NCBI GenBank assembly: GCA_003162245.1 | Contig: PMMM01000039.1 | Span: 14,592 to 75,659 of the forward strand | Direction of reading: 5' to 3' | Origin: Phycisphaerales bacterium | GTDB lineage: Bacteria; Planctomycetota; Phycisphaerae; UBA1845; Fen-1342 | DNA: 61,068 nucleotides | Shown here: positions 1-61,068 of the stretch, piece after piece | How the letters are laid out: the number at the start of each line of letters is the position of its first letter | Numbering within the stretch: the stretch's first letter is position 1 | Made by a program: the position numbers and the translations under genes | Notes under the pieces: generated by a model | What the model was told of the DNA's origin: nothing | Seen by the model: only the letters and a program-made list of their open reading frames with translations | Database searches by the model: none

Positions 1-824
1 CCGGTCTGGCCGACCTGGTGCTCCTTGCTGATGAAGCCGCCGTCGACCGCGGCCCGCGACGCGCCGACCGCGCCGCCGATGGCGCCGGCCAGGTCGTGGA
101 TGACCTTGAAATTGGTCTTGCTGCCGACGCCGCCGCCGCCGGCGACGATCGTGCGGGCACCTTTCAGATTGACCTTGCGCGGCTCGCGATGGCGCTCAAT
201 GAGCCGGACCGCGAAGTCGTGTTCGTCGAACTTGATCTTCTCGGCGACGATCTCGCCTTTACGCTGCATGTCCGGGTCGCGGAGCGGCATGACGCCCTCG
301 CGGACGGTCGCCATCTGCGGCCAGCGGTCGGGGTTAACGATGGTCGCGATGATGTTGCCGCCAAACGCGGGCCGGATTTGCAGCAGCAGGTTCTTGTGCG
401 TCTTCTTGGCGGACGGGTCGTCGACGTCGGCGATGTCAAGGTCCGTGCAGTCGGCCGTGAGCCCGCAACGCATCTGGGAGGCGACCCGCGGGGCCAGATC
501 GCGGCCCAGGGGCGTCGCGCCGAAGAGCACGATCTGCGGCTTGTGCTTCTCGATCAGCGTGCAGACGACGCGGGCGTAAGGCTGCGTCTGGAAGTGCTCG
601 AGCTTGCGGTCCTCGACCAGGTAGACGCGGTCGGCGCCGTGGTGGAACAGGCGGTACGTCAATTCGCGGACGTTCCAGCCGGCCAACACGACGCCGGCCT
701 GCACGCCGAGGCGGTCGGCCAGCTCGCGGGCCTTGCCGCACAGTTCCAGCGCGACGTCGTGCAGGGCGCCGTCTTCCTGCTCCGCGTATACCCAAACTTC
801 GCCGTTGCGATTCGGTTCGATCAT
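1..824 (-). CDS. etfA: Electron transfer flavoprotein alpha subunit, partial (runs off the left edge)
   Basis: This is the FAD-carrying subunit of the ETF heterodimer, which moves electrons from acyl-CoA and related dehydrogenases toward the quinone pool or a bifurcating partner. Translation starts MIEPNRNGEVWVYAEQ at an ATG ending at 824 and stays open to base 1. Only the N-terminal ETF domain and the start of the linker are present: it contains a VLFGATPLGRDLAPRVA segment and a later GARTIVAGGGGVGSK segment that opens the FAD-binding half. It lies 108 bp downstream of etfB on the same strand, the usual ETF pair. The C-terminal FAD domain is outside the window, so completeness cannot be judged. 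Confidence 0.93.
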   Translation of the reverse strand, partial: MIEPNRNGEVWVYAEQEDGALHDVALELCGKARELADRLGVQAGVVLAGWNVRELTYRLFHHGADRVYLVEDRKLEHFQTQPYARVVCTLIEKHKPQIVLFGATPLGRDLAPRVASQMRCGLTADCTDLDIADVDDPSAKKTHKNLLLQIRPAFGGNIIATIVNPDRWPQMATVREGVMPLRDPDMQRKGEIVAEKIKFDEHDFAVRLIERHREPRKVNLKGARTIVAGGGGVGSKTNFKVIHDLAGAIGGAVGASRAAVDGGFISKEHQVGQT

Positions 825-932
825 CAAGAACTCTCAGCCATCAGCCGTCAGCAATCAGCTAATGAAAGTGCTCAGGGGCGCGCCCTACGCTTCTTCCCTT
901 TTCCACGTTGGCCACGGGGAGCCAGCGCTACG

Positions 933-1847
933 TTAGCCGAGCGTGTGATCGACGACGAGTTCGCGGACCAGCCGCCGGACGCCGTCCTCCGTCGCCGGGA
1001 TCTCCGTGTAGCCCTGTTTCGTCAGGACGATCGCCTGGACGCGGTGCACTTTCGTCGGCGAGCCGGCCAGGCCGCACCACGACAGGTCGGCCTTGATGTC
1101 GTCCAGGTTCCATTGCTCGATCATCAGGCCGCGGGCGCGCAGGGGCTCAGCCCGCCGCTCGACCTCGGCTTCCATCTCGGCTGCCGTAGCGCCGGGTTGC
1201 TCGGCTTTGACCGCCGCCTCCAACTCCGCCCGCACGACCGCCCGCTTGTATTTCATCACCCGTCGGGCGGCCGGCGGCCGCGGCTCCGCCGCCGTATCGA
1301 GCACCGTGACGAGGACGGGCAGCCCGACCTCGACGATCTCCCATCCGTTGCCGACGTTGCGGCGGATGCGGGCGGTGCGGTCGCGTAGCTCGACCAGCTT
1401 CTCCAGGTATGTAACCTGCGGAATGCCGAGCTTTTCGGCGCACTGCGGGCCGACCTGGGCGGTATCGCCGTCGATCGCCTGGCGGCCGCAGAACACGAAG
1501 TCGTAGCGCCCGACCGTCTTGATGGCCCGGGCGAGGATATAGCTGGTCGCCAGGGTGTCGCTCGCGGCGGCCCGGCGATCGGTCAGCAGGACGACGCGGT
1601 CCGCCCCGCGGTATAGGCACTCACGCAGCGCGTCGGCGGCCTTCGGCGGCCCCATGCTGATGACCGTGACCGTCCCGCCGTGCTGGTCGCGGACCTGGAG
1701 GGCGATTTCGAGGGCGCGCAGGTCGTCGGGGTTGAAGATCGTGGGCAGGGCCGCGCGGTTCACGGTCCCGTCGGCCTTCATCGCGTCCGCGGTGACATTG
1801 GCGGTGTCCGGGACCTGCTTGATGCACACAATGCTGTCGTACGGCAC
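933..1847 (-). CDS. etfB: Electron transfer flavoprotein beta subunit
   Basis: This is the AMP- or FAD-binding small subunit of electron transfer flavoprotein, partner of the etfA next to it. The N-terminus VPYDSIVCIKQVPDTANV is the family signature. I chose the GTG at 1847 because a GGGAG Shine-Dalgarno lies 6 nt upstream and the homology begins there; a longer reading frame to 1904 exists but its extra residues look non-coding. The product is 304 aa, slightly longer than the roughly 250-280 aa of many EtfB proteins, with an extended C-terminus. The segment YRGADRVVLLTDRRAAASDTLAT matches the conserved mid-region. It is divergent from fabI across 160 bp. Confidence 0.93.
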   Translation of the reverse strand: MPYDSIVCIKQVPDTANVTADAMKADGTVNRAALPTIFNPDDLRALEIALQVRDQHGGTVTVISMGPPKAADALRECLYRGADRVVLLTDRRAAASDTLATSYILARAIKTVGRYDFVFCGRQAIDGDTAQVGPQCAEKLGIPQVTYLEKLVELRDRTARIRRNVGNGWEIVEVGLPVLVTVLDTAAEPRPPAARRVMKYKRAVVRAELEAAVKAEQPGATAAEMEAEVERRAEPLRARGLMIEQWNLDDIKADLSWCGLAGSPTKVHRVQAIVLTKQGYTEIPATEDGVRRLVRELVVDHTLG

Positions 1848-2007
1848 GTTCAACTCCCAGTTTCTCGGCGGGGAGAATCCCAAAAAGTAGCCGCGGCCCT
1901 GCACAGCGTCAAGAGCGGCGTCGGCGGCTTGCTTTCGCCGCTTCGGCGTCTAAGCTCCCCGGGAGCGGCGCGGTCGCACGCGGGTCGCCTGAGTCGAGGA
2001 GATCACC

Positions 2008-2796
2008 GTGAAGGACATCTCGTTGGGGCTGATGAACGGCAAGCGGGGGATGATCTTCGGGGTTGCCAACGACCGCTCGCTGGCCTGGCACATCGCCGAG
2101 CGGCTGCACGCCGAGGGAGCCGAGCTGGCCTTCACGCACCTGCCGCCGCCGAAGATGGAGCGGCGCGTGCGGCTGCTGGCGGAGCCGCTGGGGGCGACGT
2201 GCATTGTGCCGTGCGACGTGACGGACGATACGCAGATCAGGCGGGCATTCCAGGAGGCGAACCGGCAGATCGGGCCGCTGGACTTCATCGTGCACGCGAT
2301 CGCGTACGCCAACCGGGCGGCGTTGCACAACCCGTTTCACACGACCAGCCGGGCGGATTTCGCGCAGGCGATGGACATCAGCGTCTACTCGCTCGTCGCG
2401 CTTTGCCAGCATGGGCTGCGCTACATGAACGAGGGCGGGAGCGTGCTGACGCTGACGTACCTCGGCGCGGTCAAGATGCTCCCCAACTACAACGTCATGG
2501 GCGTGTGTAAGGCCGCACTCGAGTCCGCCGTTCGTTACCTCGCCGCCGAGCTCGGCCGCGACAAGAACATCCGCGTCAACGCGCTCTCCGCGGGGCCGGT
2601 GCAGACGCTTTCCGCCGCCGGCGTCGAGGACTTCGACAGGATTCTCCGCCATTACCCGCAGAAGGCCCCGCTGCACCGCAACATCCGCCCCGATGAGATC
2701 GGCACCAGCGGGCTGTACCTGCTCAGCGACCTGTCCAGCGGCGTCACGGGCGAGATCCACTACGTGGATTGCGGATACAGCACGGTGGGGTGGTGA
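2008..2796 (+). CDS. fabI: Enoyl-[acyl-carrier-protein] reductase (NADH)
   Basis: FabI catalyses the last step of each fatty-acid elongation cycle, reducing trans-2-enoyl-ACP with NAD(P)H in the cytoplasm. The 262-aa short-chain dehydrogenase shows the FabI cofactor motif GVANDRSLAWHIA near residue 19 and the catalytic Tyr-x6-Lys pair in YNVMGVCK. It also has the C-terminal DLSSGVTGEIHYVDCGYS signature. The start is GTG at 2008 with GAGGAG about 6 nt upstream. It is a stand-alone transcription unit between etfB and a convergent peptidase gene. Its stop codon lies inside a short dispersed repeat. Confidence 0.95.
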   Translation: MKDISLGLMNGKRGMIFGVANDRSLAWHIAERLHAEGAELAFTHLPPPKMERRVRLLAEPLGATCIVPCDVTDDTQIRRAFQEANRQIGPLDFIVHAIAYANRAALHNPFHTTSRADFAQAMDISVYSLVALCQHGLRYMNEGGSVLTLTYLGAVKMLPNYNVMGVCKAALESAVRYLAAELGRDKNIRVNALSAGPVQTLSAAGVEDFDRILRHYPQKAPLHRNIRPDEIGTSGLYLLSDLSSGVTGEIHYVDCGYSTVGW

Positions 2797-2902
2797 CAAG
2801 GTAACAAAGTAACAACGTGACAAAGGGAGCCGTGGGCGACAGGGGCTGCGGCCTTGGCCAGCGCACCCGTTGCTACCTTGTCACCGTGTCATTTTGTTAC
2901 CC
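2792..2902. repeat. Inverted pair of GGTGACAAGG-type dispersed repeats between convergent genes
   Basis: Two related purine-rich units face each other. Unit 1 on the plus strand is at 2792-2825 and begins GGTGACAAGGTAACAAAG. Unit 2 on the minus strand is at 2902-2869 and begins GGTAACAAAATGACACGG. Each unit begins at the end of its flanking gene and supplies the TGA stop codon: fabI on plus, the S66 peptidase on minus. The paired arrangement could fold in a read-through transcript. It may be a REP-like intergenic element. Confidence 0.55.
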
Positions 2903-3890
2903 TGCTTCCCGGCAGCGTTTCAATCTCCACGCCGCGCCGCCGGAGGGTGAGCTGCACGGGGCGGTTCAGGAGCACGGGCAGGTTTGGCCAGAGGTGGCCG
3001 AAGGAATGCGTGGCGACGACCGGGATGTTGCGGCCGGGGGGCAGATGGTACGGCAGCAGCTCCAGCACCGCGGGCTGCGTATCGGTGTGCGTCATGCGGA
3101 AGTCGCCGACCAGGACGCCGGCGACGCGCTCGAACCAGCCGGCCACCTTGAGCGCCGCGAGGAAGCGATCGACGCGGTAGGGGGTCTCCTTGACGTCCTC
3201 GATAATCAGCCACTTGCCGTCGGGGCGGAGTCGACGCCCGATCGGCCCGCCGACGAGCGCGGATAGCACCGACAAGCACCCGCCGACGAGCCGCACGCGT
3301 CCGCTTGCTAAGCGGCCCGAATGCAGCTCGCCGCGCAACGGGCCGAACGCGAAGTGGGGTGTGTCGGGCGCGCCGCGGCCCGTGCAGAGCTGCGGCAGAA
3401 TGCGCCAGAACTCGGCGAACGCGGCGCGGGCCGCGTCCAGCGGCCGCACGTGCCAGCCGAGGAAGTTCGGACACAGCCAGTACACGCCGCGCCCGCCGCG
3501 ATAGCTCGCCACGAGGTTCACCAGCCCGGTCAGCTCGCTGAAGCCGAACGCCCACAGCGGCGTGCGGCGCTGGGCGAGCGGCGAGAAGTCGATGTGCGGC
3601 AGGATGCGCGAAAGATACGCGCCGCCGTTCGTGGCGACGATCGCGAGCGTCGCGGGGTCGTTCAGCGCACCCTGCAGGTCGCGCACGCGGGCCGCGTCAT
3701 CCGTCCGGCCGCCGTGCTGCTCCTGTTCCTTTGCTTGGAGCACCTTGCGGTCGAACGTGAGGCGAAACGGCGCGGGCAGGCTTCGCCGCACGAAGGCGAC
3801 GTAGTCGTCCACGTTGCGCACGCCGAGCTTGGCGGCGTCGGGCAGCAACGGATTGGCGGACGCGATGATGTGGATGCGGTTCGGTGTCAT
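2889..3890 (-). CDS. LD-carboxypeptidase family protein (peptidase S66)
   Basis: S66 enzymes cleave L,D-peptide bonds in recycled muropeptides, or in the case of MccF detoxify microcin C. The 333-aa protein starts MTPNRIHIIAS at an ATG ending at 3890. The three catalytic positions of the family can be placed: Ser118 in the nucleophile elbow GFSEL, Glu231 in IIEDVKE, and His299 in HSFGHL. There is no signal peptide, consistent with the cytoplasmic location of LdcA. It converges on fabI and is divergent from dus across only 24 bp. LdcA and MccF-type cannot be told apart from sequence alone. Confidence 0.85.
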   Translation of the reverse strand: MTPNRIHIIASANPLLPDAAKLGVRNVDDYVAFVRRSLPAPFRLTFDRKVLQAKEQEQHGGRTDDAARVRDLQGALNDPATLAIVATNGGAYLSRILPHIDFSPLAQRRTPLWAFGFSELTGLVNLVASYRGGRGVYWLCPNFLGWHVRPLDAARAAFAEFWRILPQLCTGRGAPDTPHFAFGPLRGELHSGRLASGRVRLVGGCLSVLSALVGGPIGRRLRPDGKWLIIEDVKETPYRVDRFLAALKVAGWFERVAGVLVGDFRMTHTDTQPAVLELLPYHLPPGRNIPVVATHSFGHLWPNLPVLLNRPVQLTLRRRGVEIETLPGSRVTK

Positions 3891-3914
3891 CGGCGGCAGA
3901 CTATAATCGAAGCC

Positions 3915-4967
3915 ATGTTGAAAATCGGCCCCTGGGAGTTCGACTTCCCCGTGACCCAGGCGGCGTTGTCGGGGTACAGCGACGCGCCGATGCGGCTGAT
4001 CGCCCGGCGATTCGGGGCGCCTTACGCGCTGCACGAGGTCATGCTGGACAAGTCGATCGCGGAGTCCGCGAAGGCGCGGCAGAAGCTGCTGGGGGCGCTG
4101 CTGCCCGAGGACCATCCGGTTGGCGGCCAGCTCATGGGGGCCGAGCCGGGGCACTTCGCGCTCGCCGCGACGTTCCTCGTCGAGCGCGGCTACGACGTGG
4201 TGGACATCAACTTCGGCTGCCCGGTCAAGAAGGTGCTCGGGCGGCAGCGGGGCGGGTTCCTGATGTCCGACCCGGCGACGGCGATCGAGATCATGCGCGC
4301 CGTGCGCCGGGCCGTGCCGCCGCAGGTCCCGGTGACGCTCAAGCTGCGTCGCGGGATCGACGACTCGCCCGAGAGCGCGGCGAAGTTCTTCCGGATTTTC
4401 GACGCGGCGTGGGAGCTGGGGCTGGCGGCGGTCACGGTTCATCCGCGGACGGTCCAGCAGCGCTACATGGGTGTCAGCGACTGGAAGTTCCTCGCCCGCG
4501 TCAAGCGGTACGCCGGCGACAAGACGGTCATCGGCAGCGGCGATCTGTTTTCCGCCGACGCCGTCAAGCGGATGCTCGAACAGACCGGCGTGGACGGCGT
4601 GTCGCTGGCCCGCGGGTGCATCGGCAACCCGTGGATCTTCCGCGACGCCCGCGCGATTCTCAGCGGCCAGCCGCTGCCCGATCCGCCGAGCGTGCCGGAG
4701 CAGGGCCGCGTCATTCGCGAGCACCTGGCGCTGCTGGTCGCGGCCCACGGCGAGCGGCTGGCGGCCCGCGTGCTGCGCAAGTTCGGCATCAAGTACGCGG
4801 AGCTGCACGCGCAGCCGCGCGACGTGCGGGCCGCGTTCATCGGTGCGCTGAAGTACGAGGAGACGCTCGATGTGCTCGGAAGATGGTATGACCCGGGTTG
4901 CGACTGGCCGCCAGGCCGGCGGAAAACCGAGCCGGGCGGGCTGATCGCGGCGGGGGCGTGTCAGTGA
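3915..4967 (+). CDS. dus: tRNA-dihydrouridine synthase
   Basis: This is an FMN-dependent reductase that converts specific uridines in the tRNA D-loop to dihydrouridine. The 350-aa product starts MLKIGPWEF at ATG 3915. It has the N-terminal barrel strand AALSGYSDAPMRLIARRFGA, the catalytic cysteine in NFGCPVKKV, the HPRT motif that contacts FMN, the GSGDLFSADAVKRML segment, and GVSLARGCIGNPWIF. The family's usual A-P-M at the first strand reads A-L-S here. It is DusB-like by general pattern, but the subfamily is not certain. A frame extension upstream to 3321 runs antisense to the S66 gene and is not real. Confidence 0.92.
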   Translation: MLKIGPWEFDFPVTQAALSGYSDAPMRLIARRFGAPYALHEVMLDKSIAESAKARQKLLGALLPEDHPVGGQLMGAEPGHFALAATFLVERGYDVVDINFGCPVKKVLGRQRGGFLMSDPATAIEIMRAVRRAVPPQVPVTLKLRRGIDDSPESAAKFFRIFDAAWELGLAAVTVHPRTVQQRYMGVSDWKFLARVKRYAGDKTVIGSGDLFSADAVKRMLEQTGVDGVSLARGCIGNPWIFRDARAILSGQPLPDPPSVPEQGRVIREHLALLVAAHGERLAARVLRKFGIKYAELHAQPRDVRAAFIGALKYEETLDVLGRWYDPGCDWPPGRRKTEPGGLIAAGACQ

Positions 4968-4992
4968 ACGGGGCGCCGATCGGCGCGGCGAG

Positions 4993-5021
4993 TTGACGGC
5001 GGCGGGCGGGGCGGCTACGCT
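4993..5021 (+). promoter_or_regulatory. Sigma70-like promoter of tRNA-Glu
   Basis: A -35 box TTGACG at 4993-4998 and a -10 box TACGCT at 5016-5021 are separated by 17 bp. They sit about 33 bp upstream of the mature 5' end of tRNA-Glu, a suitable distance for a short leader. Confidence 0.6.
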
Positions 5022-5053
5022 GCCGATTCGTGCTGGGAACGCGCCCGCACGCG

Positions 5054-5126
5054 GCCCCCATCGTCTAGTGGCCTAGGATATCAGGTTCTCATCCTGGAGA
5101 CCGGGGTTCGAGTCCCCGTGGGGGCG
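5054..5126 (+). tRNA. tRNA-Glu (anticodon CTC)
   Basis: A full cloverleaf can be drawn. The acceptor is GCCCCCA paired with TGGGGGC, the discriminator is G, the anticodon loop is TTCTCAT with CTC, and the T-arm is CGGGG/CCCCG around TTCGAGT. CCA is not encoded. The 3' end from 5107 onward is duplicated at 6783, so this gene looks like the attachment site of an inserted element. Confidence 0.95.
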
Positions 5127-5157
5127 ATTCGAGCGAGACCCCCTGAGCGATCAGGGG
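5107..5157 (+). repeat. Direct repeat, copy 1 (attL-like: 3' end of tRNA-Glu plus terminator arm)
   Basis: These 51 bp match 6783-6833 with four mismatches, all within a 5-bp stretch at 5133-5137. The repeat comprises the T-loop and 3' acceptor of tRNA-Glu (26 identical bp, 5107-5132) and then the hairpin core at 5138-5157 (20 identical bp). Integrases commonly target tRNA 3' ends and duplicate them, so this is read as one end of an integrated element. Confidence 0.7.
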
Positions 5158-5165
5158 TTTCTCGC
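5133..5165 (+). terminator. Hairpin terminator downstream of tRNA-Glu
   Basis: GCGAGA (5133-5138) pairs with TCTCGC (5160-5165), and CCCCTGA (5140-5146) pairs with TCAGGGG (5151-5157) around a GCGA loop. This gives about 13 bp with a small internal bulge. There is no long T-run, so termination may depend on stem strength. Confidence 0.55.
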
Positions 5166-5231
5166 GCGCGCCGTCGTGCGGCCTCATCCGGTGCGGTACT
5201 ATGCTCAGCGCAGGCAGCAGGAGCGTGGATC

Positions 5232-5535
5232 ATGGAAGAGCGGGCAGTCAGGTCGGCCCTGGAGCGCATCGTGCAGGAAGCGGATGGGCAGGCACGGCTC
5301 ACGGTGGATGTCGGGGGGAAAACGGAAGGTCCTGCAGGTCCTGGTCCCCGCGGGGGCGGTTCAACGGAAAGACGGAAGGATAGCGCTTGCCGTGTTGGGG
5401 CGGACCGAGGCTGCAGGCCGGGTCCGGAAGAGTGTTCCGGTGGGGTGGGAACCGCGCGAGTTTTCTATCGAGAGGATCGTTGCGCTTGAAGCGCACTGGT
5501 GTGCACGGAGCCGACCGAGTGGCTTGGAGCGTTGA
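5232..5535 (+). pseudogene. Small hypothetical gene broken by a +1 frameshift in a G6 run
   Basis: Reading from ATG 5232 gives MEERAVRSALERIVQEADGQ and a protein-like start. At a run of six G followed by four A near 5310 this frame loses protein character. The next frame then continues as KRKVLQVLVPAGAVQRKDGR through VPVGWEPREFSIERIVALEAHW to a stop at 5533-5535. Removing one G joins the two into a plausible product of about 100 aa. It may be a frameshifted gene, a sequencing error in the homopolymer, or ribosomal slippage. No family is recognised. Confidence 0.35.
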
Positions 5536-5648
5536 ACAACGGTCGGGCGGTGCGGTCTGGCGGGCACGTGGGAGGCAGGGTATGATGATCGGTGTGCAGC
5601 CCGCGCAAGTGAGACGGGGGCGCGGGAGAGCTGATAAAGGGGTACGGT

Positions 5649-5819
5649 ATGACGCAATGGGACTACGCCGTTTATGTCATCGACGATGTGAATGATATCT
5701 TTCGGGAGCAGCTGCAAAACCTCGGCAACGACGGTTGGGAGTTAGTTTCCGTCGTTTCCGGCGCTATGGCAGGAGGGAAGCCTCGACTCGTCGTTTTCCT
5801 GAAGCGCCCGAGAAGGTAA
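5649..5819 (+). CDS. DUF4177-like small protein
   Basis: This is a 56-aa product starting MTQWDYAVYVIDDVN and ending FLKRPRR. The pattern aromatic-Y-A-V-Y, then LQNLGNDGWELVSVVSG, then a final L-K-R-P strand is the signature of DUF4177 and related small beta-alpha-beta proteins of unknown function. A good Shine-Dalgarno (AAAGGGG) lies 6 nt before ATG 5649. It sits inside the element inserted at tRNA-Glu, upstream of a small membrane protein. Confidence 0.7.
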   Translation: MTQWDYAVYVIDDVNDIFREQLQNLGNDGWELVSVVSGAMAGGKPRLVVFLKRPRR

Positions 5820-5916
5820 TGCGGACGGTTGCCGGGTGCGCGGGGACCCGACCGGCGTACTGCCCGCGCTGCTGTCGCTCCGCGACGGGGCAGGGAGCGA
5901 GTGCATAGGGGCAGAT

Positions 5917-6099
5917 ATGCTGACGGATAAGAGACTGGTCGGCATCCTGTTGGTCGCCCTGGTGTGGATATTCCTCATTTGGTTGGACAAGAAAAACCCT
6001 ACCTATGCACTCTTGCTGGAGGTCGCGGCTATCGGGATTGGGGCGCTCTGTTTGATCGGGATTCTCCTGTATGCTCTCGGCAAAGCGCTCCTGTCGTAA
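5917..6099 (+). CDS. Small two-helix membrane protein
   Basis: A 60-aa product starting MLTDKRLVGILLVALV. It has a hydrophobic helix at about residues 7-23, a short polar turn LDKKNPTY, and a second helix at about 33-56, so it is predicted to be an inner-membrane hairpin. ATG 5917 is chosen because AGGGG lies 6 nt upstream; a longer frame from 5836 adds 27 residues without a ribosome site. The function is unknown. It is part of the small element at tRNA-Glu. Confidence 0.6.
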   Translation: MLTDKRLVGILLVALVWIFLIWLDKKNPTYALLLEVAAIGIGALCLIGILLYALGKALLS

Positions 6100-6162
6100 T
6101 CGACACTCGCCCTGACATCTAGGTGTCCAGAAAACCCCGCTGGAAGTATCAAGAATAGGGTC

Positions 6163-6191
6163 GGTCACAGATTCGAGTCCTGCCCCCGCTA
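6163..6191 (+). other. Imperfect tRNA 3'-end-like fragment inside the element
   Basis: The stretch contains ATTCGAGTCC preceded by TCACAG and followed by TGCCCCCGCTA, resembling a T-arm plus 3' acceptor strand. The attR-like copy has a similar left context (TCACACGATTCGAGTCC). It could be a relic of an earlier integration or a second attachment core. No matching 5' half of a tRNA is present nearby. Confidence 0.35.
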
Positions 6192-6385
6192 ATGTGAGCG
6201 CCTGTCGCGGTGAGAGTCACGGCGGGCATTCTCTTCGATTCTGGGAGGGGATCAGGACGGGCGGCGGTTGGTCCACCGATCCGGCTGGGGATATCAGGTC
6301 GGCAGCGAAACCGGCGCTTGCCGAACGTTGACCTAACCGCGTACTGGCGTTATGCTGCTGCCGGTTCAGCCCTTGGAGCCGAGCA

Positions 6386-6592
6386 ATGTCCAGCATCAGG
6401 TTTGGCTTCCATGAGCGGGAGTTTCGCAAGGCGGTGATGGATGCCGGGCGGAAGGGCATCGAAGATCGGATACGGGGCATCCGCTGCCCGAAGCATCATC
6501 AATCCGCGCGTGTGCGCTTCAGCGGGTCGGGCGACAACCTGAAATCGTGCTGCCAGAAGCTCATCGACGCGGTGATGAGGATGTTTGCCTGA
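6386..6592 (+). CDS. Small hypothetical protein with CPKHH and CCQKLID motifs
   Basis: A 68-aa product starting MSSIRFGFHEREFRKAV. The C-terminal half contains CPKHH, then ARVRFSGSGDNLKSCC, then QKLIDAVMRMF. The spacing of Cys and His residues suggests either a small metal site or a compact alpha-beta fold. From memory this resembles small proteins seen in genomic islands, but I cannot name the family. A GGAG sits about 7 nt before ATG 6386. It is the last gene before the right repeat of the element. Confidence 0.5.
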   Translation: MSSIRFGFHEREFRKAVMDAGRKGIEDRIRGIRCPKHHQSARVRFSGSGDNLKSCCQKLIDAVMRMFA

Positions 6593-6782
6593 CGCCCAGC
6601 GTCGCGGCGGCCGCCCCCGTGGTCCCGCCGGTCCCGTTGCGTGGAACAGCGGTCAACCGGCGTGGTCTAGCGTGGCTGTGGTGGAGGCCGGTAGGGCGAT
6701 GAGCGTCGTAACGGTGACCTAAAGGCTGACCTAATCGCCGAAAAACCCTTGTTTTCAGCCCAAAAAACGCGATATCACACGA

Positions 6783-6833
6783 TTCGAGTCCCCGTGGGGG
6801 CGATTCGATCCGAACCCCCTGAGCGATCAGGGG
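6783..6833 (+). repeat. Direct repeat, copy 2 (attR-like duplicate of the tRNA-Glu 3' end)
   Basis: Matches 5107-5157 at 47 of 51 positions, including 26 identical bp of the tRNA T-loop and acceptor 3' strand and 20 identical bp of the hairpin core. No 5' tRNA half precedes it, so it is a duplication of the 3' end only, as expected for the far end of a tRNA-targeted insertion. Confidence 0.7.
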
Positions 6834-6840
6834 GGTTTTT
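6813..6840 (+). terminator. Rho-independent terminator (original tRNA-Glu terminator displaced by the insertion)
   Basis: AACCCCCTGA and TCAGGGGGGTT form a stem around GCGA and are followed by a T-run (TTTTT) on the plus strand. This copy has a better terminator tail than the one beside the tRNA. That suggests it is the ancestral terminator pushed away by the inserted DNA. Confidence 0.6.
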
Positions 6841-6855
6841 CATGCGCGCGAGCAG

Positions 6856-7644
6856 CTACTGCCGAGTAAACGCGGTCTGGAACTGCGCGAAGTCCGCCAA
6901 GTCGACGTCTTCGTCGTCGTCCAGGTCGCCGCGCGAAAAGGCGAGCGGGTTACAGCCGGGCGGCGGCGTGGTGATGTCGGGGCCGCCCAGGGCGGGGGCA
7001 AGGAGCACGACATCCGCCGTGTTGTTGTGCCCGTCGTTGTTCAGGTCGCCGGCGATCAGTACTTGCAGGTAGAAATGCTCCTCGCCGTAGAAGAGCGAGC
7101 CGTCGTCCGCGAACTTGCCGCCCACAGCGAGCACCAGGTCGTAGTAGTCGCGGGCGGCGTTCGGCTCGACTTCGAGGTTGAACGTGAACGCCGTCGGCCC
7201 GGCGCCCCAGACGTACGAAATCACCGGGTCCGTGTAGTAGCCGGCGGGCTCGCCCCACTCCGGCCAACTGCAATCGGGGAAGTAAGCCAGCGTTCCGTTG
7301 GAGACGACGCCCCGATAGCGCAGGCGCGTCAGCTCGACGGCGTAGGTATCGTCCGGGACGAGGCCGGCGATCTGGGCCTGGAGGCGGTTAGTGCGCCCGC
7401 GGAACCCGTAGAAGACCTTCAACGTGCCCCGGTCCGGGGCCCCGGTGGCACTCTCGTTCGGGTCGGCCAGAAAGTCGTGGTGCGTGACGACCAACGGGCT
7501 CGGGTCCATCTGGGCGTGGCAGCTCAGGCAATTGCCGCCCCAGGCCGGTGCCGCCCAGGCGTCCTGCGTCGTGCACAGGAGCACCGCCAGGGCCACAGGC
7601 AGCGTCAGCAGTAACACGACCGGCAGAAAAGTCAGACGTCTCAT
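6856..7644 (-). CDS. Secreted monohaem cytochrome-like protein with a C-terminal dockerin domain
   Basis: The 262-aa product is exported: a signal peptide begins MRRLTFLPVVLLLTLPVALA and ends near residue 31. One c-type haem site, CLSCH, lies at about residues 39-43 and is followed by a conserved HH pair. The middle is a beta-rich region of unknown fold. The C-terminus carries two calcium-loop repeats of type I dockerin form, GDLNNDGHNNTADVVLL and GDLDDDEDVDLADFAQF. Its ATG overlaps the stop of the hydrogenase maturation protease by 4 nt, so it is the last gene of the hydrogenase operon. It may be an electron carrier held to a surface complex through dockerin-cohesin pairing; no cohesin is seen here. 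Confidence 0.7.
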   Translation of the reverse strand: MRRLTFLPVVLLLTLPVALAVLLCTTQDAWAAPAWGGNCLSCHAQMDPSPLVVTHHDFLADPNESATGAPDRGTLKVFYGFRGRTNRLQAQIAGLVPDDTYAVELTRLRYRGVVSNGTLAYFPDCSWPEWGEPAGYYTDPVISYVWGAGPTAFTFNLEVEPNAARDYYDLVLAVGGKFADDGSLFYGEEHFYLQVLIAGDLNNDGHNNTADVVLLAPALGGPDITTPPPGCNPLAFSRGDLDDDEDVDLADFAQFQTAFTRQ

Positions 7645-8228
7645 GGTCGGTCTTCCAAGCAGGAGCTTTCCGCCACCAGCTTCCGGGCTATCGGGCGCGT
7701 TGCAGCGCAGCAGTCCGCCTCGGTGGGCGGCGTGCGCTCCAATTCCGCCCGCACCAGCTCGATGATCTGCGGGATCAGCCCGGCGATCTGGGGCGAAAGA
7801 TCGAGCCCGCAGGCGACCGTTTGCGGCTGGACGCCCAGGATCACGACCTCGCGCGGCGCGAGGCCCAGCCGCTCGGCGGCCCGGAGCGTATCGGCCAAGC
7901 TGACCTCGTGCAGCGAGAGCTTGACCTCCGGCCGCTCCGCCAGGTCTCGCGGCTCAAGACGCAGCACGGTGCCGGGGGCGTGCCCGGCGTCAATCGCGTC
8001 GATCACGATGACCTTCGGCCGGTTGGCCAGCACGTCGAGCAGCGCGAAGCCGGCGGTGCCGCCGTCGTACAGTTCCACGCCGGACGGGAGGAGCATGTCC
8101 TGCATCGCTCGCACGACGTGGACGCCGATGCCCTCATCGCGTAGCAGGATGTTGCCCAGGCCCAACACCAGAACCGGGTGGGTGGGGTTACAAGTCGGTG
8201 CAAGTTGTGGTGACGCGTCTGTCAACAT
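7641..8228 (-). CDS. [NiFe] hydrogenase maturation endopeptidase (HyaD/HycI type)
   Basis: This aspartic-type endopeptidase trims the C-terminal tail of the large subunit after nickel insertion. Family features are visible: VLVLGLGNILLRDEGIGVHVV at the start with the nickel-sensing acidic residue in DEGIG, a central VIVIDAIDAG strand carrying the second acidic ligand, and the LHEVSLADTL segment with the conserved His. I chose ATG 8228, giving 195 aa; an in-frame start at 8261 adds 11 residues. The gene lies 43 bp after the large subunit and overlaps the next gene by ATGA. Its substrate is presumably the neighbouring large subunit. Confidence 0.9.
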   Translation of the reverse strand: MLTDASPQLAPTCNPTHPVLVLGLGNILLRDEGIGVHVVRAMQDMLLPSGVELYDGGTAGFALLDVLANRPKVIVIDAIDAGHAPGTVLRLEPRDLAERPEVKLSLHEVSLADTLRAAERLGLAPREVVILGVQPQTVACGLDLSPQIAGLIPQIIELVRAELERTPPTEADCCAATRPIARKLVAESSCLEDRP

Positions 8229-8271
8229 ATTACTCGTAGCCGGGCCGGTGCAGACGGCCACTCGGCTGTGT

Positions 8272-9738
8272 CTACACCTTCTGCGCGCCCGTCACACCTC
8301 CGCGAATCAACACTCTTGACTCGCCGACACGCTCGCCGGGGCGAATGACGTGCACGGCGCAGGCCATACACGGGTCGAACGAGTGTACGACCCGAATCAC
8401 CTCGATGGGCTGGGTCGTGTCGGCCACCGGGACGCCCATCAGACCCGCTTCGATCGGTCCCAATTGACTCAGATTGTCCTGGGGCGACGCATTCCAGGCG
8501 GAGGGCGTCACGACCTGATAGCGGCTGATATGCGAATTCGTAATGTCCATCCAGTGGCCCAAACCGCCGCGCGGCGCCTCGGTCAGTCCCATGGCGGTCG
8601 CCTGTTGCGGGATGCTGCTCGGCGCATAGCTGGCTGCGCCGGGCACCAGCCCGTTCAGCCACCCGTCCATCGCGTCCGCCAGCTTCTTCGCCTCGCGGGC
8701 GCGCGCCACGATGCGGTCCATCGCCGAGATGCCGTGGTTGTACTCGCCGCAGAGCCACATCCGCGCCAGCGGACCCAATTCGTGCGGCTTGTTCGCGTAG
8801 CGCGGGGCTTTGCACCAACTGTATCCGGCGGGCTTGTCGGCGTAGGGCTGGGTGACGCCCTGGGCGGGGTTCTTGTTGCCGCTGGCGTCGGTATACCAGG
8901 AATACGTGACCTGCTCGAGGATTTGGGCCGCGTCGAAGCTGCCGGAAGCGCTGTCCGTGTACCGCCCGGCCGGAAAGAGCTTGCTGGTCCCGCTCGCGTT
9001 CAGGTCGAACGCCCCGAATGCGAGCAGATTGCCGGGGCCGCGGCCGAGCTGGTAGTAGTTCGGGAACAGGCTTGCGAGCAGCAGTGCGTCCGGCAAGTAC
9101 ACATCCGTAATGAAATTGCGGATATCGGTCAGTAGACTCCGGAACGCGGTGATCTTCTCCGCCGTTGCGATCTCTGTGCAGCCGCCGACGACAAACGAGC
9201 CCACGTGCGGCAGCTTGCCGCCGAAGAGCGCGCCCATCTGGTGCGCCTTGCGCCGCATCTGGAGGGCGGACACGTAATGTTGGGCGAGCGTGTCCGCCGT
9301 CGGGCTGCCCACCATGTCCCCGACGTCGTAGCGGGGTAACCACGGTGGCCGATCCAGTGGCGGGCCGCTCGTACGAATGTAGTCGAGGACCGAGAGGTGA
9401 TAGAAATGGAGCAGGTGTGAATCGATGTAGTTCGCGCCGAGCACCAGATTGCGGAGAATGCGCCCGTTATCCGGCGGCGTGACGCCGAAGGCGTGGTCCA
9501 GCGTCAAACAGGCCGCCATGGCATGAGGCACGGGGCACACGCCGCAGATCCGCTGCGTGTAGATGCCGGCGTCGCGCGGGTCGCGGCCGACCAGGATCAG
9601 CTCGAATCCGCGGAACATCGACCCGCCGCTCCTGGCGCTGACGACCTGCGGCTGGCCCTGCACCGTGTCGACGGTCACCTCAATGTCGAGATGACCCTCG
9701 ATGCGGGTCAGCGGGTCGATCGTGATGGTCGTCGGCAT
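8272..9738 (-). CDS. [NiFe] hydrogenase large subunit
   Basis: This is the catalytic subunit, with Ni-Fe(CN)2CO bound by four cysteines. The first pair is in QRICGVCPVPHA near residue 65 and the second in SFDPCMACAVH near the C-terminus; all four ligands are Cys, so it is not a NiFeSe enzyme. About 25 residues follow the final His and would be cut off by the maturation protease encoded next. PLTRIEGHLDIEV near the N-terminus is also typical. ATG 9738 is preferred because GAGGAA lies about 6 nt upstream; a GTG at 9756 is possible. It lies 36 bp after the small subunit, in an operon with haem proteins that suggests periplasmic hydrogen uptake. Confidence 0.93.
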   Translation of the reverse strand: MPTTITIDPLTRIEGHLDIEVTVDTVQGQPQVVSARSGGSMFRGFELILVGRDPRDAGIYTQRICGVCPVPHAMAACLTLDHAFGVTPPDNGRILRNLVLGANYIDSHLLHFYHLSVLDYIRTSGPPLDRPPWLPRYDVGDMVGSPTADTLAQHYVSALQMRRKAHQMGALFGGKLPHVGSFVVGGCTEIATAEKITAFRSLLTDIRNFITDVYLPDALLLASLFPNYYQLGRGPGNLLAFGAFDLNASGTSKLFPAGRYTDSASGSFDAAQILEQVTYSWYTDASGNKNPAQGVTQPYADKPAGYSWCKAPRYANKPHELGPLARMWLCGEYNHGISAMDRIVARAREAKKLADAMDGWLNGLVPGAASYAPSSIPQQATAMGLTEAPRGGLGHWMDITNSHISRYQVVTPSAWNASPQDNLSQLGPIEAGLMGVPVADTTQPIEVIRVVHSFDPCMACAVHVIRPGERVGESRVLIRGGVTGAQKV

Positions 9739-9774
9739 GAACGGTTCCTCGCTCACTTCTCCGGCGGACGCTGA

Positions 9775-10695
9775 TTAGGGTGTCGGCGAGTAGACATAGA
9801 ACGGCGACATGCCGTCGGGGAACGTGGGATTCACGCAGCCGAGGCACGGACTCCGCGCGCCGATGCACCAGTTGACGCCGAACTGGCCCGGTCCGCTGCT
9901 GTTCCAGCGGCGCATGGGACAGTCGGAATAGGTCTTCTTGCCTTTACACCCGAGGTATTCCATACACCCATCGCTACTCAACTGGCCCGCCAGCACCGGC
10001 TGCCCGCACAACTTGTGGCGATTGAAGCAGTCGTCGTGCACGCGCCGCCCGAAGTACAGCAGCGGCCTGCGGTTGGCGTCCAGCGGCGGCACCTGGTTGT
10101 TCGTCAGCAGGTACGTGATGGTCCCGACGAGCCAGTCCGGGTTCGCCGGGCACCCGGGGACGTTAATCAGTCGCGGGTCGTTTCCGATGACCTGGCTGAC
10201 GCCCTTCGCGGTCGTCGGGTTCGGCGCCCCGCCCGACACGCCGCCGTAGGAGGCACACGTCCCCAGGGCGATGATGTAGGCGGCGTTGGCCGCGTACAAC
10301 GGCAGCCCGTCCGCCATACTCAGGCCGGGCCACAGACGGCAGTACTTCCCGCTGGCTCCGGTCGGGATCGCCCCTTCGACTACGAGGATATAGCCGGGCT
10401 GGACGCGGGCCGCCTCGGCCGCCCCGACGGCCAAGTCGCCGGCGGCCGCCATGACGTTGTTCTGGAACCGCACGTCGAGCGTGTTGACCAGCAGGTCGTC
10501 GACGCTCGCGTAGTTGATGCTGTTGAGGAGGCTGACCGCGCATCCGTCGCACCCGGCGCCTTGCAGCCAGATCACGCGCGGCGCGTCGCGCGCCTGCAAC
10601 ACGTCCTTCAGGGCGGCCAGCGCCGCCGGTGCCAGGCGGGCCGCCGCCGCGGCGGCGGCCGCCAGCTTCAGGAAGTCGCGTCGAAGGATTCTCAT
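9775..10695 (-). CDS. [NiFe] hydrogenase small subunit, Tat-exported
   Basis: This is the iron-sulfur subunit that carries electrons from the active site. A twin-arginine signal, RRDFLKLAAAAAA, starts at residue 5, so the assembled dimer is exported folded. Proximal-cluster ligands are seen in GAGCDGCAVSLL, GTCASYGG and PGCPANPDW; medial and distal ligands in RHKLCG, DGCMEYLGCKG, DCPMRRWN and WCIGARSPCLGCVNPTFPD. The protein ends after YVYSPTP with no C-terminal membrane anchor, unlike HyaA/HydA types that dock to cytochrome b. ATG 10695 has GGGAGG 7 nt upstream and overlaps the upstream cytochrome gene by ATGA. The electron acceptor is probably that nonahaem protein. Confidence 0.93.
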   Translation of the reverse strand: MRILRRDFLKLAAAAAAAARLAPAALAALKDVLQARDAPRVIWLQGAGCDGCAVSLLNSINYASVDDLLVNTLDVRFQNNVMAAAGDLAVGAAEAARVQPGYILVVEGAIPTGASGKYCRLWPGLSMADGLPLYAANAAYIIALGTCASYGGVSGGAPNPTTAKGVSQVIGNDPRLINVPGCPANPDWLVGTITYLLTNNQVPPLDANRRPLLYFGRRVHDDCFNRHKLCGQPVLAGQLSSDGCMEYLGCKGKKTYSDCPMRRWNSSGPGQFGVNWCIGARSPCLGCVNPTFPDGMSPFYVYSPTP

Positions 10696-13109
10696 GGCTG
10701 TGCCTCCCGGCCGCCCAGGAGCACGGGCCGCGCCGGCCACGGCGGGATTCCCAGGAACGACTCGGCCTCGCCGAGCAAGGCCCGGCTGTAGCCTGGATTG
10801 TGCGAGCCGTAAGAGCGGTCGTGGCTGACGAACTCATAGTCGAACTTCGCCACCATGTACGGGCTTACGATGTACCAGGGCAGCGCATCCGGATCGATAT
10901 ACAGAGGGTCGTCCGCCGTGAAGTACGGTGCAATGGCCGCCAGGCGGATGGTGAACTCGTAGTGGATGCCGGCGACGAGGTTGGTCGCGGCCGCCTCCGT
11001 ATGGCAGGGCAGGCAGGCCCGCATGTTCTCCAGGAACGTGTGCCCGCTGTTCACCGGCTGATTCGGCCCGCCGTAGGGCTCCTTGTACACGTGGCACGTG
11101 GCGCACTCGTCCGGGATGCCCCACCAGTGCTCTGTATACGGCGTCGTCATCGCCGACCCGTCCAGCCAATACCCGCCGGTGCTGTGCAGCACCTCGGACT
11201 GCGGCTGCTTCGGCGTGTCCGGCGGCAGGGCGCCCTGCATCGTGTGGCAGTCGGCGCACAGCAGGCGCGGCGGCAATCGCAACTGGCCGACGTTCGCGCT
11301 GCCCATCGGCGCGTGGCAGGCGACGCATTCGACGCTGTATTGCACGTCCCATATGCCGGGCTTCTGGCCGACCGGCGCGAGCCGATAGTCGGTCGCGTGG
11401 CATTGCAGGCAGTCATCAGCCGCATCGGGGTCGTTCCACAGGTCGTTCAGCGCAGCGGCGTGCTTGGACTCCTGCCACTGCTCGAACTGCGGGTGGTGGT
11501 CGGCGCCGCACAAGCCGTGGCACGACTGGTGGCATACGCCGCAGAAGGCCGAGTCGAATCGTTTGTCCAGCGAAGAGCCATTGGGGTCGGCCACGTGGTT
11601 GCTCCCCGGTCCGTGACAAACCTCGCACTGCACGCTGGTCAACTGCGGCGTGCTCGTCGCGCTGACGAAGCCGCTGGACGTTCCGTACCCGACCGTGTGG
11701 CAGGGGAAGCACAGCTCGTTGTTCTGATCGCCGCTGGCCACCAGCGTGTCGAACGCGCTGTGGTGCTTGGTGATAAGCCAACTGCCCTGCTGCGTGGCGT
11801 GGCAGGCGGTGCAGTTGGCGACTCCGACGTAAGTGGGCGGGCTGACGAGCGAACCTGTGTAGTTCAACTGGAAGATGGCAAAGTCCGCCAAGTCGGTGTC
11901 ACCGTCGCCCGTCAGGTCCGCGCGGCCCGCATACTGCGGGTTGCAGGCGGTCGGTGACGGGGCGGACGGACCGCCCATGCACGCCCGGAACAGTAGGAAG
12001 TCGGAGAGATCCACGTCGCAATCCAAGTCCATGCAGCCGAGTGAACGGCCGAACGGATCGACGCCGCCGGGTGCGGGCACGTCGGGACAGGCATCGCACG
12101 AGTTCCCCACGCCGTCCCCATCGTTGTCGGCCTGATCGAGGCTGTGCAGCGTGGGGCAGTTGTCGCAGGCGTCCCCAAACGTGTCCTCGTCGGTATCGGT
12201 CTGATCGGGGTTGAATACGGTGGGGCAGTTATCGCACGCGTCGCCGACACCATCGCTGTCGGTGTCGGTCTGGTCCGGGTTGTATACGGTCGGGCAGTTG
12301 TCGATTGCATCGGGGACGCCGTCGCCGTCCTGGTCGCCGGGCGGTGACGCCAGCGGCCAGCCACGCACGGCCGCCTGGTAGATGTAGACGGGGTATCCAG
12401 AGCCCGGTGCCTGCGCCCACGCGACGATCTTGATGTTCTGCTGGCTGCTCCAGCTTTCCGCGTCGAACGTGAACACCTGCTCGACGGTCTGGAACTGGCC
12501 GCCCGCGAGCGTGATTTCGTGGACCGGTGCGGCCTGCTTGAAGCCGTTGCGGTGATAAGGCCTGGTCGGGGGCCAGTGATCGAGGACCTGTACGAGGTAG
12601 ATCTCAAGTGTTCTGGGGGCGCCGCCGGCTTCGACGCCGACGACCGCGGAGATGCGGTACGTTTGTACGCCTAGGGGCGCGGCGGTCATATCAATGGTGA
12701 CATCGGTTGCGATCGCGCGCTCGGGGAGAAAGTGGTTCGTCCGGTAACTAGTGTACTGCTGGGTCACTTCGGAAAGGGCCCCGATGACCCGGTCGGTCCC
12801 GTCGAACACTGTGGTCGGAGTGTACACGCTGGCGTAAAAGGCGTAGCGCGCATCGCTCCACGGCGTCGCGTTCTCGTCGTACACGTGGTACTGCACGAAC
12901 GCGAACGAGTGGGGATAGACGCTCACCAAGGTGTCAAGCGCGGGACCCGCGACAGCGCAAGAACCTCACAACTTGTTGGTGAACTCTTCGCACAGCACCA
13001 TCCGCGGGGCCGCCAGCATCGTCTGCGGGCCGCAGATCGCCAGTACGAGGAGTGCACCGAGCAGTGAGGGGAACGCTGCGCGCGCGGTCCCTCTGCGGTA
13101 TACGCGCAT
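10692..13109 (-). CDS. Predicted selenoprotein: thioredoxin-like / TSP3 / dockerin-like / nonahaem cytochrome c fusion
   Basis: First gene of the hydrogenase operon. Read from ATG 13109 (GTGAGG 6 nt upstream) with UGA codon 48 (12968-12966) as selenocysteine, it is 805 aa. A Sec signal peptide covers about residues 1-34. Next comes a thioredoxin-like region opening with EEFTNKL-U-G-S-C, a U-x-x-C redox motif. TSP3 calcium repeats (D-x-D-x-D-G-V-G-D-x-C-D-N-C-P units) and dockerin-like acidic loops (LDCDVDLSDF, GDGDTDLADF) follow. The C-terminal half has nine CxxCH sites: CTACH, CFPCH, CEVCH, CGVCH, CLQCH, CVACH, CADCH, CATCH and CLPCH. If UGA were a true stop, only a TTG at 12929 could restart translation and the signal peptide needed for haem attachment would be lost. 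It probably takes electrons from the hydrogenase; a Cys-to-UGA nonsense mutation is the alternative. Confidence 0.75.
12930..12965 (-). promoter_or_regulatory. SECIS-like hairpin just after the in-frame UGA
   Basis: Counting from the base after UGA on the minus strand, positions 15-19 (CGCGG) pair with 23-27 (CCGCG), leaving a GTC loop. The outer bases GGT-TC pair with GA-C-ACC at 31-36. The loop begins 19 nt after UGA and its first base is G, which fits the loose bacterial SECIS rules (apical loop about 16-37 nt downstream, G in the first two loop positions). An alternative stem GCGC/GCGC with a larger loop is also possible. The folding was done by eye. Confidence 0.5.
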
Positions 13110-13209
13110 GACCAGCCTCACAAGCCTGGCCTGAGCAGATTATGCCCAACCCGGCCTCTCACCTCTCGCGTAACGATCGCCACAACATACCTGTGGCTCG
13201 ACATGTTTC

Positions 13210-13239
13210 ATTAGAAGCGATTCCCCACCGCACAGTCAA
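13210..13239 (-). promoter_or_regulatory. Sigma70-like promoter of the hydrogenase-cytochrome operon
   Basis: On the minus strand, TTGACT (13239-13234) and TCTAAT (13215-13210) are separated by 18 bp and lie about 100 bp upstream of the ATG at 13109. Both boxes match consensus at five of six positions. Nothing in the leader was recognised as a specific regulator site. Confidence 0.5.
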
Positions 13240-13351
13240 GAGAATCCTCTGTTTTCGGACCTGCGCGGCCCCCCGGCCGACGTTTTACCGGCGCCTGCGC
13301 GTCGCGCCCACCCGGCCGAGACCGATCCCGGAGCCGGACCGTCCGAAGCCG

Positions 13352-14200
13352 CTAAGCGTTTTGGAAGTACTTCTCCAGCGCCGGCCACAACAGGCGCGCC
13401 AGTTGCGTCTGGACCAGGTCGAACAGGAAGTGCGCGAGGATCACCGCCGTCAGGCTGCGCGTCAGCACGAAGAACACGGCCAGCGCCAGGCCCACCGGGA
13501 AAATCTGGACGATGCCGAGCCAGCCCTGCGCGATGTGCAGGCTGGCGAATAGCGCGCTGGAAAGCAGGATCGCTCCCGTCCATCCGCAGCCCACGCGGCG
13601 CAGGTACGGGATCAGCAGCCCGCGAAACAGCAGCTCCTCGTGGATCGCGACGGGGATGAGCAACAGCACCATCTGCCCCAGGCTCTGCAGCGGGATTTGC
13701 TGCATGAACTCCCTGCGCCGCATCAGGTCCCCTTGGAGCTCGGGCCGGAGCATGACCAGCACCGTAATCGCGACGATCATCGGGATCATCGCGCCGTACA
13801 TCGCGAGCAGCGTTGGCAGCGACCAGAGTACCTGCCGGCGCAGGCCGTCCGCCTGCAAGCCGAACGCCGCGCTCGTCAGGCGCTGCCGATACACGAAGTA
13901 CGCGGCCAGCCAGACCACGAGTAGTGCGTCGAACCACTTCGCCAGCGCCAGCGACCCCGTTTCCAGCGGCCGCGCGGTTTCGCCGCCTTCGAGCAGGTAC
14001 GCCGCCAAGTTCGCGCCGAACGGGAACACCAGGGCCGCCACGAGGACCAGCACCAGGTCGAGCGCCGCGTCACGCCGCGACAGGCTCGCCAGCTCCAGTG
14101 GGCGCGGCGCGGACTCGGCCACGGCGGCCGCGAGCGTCACCGGGCGCGCGGTGATGATCGGTGGGGGCCCAGGGTCGAGTCCGGGGGGTATGTCCGCCAT
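13352..14200 (-). CDS. CPBP family intramembrane metalloprotease
   Basis: This is a 282-aa polytopic membrane protein with about seven or eight hydrophobic helices. The CPBP (Abi/CAAX-like) motifs are present: HEELLFRGLL (E-E-x3-R), FASLHI (F-x3-H) and ILAHFLFDLV (H-x3-D), which form the metal site. ATG 14200 is supported by GAGGAG just upstream; the frame extends to 14353 but that part looks non-coding. Family members process prenylated or other membrane substrates and some give bacteriocin immunity; the substrate here is unknown. It is divergent from the next gene across 155 bp. Confidence 0.85.
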   Translation of the reverse strand: MADIPPGLDPGPPPIITARPVTLAAAVAESAPRPLELASLSRRDAALDLVLVLVAALVFPFGANLAAYLLEGGETARPLETGSLALAKWFDALLVVWLAAYFVYRQRLTSAAFGLQADGLRRQVLWSLPTLLAMYGAMIPMIVAITVLVMLRPELQGDLMRRREFMQQIPLQSLGQMVLLLIPVAIHEELLFRGLLIPYLRRVGCGWTGAILLSSALFASLHIAQGWLGIVQIFPVGLALAVFFVLTRSLTAVILAHFLFDLVQTQLARLLWPALEKYFQNA

Positions 14201-14355
14201 GAGCTCCTCGCGATCGGTCGGACGCGCGCGCCGCGGCCGGGCCGGTCCCGTTCGCGGTTGCCACGGAGTTCGCGGCCACGATAATACCCGGGCCTCGTGG
14301 TTTTCGCAGGCCGTCGGAGGACGACCCGGCGTCGTGGCGCCGGGCCGATGCACGT

Positions 14356-16005
14356 ATGTCGAAGCGTGACGCGGGCCCCGTTGGATTACGCCTGAGGTTG
14401 GACGACGCGCGGCGCGCCTGGACGCGCAGCGCCGGCGGCCTTACTTCGCGGCCGGTCCGCTGCCGGCAAGACGAATGGTACATCGTCCGCGCGCGGCTCG
14501 CCGACACCGCCTGTACCGGCCGCATGTCCGTGCTGGTGGAGTTCCGCCGCGCGGGCCGCGTGCTCGGCCAACGGCGCGTGTGCCTGTATGCACCCGGCGG
14601 CGCTGATGCCTGCGAGTTGCTGGGCTGGGTCCAGACGCCGCGGCGCGCGACCTGCCTCGCGCTGACGATTCCGGATCGGGCGGTGCCGGGCTGCGTTCAG
14701 GAGTTCGTGCTGCACGACGTGGCCGAGCGCGACCCGCGGTGTCATCCCGCCGCCAACGTGCCCCGCTGGAGCGCAGTGCAACCGCCGTTTGCGGTACGGC
14801 GGATCGTGCTGCCGGCCGCGCTGCACGAGCTGGCGACGCTCCTGCACGACGCCACGTTGGATTTCGCGGAAGCCCCCAGCACGCGCGCTGCGCTGCAGCG
14901 CCGAATTCGCGGGGCAGCGTGCGTGCTGGACCCGGCATGGGTCACGGCTTTGCGTCTGACGTGGGCCGATCTGGAGCGCCTGGCGGCGACGGCCTGGCTC
15001 GTCGTGGACCTGGCGACCACCGCCCGGCTGCTGCGCGACGCCGGCCTGGCCGGGACCGAGGCGCGCACCTGCGCGTCGGGGCACGGCTTGATGTCCGCGC
15101 GCGTCGAGTACTGCGACGTGCCCACGCGCGGGCTGGCCTTGCAGGACGTCGTGCCCTACGCGCTGCGCGACCCGCGCGGCGGCTTCGCCACGCGCGTGTT
15201 GTTGGCCAACCGCTCGTGGCAACGCTACGCCGACACGGTCGGGTTCGCATCCCTTCTGTCCAGCGAAACGCCGTGGGAGCGGCGCCACGGCGACGTGCTT
15301 TCCGCCGCGCGGCCCGTCGGACGCGGCGAGCTGTTGGCCACGGATCTGCCGTGGCTCGTGGCCGGCCGGCACGGGCCGCTCGTGGCGCCGTGCATCGCCG
15401 GACACCTGCTGCGGATGCACCTCGCCGCGCCGCTGCCGGACCACGTGCAGTACTGGAACCGCTGGGAGGACGGGACCGTCGTCGTGCGCGACCTCGCGGA
15501 TTTCGCGGTGCGGCAGCCGGCGTTGCAGGCCGTGCGTTGGGCGTCGCCCGAGCCGGCGCTCGCGCACCTGGGGTTAACTCTCCGGCCCCCGAACGCGACG
15601 CGGCACACGCTGATCCGCACCGGCCGCATCGACAGCGTCGGGGTCCACGACGGTCTGCCGCCCGAGCCGATGACCATCTTCATGAAGTGCCTGGCGCGCG
15701 AGGCCGCCGAGCAGACGAGCTGGGCACGGCGTCACTTGGCCGGGCGGGCTGTCACCTGGCAGTTCGACTCCGCCGATGGTCTTAAGTACGCGTCCCAATT
15801 CGATTCGGCGGTGCCTCTGGCCCACCTGCCCGTGGAGTCGATCCGGGTCCGCCTGGACGATGCCGGGACGGCGGCGAGGGCGGCGCGGGCCGGCAAAGAC
15901 GAGTTAATCCTGATGACGGAGGACGAGGGTCTGTACGGCGACGCCGCACTCGTCTTCCAAGACACGCTCACCCGACGGCTGCGGGCGGTCTTGGAGCGGG
16001 AGTAG
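14356..16005 (+). CDS. Hypothetical protein, 549 aa
   Basis: No family is recognised. The product starts MSKRDAGPVGLRLRLDDARR, is rich in Arg, Ala and Leu, and has no signal peptide or membrane helix. An N-terminal stretch of roughly 120 residues looks beta-rich (SVLVEFRRAGRVLGQRRVCLY), followed by an alpha-helical middle and a C-terminal region with EPMTIFMKCLAREAAEQ and ELILMTEDEGLYGDAALVF. The long frame shows consistent GC-rich third positions, so it is very likely coding. No clear Shine-Dalgarno precedes ATG 14356, so the start is uncertain. It stands alone between the CPBP gene and a large sensor kinase. Confidence 0.7.
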   Translation: MSKRDAGPVGLRLRLDDARRAWTRSAGGLTSRPVRCRQDEWYIVRARLADTACTGRMSVLVEFRRAGRVLGQRRVCLYAPGGADACELLGWVQTPRRATCLALTIPDRAVPGCVQEFVLHDVAERDPRCHPAANVPRWSAVQPPFAVRRIVLPAALHELATLLHDATLDFAEAPSTRAALQRRIRGAACVLDPAWVTALRLTWADLERLAATAWLVVDLATTARLLRDAGLAGTEARTCASGHGLMSARVEYCDVPTRGLALQDVVPYALRDPRGGFATRVLLANRSWQRYADTVGFASLLSSETPWERRHGDVLSAARPVGRGELLATDLPWLVAGRHGPLVAPCIAGHLLRMHLAAPLPDHVQYWNRWEDGTVVVRDLADFAVRQPALQAVRWASPEPALAHLGLTLRPPNATRHTLIRTGRIDSVGVHDGLPPEPMTIFMKCLAREAAEQTSWARRHLAGRAVTWQFDSADGLKYASQFDSAVPLAHLPVESIRVRLDDAGTAARAARAGKDELILMTEDEGLYGDAALVFQDTLTRRLRAVLERE

Positions 16006-16511
16006 CTCGATCCGGCTTCCGCGGCATCACCACGTTCGGTGCCGAGCGGCGAAGCCGCAGTGCAGCCCCGGAAGCGCCGCTGCCCCGACGACCCGGCACA
16101 GCGTGTGCGACGCGTAAGCGAGGCGTCCTGCCGCCGGGCCCCGCAGAGGTTGTCGCCATGAGGGGAATCGAAGTAACTGGACACGGTTAGAACTCTTCGT
16201 CGCTGGCTCCGCGAGCCCGAGTCGCGCGACCGTTGCTGCCTGGCGGGCGCCCTGACGGTACGAGTGGCGCTCTTGGCTGACCCACCGGGTACGGTGAGCC
16301 GCGCGGAGCACTTTTATTCGCCCTTCTCGAGGCTTCCCAATTCCGAGGATGACTTCGGGCCACGCGGGGCTCAACACAAGGCGAAACTCGGACGATACAG
16401 GATCAGACGATCTCTGGCTCGCGCAACACCATTTCCGAGCCACGTAAATCGGACGCTCTAGAACTGGTTCGCGGGACGTTGGCCAGCGCTGCCCGTCCCT
16501 ACGGTGACGTA
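16006..16511. other. Intergenic region upstream of the hybrid kinase, no gene seen
   Basis: This 506-bp stretch contains only short frames lacking protein-like composition. It probably carries the promoter of the downstream kinase gene, but no convincing -35/-10 pair or RNA element was found. Confidence 0.5.
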
Positions 16512-19500
16512 ATGACACCTGTTTCTCTTCGCGCTCGCAGCGCGCGGGCATCGGCAGGGGGTCTACGCCGCTTCTTACCCTTCGGTTTGGCGGCAACTTT
16601 GGGGCTTGTTCTGTCACTGTGCGCCTTTCGCAGCGTGCGGGCGTGGGAAAAGGGCCGTTCACAGGCTGAATTCGAAGAACGCGTCACGGTCTTGGCACAC
16701 GAAGTACGCCGCGACATCGAGGACATTGGCGAGATCCTGGATTCGGCCGCCGCGTTCTACGCGGCTACCCGCGAGGTGGAGCGGGATGAGTTCGCGACCT
16801 TCGCCAAGCCGTTGTTGCTGAACTGCCCGCAGGTTGAGTCTCTGGAATGGGTGCCGCGTGTCCCGGCGATGGCACGGCCCGCCATCGAGCAGTACGCGCA
16901 AGCCCAGGGATACCCAGCGTTTGAAATCACGGAATTGACGGCCCCAGGCAGGCTGGCGCCGGCTGCGCCGCGCTCGGAGTATTTCCCGGTCCTCTGGGTC
17001 GCGTCCAACGCCGGCCACGAGCACGCCGTGGGCTTCGACCTCGGCTCTGAGCCGGCCTGTCGGGCCCTGCTCGACAAGGCACTCGAAACCCAGGCAGCAA
17101 CTGCCGCGTCGCGCGCGACCGCGATGCACCCGATCGATGGTGAGCCCGGCATGCGGATGGTGCAGCCGGTGTACGGATATGGGGCGCCGCCCGACTTCCA
17201 AAAACGCCCAGCGGAGTTGGGCGGCTTCGTGGTGGCTGCGTTTCACCTCCGCTGTCTCGTCGAACGCTGCCTGGTAAACTCGAAAACGGACGGGATTGAC
17301 GTCCGCCTGTTCGACGGCGGCCGGCCAGACGAGCGGCGCCTGCTGTACGCGCACGCGGCCGGCGGCCCGAGCGCCCGCCCCAACGAGTGGGCTACACAGC
17401 CCATCCGCGCCAGCGCCCAGCCCGTCGCCTGGCGCGACCAAGCCGAAGACCCCTGGGTGCTGGAGTGCGCACCGGGGTTGGGGTATCGCGCCACGGTGGA
17501 AGCCTGGTCCGCCTGGGCGGTCTTGGCCGGCGGGCTGTTGCTCACGGCGTGGCTGAGCGCTTACCTGCTCCTCGCCCTGGCGCGGCACCGGCGGGTCGAG
17601 CAACTCATTACGTGCCGGACAGCCGAGCTATCGGCCGCGAACCGCCAACTACTAGGCGAGGTCGCGGAACGCACACAGGCCGACGAGGCGCTGCGGGAGC
17701 GGGAAGCCGTCTTGCACGGCATCACGGACTCGGCCCAGGACGCCATCCTGATGATGGACCCGCAGGGGTGCGTGTCCTTCTGGAATCCGGCGGCCGAGCG
17801 CCTGCTCGGATACGCGGCGGGCGAGGCGCTTGGGCAGAATCTGCACGAGCTTCTGGCACCGGAGCGCTATCGCCGCGCACACGACCAGGCGTTCCCGGAG
17901 TTCCAGCGCACCGGACGCGGCCAAGCGGTCGGCCAGACGTTGGAACTGCACGCCCTGCACAAGGATGGCCGGGAGGTCGCGGTGGCCGTGTCCCTCTCCG
18001 GTGTCCAGGTCGACAACGCGTGGCACGCCGTGGGCATCCTGCGTGACGTGACCGAGCGCAAGCGCGCCGAGGAAGCCCTGCGTCAGAGCGAGGAGCGCTT
18101 CCGTCTCGCCGCCCAGTCCATCACCAACATGGTGTGGGAATGGGATCTTGTCACCGGCACGCTCGACTGGTTCGGCGATATCGAGGGTCTCCTCGGCTAC
18201 CCGCCGGGAGAGTTTCCGCACACCGTCGAAGCTTGGAAGGCGCTGGTAGATCCCGAAGACCACGACCGCGTCATGGCGGCTCTTGACCGCCACGGCAAGG
18301 GCGACGCTCCGTACGACGAGGAATACCGCGTCCGGCGCAAGGACGGCGGCGTTTGTCATTGGCGCGCCCGGGGCACCGCGATTCGCGACTCGCAGGGGAA
18401 AGCCATCCGCATGTTCGGAGCCATTGAGGACATCACCGAGCGCAAGCAATTGGAGGATGAGCGTAGGGAAACACGTCGGCGGCAGCAAGGCGTCAGCCAC
18501 CTCCGGCAGTTGCTGCTGGCGCCGGCCCCGCTCGAAACCAAACTCAAGAGCGTCACCGACGGCATCGTCCACCTGTTCGAGGCCGATTTCTGCCGCATCT
18601 GGCTGATACGCCCCGGAGATAGGTGCGAACGGGACTGCATCCATGCCGAGGTGCACGAAGGCCCGCACGTCTGCCGCTACCGTGACCGGTGTCTGCACTT
18701 GCTGGCGAGTTCCGGTCGGTACACCCACATAGACGGCCCAGGCCACCGGCGCGTTCCGTTCGGGTGTTACAAAATTGGGCGCGTCGCATCGGACGAGGAG
18801 CGCGGGTTTCTCACCAACGACGTGCAGAATGATCCGCGCGTTCACAATCACGATTGGGCCCGCGAGCTGGGACTGGTGTCGTTCGCGGGCTACCGGCTTC
18901 GCGCGCCCGAGGGAGACACCCTGGGCGTTCTGGCCCTGTTCGCCAAACATCCGCTCTCCGCCGACGAAGACGCCATGCTGGACGGACTCGGGAGCACGGT
19001 GGCACTTGTCGTCCAGCAAGCCGCGGCGGAGGACGCGCTGCGCCTGTCGAAAGCCGGCTTGGAGCAAGTCAACGAGCAACTGCAACAAGTTAGCGCGCGG
19101 GCCGAACAGATGGCGGTGCAGGCCGAGGCCGCCACCCAAGCCAAGAGCGAGTTCCTGGCCAACATGAGCCACGAGATTCGCACGCCGATGAACGGCATCA
19201 TCGGCCTGAGCCACCTGGCCCTGAAAACCGACCTGGACGCCAAGCAGCGCGATTACGTGACGAAGATCCAGTCCTCGGCGCACGCGCTGCTGGGCATCAT
19301 CAACGACATCCTCGACTTGTCCAAGATGGAGGCCAGCAAGCTCAAACTGGAGTCCACTGAGTTTCACCTGGACCAGGTGCTCGAACGCGTGTCGGCCATG
19401 GTGGCCCTCCAGGCCGAGGAGAAAGGCCTCGAACTCTGTGTGTCCCGGCCGCCGAATGTTCCGCTGGCGCTGGTGGGCGATCCATTGCGGCTGGGGCAGG

Positions 19501-21383
19501 TTCTCGCCAACCTCGCCACGAATGCCGTCAAGTTCACCGAGCGTGGCGAGGTCGTCATCGCGGTGGAACGGATCGGCCAGGACGACGACCAGGCGGTCCT
19601 CAAGTTCTCCGTGCGCGACACCGGTATCGGCCTGACCGAAGAGCAGCGCTCCAAGCTCTTCCGTCCCTTCACCCAGGCCGACGGCTCGACCACGCGCAAG
19701 TACGGCGGCACGGGCCTGGGCCTGACGATCAGCAAGCAGCTCGTGGAACTCATGGGTGGCCAGATCGATGTTGAGAGCACGCCGGGGCGCGGCAGCACCT
19801 TCGCCTTCACGATCCCCTTCGGCCTCCAGGCGGCCAGCGGTCCCCAAGCGCCGGTCGTCCCAGTTGACCTGCGCAACATGAAGGCCCTGATCGTTGACGA
19901 CAGTGCCTCGGCCCGCGAGATCCTGAGCGACACCCTGATTTCGCTGGCCTTTCAGGTCACAGCGGTCGCGTCCGGCGAGGCCGCGCTGGCGGAGCTGGAA
20001 CGTGCGGCCCAGGCCGGCGGACGCTTCTATGACCTGATCCTCTTGGATTGGAAGATGCCCGGCCTCGACGGCATCGAGACGGCGCGCCACATCAAGAGCA
20101 ATCGGCGTTTGCCCAAGACGCCGACCATCTTCATGATCACCGCCTACGACAACGAAGACGTGAAACGCCAGGCGAACGATCTCGACTTGGACAAGCTGCT
20201 CACTAAGCCCGTCAGCGGTTCCCAGCTTTTCGACGCCATCATGGAAGTCTTCACCAGTAGCTCCGTCAAACCGCCGATCCCCGACACGTCGCCTTCCTGC
20301 GACCTGGCGGCCGCCGTGGCCATCCGCGGCGCCCGCGTGCTGCTCGTGGAGGACAACGCGATCAACCAGCAGGTCGCCCGCGAGATCCTCGGAGGTCTCG
20401 GCCTCACCGTACAGATCGCCGGCAACGGCTGCGAGGCCGTGGAGGCCGTCCTGGCCGGTCAGACCGCATTCGACGTGGTCCTCATGGACTTGCAGATGCC
20501 AGAGATGGACGGCTATGAGGCCACGCGCCGGTTGCGCGCGCGGTTCGGACCTGAGCAACTGCCGATTGTCGCGATGACGGCCCACGCTCTGGAATCTGAG
20601 CACCAGAAATGCCTGGCCGCCGGCATGAACGACCATCTGCCCAAGCCGGTCGATCCGGAGCAGCTCTTGGCCACGCTGGCCCGCTGGATCAAGCCGGACG
20701 CGAGCCGCCAGGCCAAACCGCTGCCTGGCGCCCGAGCCGTATCCGACGTACCCGGAGACTTTCCAGTCGCAGTGCCCGGCCTTGATCTCGATGCCGCGCT
20801 GCGGAAACTGGGCGGCAATCGGCCACTGCTCTTGAAGCTGCTGCGCGACTTCCAGCGCGACTTTGGCGAAGTCGTCACCAGGATCCGCGCCGCCCTCGCC
20901 CACAACGATCTCGAGCTGGCCCAGCGCACCGCCCACACGCTCAAAGGCGTGGCCGGCAACATCGCCGCGACGGATGTGTTCGCCGCCGCCCAGGCCGTCG
21001 ATGCCGCCCTCCGCAAGTCCGAGCAAGACCATCTGGGCGCGTTGCTTGACCATCTGCACGCCAGTCTGCAGACCGTCCTGTCGGGTATCCCCGCAGCGCC
21101 GCCGCCGAACCCGCCGGCGTCGCCGCTCGCCGCGCCGACTCCCAATCGGGCCGCACTCGACCTGCCCCGGGTGACGCAGGCCCTCGCCGAGCTCGACGGC
21201 TTGCTGAAGCGGAACAACCTCGCAGCAAAGAAACACCTCGGGCCGTTGCATGATCTACTGGCCGCCGCGGGGGTTGCAGAACTCCTGGCGCAACTCGAAA
21301 GTTGCGTGAACGGGTTGGACTTCAAAGGTGCCCAGGCGGCCGTGACCGCCCTCATGGAAGAACTCAGCGTGGCCCTGCCATAG
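16512..21383 (+). CDS. Hybrid sensor histidine kinase (CHASE-PAS-PAS-GAF-HisKA-HATPase-REC-REC-Hpt)
   Basis: This 1623-aa inner-membrane kinase has one helix at residues 21-39, an extracytoplasmic CHASE-type sensor to about 330, and a second helix at about 335-357. Two PAS domains (about 393-520 and 522-643) and a GAF domain (about 674-837) follow; the GAF carries a Cys/His-rich loop, [17 protein letters not shown]. The kinase core has phospho-acceptor His887 in MSHEIRTP, the N-box [15 protein letters not shown] and GGTGLGL. Two receiver domains ([20 protein letters not shown]) and an Hpt domain ([11 protein letters not shown]) complete a phosphorelay. A last segment of about 75 aa may be a degenerate second Hpt lacking its His. 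ATG 16512 is chosen; 16479 is possible. The next gene, 12 bp away, is a REC-GGDEF output protein. Confidence 0.92.
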
Positions 21384-21395
21384 CGAGGAGTCGCC

Positions 21396-22328
21396 ATGGA
21401 TTCGGCGCTCTCTGCCCCTCAGACCGTCCTCATCGTTGACGACACTCCGGCCAACATCGAGATCCTCAGTTCCATTCTCGGGGCCGAGTACGAAGTCCTG
21501 TTTGCGACCAGCGGTCGCGAAGCCCTCGACCTCGTCGCCCGCCAGATCCCCGACCTGATCCTGCTGGACATCATGATGCCCGCTATGGACGGCTACGAGG
21601 TCTGCAAGCAACTCAAAGCCAATCCCCAGACGCGTAACGTCCCCGTGATCTTCATCACCGCCCTCAGCGAGGAGGCCGACGAGGCCCGCGGCCTGGAGGT
21701 CGGTGCCATCGACTATATTTCCAAGCCCATCAGTGCCCCCATCGTCAAGGCGCGCGTGCGCAATCACCTTCAACTGAAGCGCTACCGCGACATACTCGAA
21801 GACCTCTCGGCTCGGGACGGCCTGACGGGCATCGCCAACCGGCGCCGCCTCGATGAGTTCCTGGCCCAGGAATGGCTCCGTGGCCGCCGCACGCAGAGCC
21901 CCCTCTCCATTTGCCTGACAGACATCGACTTCTTCAAACGCTTCAACGGCTGCTACGGACACGCCGCCGGCGATGACTGCCTCCGTCGCGTCGCGTTGGC
22001 CTTGGCCAGCGTCAGCCGCCGCCCCGCCGACCTCGTCGCGCGCTACGGCGGCGAGGAGTTCGTCTGCGTGCTGCCGGATACAGACGCCGCTGGCGCCGCC
22101 CTGCTGGCGGATAAGTTCTCCGACGCTGTCATCGCGCTGGGAATCCCCCACGCAGACTCAACCGTCGCAGGACATGTCACAATAAGCGGTGGGGTCGCCA
22201 CGGCGATTCCGACCGAAGAGTCGTCCGCAGCACAACTACTCGAAGCCGCCGATCGGATGCTCTACCAAGCGAAGAAAACCGGCCGAAATCGGGTCCTGGC
22301 GCCACTCTGGGAAACCGTGCATTGCTAA
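21396..22328 (+). CDS. Response regulator diguanylate cyclase (REC-GGDEF)
   Basis: This 310-aa cytoplasmic output protein makes cyclic di-GMP. The receiver domain occupies about residues 1-125, with acidic residues in VDDTPAN, the phospho-acceptor Asp in LLDIMMPAMDGYEV and the KPIS lysine. The GGDEF domain follows at about 145-305, with the active-site motif as GGEEF. An RPAD sequence five residues upstream fits the RxxD inhibitory I-site, so feedback inhibition by the product is expected. It lies 12 bp downstream of the hybrid kinase and almost certainly receives phosphate from it. The start ATG 21396 has GAGGAG about 7 nt upstream. Confidence 0.93.
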   Translation: MDSALSAPQTVLIVDDTPANIEILSSILGAEYEVLFATSGREALDLVARQIPDLILLDIMMPAMDGYEVCKQLKANPQTRNVPVIFITALSEEADEARGLEVGAIDYISKPISAPIVKARVRNHLQLKRYRDILEDLSARDGLTGIANRRRLDEFLAQEWLRGRRTQSPLSICLTDIDFFKRFNGCYGHAAGDDCLRRVALALASVSRRPADLVARYGGEEFVCVLPDTDAAGAALLADKFSDAVIALGIPHADSTVAGHVTISGGVATAIPTEESSAAQLLEAADRMLYQAKKTGRNRVLAPLWETVHC

Positions 22329-22503
22329 CGTGCCGCAGGCAATCACTGGAGCCTGGCTGTCCTCCGCTTACGTCCTGGATGCACAACCAAGGCGTTGCGG
22401 CGCGCGCCGAGCCACCCTGCGTAGCCCGCCGTCCGCTGGGCTCGCGCGATGGCTCAGCCGCCGGGCCGACCCGGCCTGATCATACGCCATCTTCCGAGAA
22501 GAC

Positions 22504-22578
22504 TCGGGGCGACAAGATTCGAACTTGCGACCTCGTGGACCCAAACCACGCGCTCTAGCCAGGCTGAGCTACGCCCCG
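22504..22578 (-). tRNA. tRNA-Pro (anticodon TGG)
   Basis: A full cloverleaf can be drawn on the minus strand. The acceptor CGGGGCG pairs with CGCCCCG, the discriminator is A, the D-stem is GCTC, the anticodon loop is TTTGGGT with TGG, and the T-loop is GTTCGAATC. CCA is not encoded. Confidence 0.95.
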
Positions 22579-22593
22579 CGGTCTTGGCCGACT

Positions 22594-22622
22594 ATCATAG
22601 CCGCCGGCGCCAGAGATGAGAA
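22594..22622 (-). promoter_or_regulatory. Promoter of tRNA-Pro
   Basis: On the minus strand, TATGAT (22599-22594) lies 16 bp before the tRNA 5' end and TTCTCA (22622-22617) lies 17 bp further upstream. The -10 box is good; the -35 box matches at four of six positions. Confidence 0.5.
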
Positions 22623-23214
22623 TGGATCAGGGCCCCGCAAAGATCACCCCCGGGACCCGGGAGACGGCGCGCAGCCTCCACTCCGGGCAGCGCGGCCGTC
22701 CCTAGTCCTGGATGCTTCTTTCACACCGGAGAACACCGACGGGGCGAGCCCGCCAGCGCTCACGCGCATTGTGCCGACGATCAAACATGTCTTAATCGGA
22801 TGGCGTCTCCGAAACGCCACATCGCCGAAGTTGGCCGCCGTGCTGTGTGCCCCCCGGCGCACATTCCACGCCGCTTTCCGGAGCGGCGGCCCGCAGCCAC
22901 GGTGCCGCGAGTCATGCAGAACAAGAGCGGCAACTCAGACCGGAAGAAACAGCAGCGACCGGTGCGCCAACAGATCACGACGCAACGTCCACTGCGCCAA
23001 CCCATCCCACGCTGCGGCCCGCACCGGAGAATCACACGGCACGGAACACGCGGAACGCTCCCGCGTAATTGGGCGACCGGCTAGATGGGACAGGGCCGGG
23101 TCGCCGACGTCGACAGTGCACCGCGTCGCGTTTACTTCACACGTCGCGGTCCAAAACTAGTATAGCACGCGAAGTGCCTGCGGCAACGTCAAGTGTGACA
23201 ATAAAGTTCGCGTC
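22623..23214. other. Long gap without a recognisable gene
   Basis: About 590 bp between the tRNA-Pro promoter and the 3' end of glnN hold only short overlapping frames on both strands, with no ribosome site and no family match. Local GC is somewhat lower near 23130-23214, just past the glnN stop. No terminator with a T-run was identified. Confidence 0.4.
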
Positions 23215-25347
23215 TTACTTCACGAACAACATCTCGGAGTAGCGCGGCAGGGGCCAGACGTCATCGGGGACGGATTGTTCGAGGGTGTCGGAGATGCGGC
23301 GGGCTTCGGCCATTGCCGGGAGGAGCTTGTCGCGCGTGTGGTGGGCGCGAGTGACGTGGTCGGGGAGGCGGAGGGCCTCAGCCTTTTCGACGGCGACGAT
23401 TGCGGCGCTAAGCTCGGCGAGGAGTCCAACAATGCGCACGAGCTGGGCTTTCGTGTCGGGGCATTTGACGCCGGCCGACTCGCTGGAGGCGACGGCGTGG
23501 GCGAGCTCGGTTTGGAAGCGCAGGGCGGCGGGCTGGACCTCGCGTTTGAGCATGGAGACCAGGGTGCGGGCCTCGATGGCGACGGTGCGGTTGTAGCGCT
23601 CGAAGTTCACGTCGACGCGGGCCTGCAGCTCGCGCTTGTTGAGCACGTTGTACCGCTGAAACAGCTCCTGGGCCTTCTTGGTGGCCAGGGCCGGGAGGGC
23701 GTCGACCGTCGTCTTCAGGTTGGGCAGGCCGCGGCGCTCGGCCTCCTTGTGCCACGCCTCGCTGTAGTTGTCGCCGTCGAAAATGACGCGGCGGTGCTTC
23801 TTGACGACCTCCTTGAGCAGGGCCTTGACGGCGGTTTCGAGCTTGGCGGGCGCGGGGTTCTTGCCGGCGCGCGTTTGCAGCTCGGTGGCCATGAAGTCGA
23901 GGGACTCGGCGATGATCGTGTTCAGCACGGTGTTGGCCCAGGCGATGGCCTGGCTCGATCCGACCGCGCGGAACTCGAACTTGTTGCCGGTGAACGCGAA
24001 GGGGCTGGTGCGGTTGCGGTCGCCGGAGTGGCGGGGGATTTGCGGCAGGGTCCGGGCGCCGAGGTCGAGGCTGCCACCCTTCTTGGTGGAGTGCGCGCCG
24101 CCCTGGGCGAGCTGAGCGAGGATGTCGCTGAGCATGTCGCCGAGGTAGATCGACATGATCGCGGGCGGGGCTTCGTTGGCGCCGAGGCGGTGGTCGTTGG
24201 CGGCGCTGGCGACGGAAGCGCGGAGCAGGTCGGCGTGCAGATCGACCGCCCGCACGCAGGCCAGCAGGAAGACGAGGAACTGCATGTGCGTGTGGGTTTC
24301 GACGTGCGGGTCGAGCAGGTTCACGCCGGTGTCGGTCGAGATCGACCAGTTGTTGTGCTTGCCGGAGCCGTTGATGCCGGCGAAGGGCTTTTCGTGGAGG
24401 AGGCAGACGAAGCCGTGGCGTTCGGCGACGGTGCGCAGCATCTGCATCATGAGCATCTGGTGATCGGAGGCGACGTTGGCGCTCTCGAAGATGGGGGCGA
24501 ACTCGTACTGGTTGGGGGCGACCTCGTTGTGGCGGGTTTTGACGGGCACGCCGAGCTCGTAGAGGTGCCGTTCGACCTCGGTCATGAAGGCCATGACGCG
24601 TTCGGGGATGGCGCCGAAATAGTGGTCGTCGAGCTGGTGTCCCTTGGGGGCGGGGGCGCCGATGAGCGTGCGGCCGCAGAGGCGCAGGTCCTCGCGGCGA
24701 TCATGGAACGAGCGGTCGACGAGGAAGTACTCCTGCTCGCTGCCGATCGTGGTGATGACGCGTGAGACGCCTTTATGCGTGCCGAAAATCCGCAGGATGC
24801 GCAGGGCCTGGTCGCTGACGGCCTGGATCGAGCGCAGCAGCGGGGTTTTCTTGTCGAGGGCTTCGCCGGTCCAGGAGACGAACGCCGTCGGGATGCACAG
24901 CGTAGCGCTGTCGGGGGTTTTGAAGATGAACGCGGGGCTGGTGGCGTCCCAGGCGGTGTAGCCGCGGGCCTCGAAGGTCTCGCGGATACCGCCGGAGGGG
25001 AAGGAGCTGGCATCGGGCTCGCCCTGGATCAACTGGGGCGCGGAGAAGGCCTCGATGGCGCCGCCGACGCCGTTAGGCGACAGGAAGGCGTCGTGTTTTT
25101 CGGCAGTGTGGCCGGTGAGGGGCTGGAACCAGTGGGTGTAGTGGGTGCAGCCGTGCTCGAGGGCCCAGGACTTCATGGCGGCGGCGACCATGCCGGCGAC
25201 GGCGGGGTCGAGCGGGAGGCCGCGCTGCATGGTGTGGACGAGCTTCTCGTAGGCGTCCTCGGGCAGGTGCCGGCGCATGACTTCGCCGGTGAAGGTCAGG
25301 GCGCCGAACGTATCCGACAGTTTCGTCACACCGCCGTTGGGCGACAT
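23215..25347 (-). CDS. glnN: Glutamine synthetase type III
   Basis: ATP-dependent formation of glutamine from glutamate and ammonium. The 710-aa length is typical of the GSIII family, against about 450-470 aa for GSI. Diagnostic segments include [17 protein letters not shown] near the N-terminus, the acidic metal-site segment [10 protein letters not shown], and [18 protein letters not shown]. The GSIII C-terminal helical extension ([25 protein letters not shown]) is also present. The start [10 protein letters not shown] is an ATG ending at 25347 with GGAGG close upstream. It is monocistronic. No NtrC-type or PII gene is nearby. Confidence 0.95.
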
Positions 25348-25583
25348 GGGGTGGTACCTCCAAGCTCATGCGCTACAGACGAGTTTTCCGTCTCGATTCA
25401 CCAATACATCGGAGTCGGGGGCCGGGGGGCTGCAAGAGCGTGTGTCGGCCGCGCGAAAAACGACCGATAATCGCGCCAGCTGCAGGCACCGCGGCTGCAC
25501 AGCTCCGGCCTGAACCGAACGCCGCGCAACGTAACGCTGCACATGGACGGCGACAAGAGCGGGGGGGCAAACAGGGCGAACGG

Positions 25584-26327
25584 CTAGTCCGTCGAAACGA
25601 GTGACGCTTTTCCGCCGGCGGTCGTCGCGGTTGGCACGCCGGGAGCGTTTGCGCCCCAGTTGCGAAGCGGTCGCCCGGTGATCCGACGCCGGGCTTGGTG
25701 TAGGGCCATGGTCGCGAAATAGCGGAGCGGATGCCGGCCGGGGACGAGGGTCGCCTGTCGCAGGGCGGCGCGGAACTCCGCAGGGCCGTCGAAGGCGGGG
25801 ACCATCTGGCAGCATGAGGCCAGGTAGCCGCGCAGGTGGGAATCGTCACCGACGTAGGGCGTGATCCCGTTTTCCTCGGCGAAACGCTGAGCCCGCGTGT
25901 TTTCCCAAAGCAGAAAATCCTGCGCGTTGCAGACCTCGACGGCGTCGAGCCAGGGCCGCAGGCGGGCGAGCGCCTCCGGGCCGAGGCTGTGTTGGCAGAG
26001 GATCGTGAACGGGTGCGGGGCGAGGACGAGGCCGCCCTGGTCGCGAATCCGCTGGGCCGTCTCTTCGGCCGACAGGCCCGCCGGCACGTGTTCGTGCATG
26101 AACAGGCCGATGATGTGCCCGTCCGTGGACGTGATCTCCTCCCCAACGATGATGTGGACGCCGCCGAGCGCCTGCGCGGCCAGCGCCCCGGCAATCCCGT
26201 TGTGATCCGTGACCGCGACACAATCGACGCCGGCGCGGCGGGCCTCGCGGACGAGATCCTCCGGCGAGCGGTTGGAGTCGTACGAGTAATGCGTGTGTAC
26301 GTGAATGACCGTTTTCAGGCGTGTCAT
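25584..26327 (-). CDS. PHP domain phosphoesterase-like protein
   Basis: A 247-aa cytoplasmic protein of the PHP superfamily, which hydrolyses phosphoesters with a multi-metal site. Visible ligands are HVHTHYSYDS at residues 8-17 (H-x-H plus Asp), AVTDHNGIAG, the GEEI glutamate, LAPHPF and a late DDSH. This order fits short PHP proteins related to RNase AM/TrpH (YciV), although the C-terminus here is a divergent helical tail. The ATG at 26327 fits the start of homology; the frame is open further upstream to 26411. Substrate unknown; 3'-5' oligonucleotide or nucleotide cleavage are candidates by family. Confidence 0.8.
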   Translation of the reverse strand: MTRLKTVIHVHTHYSYDSNRSPEDLVREARRAGVDCVAVTDHNGIAGALAAQALGGVHIIVGEEITSTDGHIIGLFMHEHVPAGLSAEETAQRIRDQGGLVLAPHPFTILCQHSLGPEALARLRPWLDAVEVCNAQDFLLWENTRAQRFAEENGITPYVGDDSHLRGYLASCCQMVPAFDGPAEFRAALRQATLVPGRHPLRYFATMALHQARRRITGRPLRNWGANAPGVPTATTAGGKASLVSTD

Positions 26328-26572
26328 CGCATTATCGCCAGTTATCAGATGTTGCGGCGGCGCCACCTGTTCTTTGATCGGCTTCCGGCGGCCGGCGCAA
26401 GAGTAGCGCACACACGCTCAGAGTATAGGCGTGTTGGGGCGGGCGGGGGGGTTCCGGGCTTCCAGCCGCCGCGAGGGCGGGCGGCGGCCGGACGGAGTGT
26501 CGGAGGCACGCGCGTTCGCTTGCGTCAAGCTGCCGGGTGGCGCACCATGCCCGCGAGCCGTAGGAGAGCGAT

Positions 26573-27184
26573 ATGGAACGCGCGTCGATTCCGTTGACCG
26601 AGTTGCAGATGCCGACGTTCGGGGCGTGGGAGCCGGGGTGGTTTTCGCTGACGGCGGGGGAGAACCGGCCAGGGGCGTTCAACAGCATGACCGTGTCGTG
26701 GGGTGCGCTGGGCGTGATCTGGCACCGGCCGCTGGCGGTGGTGGTGGTCCGGCCGCAGCGCTACACGCGGGAGTTCATGGAGCGGTACGACACGTTCAGT
26801 CTGTGTGCGTTCGACGAGTCGTATCGCCCCGCCCTTAACCTGCTGGGCACGCAGTCCGGGCGCGACACGCGCAAGATGACGGAATGCGGGCTCACGCCGA
26901 TCGCACTGACGACGATTCCGTGTCCGGGCTACGCGGAGGCCGAGCTGATCCTGGAATGCCGGAAGATGTACTTCGACGACCTGGAGCCGGCGCACTTCCT
27001 GGCCGACTTCATCGCCCCCAACTACCAGAACGATTACCACCGGATGTACTTCGGGGAGGTCGTGGCGGCGGCGGGAACGGCCAGGTTCCGTTGCCCCGGC
27101 GGCAAGAGAGAGACAAAGCGGCGAGAGGCGAAGGGGAGAAAGCCAAAGGGGAAGAATCCGTCTCGCCGCAAAGCCCGCAGATGA
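26573..27184 (+). CDS. Flavin reductase-like FMN-binding protein with a basic tail
   Basis: Residues 1-170 resemble the flavin reductase/flavoredoxin split-barrel, with MTVSWGALGVIWHRPLAVVVVRPQRYT covering the flavin-binding strands and SLCAFDESYRPAL the next. The protein probably binds FMN and uses NAD(P)H or acts as a flavoredoxin. The last ~30 residues after RFRCPGG are almost entirely Lys, Arg, Glu and Gly, encoded by a purine-rich stretch. They are unlike the family and may come from a repeat inserted near the stop codon. A good AGGAG lies 6 nt before ATG 26573. It is divergent from the PHP gene. Confidence 0.75.
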   Translation: MERASIPLTELQMPTFGAWEPGWFSLTAGENRPGAFNSMTVSWGALGVIWHRPLAVVVVRPQRYTREFMERYDTFSLCAFDESYRPALNLLGTQSGRDTRKMTECGLTPIALTTIPCPGYAEAELILECRKMYFDDLEPAHFLADFIAPNYQNDYHRMYFGEVVAAAGTARFRCPGGKRETKRREAKGRKPKGKNPSRRKARR

Positions 27185-27209
27185 ACCGATCCCCCGTTCC
27201 TGCGCGTGC

Positions 27210-28478
27210 CTACGCGTTCTGCGGCTCGCGCACCACGTGAATCCGCAGCCGGTTGATCCGCCGGGGTTCGGCCGCCATGACGTGCAAGTGCACGTTCGCA
27301 TGCTGGAATTCCTCGCCCGCGGCCGGAATCTTGCCCAGTGTCGCGAACACGAAGCCGCCGATCGTCTCGTATTCCGCGTCCTCGGGCAGCTCGACCCCCA
27401 GCTCCTCGTTGATGTCCGTAACGTGCACGCGGGCGTCCACCTCCAGCGTGTCGGGGTCCAGGCGGTTCATCGCGGGCGGCGGCGGCTGGTCGTACTCATC
27501 GTTGATCTCCCCGACCAGCTCCTCCAGGATGTCCTCGATCGTCGCCAGCCCCGCCGTTCCGCCGTACTCGTCGAGCACGATCGCGATCTGCACCTTCGTG
27601 GCGCGGAACTCGTCCAGCAGCTCGCCGAGCGTCTTCGTCTCGGGCACGTAGGGGGCCTTCCGCATCACCTGTCGTGCGTCGAACGGCTCGCCGGCATCGA
27701 GCCGCAGCAGGTCCTTCGCGTAGACGACGCCGATGATGTGGTCGATCGAGCCTTCGTACACCGGAATTCGCGAGTGCCCCTTCGCCAGGATCACCGCCCG
27801 CACGTCCTCATACGACGCCTCGGCCGGCACCGCGTCGACGTCGGTCCGCGGCGTCATGATCGTGCTCACCAGCGTCTCGCGCAGCTCGATGACCGACTCG
27901 ATCATCTCCTTCTGCCCTTCGTCCACGGCTCCGGAGGCTTCGCCCTCGGAGACCGCGTCGAGAATCTCCTGCTCGGCGCGTTCGGATTCCTCCTCGTCGC
28001 TCACTTCGGCCTTGCCCAAGAGACGCCGTACGACGAACTCCGTTGCGTCGAACAGGCGGCCGACCGGCCACAACACGATGCGCAGGACCACGAGGAAGGG
28101 CAGGCTGCGGGCGAGGATCGTCTCGCCGGCGTGCAGCGACAGCGCGTGCGGGATTGCGATCGCGAACACGGTGAGCAGGATCGTCGCGACGACGCCCGCG
28201 ACCACCGCGGTCGCGGCGTCCGGCGTGTAATGCAGATCCCAGATACACCAAGACCAGACGACGGCCATTACGGCGAGGCTCAGCGCCAGCCGCAACAAGC
28301 TCGCCAGCGTATGCAGCTCCCACTCGCAGCGGTCCAGCCAGGCGAGCCAGCGTTCGCGGCCGGGTTCCGGAAGCAGGTCCGCGAGGCGGGTCCGGGAGTG
28401 CACGGGCAGCGTGTACGCGAGCGTAGAGATGTAGGCGGTGACGGCGAGCAGCAACAGTCCAATAACTACGGTCAACAC
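27210..28478 (-). CDS. Hemolysin C/CorC-family CNNM-CBS membrane protein
   Basis: Members of this family are implicated in magnesium or cobalt efflux. Hydrophobic helices in the N-terminal ~150 residues form a CNNM-like region (DUF21). Two CBS domains follow (STIMTPRTDVDAVPAEASYEDV; VVYAKDLLRL...MRKAPYVPETKTL), with EYGGTAGLATIEDILEELVGEI between the second CBS and a C-terminal CorC_HlyC domain (ETIGGFVFATLGKIPAAGEEF). The start is uncertain: GTG 28478 is given, TTG 28475 has better spacing from GGAG, and a frame to 28538 exists. It converges on the flavin reductase gene with a 25-bp gap. Confidence 0.85.
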   Translation of the reverse strand: MLTVVIGLLLLAVTAYISTLAYTLPVHSRTRLADLLPEPGRERWLAWLDRCEWELHTLASLLRLALSLAVMAVVWSWCIWDLHYTPDAATAVVAGVVATILLTVFAIAIPHALSLHAGETILARSLPFLVVLRIVLWPVGRLFDATEFVVRRLLGKAEVSDEEESERAEQEILDAVSEGEASGAVDEGQKEMIESVIELRETLVSTIMTPRTDVDAVPAEASYEDVRAVILAKGHSRIPVYEGSIDHIIGVVYAKDLLRLDAGEPFDARQVMRKAPYVPETKTLGELLDEFRATKVQIAIVLDEYGGTAGLATIEDILEELVGEINDEYDQPPPPAMNRLDPDTLEVDARVHVTDINEELGVELPEDAEYETIGGFVFATLGKIPAAGEEFQHANVHLHVMAAEPRRINRLRIHVVREPQNA

Positions 28479-28592
28479 GTTCTCCGCGCGCCCGAGGTCG
28501 ACGCATCGGCTGCTACATGCCAGCCGACCGGCATCCACGATGGTATGCTATCCGAGGGCCGCCCCGCTGGCCACGGGCGTGCGAAGCCGGTC

Positions 28593-29777
28593 TCAGGCAC
28601 CGGCGGCTGGGGCGCTGAGCTGTAAGAGTTTGTCATACAATGCGTTAAGGTCCGGCGCTGCGACCGCCGCGCGCAGGATCTGCACCTGCCGTGGCGTGTA
28701 TGCCGCTGGCATGTCCAGGTCGTCCGCGTGGCGACCCGCGCTCGCCAGCAACATGCGACACAGGTCGTCCAGGCCGGCGCGACACGTCGCCGAAATGCCC
28801 AACGCCCGGTCGCGCCAACACGGCGGAAGGGCTGCGCCCACGGCGGTCGTCCAGTCACCAAGGTCGCACTTGTTCAACGCGACGCACGCCGGCGCCAGAC
28901 TCGCGTAGGCGGCCAGGAACTCCGTGCGCGCGGCCTCGCCGGCGGGGGAGCCGTCCAGGACCACAACGACCGCGTCCGCGCCTTCCAGCAGCGCACGCGA
29001 CCGCGCCACGCTCGCGGCTTCGAGCGCGTCTGTGCTGTCGCGCAGCCCGGCCGTGTCCAGCCACGTTACCGGAAACCCGCGCGCTTCGCCTTGGATTCCG
29101 ACCCAGTCGCGCGTTGTGCCCGGCGCCGGCGAGACGATGCTGGCGGCGCGATCCGCCAACGCGTTCGCCAGCGTGCTCTTGCCGGCGTTAACCGGACCCA
29201 CGAGGGCGACACGCAGCGGCTGAGCGAACCAGGACACGACATTCGTGCGTGCAGCCACATGACGGCAGACCGCGCACGCATCCGCCAAGGCAGCGCGCTT
29301 GGGCAATGATGTCACGAGGTCACGCAGGCGGGCGGGTTGACCCAGCAGCCACTGCGCGCCGCGCAGCGTCGGCATCTGCGGCAGCAGGGCGTACGCCTCG
29401 ACTTCCAGCGCGTCCTGCACGGCCCACAGACTCGTGTCCAGCGCCTCAGCAGCACGCAGGTCGCACATTTCCGCCAATTCCGTGCACCGCCGCACCAGTT
29501 GCGGGTTGCCGTGTAGGTGCAGGCGCACATCCCAGGCCGGCGGCGTGGCGTGGACCGATATCACGATGTCGTCGAGAACGGACCCGTCAACGTCGAGTAG
29601 CTCGGCTCGCCGCACGTCGCCGGCGGCGGCAGCAGTCAACGGTCGGCGGGTGCGGATGTAGCGGGTGAGAAAGGCCTCGGCACGCGGTCCGCAAATGCGG
29701 ACGACGGCAATCGCGGCCGGTCCCGGGCTCGTGAGCACCGCATACCCCCCCGTGGGCCTGTCGTCCGCGGGCGTCAC
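28593..29777 (-). CDS. Divergent MnmE/TrmE-like GTPase
   Basis: A 394-aa protein with an MnmE-like N-terminal segment (GGYAVLTSPGPAAIAVVRICGP), a helical middle, and a G domain: P-loop GPVNAGKS at 194-201, G3 DTAGL at 241-245 and G4 NKCD at 302-305. True MnmE (about 450 aa) ends with a C-[IVL]-G-K motif needed for tRNA U34 modification. This protein instead ends LYDKLLQLSAPAAGA and lacks that cysteine. The GTG start at 29777 overlaps the coaX stop as GTGA, so the two are translationally coupled. It could be a paralogue with a changed role; a canonical mnmE may exist elsewhere. Confidence 0.8.
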   Translation of the reverse strand: MTPADDRPTGGYAVLTSPGPAAIAVVRICGPRAEAFLTRYIRTRRPLTAAAAGDVRRAELLDVDGSVLDDIVISVHATPPAWDVRLHLHGNPQLVRRCTELAEMCDLRAAEALDTSLWAVQDALEVEAYALLPQMPTLRGAQWLLGQPARLRDLVTSLPKRAALADACAVCRHVAARTNVVSWFAQPLRVALVGPVNAGKSTLANALADRAASIVSPAPGTTRDWVGIQGEARGFPVTWLDTAGLRDSTDALEAASVARSRALLEGADAVVVVLDGSPAGEAARTEFLAAYASLAPACVALNKCDLGDWTTAVGAALPPCWRDRALGISATCRAGLDDLCRMLLASAGRHADDLDMPAAYTPRQVQILRAAVAAPDLNALYDKLLQLSAPAAGA

Positions 29778-30553
29778 GTCTGGCCTGCGGCCTTGCGATG
29801 CGCCAGCGCGATGCCGATCAGGCACAGGTCGGGCACGACCGCGTCCACGAAGTCGGCCAAGTCGGCGATGAGCGGCGCGTTGCCGCCCGTGATGACGAGA
29901 TGCGGCCATTCGCGCAGGTCGGTCGCGAAGCGCTCGACGATCTCGCGCAGCGCCCCGAGCATCCCGTACACGACGCCGTTGAGGATCGCGTCGTGCGTGT
30001 TCTTGCCGAAGGTTGTGTTGGGGGCGCGGGGGCTGACGCGTGGAAGCTGGGCGGTCCGCGTGTGGAGGGCGTCGCAACACAGCTCGAAGCCGGGCAGGAT
30101 GGCCCCGCCCAGGAAATGGCCGTCAGGCGAGACGCAGTCAATGGTGATGGCGGTTCCGAACGAGGCGACCGAACACGCGCCGCCGACGCGGTCGTAGGCC
30201 GCCGCAGCGCAGCAGACGCGATCGACGCCGACCTCGCTGGGGTTGTCGAGGTCGAGCGGCATGGGCAGCGGCAGGTCGTCGCGCACGCGCAGCACGGACA
30301 CGCCGCTGACCGCTTCGGCCAGTTCCTGCATCCGGACGGTACCCGGCGGGTTTACGCTGCCGATGACGATGGCGGGTTTGCGTTGCGCGATCGTGCCCCA
30401 GGCCTGCTCGATGGCCGGCTTCCAGTCGTCGGGGCGGCTGACCGCGACGCGGCGTGTGTCGTGCAGGCCGTCGCCGTCCCAGACGCCCAGCCCGATACGC
30501 GTATTGCCGATGTCGATCGCAAGTACTGCGTCGGCCGGTTCGACCGCAATCAT
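29774..30553 (-). CDS. coaX: Type III pantothenate kinase
   Basis: First step of coenzyme A synthesis, phosphorylating pantothenate with a monovalent cation requirement. The 259-aa protein has the ASKHA phosphate-binding motif AIDIGNTRIGLG near residue 13, DNPSEVGVDRVCCAAAAYD, and the second phosphate loop SFGTAITIDCVSPDGHFLGGAILPG. The adenosine motif VITGGNAP follows. Type III enzymes are insensitive to CoA feedback. It overlaps the downstream MnmE-like gene by 4 nt and lies 110 bp after obg. Confidence 0.93.
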   Translation of the reverse strand: MIAVEPADAVLAIDIGNTRIGLGVWDGDGLHDTRRVAVSRPDDWKPAIEQAWGTIAQRKPAIVIGSVNPPGTVRMQELAEAVSGVSVLRVRDDLPLPMPLDLDNPSEVGVDRVCCAAAAYDRVGGACSVASFGTAITIDCVSPDGHFLGGAILPGFELCCDALHTRTAQLPRVSPRAPNTTFGKNTHDAILNGVVYGMLGALREIVERFATDLREWPHLVITGGNAPLIADLADFVDAVVPDLCLIGIALAHRKAAGQT

Positions 30554-30662
30554 GCCGGAGGCTCCGAACGTCCCAAGCGACGATCCACCATAAGTACGTT
30601 ATCGCCGTCGAGGCGGGCGTCAATCGCGAAGTGCGCGGGGGCGTGCGGGTCGGCTGGACGTG

Positions 30663-31760
30663 CTATGCGCTCACATCGGGTGACACGTCGCCGCTGCCTT
30701 CCAGATCGATCTGCACCGGCTTCTGCTCGCGCTCGGCGGCGCGGACGCGCTCGACGGTGGTCCAGAGTGTCTCGGCCAGCTCGCGCAGCCCGGCGCCGGT
30801 TACGCCGGAGATGCCGAGGATGGGCTTGCCGAGCGTGGCGCGCAACTGTTCGAGCGCGGCGGGGGCGTCGGTGAGGTCGAGCTTGGTGCCGACGACGAGC
30901 TCCTCGCGCTCGGCCAGCGCGCGGCTGTATCGTTCCAACTCGTGCCGGATGACGCGATAAGCCTCGGCCGGCGACGGAGAACCCTCCGGCGGCGACAGGT
31001 CGATCAGGTGGAGAATGACGCGCGTGCGCTCGACGTGTCTGAGAAAAGCATCGCCGAGTCCGACGCCGGCGTGTGCGCCCTCAATCAGCCCCGGCAAGTC
31101 CGCCAGCACCAGCCGGCGGTAGCCGGATAACTCCATGATCCCCAGGTGCGGCTCGCGCGTCGTGAACGGGTAGTCGGCGATCTTCGGGCGGGCGCGGGTC
31201 AGCCGCGAAAGCAGCGTGCTCTTGCCGGCGTTCGGCAGACCCACGAAACCCACGTCCGCGATCAGCTTCAGCTCGAGCCGCAGGGTGCGCTCCTGCCCCT
31301 TTCCGCCGGGCTCGAATTCACGCGGCGTCTGGTGGGTCGAAGTCGCGAATCGAGCGTTGCCGCGGCCGCCGCGACCGCCGCGGGCCACGCGTACGCGTTG
31401 CTCGTCGTCGATGAGGTCCTTGAGCAGGCGGCCGGTGTCGGCGTCGTAGACGAGCGTGCCGGTCGGGACGGTGACGACCAGGTCGGCGCCCCTATGACCG
31501 GAGCGGTTGTTGCCCGAGCCGGGGCGGCCGCTTTCGGCGTGGTAGTGGTGGCGGCCGGAGAGGTCGAGCAGGGTATCGACGCCGGTTTTCGCGACCAGCC
31601 AGACGGAGCCGGCGTGCCCGCCGTCGCCGCCGTCGGGTCCGCCCTTGGGAACGAACTTCTCGCGGCGGAAGCTGAGGCAGCCGTCGCCACCCTTTCCGCC
31701 GCGGACGTGGATCGTGACCTCGTCGACGAAAACCCGGACGCTCCTGGAGTCGCGTGGCAT
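30663..31760 (-). CDS. obgE: GTPase Obg/CgtA
   Basis: An essential ribosome-associated GTPase involved in 50S assembly and stress signalling. The 365-aa protein begins with the glycine-rich Obg fold (VDEVTIHVRGGKGGDGCLSF, KGGPDGGDGGHAGSV). A G domain follows with P-loop GLPNAGKST, the G3 motif DLPGLIEGAH and G4 in VGTKLD. The C-terminal OCT domain is absent or very short. ATG 31760 is the first ATG of the homology; a TTG at 31775 is less likely. rplU and rpmA, which often precede obg, are not here. Confidence 0.93.
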   Translation of the reverse strand: MPRDSRSVRVFVDEVTIHVRGGKGGDGCLSFRREKFVPKGGPDGGDGGHAGSVWLVAKTGVDTLLDLSGRHHYHAESGRPGSGNNRSGHRGADLVVTVPTGTLVYDADTGRLLKDLIDDEQRVRVARGGRGGRGNARFATSTHQTPREFEPGGKGQERTLRLELKLIADVGFVGLPNAGKSTLLSRLTRARPKIADYPFTTREPHLGIMELSGYRRLVLADLPGLIEGAHAGVGLGDAFLRHVERTRVILHLIDLSPPEGSPSPAEAYRVIRHELERYSRALAEREELVVGTKLDLTDAPAALEQLRATLGKPILGISGVTGAGLRELAETLWTTVERVRAAEREQKPVQIDLEGSGDVSPDVSA

Positions 31761-32000
31761 TGAAGTGGAGTGCAACGCAGGTTGGGGGTGGTGTCAAGCG
31801 GGGGTAGAGCTGAGTCATCCCCACTTTGGCGCGATCTCGGCGGTGGCGGCGAGCGCGGCGGCGAAGCCCGACACGGCTCGGTCCGTCATTCGTTCCCGCA
31901 TGATCCGCCAGATATTGGATGGGAAAGCCGGTGACGCTGGGTCGTCAAGCGGCCGAGCCTCTCTCGTTACGCGCGATACGCGCCGATCGCGGTTGTCCGC

Positions 32001-34772
32001 TCAATCGCGATGGGCCGCGAGCGAGCGATAGTACGCGTCGAGCAAGGATCGCAGTTCGTCGGGCACCTGCTGCTCCGGCGGCGGAGCAATGCGGCGGAGC
32101 CCGTCTTCCGGTCGCTCGCCATCGGCCACCTCGCGCTGCACTTGCTGCGAAAGCCCCCGCCCGGCCGTGCGCGCCCGCTCGCCCACCCGGGTATCAAAGA
32201 CCAGCCGGCGAGTCGCGCCCTCCGGCCCCGCGGCGTCCGTCAACTCCTGCAGCCGCCGGACGGCCTGCATGAACGCGGTCGCTTGCTCCGGCGACCAGCC
32301 GCTCTCGACCAGCATCTCCTCGGTCACCGCTGCGCCCTGCGCGATGCGTTCAATCAACTCCCCAGCGGCGGCGCGTTTGCGCGACTGGCCCGCCTGTGTG
32401 CCGCCGGAACCCTCATTCGGCTGGCCGGCGCCGGCGGCCCCAGCCTCGGGACGCTCGCCCGCCTGCTCGCCAAGTTGCGGACTCGATTTGTCGCCGCTCT
32501 GTGGCTCACCGGCGGTTTGCGGAGGTTCGGATGGTGCTCCTGGCGTCGGCTTCGCGCTCCCCTGTCCGTCCTTGCCGGCGTCCGGTTTCTCCTCCGGTGA
32601 CGTGTTGTTCCCTGTTGGTTCGTTCGACGCGGTGGGCGGTTTGGTGTCGCCGGACGACTCGCCAGGCTTGCCTGAATCCTGCCCTGGCTTCTCGCCGGGT
32701 TGCTGCTGCGTGCTGCCTGCGTCTTGCCCGTCAGCCGGCGGCTTCGCGTCGTCCCCATTTTGGGATTCGGTACCCTGGCTCCCGGGCTGGTCCTGGTCGG
32801 TCTTGCGCAAATGATCGACCACCTGCTCCGCCTCATCCCCGTGCTCGCGCGCGAACTTCTCGAGCTCCTGCTCCAGCGCCTCGCCGGCCTGCGCTTCCTT
32901 CTCGCCCGCATCGGCGCCGGGCGCGATGTCCGTTCCCCCTTCCACTTTGTGCAACGGCGTCCCCTCCTGCGGTACTTCGTTACTCGGCTGCGCCTCGCCG
33001 GCCGGCGCACTCGAGGGGGCGCTGGCGGGCGCGGTCGAGGGGGCACTCGCGGGCGCACGTTCGCCATTGGGCGCCGCCCCTGTCTTTCCGGGCGGCTCCG
33101 CCGGCTTTCCGCGGTCACCGTTCCTATCGTTCGTCCCGGGCTGGGACGCCGCGCTCCCCGGCTCCCCGTTCGCGGCATTGCTGTCGCCGCCGGCGGGCCA
33201 GACCAGCGTCACCACGCGGCTGCGCGCAGTCTGCGGCGCCTCGCGCCCGTCCGGCAGCACGCGGCCATCCAACGCCTCGAACCAAGCCCGCGCCGTATCG
33301 ACTCCTGCGAGCCGCGGCAACGCCGCCACATTGATCTTCCCCGTCACGTGCCGGCCGGCATCGGCGCTGGCCAATCCGCGACTCGTCACGCCGCCCTGCT
33401 CGACGTAGAAGAGCAGGGCCACGACTTTCACGTCGTCCTCGGCGGCACCGACGAGCTCGGGGAATTGCGCCACGTCCACGACGTCGTCCGGAATGTCCGC
33501 GGGGCTGGGGCGGACGATCTGCACCGTCGGCGGAGCATCCGGATGCACCTCCACGCGGTGCGGTAGCGGGTCGCGGTACGGCGCCTGCCACGGATCGGAG
33601 AAATAGACGCGGTAGGTGCCGCTCTCCGTCGGCACCAGCGTGACCGCGGCCTGCTGTGGCTCCTCCGCGCTCGTACTCATACGCGTGCGCGTCTGCCGGC
33701 CCCCGTCGAACACAAACACCGGCTCGCTGATGGGCGTATTCGCCCGCACGCGGAACGTCGCCCGCGTGCCCGCTAGGATGCTCAGATCGGGGTCGTTTGT
33801 GACCGCCGTGGGCTCGCCCGTATACGCCGGCGGCTCCAGCGTGACCTCGATCCGCTCGATGTCCGGCTGCGGATGCACCGCGAGCACGCCTTCCAGCCGC
33901 GCATCGCCGGCCAAGCAGCGATAGCGGATGTCGTCGCGAACTTCGACCGGCGGCAGCGTGAAGCGGTGGTGCTCATCCGTGTCGCGGCCCGATGCCGGCG
34001 ACGTATACTCCCGTTTCGTCGTGCGGACGTTCGCGGCGGGGTCCAGGATGTCCAGGCGCACGTCCGATACAGGGCGCCCGTGCACCGCCACCTCAATCGT
34101 CAACGCCTCGCCGGCGTGTACGGCCTCGTCGAGCGTGGGGTGGACCAACTCCAGCCACGTCGCGGTCGGCGCCGCCCGGTCGGCACCGAAGAACCGGGCG
34201 AGCGAAGGTCCGATCGGCTTCGGCGTGGCGCCCGTGTAAAGCACCCAGGCCGCCGCCGCCGCGAGCAGCACCAGCGCGGGGACTCGGCTGCTCCGAATTT
34301 CGGGCGCACTCGCCGACTCGTGCTGCGTCAGGTCGCGAACGGCCTGGCGGACGAGCGCCTCGGCGGCGTAGGCTTGATTTGCCGCGCCTTGGAGTAGGAC
34401 GGCGTTGACGACCGTATTGTGCGAAATCTGGTATCCGCGTTCGAGTTGCTGGGCGACGAACGCCGGATTGAGGTGCCGGGCCAGCGTGAGAACCACGGTC
34501 GCCAGCAGCCCCCCGCCCACACCGACCGCCCACAGCAGCAGTGCGCCGTGCAACGCGGGACTAGGCAGCCCGCCGGGCCAAAAGTGGTCCGCGACCACGA
34601 CCAGCAGCGGCAGAAGCACGAACGGCGTCAGCGCAATCAGCACGCGCGTGCGCAGCGCACGGTGCGTGAGCCGCGCGCGGTATGCGTCGAGCGTGCGCGC
34701 AAGGACCATCTCCGGACTGGACGCCGTTGCGGCGCGCTCGGAAACCCCGTTCCCAGGCTGGTCTGCGGCCAT
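32001..34772 (-). CDS. DUF4175-like membrane protein with a long low-complexity linker
   Basis: This 923-aa protein has three N-terminal membrane helices (about residues 45-65, 78-100 and 167-185). An extracytoplasmic beta-rich region to about 520 follows, with phrases such as VHPQPDIERIEVTLEPPAYTG. Next is a disordered stretch of roughly 270 residues rich in Gly, Pro, Glu, Gln, Ser and Ala, then a helical C-terminus (ELIERIAQGAAVTEEMLVESGW). Long DUF4175-type proteins with such linkers occur in planctomycetes, usually beside MoxR/DUF58/VWA genes, which are not in this window. The role is unknown, possibly envelope-related. An in-frame start at ATG 34772 looks right. Confidence 0.7.
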   Translation of the reverse strand: MAADQPGNGVSERAATASSPEMVLARTLDAYRARLTHRALRTRVLIALTPFVLLPLLVVVADHFWPGGLPSPALHGALLLWAVGVGGGLLATVVLTLARHLNPAFVAQQLERGYQISHNTVVNAVLLQGAANQAYAAEALVRQAVRDLTQHESASAPEIRSSRVPALVLLAAAAAWVLYTGATPKPIGPSLARFFGADRAAPTATWLELVHPTLDEAVHAGEALTIEVAVHGRPVSDVRLDILDPAANVRTTKREYTSPASGRDTDEHHRFTLPPVEVRDDIRYRCLAGDARLEGVLAVHPQPDIERIEVTLEPPAYTGEPTAVTNDPDLSILAGTRATFRVRANTPISEPVFVFDGGRQTRTRMSTSAEEPQQAAVTLVPTESGTYRVYFSDPWQAPYRDPLPHRVEVHPDAPPTVQIVRPSPADIPDDVVDVAQFPELVGAAEDDVKVVALLFYVEQGGVTSRGLASADAGRHVTGKINVAALPRLAGVDTARAWFEALDGRVLPDGREAPQTARSRVVTLVWPAGGDSNAANGEPGSAASQPGTNDRNGDRGKPAEPPGKTGAAPNGERAPASAPSTAPASAPSSAPAGEAQPSNEVPQEGTPLHKVEGGTDIAPGADAGEKEAQAGEALEQELEKFAREHGDEAEQVVDHLRKTDQDQPGSQGTESQNGDDAKPPADGQDAGSTQQQPGEKPGQDSGKPGESSGDTKPPTASNEPTGNNTSPEEKPDAGKDGQGSAKPTPGAPSEPPQTAGEPQSGDKSSPQLGEQAGERPEAGAAGAGQPNEGSGGTQAGQSRKRAAAGELIERIAQGAAVTEEMLVESGWSPEQATAFMQAVRRLQELTDAAGPEGATRRLVFDTRVGERARTAGRGLSQQVQREVADGERPEDGLRRIAPPPEQQVPDELRSLLDAYYRSLAAHRD

Positions 34773-34847
34773 GCCCGTATTATACCTCCCCGCACGCGCC
34801 CCGGCTGTGAGAGAAGACTGGCTGCTGCCGGACGTAGGGTGCAGATG

Positions 34848-36305
34848 CTACCGCACCGCCGCCGGCGTGCCGACCGCCGTCTTCGTCTTCACCTTGTTCA
34901 GCGCCTGGTCGAGGTCGGCGATGATGTCGTCGGGGTGCTCGCCGCCCACGCAGAGGCGAATGAGATTCGGCGGGATGTGGGCGAGTTGGCGACCGGCTTC
35001 GCCCTGCTGCAGATGCGTCGAGATCGCCGGGATCGTGGCGACGCTCTTGATGCGACCCAGATCGGTCGCTCGCCAGATGCGCTGCAGCCCGTCGAACGCC
35101 TTCCGCGTCGCCTCGACGCCACCCTTCACGCAGAATGACATCAAGTGCCCGTAGCGATTGACCGGCTTGCCGTACTGCTCGTCATATTCCGCGTCCACGA
35201 GCCACATGTACTTGCTTGCCAACTCGTGCAGCGGGTGCTCCGGCAGCCCGAGATACTCGACGCGCTCGACCTGCGGGTGCCGGCTCAGGAACTCGGACAC
35301 CTTCAGCGTGTTGCGGCTGAGCATGTCCATCTTCGAGCGCAGCGTGCGCACGTCGTTGAGCGTCATGATCGCTTGCAGCGGGTGCAGATTCGGGCCGTAG
35401 TCCCGGTTCGGCAGGTACTTCACGTACAGCGCGAAATCCTGCTTCAAATCGTCGTTGTCGACGCGGCAGATCAGGTTCTTCCGCGCGATCACCGCCCCGC
35501 AAATCCCGAAGCCGCTGCTGGTGAGCGATTTCGTCGCCGACTGCACCACGATGTCCGCCCCGTGACAGATCGGCCGCAAAAGCGCCGGCGTCGCCACCGT
35601 GCTGTCCACGATCAGCGGCAGATTGCGGCTGTGCGCCAGGTCCGCAACGGCGGCGATGTCGAAGAACCCCTGCTGCGGGTTGCTCGGCAGCTCGCCATAG
35701 AGGAAACGTGTGTTCTCGTCGATCTGCGACGCCCACTCGTCGATATTCGCCGGGTTCTGGACCCAGCGGCATTCGATGTCGCGCTCCTCCATCATGCGGA
35801 CCTTGAACTGCTGGAACGTCCCGCCGTAGCACTGCGCGGTGGCCAGGAAATTCCGCGGCTCGTGCACGTGGTGCCGCTTGTGGACCAGGAAGGGCTGCAC
35901 GGCGGTCATGATGGCGGCCATCCCGGACGACGTGGAGCAGCACGATGTATCGCCCTTGAAGCCGTAGCCTTCCAGCAGCGCCAGCGTCCACTCGTAGTAG
36001 TACGTGGACGGGTTCGCGATGCGCGAGTAGCACCAAGTGGGGATCAGGTACGCCAGCGCGGCGGCCATCTCGTCGGCGTCGCGGTACGCCTGCGAGCTGC
36101 TCATGAAGATCGGTTCGATGATCGCGCCCTGGTAGTCCTCGAGCGCATCCTGCACGGTGTACAGGCCGTGCACCGCGATCGTGTCGAACTTCCACTTCTT
36201 GACCACGTCGCGGATGTACTGGTCCCGCTTGGCGAGGTACGCGTTGTTCTTGTCGATGTAGCGCTGCATCCCCGGGGTGATCTTGATTTCGTCGCTGGTG
36301 AACAT
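34848..36305 (-). CDS. Cys/Met metabolism PLP-dependent enzyme (cystathionine gamma-synthase / O-acetylhomoserine sulfhydrylase family)
   Basis: A fold-type I PLP enzyme of 485 aa. The PLP lysine is in VVQSATKSLTSSG, the preceding Asp in PLIVDSTVATPAL, and the cofactor phosphate region in CCSTSSGMAAIMTAV. SVATIPAISTHLQ and PPNLIRLCVGGEHPDDIIADLDQAL match the conserved C-terminal substrate segment. It is longer than the usual ~400 aa because of an N-terminal extension of about 40 residues (MFTSDEIKITPGMQRYIDKN). AGGAGG lies 7 nt before ATG 36305. The exact reaction (gamma-synthase, sulfhydrylase or gamma-lyase) cannot be fixed here; no SAM riboswitch was recognised upstream. Confidence 0.85.
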   Translation of the reverse strand: MFTSDEIKITPGMQRYIDKNNAYLAKRDQYIRDVVKKWKFDTIAVHGLYTVQDALEDYQGAIIEPIFMSSSQAYRDADEMAAALAYLIPTWCYSRIANPSTYYYEWTLALLEGYGFKGDTSCCSTSSGMAAIMTAVQPFLVHKRHHVHEPRNFLATAQCYGGTFQQFKVRMMEERDIECRWVQNPANIDEWASQIDENTRFLYGELPSNPQQGFFDIAAVADLAHSRNLPLIVDSTVATPALLRPICHGADIVVQSATKSLTSSGFGICGAVIARKNLICRVDNDDLKQDFALYVKYLPNRDYGPNLHPLQAIMTLNDVRTLRSKMDMLSRNTLKVSEFLSRHPQVERVEYLGLPEHPLHELASKYMWLVDAEYDEQYGKPVNRYGHLMSFCVKGGVEATRKAFDGLQRIWRATDLGRIKSVATIPAISTHLQQGEAGRQLAHIPPNLIRLCVGGEHPDDIIADLDQALNKVKTKTAVGTPAAVR

Positions 36306-36436
36306 ACGCGTGCCTCCTCAGGCGCCCCGGCGCGTTTATCGCCCGCTACAGGATACCCGAATGCCGTGCCGCCGCCAACGGCGGCTTGAGCCCCGGCGCG
36401 GCGCATGAGCGCACCCGGCTGAATCCATGTCTTGGT

Positions 36437-36466
36437 TTGACATGCCCGTGTGCGGTTTCATAGACT
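36437..36466 (+). promoter_or_regulatory. Strong promoter of tRNA-His
   Basis: A consensus -35 TTGACA at 36437-36442, an 18-bp spacer and a -10 TAGACT at 36461-36466 lie 41 bp upstream of the tRNA 5' end. Confidence 0.65.
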
Positions 36467-36507
36467 ACGCGGTAGGCGGGCGGACCCGGGCTGGACCCAC
36501 CCGCGTC

Positions 36508-36581
36508 GCCGGTGTAGCTCAGTTGGATAGAGCGCTTGACTGTGGATCAAGAGGTCCCCGGTTCGACCCCGGGCGCCGGCA
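36508..36581 (+). tRNA. tRNA-His (anticodon GTG), lacking encoded G-1 and C73
   Basis: The acceptor GCCGGTG pairs with CGCCGGC. The D-stem is GCTC/GAGC, the anticodon stem CTTGA/TCAAG encloses CTGTGGA with GTG, and the T-arm is CCCGG/CCGGG. The base before position 1 is C and the discriminator is A, so the G-1:C73 pair usual for bacterial tRNA-His is not encoded. The gene overlaps the 3' end of the membrane-protein gene on the other strand, and hisS lies 2.3 kb away. Confidence 0.92.
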
Positions 36582-38810
36582 ATCGAGTCGTAGCAGTCGC
36601 ATGACGGGGGTCGCCAGCACGAACGCCAACACGCCCGCCGCGTACCACGGCCAACGCGTCGCCGGTGCGTATGTGAAGCGAATCTCATGCCGGCCCGCGG
36701 GCACCTGCACAGCGGCAAAGCCCGGCGTGACCGGGAACACGGTCGCGGGCACGCCGTCCACCGTGCCGCGCAGACCCGGGTGGTAGCCCGCCCGCCGAAC
36801 CACCGCCGCGGGACGCGCGAGTTCCGCCGCGCACGACCACGAATCGGCCTCCTGCGTCAACGTGCCCGCCGACGCACTTAGCCCCGCGGGCGCAACCAGC
36901 ACGGAATTCGGATCGCTGTCGTCAAACCTCGCCACCGGCACGTCCGCCGGCCCACGCCCGCCGATCAGCAGCGCCGGATACTCCCGGCGGACCGGCAGCG
37001 TGCTCTTCAGCCACGCGTTCCCCACGTTGTACACCGTCCGCTTGGTGCAGCGGATCCCATACGGCACATCGACCACGCCGAAGTACGATGCCTCCGGCAC
37101 CTCGTAGACACGGTACCGCCCGAACTCCGCGCGAAGCTGGGCAAACGCCGGCGGCGCGCGGTTCTGCTCGAACACGAGATACCGCACCCCGAAGATGCGG
37201 CAGTGCAACGGGTCGTCCGGGTTGAACCACACCTGTATGTCGCCGGCGTACGTGATCGCGATCCACAGGAACCCGAGCGTGTCGATGCCGTCGAGCAGGC
37301 AGAACGCCGTCAGCGGAATCCCGCCCACGCGTAGGTACTCCTTCTCCCGGCCGGGAATGCCCACGTACACGCGGCCGCCCTTCAGCGCGTGCAGTTCCGC
37401 CAGCAGCGGTTGCAGGTCCGCGTCCGCGCGGACGCCGACCAGCGCGTCCTGCTTCCACTTCTTGCTTTGCAGGAGATACGCCGCCCGCTCGTTCACTGCG
37501 GGTGCCAGCAGCAGACCGAGCACGGCCCCCGCCGCCGCCATGCGCAGCCAGCGCTGCGGCGTCGCGATGCACTGCATCACAAACGCCAGCCCGCAGCCCG
37601 CCAGCGGAATCGCAAAAAGATGCACGCCGCCGATGAAGCGGTGCAGCGGCGCGTCGCGCGCCAACGGCAGCAAGTCGATCAGCCGCCCCCACGTCGGCCG
37701 GCCGAAGTACAGCAGCAGCCATGCTATGCACAGGCCGCCCAGCAGGCGCAGCGGCGTGTCGCCGCGCCGCGCGGCATAGAGCAGCCCCAGCGCCGCGAGA
37801 ATCGTCACGACCGGCACGCGGCCGTTGTCGAACAGCCGCCCCGCGAGCAAGTGCCCCAGCACGAGCTTCCCATCGGACAGGTGCCCCAGCACAGCCTTCG
37901 CGCCGAGCGAGTCCATCTTCTCCTGCTTCTCCCAAACGCTGTGGTTGGCGAACTCAGCGTCCTGGAGTGCGGGCACGATGAAGCACGAGCCGATGAGGAA
38001 CGTCGCAACCGCCAGGAGCGCCACGCGACCGGCGCGGTGCAGCCGCCGGGGCCCGGGCACGATGAACGCCAGCGTCGACAGCGCCATCATGTACCCGTAC
38101 ACAAGCTGCGAAGCGAACGTCGCCGCAATGAGCAGCGCCGCCCGACCCAGCCCACGCCCCGTCGCCACAGCCCGGTACGCGCTTGCAAACGCCAGCGGCG
38201 CCAGCACCGACGCGAAAAGCTGCGCGTACAGCCCGCTGCCGCCCCACAGGTACGATTCGAAGCCGAGCCCGTACAGGTACGGCGTCGACAGCAGCGGCGC
38301 GATGAGGGCCGAGCAACCCGCCGCCAGCGGCCGCAAACCCAGCCGTCGCAGCGAGCCGTAAATCGCCAGCGGAAACACCGCCAGCAGCACCCCGAACACG
38401 ATGCGGTACGTCGTGGCCAGCGGAATGAGCCGCCCGACAACCGCGTCCACCGCGACGAGAGACAGGTGCGGCAAGAACTGGTAATGCCGCAGCAGCGGAA
38501 AACCGAGGGCGACGTCCGGATACCAGAAGTCGATCGGCGACTCGCCGCGCGCCAGCGCCTCCTTCATGCGCTGTGCGATGGCTACATGGTAGGCCGAGTC
38601 GTTCAGATCCGGGCAATTAATGACCAGTTCGGGCACCGCCCCCGCCGCAACCGTGAGCGCCACGAGCAGCGCGACGCCCAGGCCCAGCCAGCGCTCGCCG
38701 GGCGATCCGTCGCCGCTAAGCGAGAACGTGTCGGACGCGTCGGCGTCGCTCGCCGCTAGTGGCGCGGTCCGCTTCGGGGACGTGCCCGCTTTTTCAGCCG
38801 GAGCAGCCAT
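36519..38810 (-). CDS. Polytopic membrane protein (YfhO-like), C-terminus antisense to tRNA-His
   Basis: A 763-aa inner-membrane protein with about ten or more helices, a LNDSAYHVAIAQRMKEALARGESP loop after the first, and large periplasmic segments. The general layout (N-terminal multi-helix core, C-terminal soluble region ending in one helix, ATRWPWYAAGVLAFVLATPVM) resembles YfhO and glycosyltransferase-C-like proteins, so a role in surface polysaccharide or lipid-linked sugar transfer is possible but not shown. The last ~20 residues (after LLRLDC) are read from the antisense strand of tRNA-His, and the stop lies inside the tRNA gene. The start ATG 38810 is divergent from hisS. Confidence 0.75.
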   Translation of the reverse strand: MAAPAEKAGTSPKRTAPLAASDADASDTFSLSGDGSPGERWLGLGVALLVALTVAAGAVPELVINCPDLNDSAYHVAIAQRMKEALARGESPIDFWYPDVALGFPLLRHYQFLPHLSLVAVDAVVGRLIPLATTYRIVFGVLLAVFPLAIYGSLRRLGLRPLAAGCSALIAPLLSTPYLYGLGFESYLWGGSGLYAQLFASVLAPLAFASAYRAVATGRGLGRAALLIAATFASQLVYGYMMALSTLAFIVPGPRRLHRAGRVALLAVATFLIGSCFIVPALQDAEFANHSVWEKQEKMDSLGAKAVLGHLSDGKLVLGHLLAGRLFDNGRVPVVTILAALGLLYAARRGDTPLRLLGGLCIAWLLLYFGRPTWGRLIDLLPLARDAPLHRFIGGVHLFAIPLAGCGLAFVMQCIATPQRWLRMAAAGAVLGLLLAPAVNERAAYLLQSKKWKQDALVGVRADADLQPLLAELHALKGGRVYVGIPGREKEYLRVGGIPLTAFCLLDGIDTLGFLWIAITYAGDIQVWFNPDDPLHCRIFGVRYLVFEQNRAPPAFAQLRAEFGRYRVYEVPEASYFGVVDVPYGIRCTKRTVYNVGNAWLKSTLPVRREYPALLIGGRGPADVPVARFDDSDPNSVLVAPAGLSASAGTLTQEADSWSCAAELARPAAVVRRAGYHPGLRGTVDGVPATVFPVTPGFAAVQVPAGRHEIRFTYAPATRWPWYAAGVLAFVLATPVMRLLRLDCRRPGSNRGPLDPQSSALSN

Positions 38811-38911
38811 ACGCGGAAGATTACAGCAACCCCGTCAGGGGGCCAACTTGCCTGCCGACGGGCCTTGTGGTACTTGATCGGCTCCGGACGCTTCTTCTGG
38901 AGGTGACGATC

Positions 38912-40351
38912 TTGGCCGGTACCGTCGAACCACGTTTGCTACGGGGTCTGCGGGATTACTTCGCCGCCGACATGCACGCCCGGCAGTGGATCATCGACAC
39001 GATCCGCGGGGTGTACGAACGCTACGGGTACGTGCCGCTTGGCACGCCGGCGCTGGAGTACCTCGACATCCTGCGGGGTACCGCCGGCGAGGAGAGCGAA
39101 AAGCAGCTCTTCGAGGTCAAAGGCCCCGACGAGGAGCGGCTCGGGCTGCGCTTCGACCAGACGGTGCCGCTGGCCCGCGTTGTCGCGCAGTATCCCGACC
39201 TGCCGCGGCCGTTTCGCCGCTACCAGGTCTCACCGGCGTGGCGCTGCGACAACCCCTACGAGAAGCGCGGCCGCTTCCGCGAGTTCATCCAGTTCGACAT
39301 CGACGCGGTCGGCGTCGAGTCCGCGGTCGCCGACGTCGAGATGATCACGGCCATGTGCGACACGATGCAGGCGCTGAACGTCGGCCGCTTCCGCGTCCGC
39401 GTCTCGAGCCGCCGCGTGCTGAATCTCCTGCTCACGTACGCCGGCATCGCCCACGATCGGGCCCATGACGTATTCCGCGTCCTCGACAAACTCGACAAGC
39501 TTGGACACGAGAAGGTCCGCCTGGAACTGACCATCGGCTACAAGGACGAATCGGGCAGCCCGATCCCGGGCCTGGGGTTTTCCAGCGCGCAGGTCGATCG
39601 AATTGACCAGTTCCTCGCCCTCCGCGCGGCGAGCCGCGAGGAGGCGCTCGCACAGGTGCGCGACCTGTTCAAGGAAGTGGAGGGCGCCGCGGCCGAAATC
39701 GAGCTGCTCGCCCGTATGTCGCAGCAACTCCACACTTTGGGCTACGGCGACGATGTCGTGGCGTACGACCTGACCATCGCCCGCGGCCTCGACTACTACA
39801 CCGGCACCGTGTTCGAGACGCTGCTGCTCGATCTGCCGGACTTCGGCTCGGTCTGCGGCGGCGGGCGCTATGACGACCTCGTCATGCGGTTCCTCGGCGA
39901 GCGCGTGCCGGCGGTCGGCACGTCGGTTGGGGTGGATCGGCTGCTCGTCGCACTGGAGCAGCTCGGCCGGCTGCCGTCGCGGAAATGCACCGCGCAGGTC
40001 CTCGTCACCGTCTTCGACGACGTGCCGATTGACGAGTATCTCGCGATGGCCTACGAGCTCCGCCGCGCCGGCGTCCCCACCGAGTTCTACCTCGGCACCG
40101 AACGCCGCTTCGGCAAGCAGGTCCGCTACGGCGACCACTACGGCGTCCCGGTGCTCGTCGTCTGCGGCGCGGACGAGCGTGCCCGCGGCGAAGTGCAGCT
40201 CAAAGACATGTCCGTCGGCCGCAAACGCACCGCCCAAGTCGCTGACCGCAGCCAGTGGAAGTCTGAGCGCCCCGGCCAGTTCAACGTGCCGCGCGCCGAG
40301 CTTGTAGCGGCCATTCAGAAGCTTCTGGCGGAGATTGCGGCAGGGGGCTGA
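38912..40351 (+). CDS. hisS: Histidyl-tRNA synthetase
   Basis: A class II synthetase charging tRNA-His. TTG 38912 is chosen because GGAGGTGA sits 5 nt upstream, giving 479 aa; the frame is open back to 38759 without a ribosome site. Seen are LRFDQTVPLARVVAQ, motif 2 AWRCDNPYEKRGRFREFIQFDID at about 109-131, the HisA motif ARGLDYYTG, GGGRYDDL, and a C-terminal anticodon-binding domain. Motif 2 follows the eukaryote-like pattern (R-x-D-N-P-x-x-x-R-G-R-x-R-E-F) rather than the usual bacterial R-H-E-R-P-Q-x-G-R-x-R-Q-F. This fits the atypical tRNA-His nearby. The next gene starts 1 bp after its stop. Confidence 0.93.
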   Translation: MAGTVEPRLLRGLRDYFAADMHARQWIIDTIRGVYERYGYVPLGTPALEYLDILRGTAGEESEKQLFEVKGPDEERLGLRFDQTVPLARVVAQYPDLPRPFRRYQVSPAWRCDNPYEKRGRFREFIQFDIDAVGVESAVADVEMITAMCDTMQALNVGRFRVRVSSRRVLNLLLTYAGIAHDRAHDVFRVLDKLDKLGHEKVRLELTIGYKDESGSPIPGLGFSSAQVDRIDQFLALRAASREEALAQVRDLFKEVEGAAAEIELLARMSQQLHTLGYGDDVVAYDLTIARGLDYYTGTVFETLLLDLPDFGSVCGGGRYDDLVMRFLGERVPAVGTSVGVDRLLVALEQLGRLPSRKCTAQVLVTVFDDVPIDEYLAMAYELRRAGVPTEFYLGTERRFGKQVRYGDHYGVPVLVVCGADERARGEVQLKDMSVGRKRTAQVADRSQWKSERPGQFNVPRAELVAAIQKLLAEIAAGG

Positions 40352-40352
40352 T

Positions 40353-40958
40353 GTGGAACCCTACGAGATTCACTTCGAGTTGACGGACGACGAGTCCCGC
40401 CGCGCGACGCGACGCTTCTGGTGGCGCCAAGCTGGTTCGACATTCGTGGGCGTGGCGAGTGTCCTCACCGCAACCGCCTGCCTGTCGTCCCTCGTGCGTC
40501 CCTGGCACGAGTCCCTGGCGATGGCGCTATGGACGGCGGCCACGTTCTGTTGGCTTCAGATTCCGCTGGGGTACCGTGCGTACCAAAACGCTCGGGCGGC
40601 AGTCCGGCGCCTCGGGAGAGACCGCTCGGTGACGATGCGCTTCAGCGCCGCGCGGATCGAACAGGAAAGTACGAACGTCGCCGTGTCGATGGCGTGGAGA
40701 CTCGTCGTCGCCGTCTGGCGCCACGACGACATGTGGCTGCTCCTCTTTGCCGGTGGCGGATTCTGGGCGATGCCAACCACGAGTCTGGACCCGGAGCTGC
40801 GCCAGTTCATTCTCGATCAGATGAAGCGCACGCGACAAGTCCGCAAACGAATGCCGCGGTGCTTGCGCTGCGGCTACGACCTGCGCGGCCAGACCACGCC
40901 GCGCTGCCCCGAATGCGGCCTGGAGTTCGATCCGGAGCACTTGGAGACGCGACACTGA
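40353..40958 (+). CDS. Small membrane protein with YcxB-like domain and C-terminal zinc ribbon
   Basis: This 201-aa product starts at GTG 40353 (AGGGGG upstream), 1 bp after hisS. Two helices at roughly residues 28-68 form a membrane hairpin. A soluble stretch with MRFSAARIEQESTNVAVSMAWRLVVAVWRHDDMWLLL and FWAMPTTSLD resembles the YcxB-like C-terminal domain. The end CLRCGYDLRGQTTPRCPECGLEFD is a four-cysteine zinc ribbon of a type very common in Phycisphaerae-like planctomycetes. The function is unknown; co-transcription with hisS is likely from spacing alone. Confidence 0.75.
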   Translation: MEPYEIHFELTDDESRRATRRFWWRQAGSTFVGVASVLTATACLSSLVRPWHESLAMALWTAATFCWLQIPLGYRAYQNARAAVRRLGRDRSVTMRFSAARIEQESTNVAVSMAWRLVVAVWRHDDMWLLLFAGGGFWAMPTTSLDPELRQFILDQMKRTRQVRKRMPRCLRCGYDLRGQTTPRCPECGLEFDPEHLETRH

Positions 40959-41036
40959 TCCAATCCGGCGGGTGCCACCGCCATGCCGGCCGTAGGGAAC
41001 CACACCCCGTTCCACGGCCGGCCGGAGCGCCGACCG

Positions 41037-42065
41037 CTACAGTTCCGTCGCGTAGCATTCCCCCGGGCCGATGAACTCCGGCCACACGCCGCGCTCGAAA
41101 AGGAACCGCCGCACGTGCGTACACAAATGGCACTTGCTGGCGTAGCCGCCGGGCCGTTCCTCGTACCCGAGCGCCTTAGCCCGTTGCAGCAGCTCATAAC
41201 TGCCGCCGGCGGCGACCGCGGCGACCACGGCATGCTCGCGCCAGTGCGCCCTCAGTTCCTGCCAGATGTCAGCGACCGTTCGCTCGCCGGCTCGGCCCAG
41301 GATGATGCCCGCGCACGTGCCGGGGAAGACGTGGGCGTACGGATCGACGTGCACGTGCTGGCTTTGCAGCACCTCTTTGACGCAGTTCTGCCCCGCAAAC
41401 GCCTCTGCCGGCCGGCATTCGAGCAGCGGCGCGAGCTGCTCCGCCGCCCGGCCGGCTAGGCGGTCCTTGTGGCGCGCCAGCGCGGCGCGGAACGCCCGCG
41501 CTCTTTCTGCAGAATCCAGCCGTCCCGCCTCGACCGGGTTCTGAAGGAAGTCCCACCACCGCACGATGACCCGCCCGGAACCGAAGACAGCCCGACCGAT
41601 CTCCACGCAGCGCCGTACACGCTCCGGCGGCACGAACTCCTGGTGAAAAACGTCGGTGCTGACCACCAGTCGCCGCACGCCGAGCGCGTCGAGCAATTCC
41701 AGCCGCGACCGCGTGACGCCGTCATCGGTGGCCCAGAACGCGTTCGTTTCGACTTTGTCGACCGGCGTCAGGCCGGCCGCGCGGGCCGCCCGGACGATCG
41801 ACACCAAGCGCACCCAGTCATGGAACGGTTCCCCGCCGGAAAGGTGAATCCGCATCGTCTTGCCGTGTGCCGCGGCCAACTCGTCAAGGCTGCGCCACAG
41901 CGCCAGCGCGGTCTCGACGCGCATCTCCCCGCCGCGCTCCGGTCCGCAGTTCACGTAGCAGAATGCGCAGCGTGCATTGCACCAGTACGTGAGCAGCAGC
42001 CCGGCGAACTCCCACACCGCCAGTTCGGCGGCGCCCTCCGACTCTGCGGCCTCGCGTGTTCCCAT
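41037..42065 (-). CDS. Radical SAM protein
   Basis: The 342-aa enzyme has the [4Fe-4S]-SAM motif Cys29-x3-Cys33-x2-Cys36 in YWCNARCAFCYVNC, the GGEPF motif (HLSGGEPFHDW), and the ETNAFWATDD strand of the partial TIM barrel. A SPASM-like C-terminus carries further cysteines (GQNCVKEVLQ, FPGTCAGII, SKCHLCTHVRRF, GPGECYATEL), suggesting one auxiliary cluster. Proteins of this build often modify peptides or act in cofactor synthesis. No peptide precursor gene was found beside it, so the substrate is unknown. Confidence 0.85.
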   Translation of the reverse strand: MGTREAAESEGAAELAVWEFAGLLLTYWCNARCAFCYVNCGPERGGEMRVETALALWRSLDELAAAHGKTMRIHLSGGEPFHDWVRLVSIVRAARAAGLTPVDKVETNAFWATDDGVTRSRLELLDALGVRRLVVSTDVFHQEFVPPERVRRCVEIGRAVFGSGRVIVRWWDFLQNPVEAGRLDSAERARAFRAALARHKDRLAGRAAEQLAPLLECRPAEAFAGQNCVKEVLQSQHVHVDPYAHVFPGTCAGIILGRAGERTVADIWQELRAHWREHAVVAAVAAGGSYELLQRAKALGYEERPGGYASKCHLCTHVRRFLFERGVWPEFIGPGECYATEL

Positions 42066-42105
42066 GCGGTCATTCTACACCGCAGGGCGAGCGCCCACTT
42101 CGCCG

Positions 42106-42627
42106 TCACGGCCCGACGCGGTACACCATGTACAGGAACATCGCCACACCGATGACCCCTGCCGCCGTGAAGCGTATCCACTTATCGGAGCGCGTCTCCG
42201 TCTTGCGGGCCACGGGCGCGGCCTCCTCACTCAGCACCTCGTCGCCGCCGAACTGAACCTGCGCGATCAGCAGTTGCGCCTGAAACTCGTTCAACCCCAG
42301 CTCGCGCGCCCGCTCCAGGATCATCTGTCGCCGCGAGTAACGCAGCAGCCCGTCCTCGAGCGCGGCGACGATCAGGCGGCGCAGCTCTGTAACGCGGTCC
42401 AGCGCGCCCGTCCGCGCCGCGAGGTACTCCGCCTGCCGGTGTGGATCGCGCAGGACGGCGTACGCAACGTGCAGCTCGTCGAGCTCCCCGCGTGCGTCGG
42501 TGTGCCGAGCCGGGTCGCGAAGTTCCCCAAGCAGCCGTTGCCGATGCACGTCGAAGTGTCGGGTGATCTCGCCGGGATCGTACGCGCGCGGGGCGAGTCC
42601 GAGAACAGCGAAGTAATCACGGGCCAT
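42106..42627 (-). CDS. Tail-anchored J-domain-like protein
   Basis: The 173-aa product opens with MARDYFAVLGLAPRAYDPGEI, the typical first helix and turn of a J domain, and ends its N-terminal domain with ELDELHVAYAVLRDPHRQAEYL. The HPD tripeptide that activates DnaK is missing; HRQ occurs near the expected place. A middle helical region (LRRLIVAALEDGLLRYSRRQM) follows, and a single hydrophobic helix at about 151-169 forms a C-terminal anchor (FTAAGVIGVAMFLYMVYRVG). It may be a degenerate co-chaperone or a scaffold. Confidence 0.65.
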   Translation of the reverse strand: MARDYFAVLGLAPRAYDPGEITRHFDVHRQRLLGELRDPARHTDARGELDELHVAYAVLRDPHRQAEYLAARTGALDRVTELRRLIVAALEDGLLRYSRRQMILERARELGLNEFQAQLLIAQVQFGGDEVLSEEAAPVARKTETRSDKWIRFTAAGVIGVAMFLYMVYRVGP

Positions 42628-42827
42628 CTTTCCAGCCTCCTATCTAACGATAGGCTGCCCGGAGCTGGAGACAACGGCCCGCTGGCCCGGCAAAGGGCCC
42701 GCGGTGCCGCTGCCGGCGTCCGGCATGGGTTTTCGCCGGTCCGAGTCGGGGCTGGCGGACGCGGGTTCCGAAAACACTTGCACAACCGCCCAGGGGGTTT
42801 GCGGAAGGAGGTTCTCCGCGCGGTTCG

Positions 42828-43712
42828 TCAGCGTGGCGGCCGCCCGTCAACGAGGAGCTTTTCGTACTCGCTCTTCCCCTCGGAGTCGGTGAGCGGCCCG
42901 GTCGACGAGCCGGTGAGGAATTGTTGAATGAGCCGGTCCTCGTTGGCGGCGAGCTGACCCGGTTCCGAGTCGCGCAGCGCCTCGAACTCGGGGCGCGGAC
43001 CGATCCGCAGGATGCGCCCGGCCTGCAGCATGACCATGCGGTCCGCGATCCGGAACGCTGAGTCCATCTCGTGCGTCACGACCACGCTGGTGACCTGGAG
43101 CTTGCGGGACAGGTCCATCATTAGCTCGTCGATCGCGGAGGACGTGACCGGGTCCAGCCCCGCGCTCGGCTCGTCGTAGAACAGGATCTCCGGGTCGAGG
43201 GCGGTCGCGCGGGCCAGGCCCGCCCGCTTCTTCTGGCCGCCGGAGAGCTGGGCCGGGTACTTGTCGCGGTGCGGCAGCATGCGCACCTGCTGCAGCTTCA
43301 TGGTCACGACGATGTCGATGATGTCCTCGTCGACGTGCGAGTGCTCCTTCAGCGGCAGCGCCACGTTCTCGGCCAGCGTCAGCGAGCTGAACAGCGCCCC
43401 GGACTGAAAGAGGATGCCGAAGCGCTTGCGGACGGCGTTACGCGTCTTCTCGTCCGCCTGCGCCAGGTCCACCTCGCCGAGGTCCGGCAGATGGTAGAGA
43501 ATCCGCCCCTCGTCCGGCGTGATCTCGCCGATGAGGCAGTTGAGAAGCGTGCTCTTGCCGCAGCCCGACCCACCCATGATGGCCAGCGTCTCGCCGCGAA
43601 TCACGTCGAACGTGACGCCGTCGAGCACGGTGGCACGCGTTTCGTCGGCCGCCTCGAAGCGGACGACGAGGTCGCGCACGGACAGGACGATGTCGGCGCT
43701 CTTGTCGCTCAC
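42828..43712 (-). CDS. ABC transporter ATP-binding protein, MlaF/Ttg2A-like
   Basis: A 294-aa ATPase with Walker A GGSGCGKST, Q-loop GILFQSGALFSSLTLAENV, signature LSGGQKKRAGLARA, Walker B ILFYDEPSAGLDPV and the H-loop VVTHEMDSAF. The FQSGALFSSLT and PSAGLDPVTS segments are typical of MlaF-type ATPases that power retrograde phospholipid transport with MlaE permease and MlaD MCE proteins. No mlaE or mlaD gene lies beside it in this window, so the assignment to lipid transport is by family only. Confidence 0.85.
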   Translation of the reverse strand: MSDKSADIVLSVRDLVVRFEAADETRATVLDGVTFDVIRGETLAIMGGSGCGKSTLLNCLIGEITPDEGRILYHLPDLGEVDLAQADEKTRNAVRKRFGILFQSGALFSSLTLAENVALPLKEHSHVDEDIIDIVVTMKLQQVRMLPHRDKYPAQLSGGQKKRAGLARATALDPEILFYDEPSAGLDPVTSSAIDELMMDLSRKLQVTSVVVTHEMDSAFRIADRMVMLQAGRILRIGPRPEFEALRDSEPGQLAANEDRLIQQFLTGSSTGPLTDSEGKSEYEKLLVDGRPPR

Positions 43713-43767
43713 GCCCCGATTCTAACCGCTCGGGCAGCCGGGAACATCGGGCTTCGCGCGTGCGGCC

Positions 43768-44523
43768 CTACCCCGAGCGCGGCGGGTACGCCGGTGAGAT
43801 CAGCGGGCCGAGCCCGGCGAAATGCCCGACCGGGTCCTTCAGCGGGACCGGATGCGGCAGGGCGAACAGCTCGCCGTACTCAAACCCCGCCCGCGCGCCG
43901 TCGTTCGCGTCGCGGGCCCGGATGCGATGCAGCAGCCGCGCCAGCCGCTGCTCGTCGAACTGCGACTCGTACGCCGAGATCGCCGCGATCTTCTGTTCGT
44001 ACACGTCCGTCACGTCCGCGACAAACGTCGCCGGCCAGTGGTCCTGCTCCGCCCCCATCGCGACCGGACGGTACCAGAGCCAGTCGATGCGGTGCGGCGG
44101 CGTGCCCTCGAACCGGTCGTCCCACTTCGTCAACTGCGAGTAGAAGCGGGCACCTTCGAGAATGAGCTGCCCCTGATAGTGGTCCGGCGACGCCCCCGGC
44201 GTGTGACCGGCCATCCCGACCACGATCCGCGGTCGATACCGCCGGAAGACCGTGGCGACCGCGTAACGTGTCGGCGGGCCGTCCATCAGCTCGCGGTTCG
44301 TCAGCGGCAGCGTGATGACCTGCTGCACGCCGAGAATGCGCGACGCGGCCGCCAATTCCCGCGCGCGCACCTCCGGGGTGCCGCGGGGCGTCGGCTCCCC
44401 GTTGGTCATGTGCACGACGCCGACCCTGTGGCCGAGCTTGACGAGCTTGGCGATGGTTCCGCCGCAGGTGATTTCCAGGTCGTCGGGGTGGGGCATGGCG
44501 AAGATGATGTCGAGGTTGTCCAC
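43768..44523 (-). CDS. LmbE/PIG-L family deacetylase (BshB-like)
   Basis: Zinc-dependent N-deacetylase of 251 aa. The metal-binding PHPDDLE motif is at residues 11-17, and a later H in AGHTPGASPDH supplies further ligand and catalytic positions. Members remove acetyl groups from GlcNAc-type sugars; BshB1 acts in bacillithiol synthesis, others in mycothiol or antibiotic pathways. GTG 44523 is chosen because GGAG lies 7 nt upstream and homology starts there. The upstream frame to 44685 is not supported. It is divergent from btaB. Confidence 0.85.
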   Translation of the reverse strand: MDNLDIIFAMPHPDDLEITCGGTIAKLVKLGHRVGVVHMTNGEPTPRGTPEVRARELAAASRILGVQQVITLPLTNRELMDGPPTRYAVATVFRRYRPRIVVGMAGHTPGASPDHYQGQLILEGARFYSQLTKWDDRFEGTPPHRIDWLWYRPVAMGAEQDHWPATFVADVTDVYEQKIAAISAYESQFDEQRLARLLHRIRARDANDGARAGFEYGELFALPHPVPLKDPVGHFAGLGPLISPAYPPRSG

Positions 44524-44783
44524 GGGGTTTCTCCACGCAGGTCCCGCACAGCGGGGGCCACAAAACACGCGCGTGATTGTATGCGCGGCGAGCCCGGCCA
44601 CATCCCCCTCCGCCGCACGCGCGGCGACGCGCGCGACGCATTCGATCCGCCGGCCCCTTGGGCGCCCGCGGCCGGGCCGATACACTACGACCCCGGACGC
44701 GGACGCGGGCGGGCGCGGGCCCCGCGGCGGACGAGGGTCCGATACGCGGCGGGCAGGCGAGCGGGGGCAGGAGTGCGGACGCT

Positions 44784-45398
44784 TTGGCGGATACTGCCGT
44801 CCAACGGTTCTATCGCTTTCACGCGCACGTGTACGACGGCACGCGCTGGATGATCCTGCACGGGCGGCGGCGGGCGGCGGCGGCGCTGCACCTGCGGCCC
44901 GACAGCCGGGTGCTGGAAATCGGCTGCGGCACGGGGCTGAACTTCCCCTGCCTGCTCGAATACCTCGACCCGGTTGCCGGGCGGCTGGTCGGCCTGGATT
45001 TCTCGGCCGACATGCTCCGGCAGGCGCAGAAGCGCGTCGCGGCCCACGGCTGGCGGAACGTCCGCCTCGTGCAGGGCGACGCGACGGCCATGCAGCTCGG
45101 GCAGACGTTCGACGCCGCGTTCTTCGGCTACAGCCTCACGATGATCCCGGATTGGGTGGCGGCGATCGAGCGAGCCCTCGAACACCTCGCGAGCGGCGGC
45201 ACGCTCGTCGTGCTGGATTTCAGCCGGTTCCACGGCTGGGGGCCGTTGGCACCTCTGATGCGGACGTGGCTGCGGCTCAATCACGTGGAGACCCTGCGGC
45301 CCTACGAAGACATCCTGCGGCAACGCCTTGACGATTTGGAAGTGCACTACTGGCTGGGGGGCTACAACTTCACCGCCGTGGGGCGGAAAGGCGCGTGA
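44784..45398 (+). CDS. btaB: Class I SAM methyltransferase, BtaB-like (betaine lipid headgroup N-methylation)
   Basis: A cytoplasmic or membrane-associated methyltransferase of about 204 aa with motif I VLEIGCGTGLNFPCL, motif II LVGLDFSADML and DATAMQLGQTFDAAFF. BtaB trimethylates the amino group of diacylglyceryl-homoserine to give the betaine lipid DGTS. The assignment rests on the overlap with btaA. TTG 44784 is taken as start (AGGAG 10 nt upstream), but this is uncertain because the open frame runs to 44577. The stop overlaps the possible GTG start of btaA. Confidence 0.8.
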   Translation: MADTAVQRFYRFHAHVYDGTRWMILHGRRRAAAALHLRPDSRVLEIGCGTGLNFPCLLEYLDPVAGRLVGLDFSADMLRQAQKRVAAHGWRNVRLVQGDATAMQLGQTFDAAFFGYSLTMIPDWVAAIERALEHLASGGTLVVLDFSRFHGWGPLAPLMRTWLRLNHVETLRPYEDILRQRLDDLEVHYWLGGYNFTAVGRKGA

Positions 45399-45400
45399 CC

Positions 45401-46690
45401 ATGCCAGTGGTTGTGGACATGCCGATCACGGAGAACCGGGGGTTGTTGGAGCGGCTGGTCTTCCACGGCATCGTGTTCAACATGTCGTGGGAAGACCCGG
45501 AGATGGACCGGCAGGCGTTCAACCTGACGCCGGCGGACACGGTCGTCTCGATCAGCTCCGCCGGCTGCAACCCGCTGAATTTCCTGTGTCAGAGCCCCAG
45601 GAAGCTGATTTGCATCGATGGCAACGCGGCGCAGAACGCGATCCTCGAGCTGAAGCTGGCCGCGATCCGGGCCCTGAACCACGCGGCGTTCTTCGACATC
45701 TTCGCGGCACGCCGGCCCGCTGTGATCACGCGCGTCTACCGCGGGCGGCTGCGGCCGCAGCTCTCGCCGCGCGCGCGGGAGTTCTGGGACGAGAACCTGT
45801 GGATGGCGGCGCGGGGGCTGTACAACTTCGGGCGGATGGGGCTCTTCTGCCGGATTCTGCGGCCGTTCCTGGCGCTGCTTGGCCTCCAGAAGCAGCACGT
45901 CGAGGCGTTCTTCGAGCTGCGCAGCCTGGAGGAGCAGGCGGTTTGGTATCGCCAGTACGCGGCCCCGAAGCTCTGGGGCCCGTGGTCGCGCCGGTTCGTG
46001 ATGTTTCGCCCGCTGCTCTACCTGTGCGGCGTGCATCCGGAGCAGTACCGGCTGGTGAACGGCCGGCACGACATGTACGAGTACGTGAAGGAGCGGGTCG
46101 AGTACGCGCTGACGCGGGTGCCGATCTACGACAACTACTTTCTGAGCCAGGCCGTGACGGGGCGGTTCCGCGGCAACCGCGTGCCGCCCTATCTGCTCGC
46201 GGAGAATTTCGACACGCTGCGGCGGAACCTCGACCGCGTGACGATCGTCAACGGCTGGCTCGGTCCGTATCTCGACACGCTGCCGCCTGCGTCGATCAAC
46301 AAATTCAACCTGCTGGACATTTTCGACTGGATGACGCCGGCGATGTTCGAAGCGACGCTCCAGAGCGTGCTGCGGGCGGCGGCGCCGGGGGCCACGCTGA
46401 TCTACCGCTCGGGCAGCTACGCGCTCGATCCCCCGGCGTCGATTCTGCAGCACGTCGAGCGGCACGACGCCTTGGCGCGCAAGCTATTCGCGACCGACCG
46501 CTCGACGACGTATGGCAGCTTCTACATTCTGACGGTGAAGCACCCGACCGAACGGGCAGGAATGCCGGGGGTTCAGTGGTTGACGGGCTCTTCGAGCGGT
46601 GGGGCGACAAGACCATCGGCCGTGGTGCTGCGTGGCTCCCACTCCGACCCGCCGGGACCGAAGTTCACGCGGCGGGCCTCATCCCAGTAG
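45401..46690 (+). CDS. btaA: BtaA-like SAM:diacylglycerol 3-amino-3-carboxypropyltransferase (DUF3419)
   Basis: BtaA transfers the aminocarboxypropyl group of SAM to diacylglycerol, the first step of betaine lipid (DGTS) synthesis. Features of DUF3419 are clear: LVFHGIVFNMSWEDPEMDRQAF, VVSISSAGCNPLNFLC (the SAM site), LICIDGNAAQNAILELKLAAI, INKFNLLDIFDWM and LIYRSGSYALDPP. The conserved part ends at about FYILTVKHP. The last ~45 residues lie antisense to the end of the next gene (118-bp convergent overlap) and are probably read-through. A GTG at 45395 overlapping btaB is an alternative start. The pair is expected to replace phospholipids when phosphate is short. Confidence 0.88.
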   Translation: MPVVVDMPITENRGLLERLVFHGIVFNMSWEDPEMDRQAFNLTPADTVVSISSAGCNPLNFLCQSPRKLICIDGNAAQNAILELKLAAIRALNHAAFFDIFAARRPAVITRVYRGRLRPQLSPRAREFWDENLWMAARGLYNFGRMGLFCRILRPFLALLGLQKQHVEAFFELRSLEEQAVWYRQYAAPKLWGPWSRRFVMFRPLLYLCGVHPEQYRLVNGRHDMYEYVKERVEYALTRVPIYDNYFLSQAVTGRFRGNRVPPYLLAENFDTLRRNLDRVTIVNGWLGPYLDTLPPASINKFNLLDIFDWMTPAMFEATLQSVLRAAAPGATLIYRSGSYALDPPASILQHVERHDALARKLFATDRSTTYGSFYILTVKHPTERAGMPGVQWLTGSSSGGATRPSAVVLRGSHSDPPGPKFTRRASSQ

Positions 46691-47619
46691 CGGCCGGCGT
46701 TGTGCTCGAACGCGGCCCGCATCGCGAGTTCCGCCACGAGCCCCAGCATGATCGAAAAGCAGCCGAGCAGGAAGAAGATGACGCCGACGAGCGGCGCTTT
46801 GCCCCAGAACGCCTTCCACGCGTCCTGCGCGTAGATCGCCCGCCCGATGCCGAAGATCATGCATAGTGCCGCCGCGAGCCACGACCACTGCGTGATCTTG
46901 CCGAAGAAGTGCATCGGCTTCGTGCGGTACTTCTGGAGCATCCGCACGAGAATGAGATCGACGGCGACCTTGAAGATGCGGCCGTAGCCGTACTTGCTCT
47001 CGCCGGCCGTGCGGGGATTGTGCTGGACGATGACCTCGCAGATGCGCGCGCCGTGCATCGACGTGTACACGGGGATGAAGCGGTGCATTTCGCCGTAGAG
47101 GCGCGAGTCGCGAATGACGTTGGTGCGGTAGGCCTTCAGCGTGCAGCCGTAATCGTGCAGCTTCACGCCGGTGACGCGGCCGATGAGCCAGTTGGCGGCG
47201 CGGGAGACCTGGGTCCGGAGCCAGGGGTCCTGGCGGTTCTTGCGCCAGCCGCTGACGACGTCGTAGTGGCCCTCTTCGAGCATGTCGCAGAGGCGGCCGA
47301 TTTCCTCGGGCGGATTCTGGCCGTCGCCGTCCAGCGGCACGATGATCGGTGCGCGGGCCGCCCAGAATCCGGCCATCAGCGCAGCGGTCTGGCCGTAATT
47401 GCGGGCCAGGTGGATGACGCGGAGGCGCGGCTCGCCGGCCGTCAGTTCATCCAGCAGCGCCCCGGTCCGATCGCGGCTCCCGTCATTCACGACGATCAGC
47501 TCGAAGCTCCGGCGTTGGGTCGCCAGCGTCCGCACGAACTGCGGAATGACGGTCGGAATGCTGGCTTCCTCCTGGAAGACCGGCACGACGACCGAAACTT
47601 CGGGACGCGTCGGGAGCAT
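46573..47619 (-). CDS. Glycosyltransferase family 2 (GtrB/DPM-like) with two C-terminal membrane helices
   Basis: A 348-aa membrane enzyme. The GT-A domain has VSVVVPVFQEE, VVNDGSRDRTG, PLDGDGQNPPEEI (the D-x-D metal site) and VSGWRKNRQDPWLR. Two helices near the C-terminus (about 252-272 and 285-308) anchor it, as in GtrB and ArnC proteins that load glucose or other sugars onto undecaprenyl phosphate. KLHDYGCTLKAYR and HNPRTAGESKYGYGRI fit that group. The C-terminal ~35 residues overlap btaA on the opposite strand. The sugar donor is unknown. Confidence 0.88.
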   Translation of the reverse strand: MLPTRPEVSVVVPVFQEEASIPTVIPQFVRTLATQRRSFELIVVNDGSRDRTGALLDELTAGEPRLRVIHLARNYGQTAALMAGFWAARAPIIVPLDGDGQNPPEEIGRLCDMLEEGHYDVVSGWRKNRQDPWLRTQVSRAANWLIGRVTGVKLHDYGCTLKAYRTNVIRDSRLYGEMHRFIPVYTSMHGARICEVIVQHNPRTAGESKYGYGRIFKVAVDLILVRMLQKYRTKPMHFFGKITQWSWLAAALCMIFGIGRAIYAQDAWKAFWGKAPLVGVIFFLLGCFSIMLGLVAELAMRAAFEHNAGRYWDEARRVNFGPGGSEWEPRSTTADGLVAPPLEEPVNH

Positions 47620-47724
47620 CGACGATTACCTCAATCCGGACACGGCGGCGGGGCGTGTGACCCGCTCAGAAGGCGGTATTATAGCCGAACGGAGCGAATC
47701 CGATAGCCCGAGCGGAGCGTGGTC

Positions 47725-48213
47725 ATGTCCGGCACCATCGACGTTGCTATCCTGATAGGCAGCGCAGCGGATTGGGACGTGATGAAGGCCACGGTCGAAA
47801 CGCTGCGGGAGTTCGGCGTTTCATGTGAAACGCGAGTGCTCTCGGCGCATCGCACGCCAGCCGAGACCGCGGAGTACGTCCGAAAATGCGACGCCGCCGG
47901 CACGCGGGTGTTCATCGCGGCGGCGGGGATGGCGGCGCATCTGGCGGGAGCGGTCGCGGCCCAGACGACGCGGCCGGTGCTTGGCGTGCCGCTCGCGACG
48001 TCGGAGCTGAACGGCCTGGATGCGCTGCTGGCAACGGTGCAGATGCCGGCGGGCATTCCGGTCGGCACGCTTGCGATCGGGCGGGCGGGGGCGATCAACG
48101 CGGCGTTGCTGGCGGTCAGCATTCTCGCGAACGAGCGGCCGGAACTGCGGGAGAAGCTGCGGGCCGCGCGGCAGAAGCAGGCCGAAGAGATCCGGGCGGT
48201 CCGGTTGACCTGA
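47725..48213 (+). CDS. purE: N5-carboxyaminoimidazole ribonucleotide mutase
   Basis: Purine synthesis step that moves the carboxyl group from N5 to C4, giving CAIR. The 162-aa product has the phosphate-binding GSAADWDVM (usually GSxSDW), the active-site SAHRTP, and AAGMAAHLAGAVAAQTTRPVLGVP. ATG 47725 has GGAG 7 nt upstream; GTG 47719 is also in frame. The second residue of the GS motif run is altered (A-A for x-S), a conservative change seen in some homologues. purK is not adjacent. It is followed 32 bp later by comEC. Confidence 0.9.
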   Translation: MSGTIDVAILIGSAADWDVMKATVETLREFGVSCETRVLSAHRTPAETAEYVRKCDAAGTRVFIAAAGMAAHLAGAVAAQTTRPVLGVPLATSELNGLDALLATVQMPAGIPVGTLAIGRAGAINAALLAVSILANERPELREKLRAARQKQAEEIRAVRLT

Positions 48214-48245
48214 CAGCCACAGGGGCGCGTGCTACATTTCGCGAC

Positions 48246-51200
48246 ATGGAATCGCCGGGGAGCACGCTTGGGGCTCAGCGGGACGCGGTCGCCGCGTTGC
48301 TGCGCCGGCCGCCGCGGCCCGCGCCGCTGCTGTGGCCCGCGATCGCACTGATGGCGGGGATCTGGCTGTCAGACGAAGTCGGCGCGGTGGCGGGTGCTTC
48401 CCGCGGGGTTCTGCTGGCTGCGCCCGTGGTCGCGTTCGCGCTGATTCTGGTCGTCCGGCGGTACGCGCGCGGGGCGCTCGGGCTCAACGTGCTCGTGGTC
48501 GGCATGGCGCTGGCGGTCGGCTTCTTGCGGCATCAAGTCGCCATTGACAAGCCGCCGAACCATGTCGCCAGCGCATTGGGCGCCGAGCCGGTGCTCACGC
48601 GCGTCGCCGGCCGGATCGTGACGGCGCCGATCGTCCGGCCGCCGCTGCTGCTGAACCCGTTTTTGCCATTCAATCCGCCGCCGCGGACACAGTTTGTGCT
48701 CGCGCTGGACGAGTTGCGGGTGACGGTGCCGCCGACGCCGGTGGTCGGCAATGTGCGCGTCAACGTCGAGGCGGCGGATCTCAACCTGCAACTGGGCCAG
48801 CGCGTGCAGGTGACGGGCAAGCTGTACCTTCCTGTCCGGCCGCAGAATCCAGGCGAGTTCGACTGGTCGCGCTGGTATCAGCAGCAGGGGATCGACGTCG
48901 GGCTGAGCGTCGAGGGGGCCGAGCACGTGACGGTCCTGCCGGAGCCGCCGGTGTGGAGCTACCGCCTCGTGACGAGGGTGCGCAGCGTGGCCCGCAGTCT
49001 GCTGTTCGAGCCGTACGCGGACTGGGAGGGCGACCCATCGGGCCGGCTGCTCGACACGATGGTGCTGGGGCAGCGCAGCGCCGTCGATCAGAAGATCAAC
49101 GAGGCGTTCCTGCGCGCCGGCGGGATGCACTTCCTGGCGGTGAGTGGATTCAATGTGACGCTGCTGGCCGGCGCGACGTGGTGGTTTGTGCGGCGTTTTC
49201 TGCGTCAGGGTTCCGTCGTGGCGGCTGTGTCGGCGGTCGTGGCCATCCTGCTCTTCGCACTGGTGGCAGAGCCCAACGCGCCGATCCTGCGGGCGACGGT
49301 GGCGGGCGTGCTGGTGGCGCTCGCCGCGGTCACGCGGCGCCCGATGTGCGTTGCGAACTGGCTGGCGCTGGCGGCGGGCTTCGTGCTGCTGTGCAACCCG
49401 CTGGAGCTGTTCCGCGCGGGGTTTCAGCTTTCGTTCTTTCTGGTCGCGGGCCTCTACGTTTTCGCGCCCGACATGCGCTACGCATTCCTGCGACCAGACC
49501 GCATTCCGGCACCAGCGCCGGAGCCGAGCACGTTCACGCGCCTCGTGTGTCAGAAGTTGCGGCGCGCATCGTTGGTCCTGGCGCTGGTGAGCATGTATGC
49601 CTGGCTGATCTCATGTCCGCTCGTGATGTGGCATTTCCAGCGCGTGGCTCCCTGGGGTTGGCTGGGCGCGCTTTTGGCGACGCCGCTCGTGACCGCGATC
49701 ACGCTATTGAGCTTCGTCGCCATGCTGGCGCACGCGGTCGTACCGCCGCTCGGGGCTCTGGTCGGCGCGGCACTACATCACCTAACGGATCTTCTGCTGT
49801 GGCTCGTGGACCTGTTCAACTATATGCCGCACGCAGTACTCGAATGCCAGCGCCCGCCGTTGGGATTCGTGGCCGCCAGCTACGCGGCCCTGGCCCTGGT
49901 GTATGTCGCGCTGGGCCGTAGCGCGCGGGATTTCGAGGACGTGCGCGTGTTGCCGGCACTCCTGCCGCTGGAGCGGGCGGCGCGCACGCGTCGCGGTCGC
50001 CTGCTGCTGGGGGTTGCCGGCGGCCTCGCGGCGCTGGGCACGCTGTCATGGATCGTGTGGCCGACACACGGTGCCGCGGCAGATTTCTGCGTGCACGTGC
50101 TGGCGGTCGGCAACGGCAATGCCGCGCTGCTGACGACGCCCGACGGGCACGCCGCCGTAATTGACGTGGGTACCGACACGAACTCGGATGCGGGGCAGGT
50201 GGCGGTGGACGCGCTGCGGACGGCCGGGCTGCGCCGCGTGGAGGCCGCGCTCCTCTCGCACGCGAACTTCGACCACTACAGCGGCCTGCCGACGTTGTGG
50301 CAGCGGTTGCCCGTCGACCGTTGGATGACCAATGCCTACTTCGAGCGCCAGGCTTCAGACACCCGCGCGCCGTGCAAGCTGCTAGACCAGCTTCCGCCCG
50401 GCGCACCGCCGCCGGAGATCGTGCGGGCCGGCGATCGGCTCCACGTCGGCGACGCAGAACTCGAGGTCCTCTGGCCGCCCGACGATCTCGACGCGCGTTG
50501 GAAAGCCAACAACACGGCGCTCGTGGTGCGCGTCACCGTCGCGGGGCGCTCGATCCTCCTTACCGGCGACATCGAGCGGGAGGCGATGAACGCGTTGCTG
50601 GAGAGCGCCCGCGCTGGGCGCATCATGTTGCACGCCGACGTGCTGGTCACGCCGCACCACGGCCAAGTGATCCAGCGCGTGACGGAAGCGTTCTATGCGG
50701 CGGTATCGCCGAGCGTGGTCGTGGTTTCGACACGTACGCCGCGGCCGAAGGTCGCACTGGCGGTGGCCAACGCGTTGGGGCCGGGTGTGCGGGTCATCGC
50801 GACGCGCGACGCGGGTGCGGTCGCGCTGCGGATCACGTCTGACGGCCGCTTGACCGTCGAAACGCCTTGCGCTGCACGAGAGAGAACGGCTCCTGATCCC
50901 GCTCTAGGCGAACTGGGCCAGCACAAGCCCGACGAGGGCGGCGCCGAGAATCAGCCAGGCTCAATTGAGCTTCAAACGCCAGAGCAGCACGGCCGTGGCC
51001 AGCGCGAGGGCAACGGTCGGCACATCGCGGATCGCGACGCGGCCAAGGTGCCAGGTCACGACGGCCATCAGCGCGAGCGAGCCCGCATTCACGCCGTCGA
51101 GCACCGCGCCCGCGAGGGCGGAGCGGCGCAGGCGCGGCACGAGCGGACCGCTGATCGCGACGAAGAAGAACGCGGGCAGAAAGATGCCCACGGTGGCTAC

Positions 51201-51314
51201 GACAGCGCCGGTCGTCCCGCCCAGCACGTACCCGATGAACGTCGCGGTCGTGAAAACCGGACCAGGCGTGATCTGGCCGACGGCGACCGCGTCCAGAAGC
51301 TGACTTTCGGTTAG
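48246..51314 (+). CDS. comEC: ComEC/Rec2 family DNA-uptake channel with a run-on C-terminus
   Basis: An inner-membrane protein for single-stranded DNA import in competence. N-terminal helices and an OB-like segment (VRVNVEAADLNLQLGQRVQVTGKL) precede the competence domain (MHFLAVSGFNVTLLAG, then many helices). A C-terminal metallo-beta-lactamase-like domain follows, with AVGNGNAALL, LLSHANFDHYSG, LTGDIEREAM and VTPHHGQ. Recognisable sequence ends near TSDGRLTVETP (about 50870). The remaining ~145 residues are low-complexity; those from 50961 on (118 aa) lie antisense to chrA, so the functional end is probably earlier or a stop was lost. ATG 48246 is the first ATG at the homology start. Confidence 0.85.
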   Translation: MESPGSTLGAQRDAVAALLRRPPRPAPLLWPAIALMAGIWLSDEVGAVAGASRGVLLAAPVVAFALILVVRRYARGALGLNVLVVGMALAVGFLRHQVAIDKPPNHVASALGAEPVLTRVAGRIVTAPIVRPPLLLNPFLPFNPPPRTQFVLALDELRVTVPPTPVVGNVRVNVEAADLNLQLGQRVQVTGKLYLPVRPQNPGEFDWSRWYQQQGIDVGLSVEGAEHVTVLPEPPVWSYRLVTRVRSVARSLLFEPYADWEGDPSGRLLDTMVLGQRSAVDQKINEAFLRAGGMHFLAVSGFNVTLLAGATWWFVRRFLRQGSVVAAVSAVVAILLFALVAEPNAPILRATVAGVLVALAAVTRRPMCVANWLALAAGFVLLCNPLELFRAGFQLSFFLVAGLYVFAPDMRYAFLRPDRIPAPAPEPSTFTRLVCQKLRRASLVLALVSMYAWLISCPLVMWHFQRVAPWGWLGALLATPLVTAITLLSFVAMLAHAVVPPLGALVGAALHHLTDLLLWLVDLFNYMPHAVLECQRPPLGFVAASYAALALVYVALGRSARDFEDVRVLPALLPLERAARTRRGRLLLGVAGGLAALGTLSWIVWPTHGAAADFCVHVLAVGNGNAALLTTPDGHAAVIDVGTDTNSDAGQVAVDALRTAGLRRVEAALLSHANFDHYSGLPTLWQRLPVDRWMTNAYFERQASDTRAPCKLLDQLPPGAPPPEIVRAGDRLHVGDAELEVLWPPDDLDARWKANNTALVVRVTVAGRSILLTGDIEREAMNALLESARAGRIMLHADVLVTPHHGQVIQRVTEAFYAAVSPSVVVVSTRTPRPKVALAVANALGPGVRVIATRDAGAVALRITSDGRLTVETPCAARERTAPDPALGELGQHKPDEGGAENQPGSIELQTPEQHGRGQREGNGRHIADRDAAKVPGHDGHQRERARIHAVEHRAREGGAAQARHERTADRDEEERGQKDAHGGYDSAGRPAQHVPDERRGRENRTRRDLADGDRVQKLTFG

Positions 51315-52097
51315 CCAATGCCAGCGCTCCACGAGGTCGGCCCGCAGGAACGCGAGCAGCACGTACCCGCTGCCGAATAGCACCGCGCCGATCTTCAGGA
51401 AGAAGAGAAACAGCGGCCACAGGCCGAACGGGGCGGCCGCGCCGAGCGCCGCCGTGGCCATCGTGCCCATCGTGGTAGGCCCCGCGGGCACGAGTGCCAA
51501 GAGCAATGCCGGCGGGCCCCTGCGCCGCGTGCGGTTGAGCAGATCGCGTATCAGCGGCGTCGCGACACCCGCGCCGAGCAGGATGAGCAGCTCGTGGATA
51601 CCCAGGAAGCCGCTGACGGTCGCGAGCAGCGCGACGGCAATCGACACCTTGTCCTTCAGGGCCGTGCGCGACAGTCGCCAGAGCGCTTGCAGCACGATCA
51701 CGACCACGACGGGCTTGACGCCGTAGAGAATGCCCGCGACCTGCGGCAGCGTGCCGAAACGTACGTACGCCCAGGCGATCGCCGCAACCAGGACCGCGGC
51801 CGGGAAGATGAAGCACGCGCCCGCGAGGAGCAGGCCGGGAAAGCCCGCGCGGCGGTGCCCCACGTGAATCGCCATCTCCGTCGAGTTCGGCCCCGGGATC
51901 AGGTTCGTGGCGCCCAGCAGGTCGACGAATTCCTCGCGCGAAAGCCACTTCCGCCGCACTACGACCTCGTCCTCCATCATCGCGATGTGGGCGGCGGGGC
52001 CGCCGAAGGCGGTGAGGCCGAGGCGGAGGTACAGGGCGGCCAGCTCGCGCAGCGGTCTGCGGGAGCTGGCGGCCGGACTGGAAGCGTCAGATGGCAT
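50961..52097 (-). CDS. chrA: Chromate transporter ChrA
   Basis: The bidomain CHR transporter exports chromate. The 378-aa protein has two homologous halves with the motifs FGGPAAHIAMME and FGSGYVLLAFLRADLVER, each near the first helices of a half, plus GATNLIPGPNSTEMAI and AVGQITPGPVFTTATFIGY. About ten hydrophobic helices are present. ATG 52097 is preferred over the frame start at 52163. It overlaps the DoxX gene end by 11 nt and comEC on the other strand by 354 bp. In context it is the last gene of a small redox-stress operon. Confidence 0.9.
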   Translation of the reverse strand: MPSDASSPAASSRRPLRELAALYLRLGLTAFGGPAAHIAMMEDEVVVRRKWLSREEFVDLLGATNLIPGPNSTEMAIHVGHRRAGFPGLLLAGACFIFPAAVLVAAIAWAYVRFGTLPQVAGILYGVKPVVVVIVLQALWRLSRTALKDKVSIAVALLATVSGFLGIHELLILLGAGVATPLIRDLLNRTRRRGPPALLLALVPAGPTTMGTMATAALGAAAPFGLWPLFLFFLKIGAVLFGSGYVLLAFLRADLVERWHWLTESQLLDAVAVGQITPGPVFTTATFIGYVLGGTTGAVVATVGIFLPAFFFVAISGPLVPRLRRSALAGAVLDGVNAGSLALMAVVTWHLGRVAIRDVPTVALALATAVLLWRLKLN

Positions 52098-52590
52098 CGT
52101 CGGGCGCGGTTCGCTCGGTCTGCGTCCGCGTGATGAGCGCGTCGATGGAGGCGGCGCCGGCACCCACGATGAGCAGGAAGATCAACCCGAGCAGCATGGA
52201 GTAGTCGACGCGGGCCTCGTGCAACATGCTCCAGAACCCGTAGCGCGCGAGCTTCGGTAACGAAAACGGTCCGAAGCCGTGGCCCAGCAGCATCGGGATC
52301 TTGGTCGAGATGATCGCGACCGAGATATTGATGATGAGCGGAATGGTTGCCAGACGCGTCAGGAGTCCGAGGACGACGAGGGCGCCGAAGACGATCTCGA
52401 CGACGCCGACGAACGGGGCCATGACCTGCGGCGCGGGAATGCCGATGTGCTCGAACCGGCCGACGCCGAGTTCGCCCGGATACAGGAACTTCTGGATGCC
52501 CTCGGTGAGGAACACTCCGCCGACGATGATCCGGACCAGGATCGTCGCGCAACTCGCGTCCGTCCGCAGCAGCCGTTGTCCGAGCGTCAT
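52087..52590 (-). CDS. DoxX family membrane protein
   Basis: A 167-aa, four-helix membrane protein. VRIIVGGVFLTEGIQKFLYPGELGVGRFEHIGIPAP is the DoxX entry motif; further helices are at about 55-75, 80-98 and 130-150. DoxX-type proteins are linked to thiosulfate:quinone reduction or redox-stress membrane complexes, but many are uncharacterised. ATG 52590 has AAAGGAG 5 nt upstream, and a GTG two codons earlier overlaps the stop of the hemerythrin gene. It is coupled on both sides (hemerythrin upstream, chrA downstream). Confidence 0.8.
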   Translation of the reverse strand: MTLGQRLLRTDASCATILVRIIVGGVFLTEGIQKFLYPGELGVGRFEHIGIPAPQVMAPFVGVVEIVFGALVVLGLLTRLATIPLIINISVAIISTKIPMLLGHGFGPFSLPKLARYGFWSMLHEARVDYSMLLGLIFLLIVGAGAASIDALITRTQTERTAPDDAI

Positions 52591-52592
52591 GC

Positions 52593-53330
52593 TCACTCCT
52601 TTGCCTGCGGCGTGAACTGCGCCAGGTCGTAGATGCCGAGCGTCTTCTCGAGCGCGGCCACGTCGCCGACGACCTTCTCGAACCCATCGGCGCCAAACAG
52701 CTTGTTCTCCTGGTCCTCGAACTCGTCACCGAGCTTGTCATATTCGGCGGGCGTGACGAGCGCGCGGAAGGCGGGGAACAGGACGGTGTCCTCGCGGGCC
52801 GCGTGCGGGCGGTACAGGCGGAGGAAGGCCCGCAGCGACTCGGCCAGGATGCGGCTCTCCGCGGGGCTCTTGAGGGCCGCCGCGGTCGCCCGCTGGCGGA
52901 TCTGGTCCGTCAGCCGCCGCCCGGCTTGGTGCTGGGCTTGCAGCACGACGACCAGCTCGACGAGCTTCGCGGCCTTCTCGAAGCGTGGAAATAGGTGGTT
53001 TTCCTCGAGCTTCTCGTGGTAATCCTCGACGAACCGGCGGACGAGGTCGGCCGCGCTGACCAGCGGCTCCGGCGGCAGATCGACCCGAGCGTCGATGCGC
53101 TTTATGGCCTCTTCGTAGATGAGCAGGATGCGGCGGAGAGCGCCGTGCTCGCGCATCAGGTCCTCGACAGGGGTGACATCGTCGGCTGCGGGTGCCTTCT
53201 GGTCCTTGCCTTGCGGCTGGGCGGGTTGGCCGCGGGCCGCGCCCGCGAAGCCCGCGACGAGCAGGCTGCCCGAGGCGAGGGCGCTGCGCTTCAGGAATTC
53301 CCGGCGGCCGGCGTGGTGCGTGTGCGTCAT
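52593..53330 (-). CDS. Tat-exported hemerythrin-like protein
   Basis: A 245-aa exported protein. The N-terminus MTHTHHAGRREFLKRSALASG carries a twin-arginine signal (RREFLK) and a hydrophobic core to about residue 33. The mature part is a hemerythrin HHE four-helix bundle with ligand residues in LMREHGALRRIL, DYHEKLEENHLFPRFE, LQAQHQAGRRL and YRPHAAREDTVLFP, so it should hold a di-iron centre for O2, NO or iron. AGGAG sits 7 nt before ATG 53330. It starts an operon with doxX and chrA. Confidence 0.85.
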   Translation of the reverse strand: MTHTHHAGRREFLKRSALASGSLLVAGFAGAARGQPAQPQGKDQKAPAADDVTPVEDLMREHGALRRILLIYEEAIKRIDARVDLPPEPLVSAADLVRRFVEDYHEKLEENHLFPRFEKAAKLVELVVVLQAQHQAGRRLTDQIRQRATAAALKSPAESRILAESLRAFLRLYRPHAAREDTVLFPAFRALVTPAEYDKLGDEFEDQENKLFGADGFEKVVGDVAALEKTLGIYDLAQFTPQAKE

Positions 53331-53488
53331 GACGTAGCTCCTGCGAGGTGTGTGTGCGTAACGGCCCGATCTGTCGACCCGAACGTATCGACTGCCGATG
53401 TCGGCAATTATCAGTCTAGTCGGCGGGGCGGCGGAATCAAGAATGCGCGACATCGGGGCGCTGGCGTCGTGCAAGCACGCATGGAAAT

Positions 53489-54961
53489 TTAGCGCTCGCG
53501 CGTCGGCCGGTCGCTCGAGAGTTCCCGGCTGATCCGCTGGCTGCACCAGTCGCGGCCGCACATCGAGCAGAAGTCGGCGTCGTCCGTCAGAGTCTTGTCG
53601 CGGCGCTGGGCGGCCGTCTCGCCGTCGAACGCCAGCTCGAATTGCCGCGTCCAGTCCAACTCCGCGCGGGCCCGGGCCATCGCATCGTCCCAGTCGCGCG
53701 CCCCGGCGATGCCGCGGGCCACGTCGCCCGCGTGGGCGGCGATCTTGTAGGCGATGCACCCCGCCCGCACGTCCTCCAGATCCGGCAGCGCGACGTGCTC
53801 GCTCGGCGTGACGTAGCAGAGCATGGCGGCGCCGGCGCGGGCCGCCTCGGCGGCGCCGATTGCACTGGTGATGTGGTCGTAACCCGGGAACACGTCGCTG
53901 ACGACAGGGCCGAGCACGTAGAACGGGGCGTCGTCGCAGACGCGGCGCTGCGTCTCCATGTTGAAGGCGACCTCGTTGAGCGGGATGTGCCCCGGCCCCT
54001 CGACCATGACCTGCACGCCGGCCGCGCGGGCGCGCTGCACCAGCTCGCCGAGGACGTGCAGCTCCGCAAGCTGCGCAGGGTCGCTGGCGTCGGCGAGGCA
54101 GCCGGGCCGCACGCCGTCGCCGAGCGAATAGGTCACGTCGTACTGCCGCATGAGGGCGCTGATCTCGTCGAACAGCTCGTACATCGGGTTTTGCTTGTTG
54201 CGGTGGAGCATCCACTTGGCCAACAGCGACCCGCCGCGGCTGACCAGGCCCTGTGTGCGGCGGCGGATCAGCGGCAGGTGCTCGCGCAGAATGCCGGCGT
54301 GGATGGTGAAGAAGTCGACGCCCTGTTGGGCCTGGTGTTCGAGGGCCTTGAGGATCGTGTCGTGATCGAGCTCCTCGATCGTCCGGCCGATGATCATGCT
54401 ATAGATGGGGACGGTGCCGACGGGGGCTGTGCTGTGGTCGATCATGGCCTGGCGCGTGGCGTCGAGGTCGCCGCCGGTCGAAAGGTCCATGACGGTGTCC
54501 GCGCCGTACAGCAGGGCCACGCGGAGCTTGCAGAGTTCCTGCGGCATGTCGCTCGACACGGGCGAGGCGCCGAGGTTCGCGTTGATCTTGGTCGTGATGG
54601 CGCGGCCGATGCCGGCGGGGTCGAGCCGCTTCGGAGCCCGCACGCCGCGCAGATGGTCGGGGCTGTCGAGCCACGCGCGGCGCTGCGCGACGGTTTGATT
54701 GACCCACAGGGAATTTGGAGTGCCGAATGGCGAATGGCCAGTGGCCGGCGCTTCGGCGTTCGCCGCCTTCGATTCGCCGTTCGCGATACGCGCTTCAGCC
54801 TGCCCGCCGCTGCCGGCCAGGTGCCGCACGTTCGCGGGGATGACGAGGCGGCCGGCGGCGACCTGTTGGCGGATGAAATCGGGCGCGGCGTTTTCGCGTT
54901 CCGCGACGCGCTGCATCGCCGGCGTGATGATGTTATTTCGCGCTGCTTCAAGCTGGGTCAT
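53489..54961 (-). CDS. thiC: Phosphomethylpyrimidine synthase with an in-frame insertion
   Basis: ThiC is the radical SAM enzyme that makes HMP-phosphate from AIR for thiamine. Seen are ITTKINANLGAS, GADTVMDLSTGGDLDATR, TIHAGI, MVEGPGHIPLNEVAFNME, ITSAIGAAEAARAGAAMLCYVTPSEH, and the C-terminal cluster motif C-x2-C-x4-C in CSMCGRDWC. Between PANVRHLAG (residue 50) and KRLDPAGIG (111) lie about 60 extra residues, part of which (ARIANGESKAANAEAPATGH) reads like translated repeat DNA. ATG 54961 overlaps the stop of the HEPN gene, so thiC is coupled to it. No TPP riboswitch lies directly upstream; one would have to precede the MNT gene. Confidence 0.93.
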   Translation of the reverse strand: MTQLEAARNNIITPAMQRVAERENAAPDFIRQQVAAGRLVIPANVRHLAGSGGQAEARIANGESKAANAEAPATGHSPFGTPNSLWVNQTVAQRRAWLDSPDHLRGVRAPKRLDPAGIGRAITTKINANLGASPVSSDMPQELCKLRVALLYGADTVMDLSTGGDLDATRQAMIDHSTAPVGTVPIYSMIIGRTIEELDHDTILKALEHQAQQGVDFFTIHAGILREHLPLIRRRTQGLVSRGGSLLAKWMLHRNKQNPMYELFDEISALMRQYDVTYSLGDGVRPGCLADASDPAQLAELHVLGELVQRARAAGVQVMVEGPGHIPLNEVAFNMETQRRVCDDAPFYVLGPVVSDVFPGYDHITSAIGAAEAARAGAAMLCYVTPSEHVALPDLEDVRAGCIAYKIAAHAGDVARGIAGARDWDDAMARARAELDWTRQFELAFDGETAAQRRDKTLTDDADFCSMCGRDWCSQRISRELSSDRPTRER

Positions 54962-55422
54962 CGTTGGCGTCCTCTGCCCCGGGTCTTCCGCTCGGTGCCG
55001 CGCGCCCTCGGGGTACTCGTGGACACTGGCCGTCGGGACACCTCAAGCCCGAGCCGGGCGCGCACCGCCGCGCGCACCCGCACGCAGTGACCACAGGCTT
55101 CCCGCGCAAGGTCTTTCGTAGCGGAGCTGCCTGGGTACCGGAAGGCGACCGCGTACGTCGTCAGGCGGCGCATATCCGGCCGGAACAGCTCCCACTCGGG
55201 TTCCAGCGTCACGAGCCGATCGAGAAGCAGGGCCAGGTCGTGCGTCCGGTCAAACGCCACTCCGGCCTCCTGCAGGCGCGCCTTCAGGTACTTCTCTGCG
55301 CACTGCTGGGCATGGAAGCAGGCGCTGTCGTAGTTGGGATCCCTGCGGGCGCGTAGCTCGCGCCGGGCGGAAGCGAAATCGCCCTCCGCCTTCGCGACCC
55401 ACTCACGCGTCAGCGGCTTCAT
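54958..55422 (-). CDS. HEPN domain protein (likely toxin of a HEPN-MNT pair)
   Basis: A 154-aa helical protein starting MKPLTREWVAKAEGDFASARREL. The HEPN pattern is visible: WVAKAEGDF in helix 1, SACFHAQQCAEKYLKARL in helix 2, and FDRTHDLALLLDRL. HEPN toxins are often RNases, or are AMPylated by the partner nucleotidyltransferase. The C-terminal ~35 residues are Arg-rich and look like an extension over the thiC start. It overlaps the upstream MNT gene by 20 nt and thiC by 4 nt. Confidence 0.8.
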   Translation of the reverse strand: MKPLTREWVAKAEGDFASARRELRARRDPNYDSACFHAQQCAEKYLKARLQEAGVAFDRTHDLALLLDRLVTLEPEWELFRPDMRRLTTYAVAFRYPGSSATKDLAREACGHCVRVRAAVRARLGLEVSRRPVSTSTPRARGTERKTRGRGRQR

Positions 55423-55723
55423 AGAGTACTTTGCCCTTCTCCACGACCGCGCGCATGAACCAGTCCTGTTGCGTCAGGCGGCGGCGCACCTCCGCGGGCG
55501 AGCGAACCAGGAGATCAATGGCGAACTTGGGGTCAAGCTGGTCGAGAATCTCCACCGCTTTATGAATCGGGTGACCGCGGTGCGGCATGACGACCAGCAG
55601 GTCGACGTCGGATTGCGCGGTGGCCCGCCCATCCGCGTACGAGCCGAACAGGATGATCCGGCGCGGCCGGAACGCGGACGCGATCTGGCCGCAAAACTCT
55701 CGAATCACCTGCATCGACACCAT
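55403..55723 (-). CDS. MNT-type minimal nucleotidyltransferase (likely antitoxin)
   Basis: A 106-aa protein with the pol-beta nucleotidyltransferase motif ILFGSYADGRATAQSDVDLLVV (G-S-x10-D-x-D) near residues 25-45 and a later Asp in FAIDLLV. Small MNT proteins paired with HEPN form type VII toxin-antitoxin systems, where the MNT can AMPylate and silence the HEPN partner. The gene order is MNT, then HEPN, each overlapping the next. ATG 55723 lacks a strong Shine-Dalgarno. Confidence 0.82.
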   Translation of the reverse strand: MVSMQVIREFCGQIASAFRPRRIILFGSYADGRATAQSDVDLLVVMPHRGHPIHKAVEILDQLDPKFAIDLLVRSPAEVRRRLTQQDWFMRAVVEKGKVLYEAADA

Positions 55724-55827
55724 AACCGTCCGCTTCCTTTCCGCCGGCTACGCGGCCACGCTATATTCTACGCGTCAACGTAGTTTGCGAATACCATCTC
55801 GATCACCCGCGTCCGTACCCATCCGCT

Positions 55828-56217
55828 TCACGTGCAAACTGCATCGACCTCGATCTCGATCAGCATCTCCGGGTCGATCAGGCTCTTGACCTCGACCATC
55901 GTCGTGCAGGGCGGGTGTTCGCCGAAGAATTCGCGGTGGGCGCGGCCGAATTCCTCCCACCGCCGGATGTCCGTCACGAACATCCGGGTGCGCACGATGT
56001 GCCGCATTTCGACATCGAGCTGCTTCAGCGACCGCTGGATGATCTCGAAGCACCGCCGGGCCTGCTGGTAGCCGTCGCCCGGGGCGAACGTGCGGCCCTG
56101 CTCGTCGACTGGCGCCGTGCCGGTCACGAACACGTGGTCGCCGGCGCGCAGCGCCCGGCAGTAACCGATCTTGGCCTCCCACGGCGCACCGGAGTACACG
56201 CGTTCAAAAGCAGCCAT
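55828..56217 (-). CDS. RidA family protein
   Basis: A 129-aa YjgF/RidA-type protein that probably hydrolyses reactive enamines or imines, forming trimers. YCRALRAGDHVFVTGTAP, QARRCFEIIQRSLKQLDVEM, VRTRMFVTDI and the C-terminal MLIEIEVDAVCT follow the family. The Arg that binds the substrate carboxylate in canonical RidA is plausibly the one in IVRTRMFV. It is in the same direction as the DinB gene, 43 bp downstream of it. Confidence 0.88.
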   Translation of the reverse strand: MAAFERVYSGAPWEAKIGYCRALRAGDHVFVTGTAPVDEQGRTFAPGDGYQQARRCFEIIQRSLKQLDVEMRHIVRTRMFVTDIRRWEEFGRAHREFFGEHPPCTTMVEVKSLIDPEMLIEIEVDAVCT

Positions 56218-56260
56218 GCCTTGTCTCCGTCCCGTCCGGCTCCGTCGGCCGCCTCGGCCG

Positions 56261-57295
56261 TCAGTGTGCCGGTCGTTGCTCCCGCAGCATACTGATGTAG
56301 TCCAGCGCGGGCACTGGCGCGCCGAGCTGGCGGAACATGTTCAGGACCTGCGCGCGGTGGTGCGTCCCGTGGCAGCAAAGCTGCAGCATGGTCACGCCGA
56401 GCGGGAACGTGCGGTGGACGCCGGGCCGCGGCGTCGCCGTGGTCGGCCGCAACAAGTCGGCATCGGTCAGCCCGTCAAGAAACCGGTCGCGGGCGGTGCG
56501 CGTCTCGTCGAACAGCGCCGTCAACTCCGCCACGGGTAGGCGCGTGTCGCTGGGGGGAAACAGCCGGCCCGGGCCAAGCGTCCAGTTCTCGAACCACCAT
56601 TGCTCCGCAGTCCGGATGTGCAGCAACGTGGCGCGCACGCTGCCCATGCCGATCTCGAACGTGCGGTCGAGCGACTCGTCGCTCAGCTCCGCCGCGGTCG
56701 CGTGAACCCGCCCGCGAGCCCAGTCCGCATACGCGTAATGCGTGCGCACGGACTCCCGGTCGAGCGCCGGCGGCGGAATCGGCGCCGTCGCCGCAAGCTG
56801 CTGGAGCTTCATGAAAATGTAGTCCAGGCCCGACTTGGGCAGGGCGGTGCCGATGTGGCGCAGCATGTTGACCGCCTGCGCGCGGTGGTGCACGCCGTGG
56901 TTGCACACGTGCAGCAGGATGTCGCCCAGGGCGTTGGTCTGGGTTTTTCCGTCCCGGTCTGCATACGCGATGTCACGCCGCAGGTCGTCGTCGGACAGTG
57001 TCGCGAGCCACGCGCGGCGTACACCGGCCAGGGACTGTGCCGCCCGCGTCAGATCCGCGACGGCGGTCAGCGTATCCGCCCGCGGCAGCGCCGTAGCCCC
57101 CGGCGCGCCGGTGCGCTCGGCCCAAATCCGCTCGGCCCCGTAGTGATGTTGCAGCGTGGCCCGCAGCGATCCGGCCCCCATCGCGAACGGCTGGTCGAGC
57201 TGGCGGTCGTTCAACGGCGCTGCCAGGGCCAGCAGTCCGTCCCGAGCCCAGTCGTTGAAGGCGAACAGTTCGCCAGCGGCGGCGACGGCAATCAT
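56261..57295 (-). CDS. Tandem DinB/YfiT-like fold protein
   Basis: A 344-aa protein made of two DinB-type four-helix domains. Domain 1 (about 1-165) has [14 protein letters not shown] and [21 protein letters not shown]; domain 2 (about 175-340) has [14 protein letters not shown] and [21 protein letters not shown]. Each domain keeps the three-His metal site typical of DinB/YfiT metalloenzymes (thiol-S-transferase superfamily). ATG 57295 has GGAGG 8 nt upstream. The tandem fusion suggests gene duplication; the substrate is unknown. Confidence 0.8.
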
Positions 57296-57504
57296 GGCCC
57301 GGGCCTCCGAAAAAAGTGCTGCGCGATCATGCTGTCTCCCTGCGCCGCCGGCGCTACCCCGTGGCGAAATCAGTATACCGGGCGGCGGCTCGCATTTCCC
57401 GCCAGCTTGCGGTCTGCTTGACTGCGTTGTCCGCCGACTCGTATATTCAGCACGACCCAACCGGGGTTCGCAGCGGCTTTGAGGGCCCGGGCGGCGAGGC
57501 GATC

Positions 57505-58689
57505 ATGGCGGAAGTCATCCTCGAGAACGTGAGCAAGGTCTACCCGGGCGACGTGAAGGCCGTCGATGACGTCAGCCTTCAGATCCGCGACCGCGAATTC
57601 GTCGTGCTCGTCGGCCCCTCCGGCTGCGGCAAGAGCACGACGCTGCGGATGATCGCGGGGCTCGAGGACATCACCGCGGGGACGATTCGCATTGGCGAGC
57701 GCGTCGTCAACGGCGTCGCGCCCAAGGACCGCGACATCGCGATGGTCTTTCAGAATTACGCCCTCTACCCGCACATGACGGTCTACAAGAACATGGCGTT
57801 CGGGCTGTTGCTCCGCCGCCAGTTCGGCGCGTGGGACAACCCTGTGGGCTTCCTGGTGGCGCACGGACATTGGAAGAAGGCCCGCGCGGAGCGGCGCGAG
57901 ATCGACCGGCGCGTGCGCGACGCGGCCGAAATCCTCGGCATCCGCGAGCTTCTGGAGCGGCGGCCGAAGGCGCTCTCCGGCGGACAGCGCCAGCGCGTGG
58001 CGGTCGGGCGCGCGATCGTGCGCTATCCGAAGGCCTTTCTGTTCGACGAGCCGCTCTCGAACCTGGACGCCAAGCTGCGCATCGGCATGAGAGCGGAGCT
58101 GAAGGCGCTCCACCGCCGCGTGCAGACGACCACCGTGTACGTCACGCACGACCAGGAAGAGGCGATGACCCTCGGCGACCGCGTGGTGGTGATGAAAGAC
58201 GGGGTCATCCACCAGTGCGCCACGCCCTACGAGGTCTACGAGCGGCCGGTCAACCGCTTCGTGGCCGGCTTTGTCGGCACGCCGCCGATGAACTTCCTTA
58301 CCGGGCGGCTGCTGCGTGAAAACGACCGGCTTCTGTTCGATGAGGGGGACCAGCGCCTGGCGGTCAGCGCGCAGCACCACGAGCGGCTGGCCCGGTTCGT
58401 CGGCCAGCCCGTCGTGATGGGCGTGCGGCCGGAGATGCTGCGGCCGGCGGTCGACGCCCCGCCGCACACGACCCTGAACGTGCAGGTCTCAGTTGTCGAG
58501 CCGCTGGGCGATCGCACGGACGTTTATTGCGCGACGCCGAAGCACGCCCACCTCATCTGCCGCGTCGAAGCGCGGGCCCGCGTGGCGGAAGGCGCCCCGG
58601 CGGTCATGCAGGTGGATCTGGACCGCGTGCACTATTTCGAGGCGGGGGAGAACGGGCCGAATGTGACGCTGGGCCACGGGGCGGACTGA
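57505..58689 (+). CDS. ABC transporter ATP-binding protein, MalK/UgpC (CUT1) type
   Basis: A 394-aa ATPase that would energise sugar or glycerol-phosphate uptake. Walker [11 protein letters not shown]-loop [12 protein letters not shown], signature [14 protein letters not shown], Walker [16 protein letters not shown], and a C-terminal TOBE/OB domain ([10 protein letters not shown]) are present. Between NMAFGLLLR and EIDRRVRDA there is an insertion of about 30 residues ([20 protein letters not shown]) not found in standard MalK. No permease or binding-protein genes are adjacent, as is common for shared MsmX-like ATPases. ATG 57505 starts the homology. Confidence 0.9.
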
Positions 58690-58800
58690 CGCGGACATTT
58701 TTGTTGCCGATTCGACACGCCGGTTGGTACGATGGATTCGATGCCGCCGGGTGAAATGGTCCCCGGCGTCGTCGTGGCACTTCCGAGGAGGAACGCGCAC

Positions 58801-59988
58801 ATGGCGTGGGGGCTGAGGTTACGCGTGTGGCTGGCGCTCGCAGCCGCGGCGGGGGGCGGGGGTATCGTGCGCGGGCAGTGGCAGACGTACGAGACGACCC
58901 ACTACATCGTGCGCACCGACCTGGGGCCGGACTGCGCTCGCGAGGCGAACCTGCGAACCGAGGTGCTGTTCGACGCATATCTGGCACGCACGCAAGCCCC
59001 CAAACGGCTCCTGGAGGACAAGCTGGAGCTTTGGCTGTTCCGCAATCACACGGAGTACGCGACCCGCGGCGGCCGTCACACCGGCGGCGTGTACAACGGC
59101 AGCCATTTGCTCGTCTACGTCGGGACGAAAACCAAGGAGCACGACTGGGCGATCGTGCAACACGAGGCCACGCACCAGTTCGTCCACAAGGTCCTCCAGG
59201 GCAACATCCCGCTCTGGGTCAATGAGGGCCTCGCGTGCTACTTCGGCAACGCGCTGTTCACGGGCGACAGCTACGTCTTTGGCCACGCCCCCGAGGACGC
59301 CGTCGAGGACGTCAAGGGCGGGTTCAATAACAACACGAACTTCAAGCCCCTCGCCGAGTTCATGCAAATCGACGGCGGCAAGTGGTCGCAGGACATCGAG
59401 CAGAGCCGCGGACGGAGCGGCCGCAACTACCTCCAGGCGTGGTCGCTCGTGTACTTCCTGATGCACGCGGACAACGGCCGCTACCGGCCGGCGTTCGAGA
59501 CGTGTCTGCGCGACGCGGGGCGCGGCGAGTCGTGGCAGGCGTGCTGGACGCGGCAGTTCACGGCCGACGCCCGGGTGCTGGACGCGGCCTGGCGGAGCTT
59601 CTGGCGGAACCAGCCCAGGGACCCCACGCACGCCGTCTACGCGGAGGCCATTGCGCGCACGCTGACGGTCTACCTGGCGCGCGCGTCCGCGCAGGGGCAG
59701 CGTTTCGCGACCGCGGCCGATTTCTTTACCGCCGCCCAGGGCGGGCTCTTGCGCCAATCCGATGCCGACTGGCTGCCGCCGGCGCTGGTCTTCGAGCGCG
59801 TTCAGGAGGCGATGAAGCTGGGCTCGTGGACGTTGCAGGCGGTGGGCCCGCGGCTCGAGCTGGTCTGCAACACGAACAAGGGCCTGATCGCGGCGGGCAC
59901 ATTCGAGCTCAAGGACGGCCGGGTCGAGAACCTGCGCGCGAAGGTGGTCTCGAAGTACAGCACCAGCCGGCCGCTCGCGTCACCATAA
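58801..59988 (+). CDS. Secreted DUF1570-type protein with HExxH zinc motif
   Basis: A 395-aa exported protein with a signal peptide (MAWGLRLRVWLALAAAAGG). The first domain reads YETTHYIVRTDLGPDCAREANL, as in planctomycetal DUF1570-like proteins. A metallopeptidase motif, IVQHEATHQFVH (H-E-x-x-H), is followed about 20 residues later by WVNEGLACYFG, whose Glu fits the third zinc ligand of a gluzincin. GGAGG lies 9 nt before ATG 58801. It probably degrades or remodels extracellular protein; the substrate is unknown. Confidence 0.78.
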   Translation: MAWGLRLRVWLALAAAAGGGGIVRGQWQTYETTHYIVRTDLGPDCAREANLRTEVLFDAYLARTQAPKRLLEDKLELWLFRNHTEYATRGGRHTGGVYNGSHLLVYVGTKTKEHDWAIVQHEATHQFVHKVLQGNIPLWVNEGLACYFGNALFTGDSYVFGHAPEDAVEDVKGGFNNNTNFKPLAEFMQIDGGKWSQDIEQSRGRSGRNYLQAWSLVYFLMHADNGRYRPAFETCLRDAGRGESWQACWTRQFTADARVLDAAWRSFWRNQPRDPTHAVYAEAIARTLTVYLARASAQGQRFATAADFFTAAQGGLLRQSDADWLPPALVFERVQEAMKLGSWTLQAVGPRLELVCNTNKGLIAAGTFELKDGRVENLRAKVVSKYSTSRPLASP

Positions 59989-60240
59989 GCTCCAGTCTCC
60001 GGCCCGTTGCGACGGTGGCAGCGGCCGGAGTCGCTGCCCCCTTGATCTGCGCTCGCGCGGCTCCGCGTTATTCGTATTAGCGGCTATGCTCTAAATTCGG
60101 AAGCGCCGCTCGCGCGTAAATCGCTGCATCATAAGCGTGGAGTCGAGGGTTTCTTGGCCTGTGAACACATTTTCGGATAGACGGGAGCACCGCGGCGACT
60201 TGAAGGGCATGCCAGTCGATGAATTTGGCGAGGGAAACGA

Positions 60241-61068
60241 TCATGCGTTGTTTTTTCGACCGGCTTCCAACCTCGGTGTCAGCCAGTCAAGCACGCGGCC
60301 CGTCAAGCCCGGCACGAACAGCGCACTAACGTGACCGTGAGGCAATCGCCAGATTTCAGGTTGTTCCCACTTTTGCCAGAGTTCCTCCATCCATTGCCTC
60401 TCCCCGAACAACTCATGGATGCCTTCAATCAACAGAATATCTTCTTTCGGGATGACTGGCGTGGATAAAATCAGGTTTAACCGGGTCGTATCCATTGCTT
60501 CCTGTGCCGGCCTTAGAGCCTGGAGCGCTTCCCTAAGCCTCCGCCAGACGACCGGCTGGGAGCACCTCATGCGCACACGGGGCACAGTCAGAACGGCACA
60601 GGCGATGCGTGTATCGCTGCACGCAGTCAATCCCGCAAGCCATCCCCCAAACGAAAAACCCAGAAGCCCCACGGATGGGCAACCTTCATCAAACAGCCAG
60701 CCGGTCAGCGCGCGAATCTCGGCGACATTCTGTGCAATCTCCCGCGCAAACTCCAAACAATTCTCTTCAATGGGTCGGCGCGGACGGCGTTGAAGATTGT
60801 AGGGAGCGACCAATGCGGCCACATTGAATCCTGCCCGATTGAACCGGCGCGCAAGCAATGGAAACGCGGAATGGTAACCGATGGCGAAACCGCCATCCAA
60901 TAGAATGATCACCGGTCGTTCCTGCCGGCGTTCCGCACACCGATAGAGCCGGCCATACACGATGTTGTTCTCCTCGACTTTGCTCGGGCGCGGCGTGGAA
61001 AATTTGAAATTCCGCGGCCCATCAAATTCAATCCGCGCCGGATCGCTTGCGGCGGGGATAAAGTCCGG
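60241..61068 (-). CDS. Alpha/beta hydrolase, partial (5' end beyond the right edge)
   Basis: The minus-strand frame is open from the window edge to a stop at 60241. The visible 275 residues contain an oxyanion region PVIILLDGGFAIGYHSA, the nucleophile elbow GFSFGGWLAG, and a late His in LPHGHVSALFV, so it is a serine hydrolase of the alpha/beta fold. The region before (PARIEFDGPRNFKFS) looks like a beta-strand N-terminal part. Base composition here is visibly less GC-rich than in the rest of the window, which suggests a different origin. The substrate is unknown. Confidence 0.75.
   Translation of the reverse strand, partial: PDFIPAASDPARIEFDGPRNFKFSTPRPSKVEENNIVYGRLYRCAERRQERPVIILLDGGFAIGYHSAFPLLARRFNRAGFNVAALVAPYNLQRRPRRPIEENCLEFAREIAQNVAEIRALTGWLFDEGCPSVGLLGFSFGGWLAGLTACSDTRIACAVLTVPRVRMRCSQPVVWRRLREALQALRPAQEAMDTTRLNLILSTPVIPKEDILLIEGIHELFGERQWMEELWQKWEQPEIWRLPHGHVSALFVPGLTGRVLDWLTPRLEAGRKNNA

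Follow-up and report, generated by a model that had tools for sequence, protein, structure and literature searches.

Core tRNA identity rules are usually thought to be nearly frozen, and the extra G carried by tRNA-His is near-universal. For an A73 system that lacks G-1, a 2023 review of tRNA identity mentions no bacteria besides alphaproteobacteria (PMC9976931). This RRCH system (Caulobacter, Rhizobiales, Rhodobacteraceae) is attributed to Ardell and Andersson (2006) and Yuan et al. (2011), as cited in PMC9976931 and PMC3937112. In Caulobacter, charging relies on A73, U72 and the anticodon, without G-1 (reviewed in PMC9976931), and the alphaproteobacterial HisRS uses the G1:U72 pair (PMC7590224; PMC9976931). 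The histidine switch is considered likely to have arisen once in bacteria, in alphaproteobacteria, by way of a eukaryotic HisRS (PMC3937112). Among eukaryotes, Trypanosoma brucei and Acanthamoeba have a tRNA-His that lacks G-1 and a HisRS that charges it independently of G-1 (PMC9976931). Archaeal-type identities have been described for other tRNAs, tRNA-Tyr and tRNA-Trp, in CPR bacteria (PMC5370408). No planctomycete case of an A73 system without G-1 was found in the literature searched, whose coverage did not extend to subscription papers.

The tRNA-His gene and the HisRS of the window

The window (the whole stretch of DNA analysed, 61,068 nucleotides) comes from the MAG of a Phycisphaerales bacterium (G000; 264 contigs, 4.76 Mb, 96.8% complete). 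Its relevant features are the following:

36507, + strand: position -1 of tRNA-His, a C (sequence; the C73-type planctomycete genes read have G in 54/54)
36508..36581, + strand: tRNA-His(GUG) gene (ARAGORN; Rfam RF00005, 68.7 bits; sequence reading)
36542..36544, + strand: anticodon GTG of tRNA-His (ARAGORN)
36581, + strand: discriminator A73 of tRNA-His (sequence; 212/244 sampled planctomycetes have C73)
36519..38810, - strand: 763-aa ORF between tRNA-His and hisS, without a Pfam match
38759..40351, + strand: hisS ORF (TIGR00442, 353 bits; PF13393; PF03129); conserved protein from about 38915, start codon uncertain
39242..39286, + strand: HisRS motif 2, RCDNPYEKRGRFREF; two residues inserted at the motif 2 hairpin tip (alignment; structure model)

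An earlier note on this DNA had read the base at -1 as C and the discriminator as A, and had claimed that the encoded G-1:C73 identity pair was lost. ARAGORN and Rfam both detect the tRNA gene, the sequence confirms the two readings, and the loss is supported: the canonical combination of an encoded G-1 with C73 is absent from the gene. The acceptor stem reads GCCGGTG/CGCCGGC, with a G1:C72 pair, and CCA is not encoded. A73 and the absence of a genome-encoded G-1 are features of the alphaproteobacterial type; G1:U72, which also belongs to that type, is replaced by G1:C72 in the window clade.

Exactly one of the 46 Rfam tRNA matches in the window genome, all but one of which are also read by ARAGORN, is a tRNA-His; no second, canonical tRNA-His was found there, and a single HisRS-family match was obtained. 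A search of the same genome for Thg1 (PF04446), which supplies G-1 in the eukaryotic system, detected no Thg1-like protein, while the Methanosarcina control was recovered. Of 34 genomes searched, mostly A73 ones, 33 gave no Thg1 match. The one Thg1-family match (L236; G049:C828:14769-15116) comes from a planctomycete MAG that is A73 and 7% contaminated, and may be either a host gene or a contaminant.

The hisS gene, which begins 2.3 kb downstream of the tRNA-His gene, encodes a full HisRS according to TIGR00442 and PF13393, and the protein contains the RGLDYYTG and motif 3 segments. Its distance from the tRNA and its unusual motif 2, also pointed out in the earlier note, were both verified. 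The Gly-for-Gln substitution of the alphaproteobacterial motif 2 (PGPGR) is lacking, as the window clade has YEKRGR. In the structure model, strands 100-113 and 118-132 are formed, and confidence is low at the hairpin tip of motif 2. Close HisRS relatives in named genomes belong to Phycisphaerae, which places the window in Planctomycetota.

Among the closest described systems, the alphaproteobacterial RRCH system shares A73, the absence of an encoded G-1, no need for Thg1 and a divergent HisRS of the same clade. The window differs, however, in phylum, in having C72 instead of U72, and in a motif 2 of the form RCDNPYEKRGR instead of RNEKPGPGR; the planctomycete case differs also in the location of tRNA-His beside hisS and in a distribution that is patchy down to the genus level. 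The window pair belongs to the A73 HisRS clade but lacks the U72 and PGPGR features of the alphaproteobacterial system. With the eukaryotic cytosolic system, made of HisRS, A73 tRNA-His and a G-1 added by Thg1, the window has in common A73 and the length and form of the motif 2 loop, but the descent of its HisRS is not eukaryotic, and Thg1 was not detected. The tRNA-His of Trypanosoma brucei and Acanthamoeba likewise has neither an encoded nor an added G-1, although those systems are eukaryotic. Finally, the tRNA-Tyr and tRNA-Trp case of CPR bacteria is comparable as a synthetase transferred with a foreign tRNA identity rule, but it involves other amino acids and other synthetases.

Distribution of A73 tRNA-His and ancestry of the cognate HisRS

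A draw of 244 planctomycete genomes, mostly MAGs, was examined; Planctomycetota is the only phylum that was sampled evenly. C73 tRNA-His was found in 212 of the 244 and the A73 pattern in six, one of them doubtful, while no genome had both patterns. The A73 genomes are the window genome, three genomes of family f22 and one of family f50 (G080), whose family mate G216 is C73. The doubtful genome, G227, was rejected from the count: the 3' strand of its acceptor is mismatched, and it has G at -1. Among 81 relatives of the window genome, A73 and C73 coexist within its own family (f1) and also within f71 and f72 of the order.

Position -1 follows the same division. In C73 planctomycetes, G-1 is encoded in all 54 genes whose flanks were read; in contrast, the base is unconserved in 28 A73 genomes counted without duplicates and without G227 (C in 11, T in 11, G in 5 and A in 1). 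The constraint on -1 is therefore relaxed exactly where C73 has been lost, which argues for an identity change and not for one odd gene.

The synthetase changes together with the tRNA. Identity to the window HisRS ranges from 43 to 95% in A73 genomes and is near 30% in C73 relatives of the order. In eight of eight independent pairs on the rpoB tree, tRNA and HisRS types change jointly (sign test, p=0.008; some of the C73-type HisRS labels were assigned by identity alone and not by tree placement). An example is provided by two congeners, G289 (A73) and G301 (C73), whose rpoB sequences are 88% identical and whose HisRSs are 31% identical.

Glycine in motif 2, at the position that has been reported as diagnostic for A73, was considered as a sole marker and rejected. 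Three genomes combine a Gly-motif-2 HisRS with a G-1:C73 tRNA-His: G019 (L074 with L252), G013 (L049 with L253) and G030 (L053 with L256).

In the HisRS tree, every A73-associated HisRS sampled, whether planctomycete or alphaproteobacterial (the latter taken from plasmid records), falls in one clade (support 100/99), and the HisRSs of C73 genomes stay outside it. The RRCH HisRSs are thus in the same clade as that of the window, and remain so in a tree built without the motif 2 columns. This clade consists of two subclades, one of the window type (100/100) and one of the alpha type (100/99). The latter contains the alphaproteobacteria, which group with G080 and G077 (97/94), as well as family f22 and a group II of the order. 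An A73 clade restricted to planctomycetes is rejected (p-AU 0.0003), and the HisRS of G080 is 60% identical to that of Rhodobacter. The HisRS of G077 (L047; motif RRDKPGLGRFRQF) belongs to the A73 clade; its MAG yielded no tRNA-His, and an A73 tRNA-His without G-1 is predicted.

The number of tRNA-type changes depends on the tree. On the HisRS tree there is one, with or without the motif 2 columns; on the rpoB tree, whose support is partly weak, there are at least nine, all forced by starred branches, and an rpoB tree of the order plus two class outgroups has seven. Both are single-gene trees. One HisRS origin against many changes on the organism tree points to horizontal transfer. The earlier note had coupled the loss of the identity pair to a divergent HisRS related to the alphaproteobacterial case, which the single clade bears out, and had left open whether the change was independent or shared. 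As judged from the trees, HisRS ancestry is shared, with probable horizontal spread both within Planctomycetota and between that phylum and Alphaproteobacteria.

The clade of the window has undergone a further change. Its eight genomes have C72 together with a motif 2 loop that is two residues longer than in all other A73 HisRSs read, and among A73 HisRSs the insertion is found in this clade only. Almost all A73 planctomycetes outside the clade have U72, and the Sinorhizobium tRNA-His, read directly from the genes, has T at -1, G1:U72 and A73. C72 and the insertion are not strictly coupled, as G263 has C72 alone. In class II synthetases the motif 2 loop points towards the acceptor end, and the longer loop may compensate for the loss of U72.

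Explanations for the A73 pair

We consider it very probable that the window carries a divergent, Caulobacter-like histidine identity pair, acquired horizontally, that displaced the resident G-1:C73 pair. RNase P would be expected to leave a tRNA-His that starts at G1, without G-1, and the HisRS would be expected to recognise its tRNA not by G-1:C73 but by A73, the GUG anticodon and the upper end of the acceptor stem. The window lineage would have gained the foreign HisRS horizontally, most likely with a linked tRNA gene, and the resident pair would have been lost. Such replacement has recurred in Planctomycetota, and the window clade has changed further, from U72 to C72 and by the addition of two residues to the motif 2 loop.

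The earlier note had called this hisS eukaryote-like. The description holds for the motif 2 loop, RCDNPYEKRGR in the window and RRDNPAMTRGR in human, and does not hold for descent. An independent origin, in which a eukaryotic HisRS was acquired and the lineage's own tRNA-His then lost G-1 and C73, would fit a motif 2 of human length and RxDNPxxxRGR form, and also A73, which is the eukaryotic discriminator. We nevertheless find it very unlikely: the window HisRS sits within the A73 clade of bacteria (100/99), a clade of the window group with human HisRS, the sole eukaryote in the tree and a long branch, is rejected (p-AU 7e-5), and the nearest relatives without the insertion (RADKPDRGR) are already A73. 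Given this rejection, the likeness of the loop to the human one is best read as an apparent convergence. An unlikely possibility is that the direction was the reverse, A73 being ancestral in the order and the C73/G-1 pair being regained repeatedly by transfer. Parsimony counts are blind to gain versus loss, and A73 is common in f1, f71 and f72. However, the order's C73 HisRSs fall largely into family groups, as vertical inheritance predicts, and these sit within a broader C73 clade of Phycisphaerae. Among A73 HisRSs, members of different families are joined (G263 of f1 with G307 of f71; G305 of f72 with G289 of f71); furthermore, all other Phycisphaerae of the phylum draw are C73. The grouping of C73 HisRSs by family suggests C73 as the resident state.

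The identity rule would be less changed if G-1 were added after transcription by some enzyme not recognisable as Thg1, or if RNase P retained whatever base lies at -1. Five of the 28 A73 genomes do encode G at -1, and the Thg1-family match mentioned above is in an A73 MAG. This explanation is nonetheless quite unlikely given the lack of conservation at -1, the failure to find Thg1 in the other genomes searched and the charging of tRNA-His without G-1 by alphaproteobacterial relatives (PMC9976931). As for bin contamination or a tRNA pseudogene, the window genome is indeed a MAG in many contigs, but an artefact is hardly credible: the tRNA-His scores 68.7 bits and is the only one in the genome, and the same pair recurs in seven further genomes of the family, whose HisRSs are 73-95% identical. 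A second MAG of the window genus and seven other genera of the family likewise combine an A73 tRNA-His with a HisRS from this subclade, as a check of relatives proposed in the earlier note revealed. With this recurrence, the A73 pair of the window is not a chance or assembly accident.

A virus as carrier of the pair was also considered and rejected. No A73 tRNA-His pattern was found in viral contigs, HisRS matches in viral contigs have alphaproteobacterial or other bacterial motif 2 forms, and none of the phage records covers 80% of the HisRS protein.

Under the preferred explanation, acquisition of a Caulobacter-like pair by horizontal transfer, the histidine switch is now found in a second phylum, where it is repeated, even between congeners, and where tRNA and enzyme are often adjacent. 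Switches at the congener level would provide natural before/after pairs in which survival of an identity replacement can be tested. The tRNA-His trait, which has been used as a phylogenetic synapomorphy, would be transferable, and Planctomycetota become a new candidate source for the alphaproteobacterial HisRS. A broader speculation, which we advance tentatively, is that Planctomycetota or unsampled bacteria are the A73 reservoir and the source of that HisRS, that the pair is a self-sufficient exchangeable unit able to overwrite a core identity rule, and that the window clade represents a third recognition mode (C72 plus an extended, convergently eukaryote-like loop). The series of HisRS/tRNA combinations, U72 with a short loop and C72 with a long loop, might be of use as orthogonal pairs.

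Linkage of tRNA-His and hisS

In 15 of 17 window-type genomes, hisS is preceded on its own strand by the tRNA-His gene, at a distance of 50-225 bp in 11 and at 2.3-2.4 kb in four, the window among them. The exceptions are G259, where the two genes are 27 kb apart, and G265, where they are split over contigs. In G080, of the alpha-type subclade, they are 151 bp apart; ARAGORN served as a check. Such proximity makes joint transfer of the pair simple, and a recipient would need both halves, since either the tRNA or the HisRS alone should not work. Co-transfer is not general, however, as group II (G280, G284, G302, G308, G311 and G316) and family f22 show no linkage; in several genomes the two genes are on different contigs. 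No such linkage was seen among the C73 relatives listed in both the tRNA-His and the HisRS match lists.

The unrelated 763-aa ORF that separates the two genes in the window runs antisense, at its 3' end, through most of the tRNA-His gene before reaching its stop codon. In the congener G244 (L161), the C-terminal end of the ORF is identical to that of the window (...CRRPGSNRGPLDPQSSALSN). The ORF is probably a later insertion; where the pair is 50-225 bp apart, there is no space for it.

A variant acceptor stem was observed in G310 (L247), whose A73 tRNA-His has A1:U72 instead of G1:U72 and is located near a contig end; hisS would be expected at that end.
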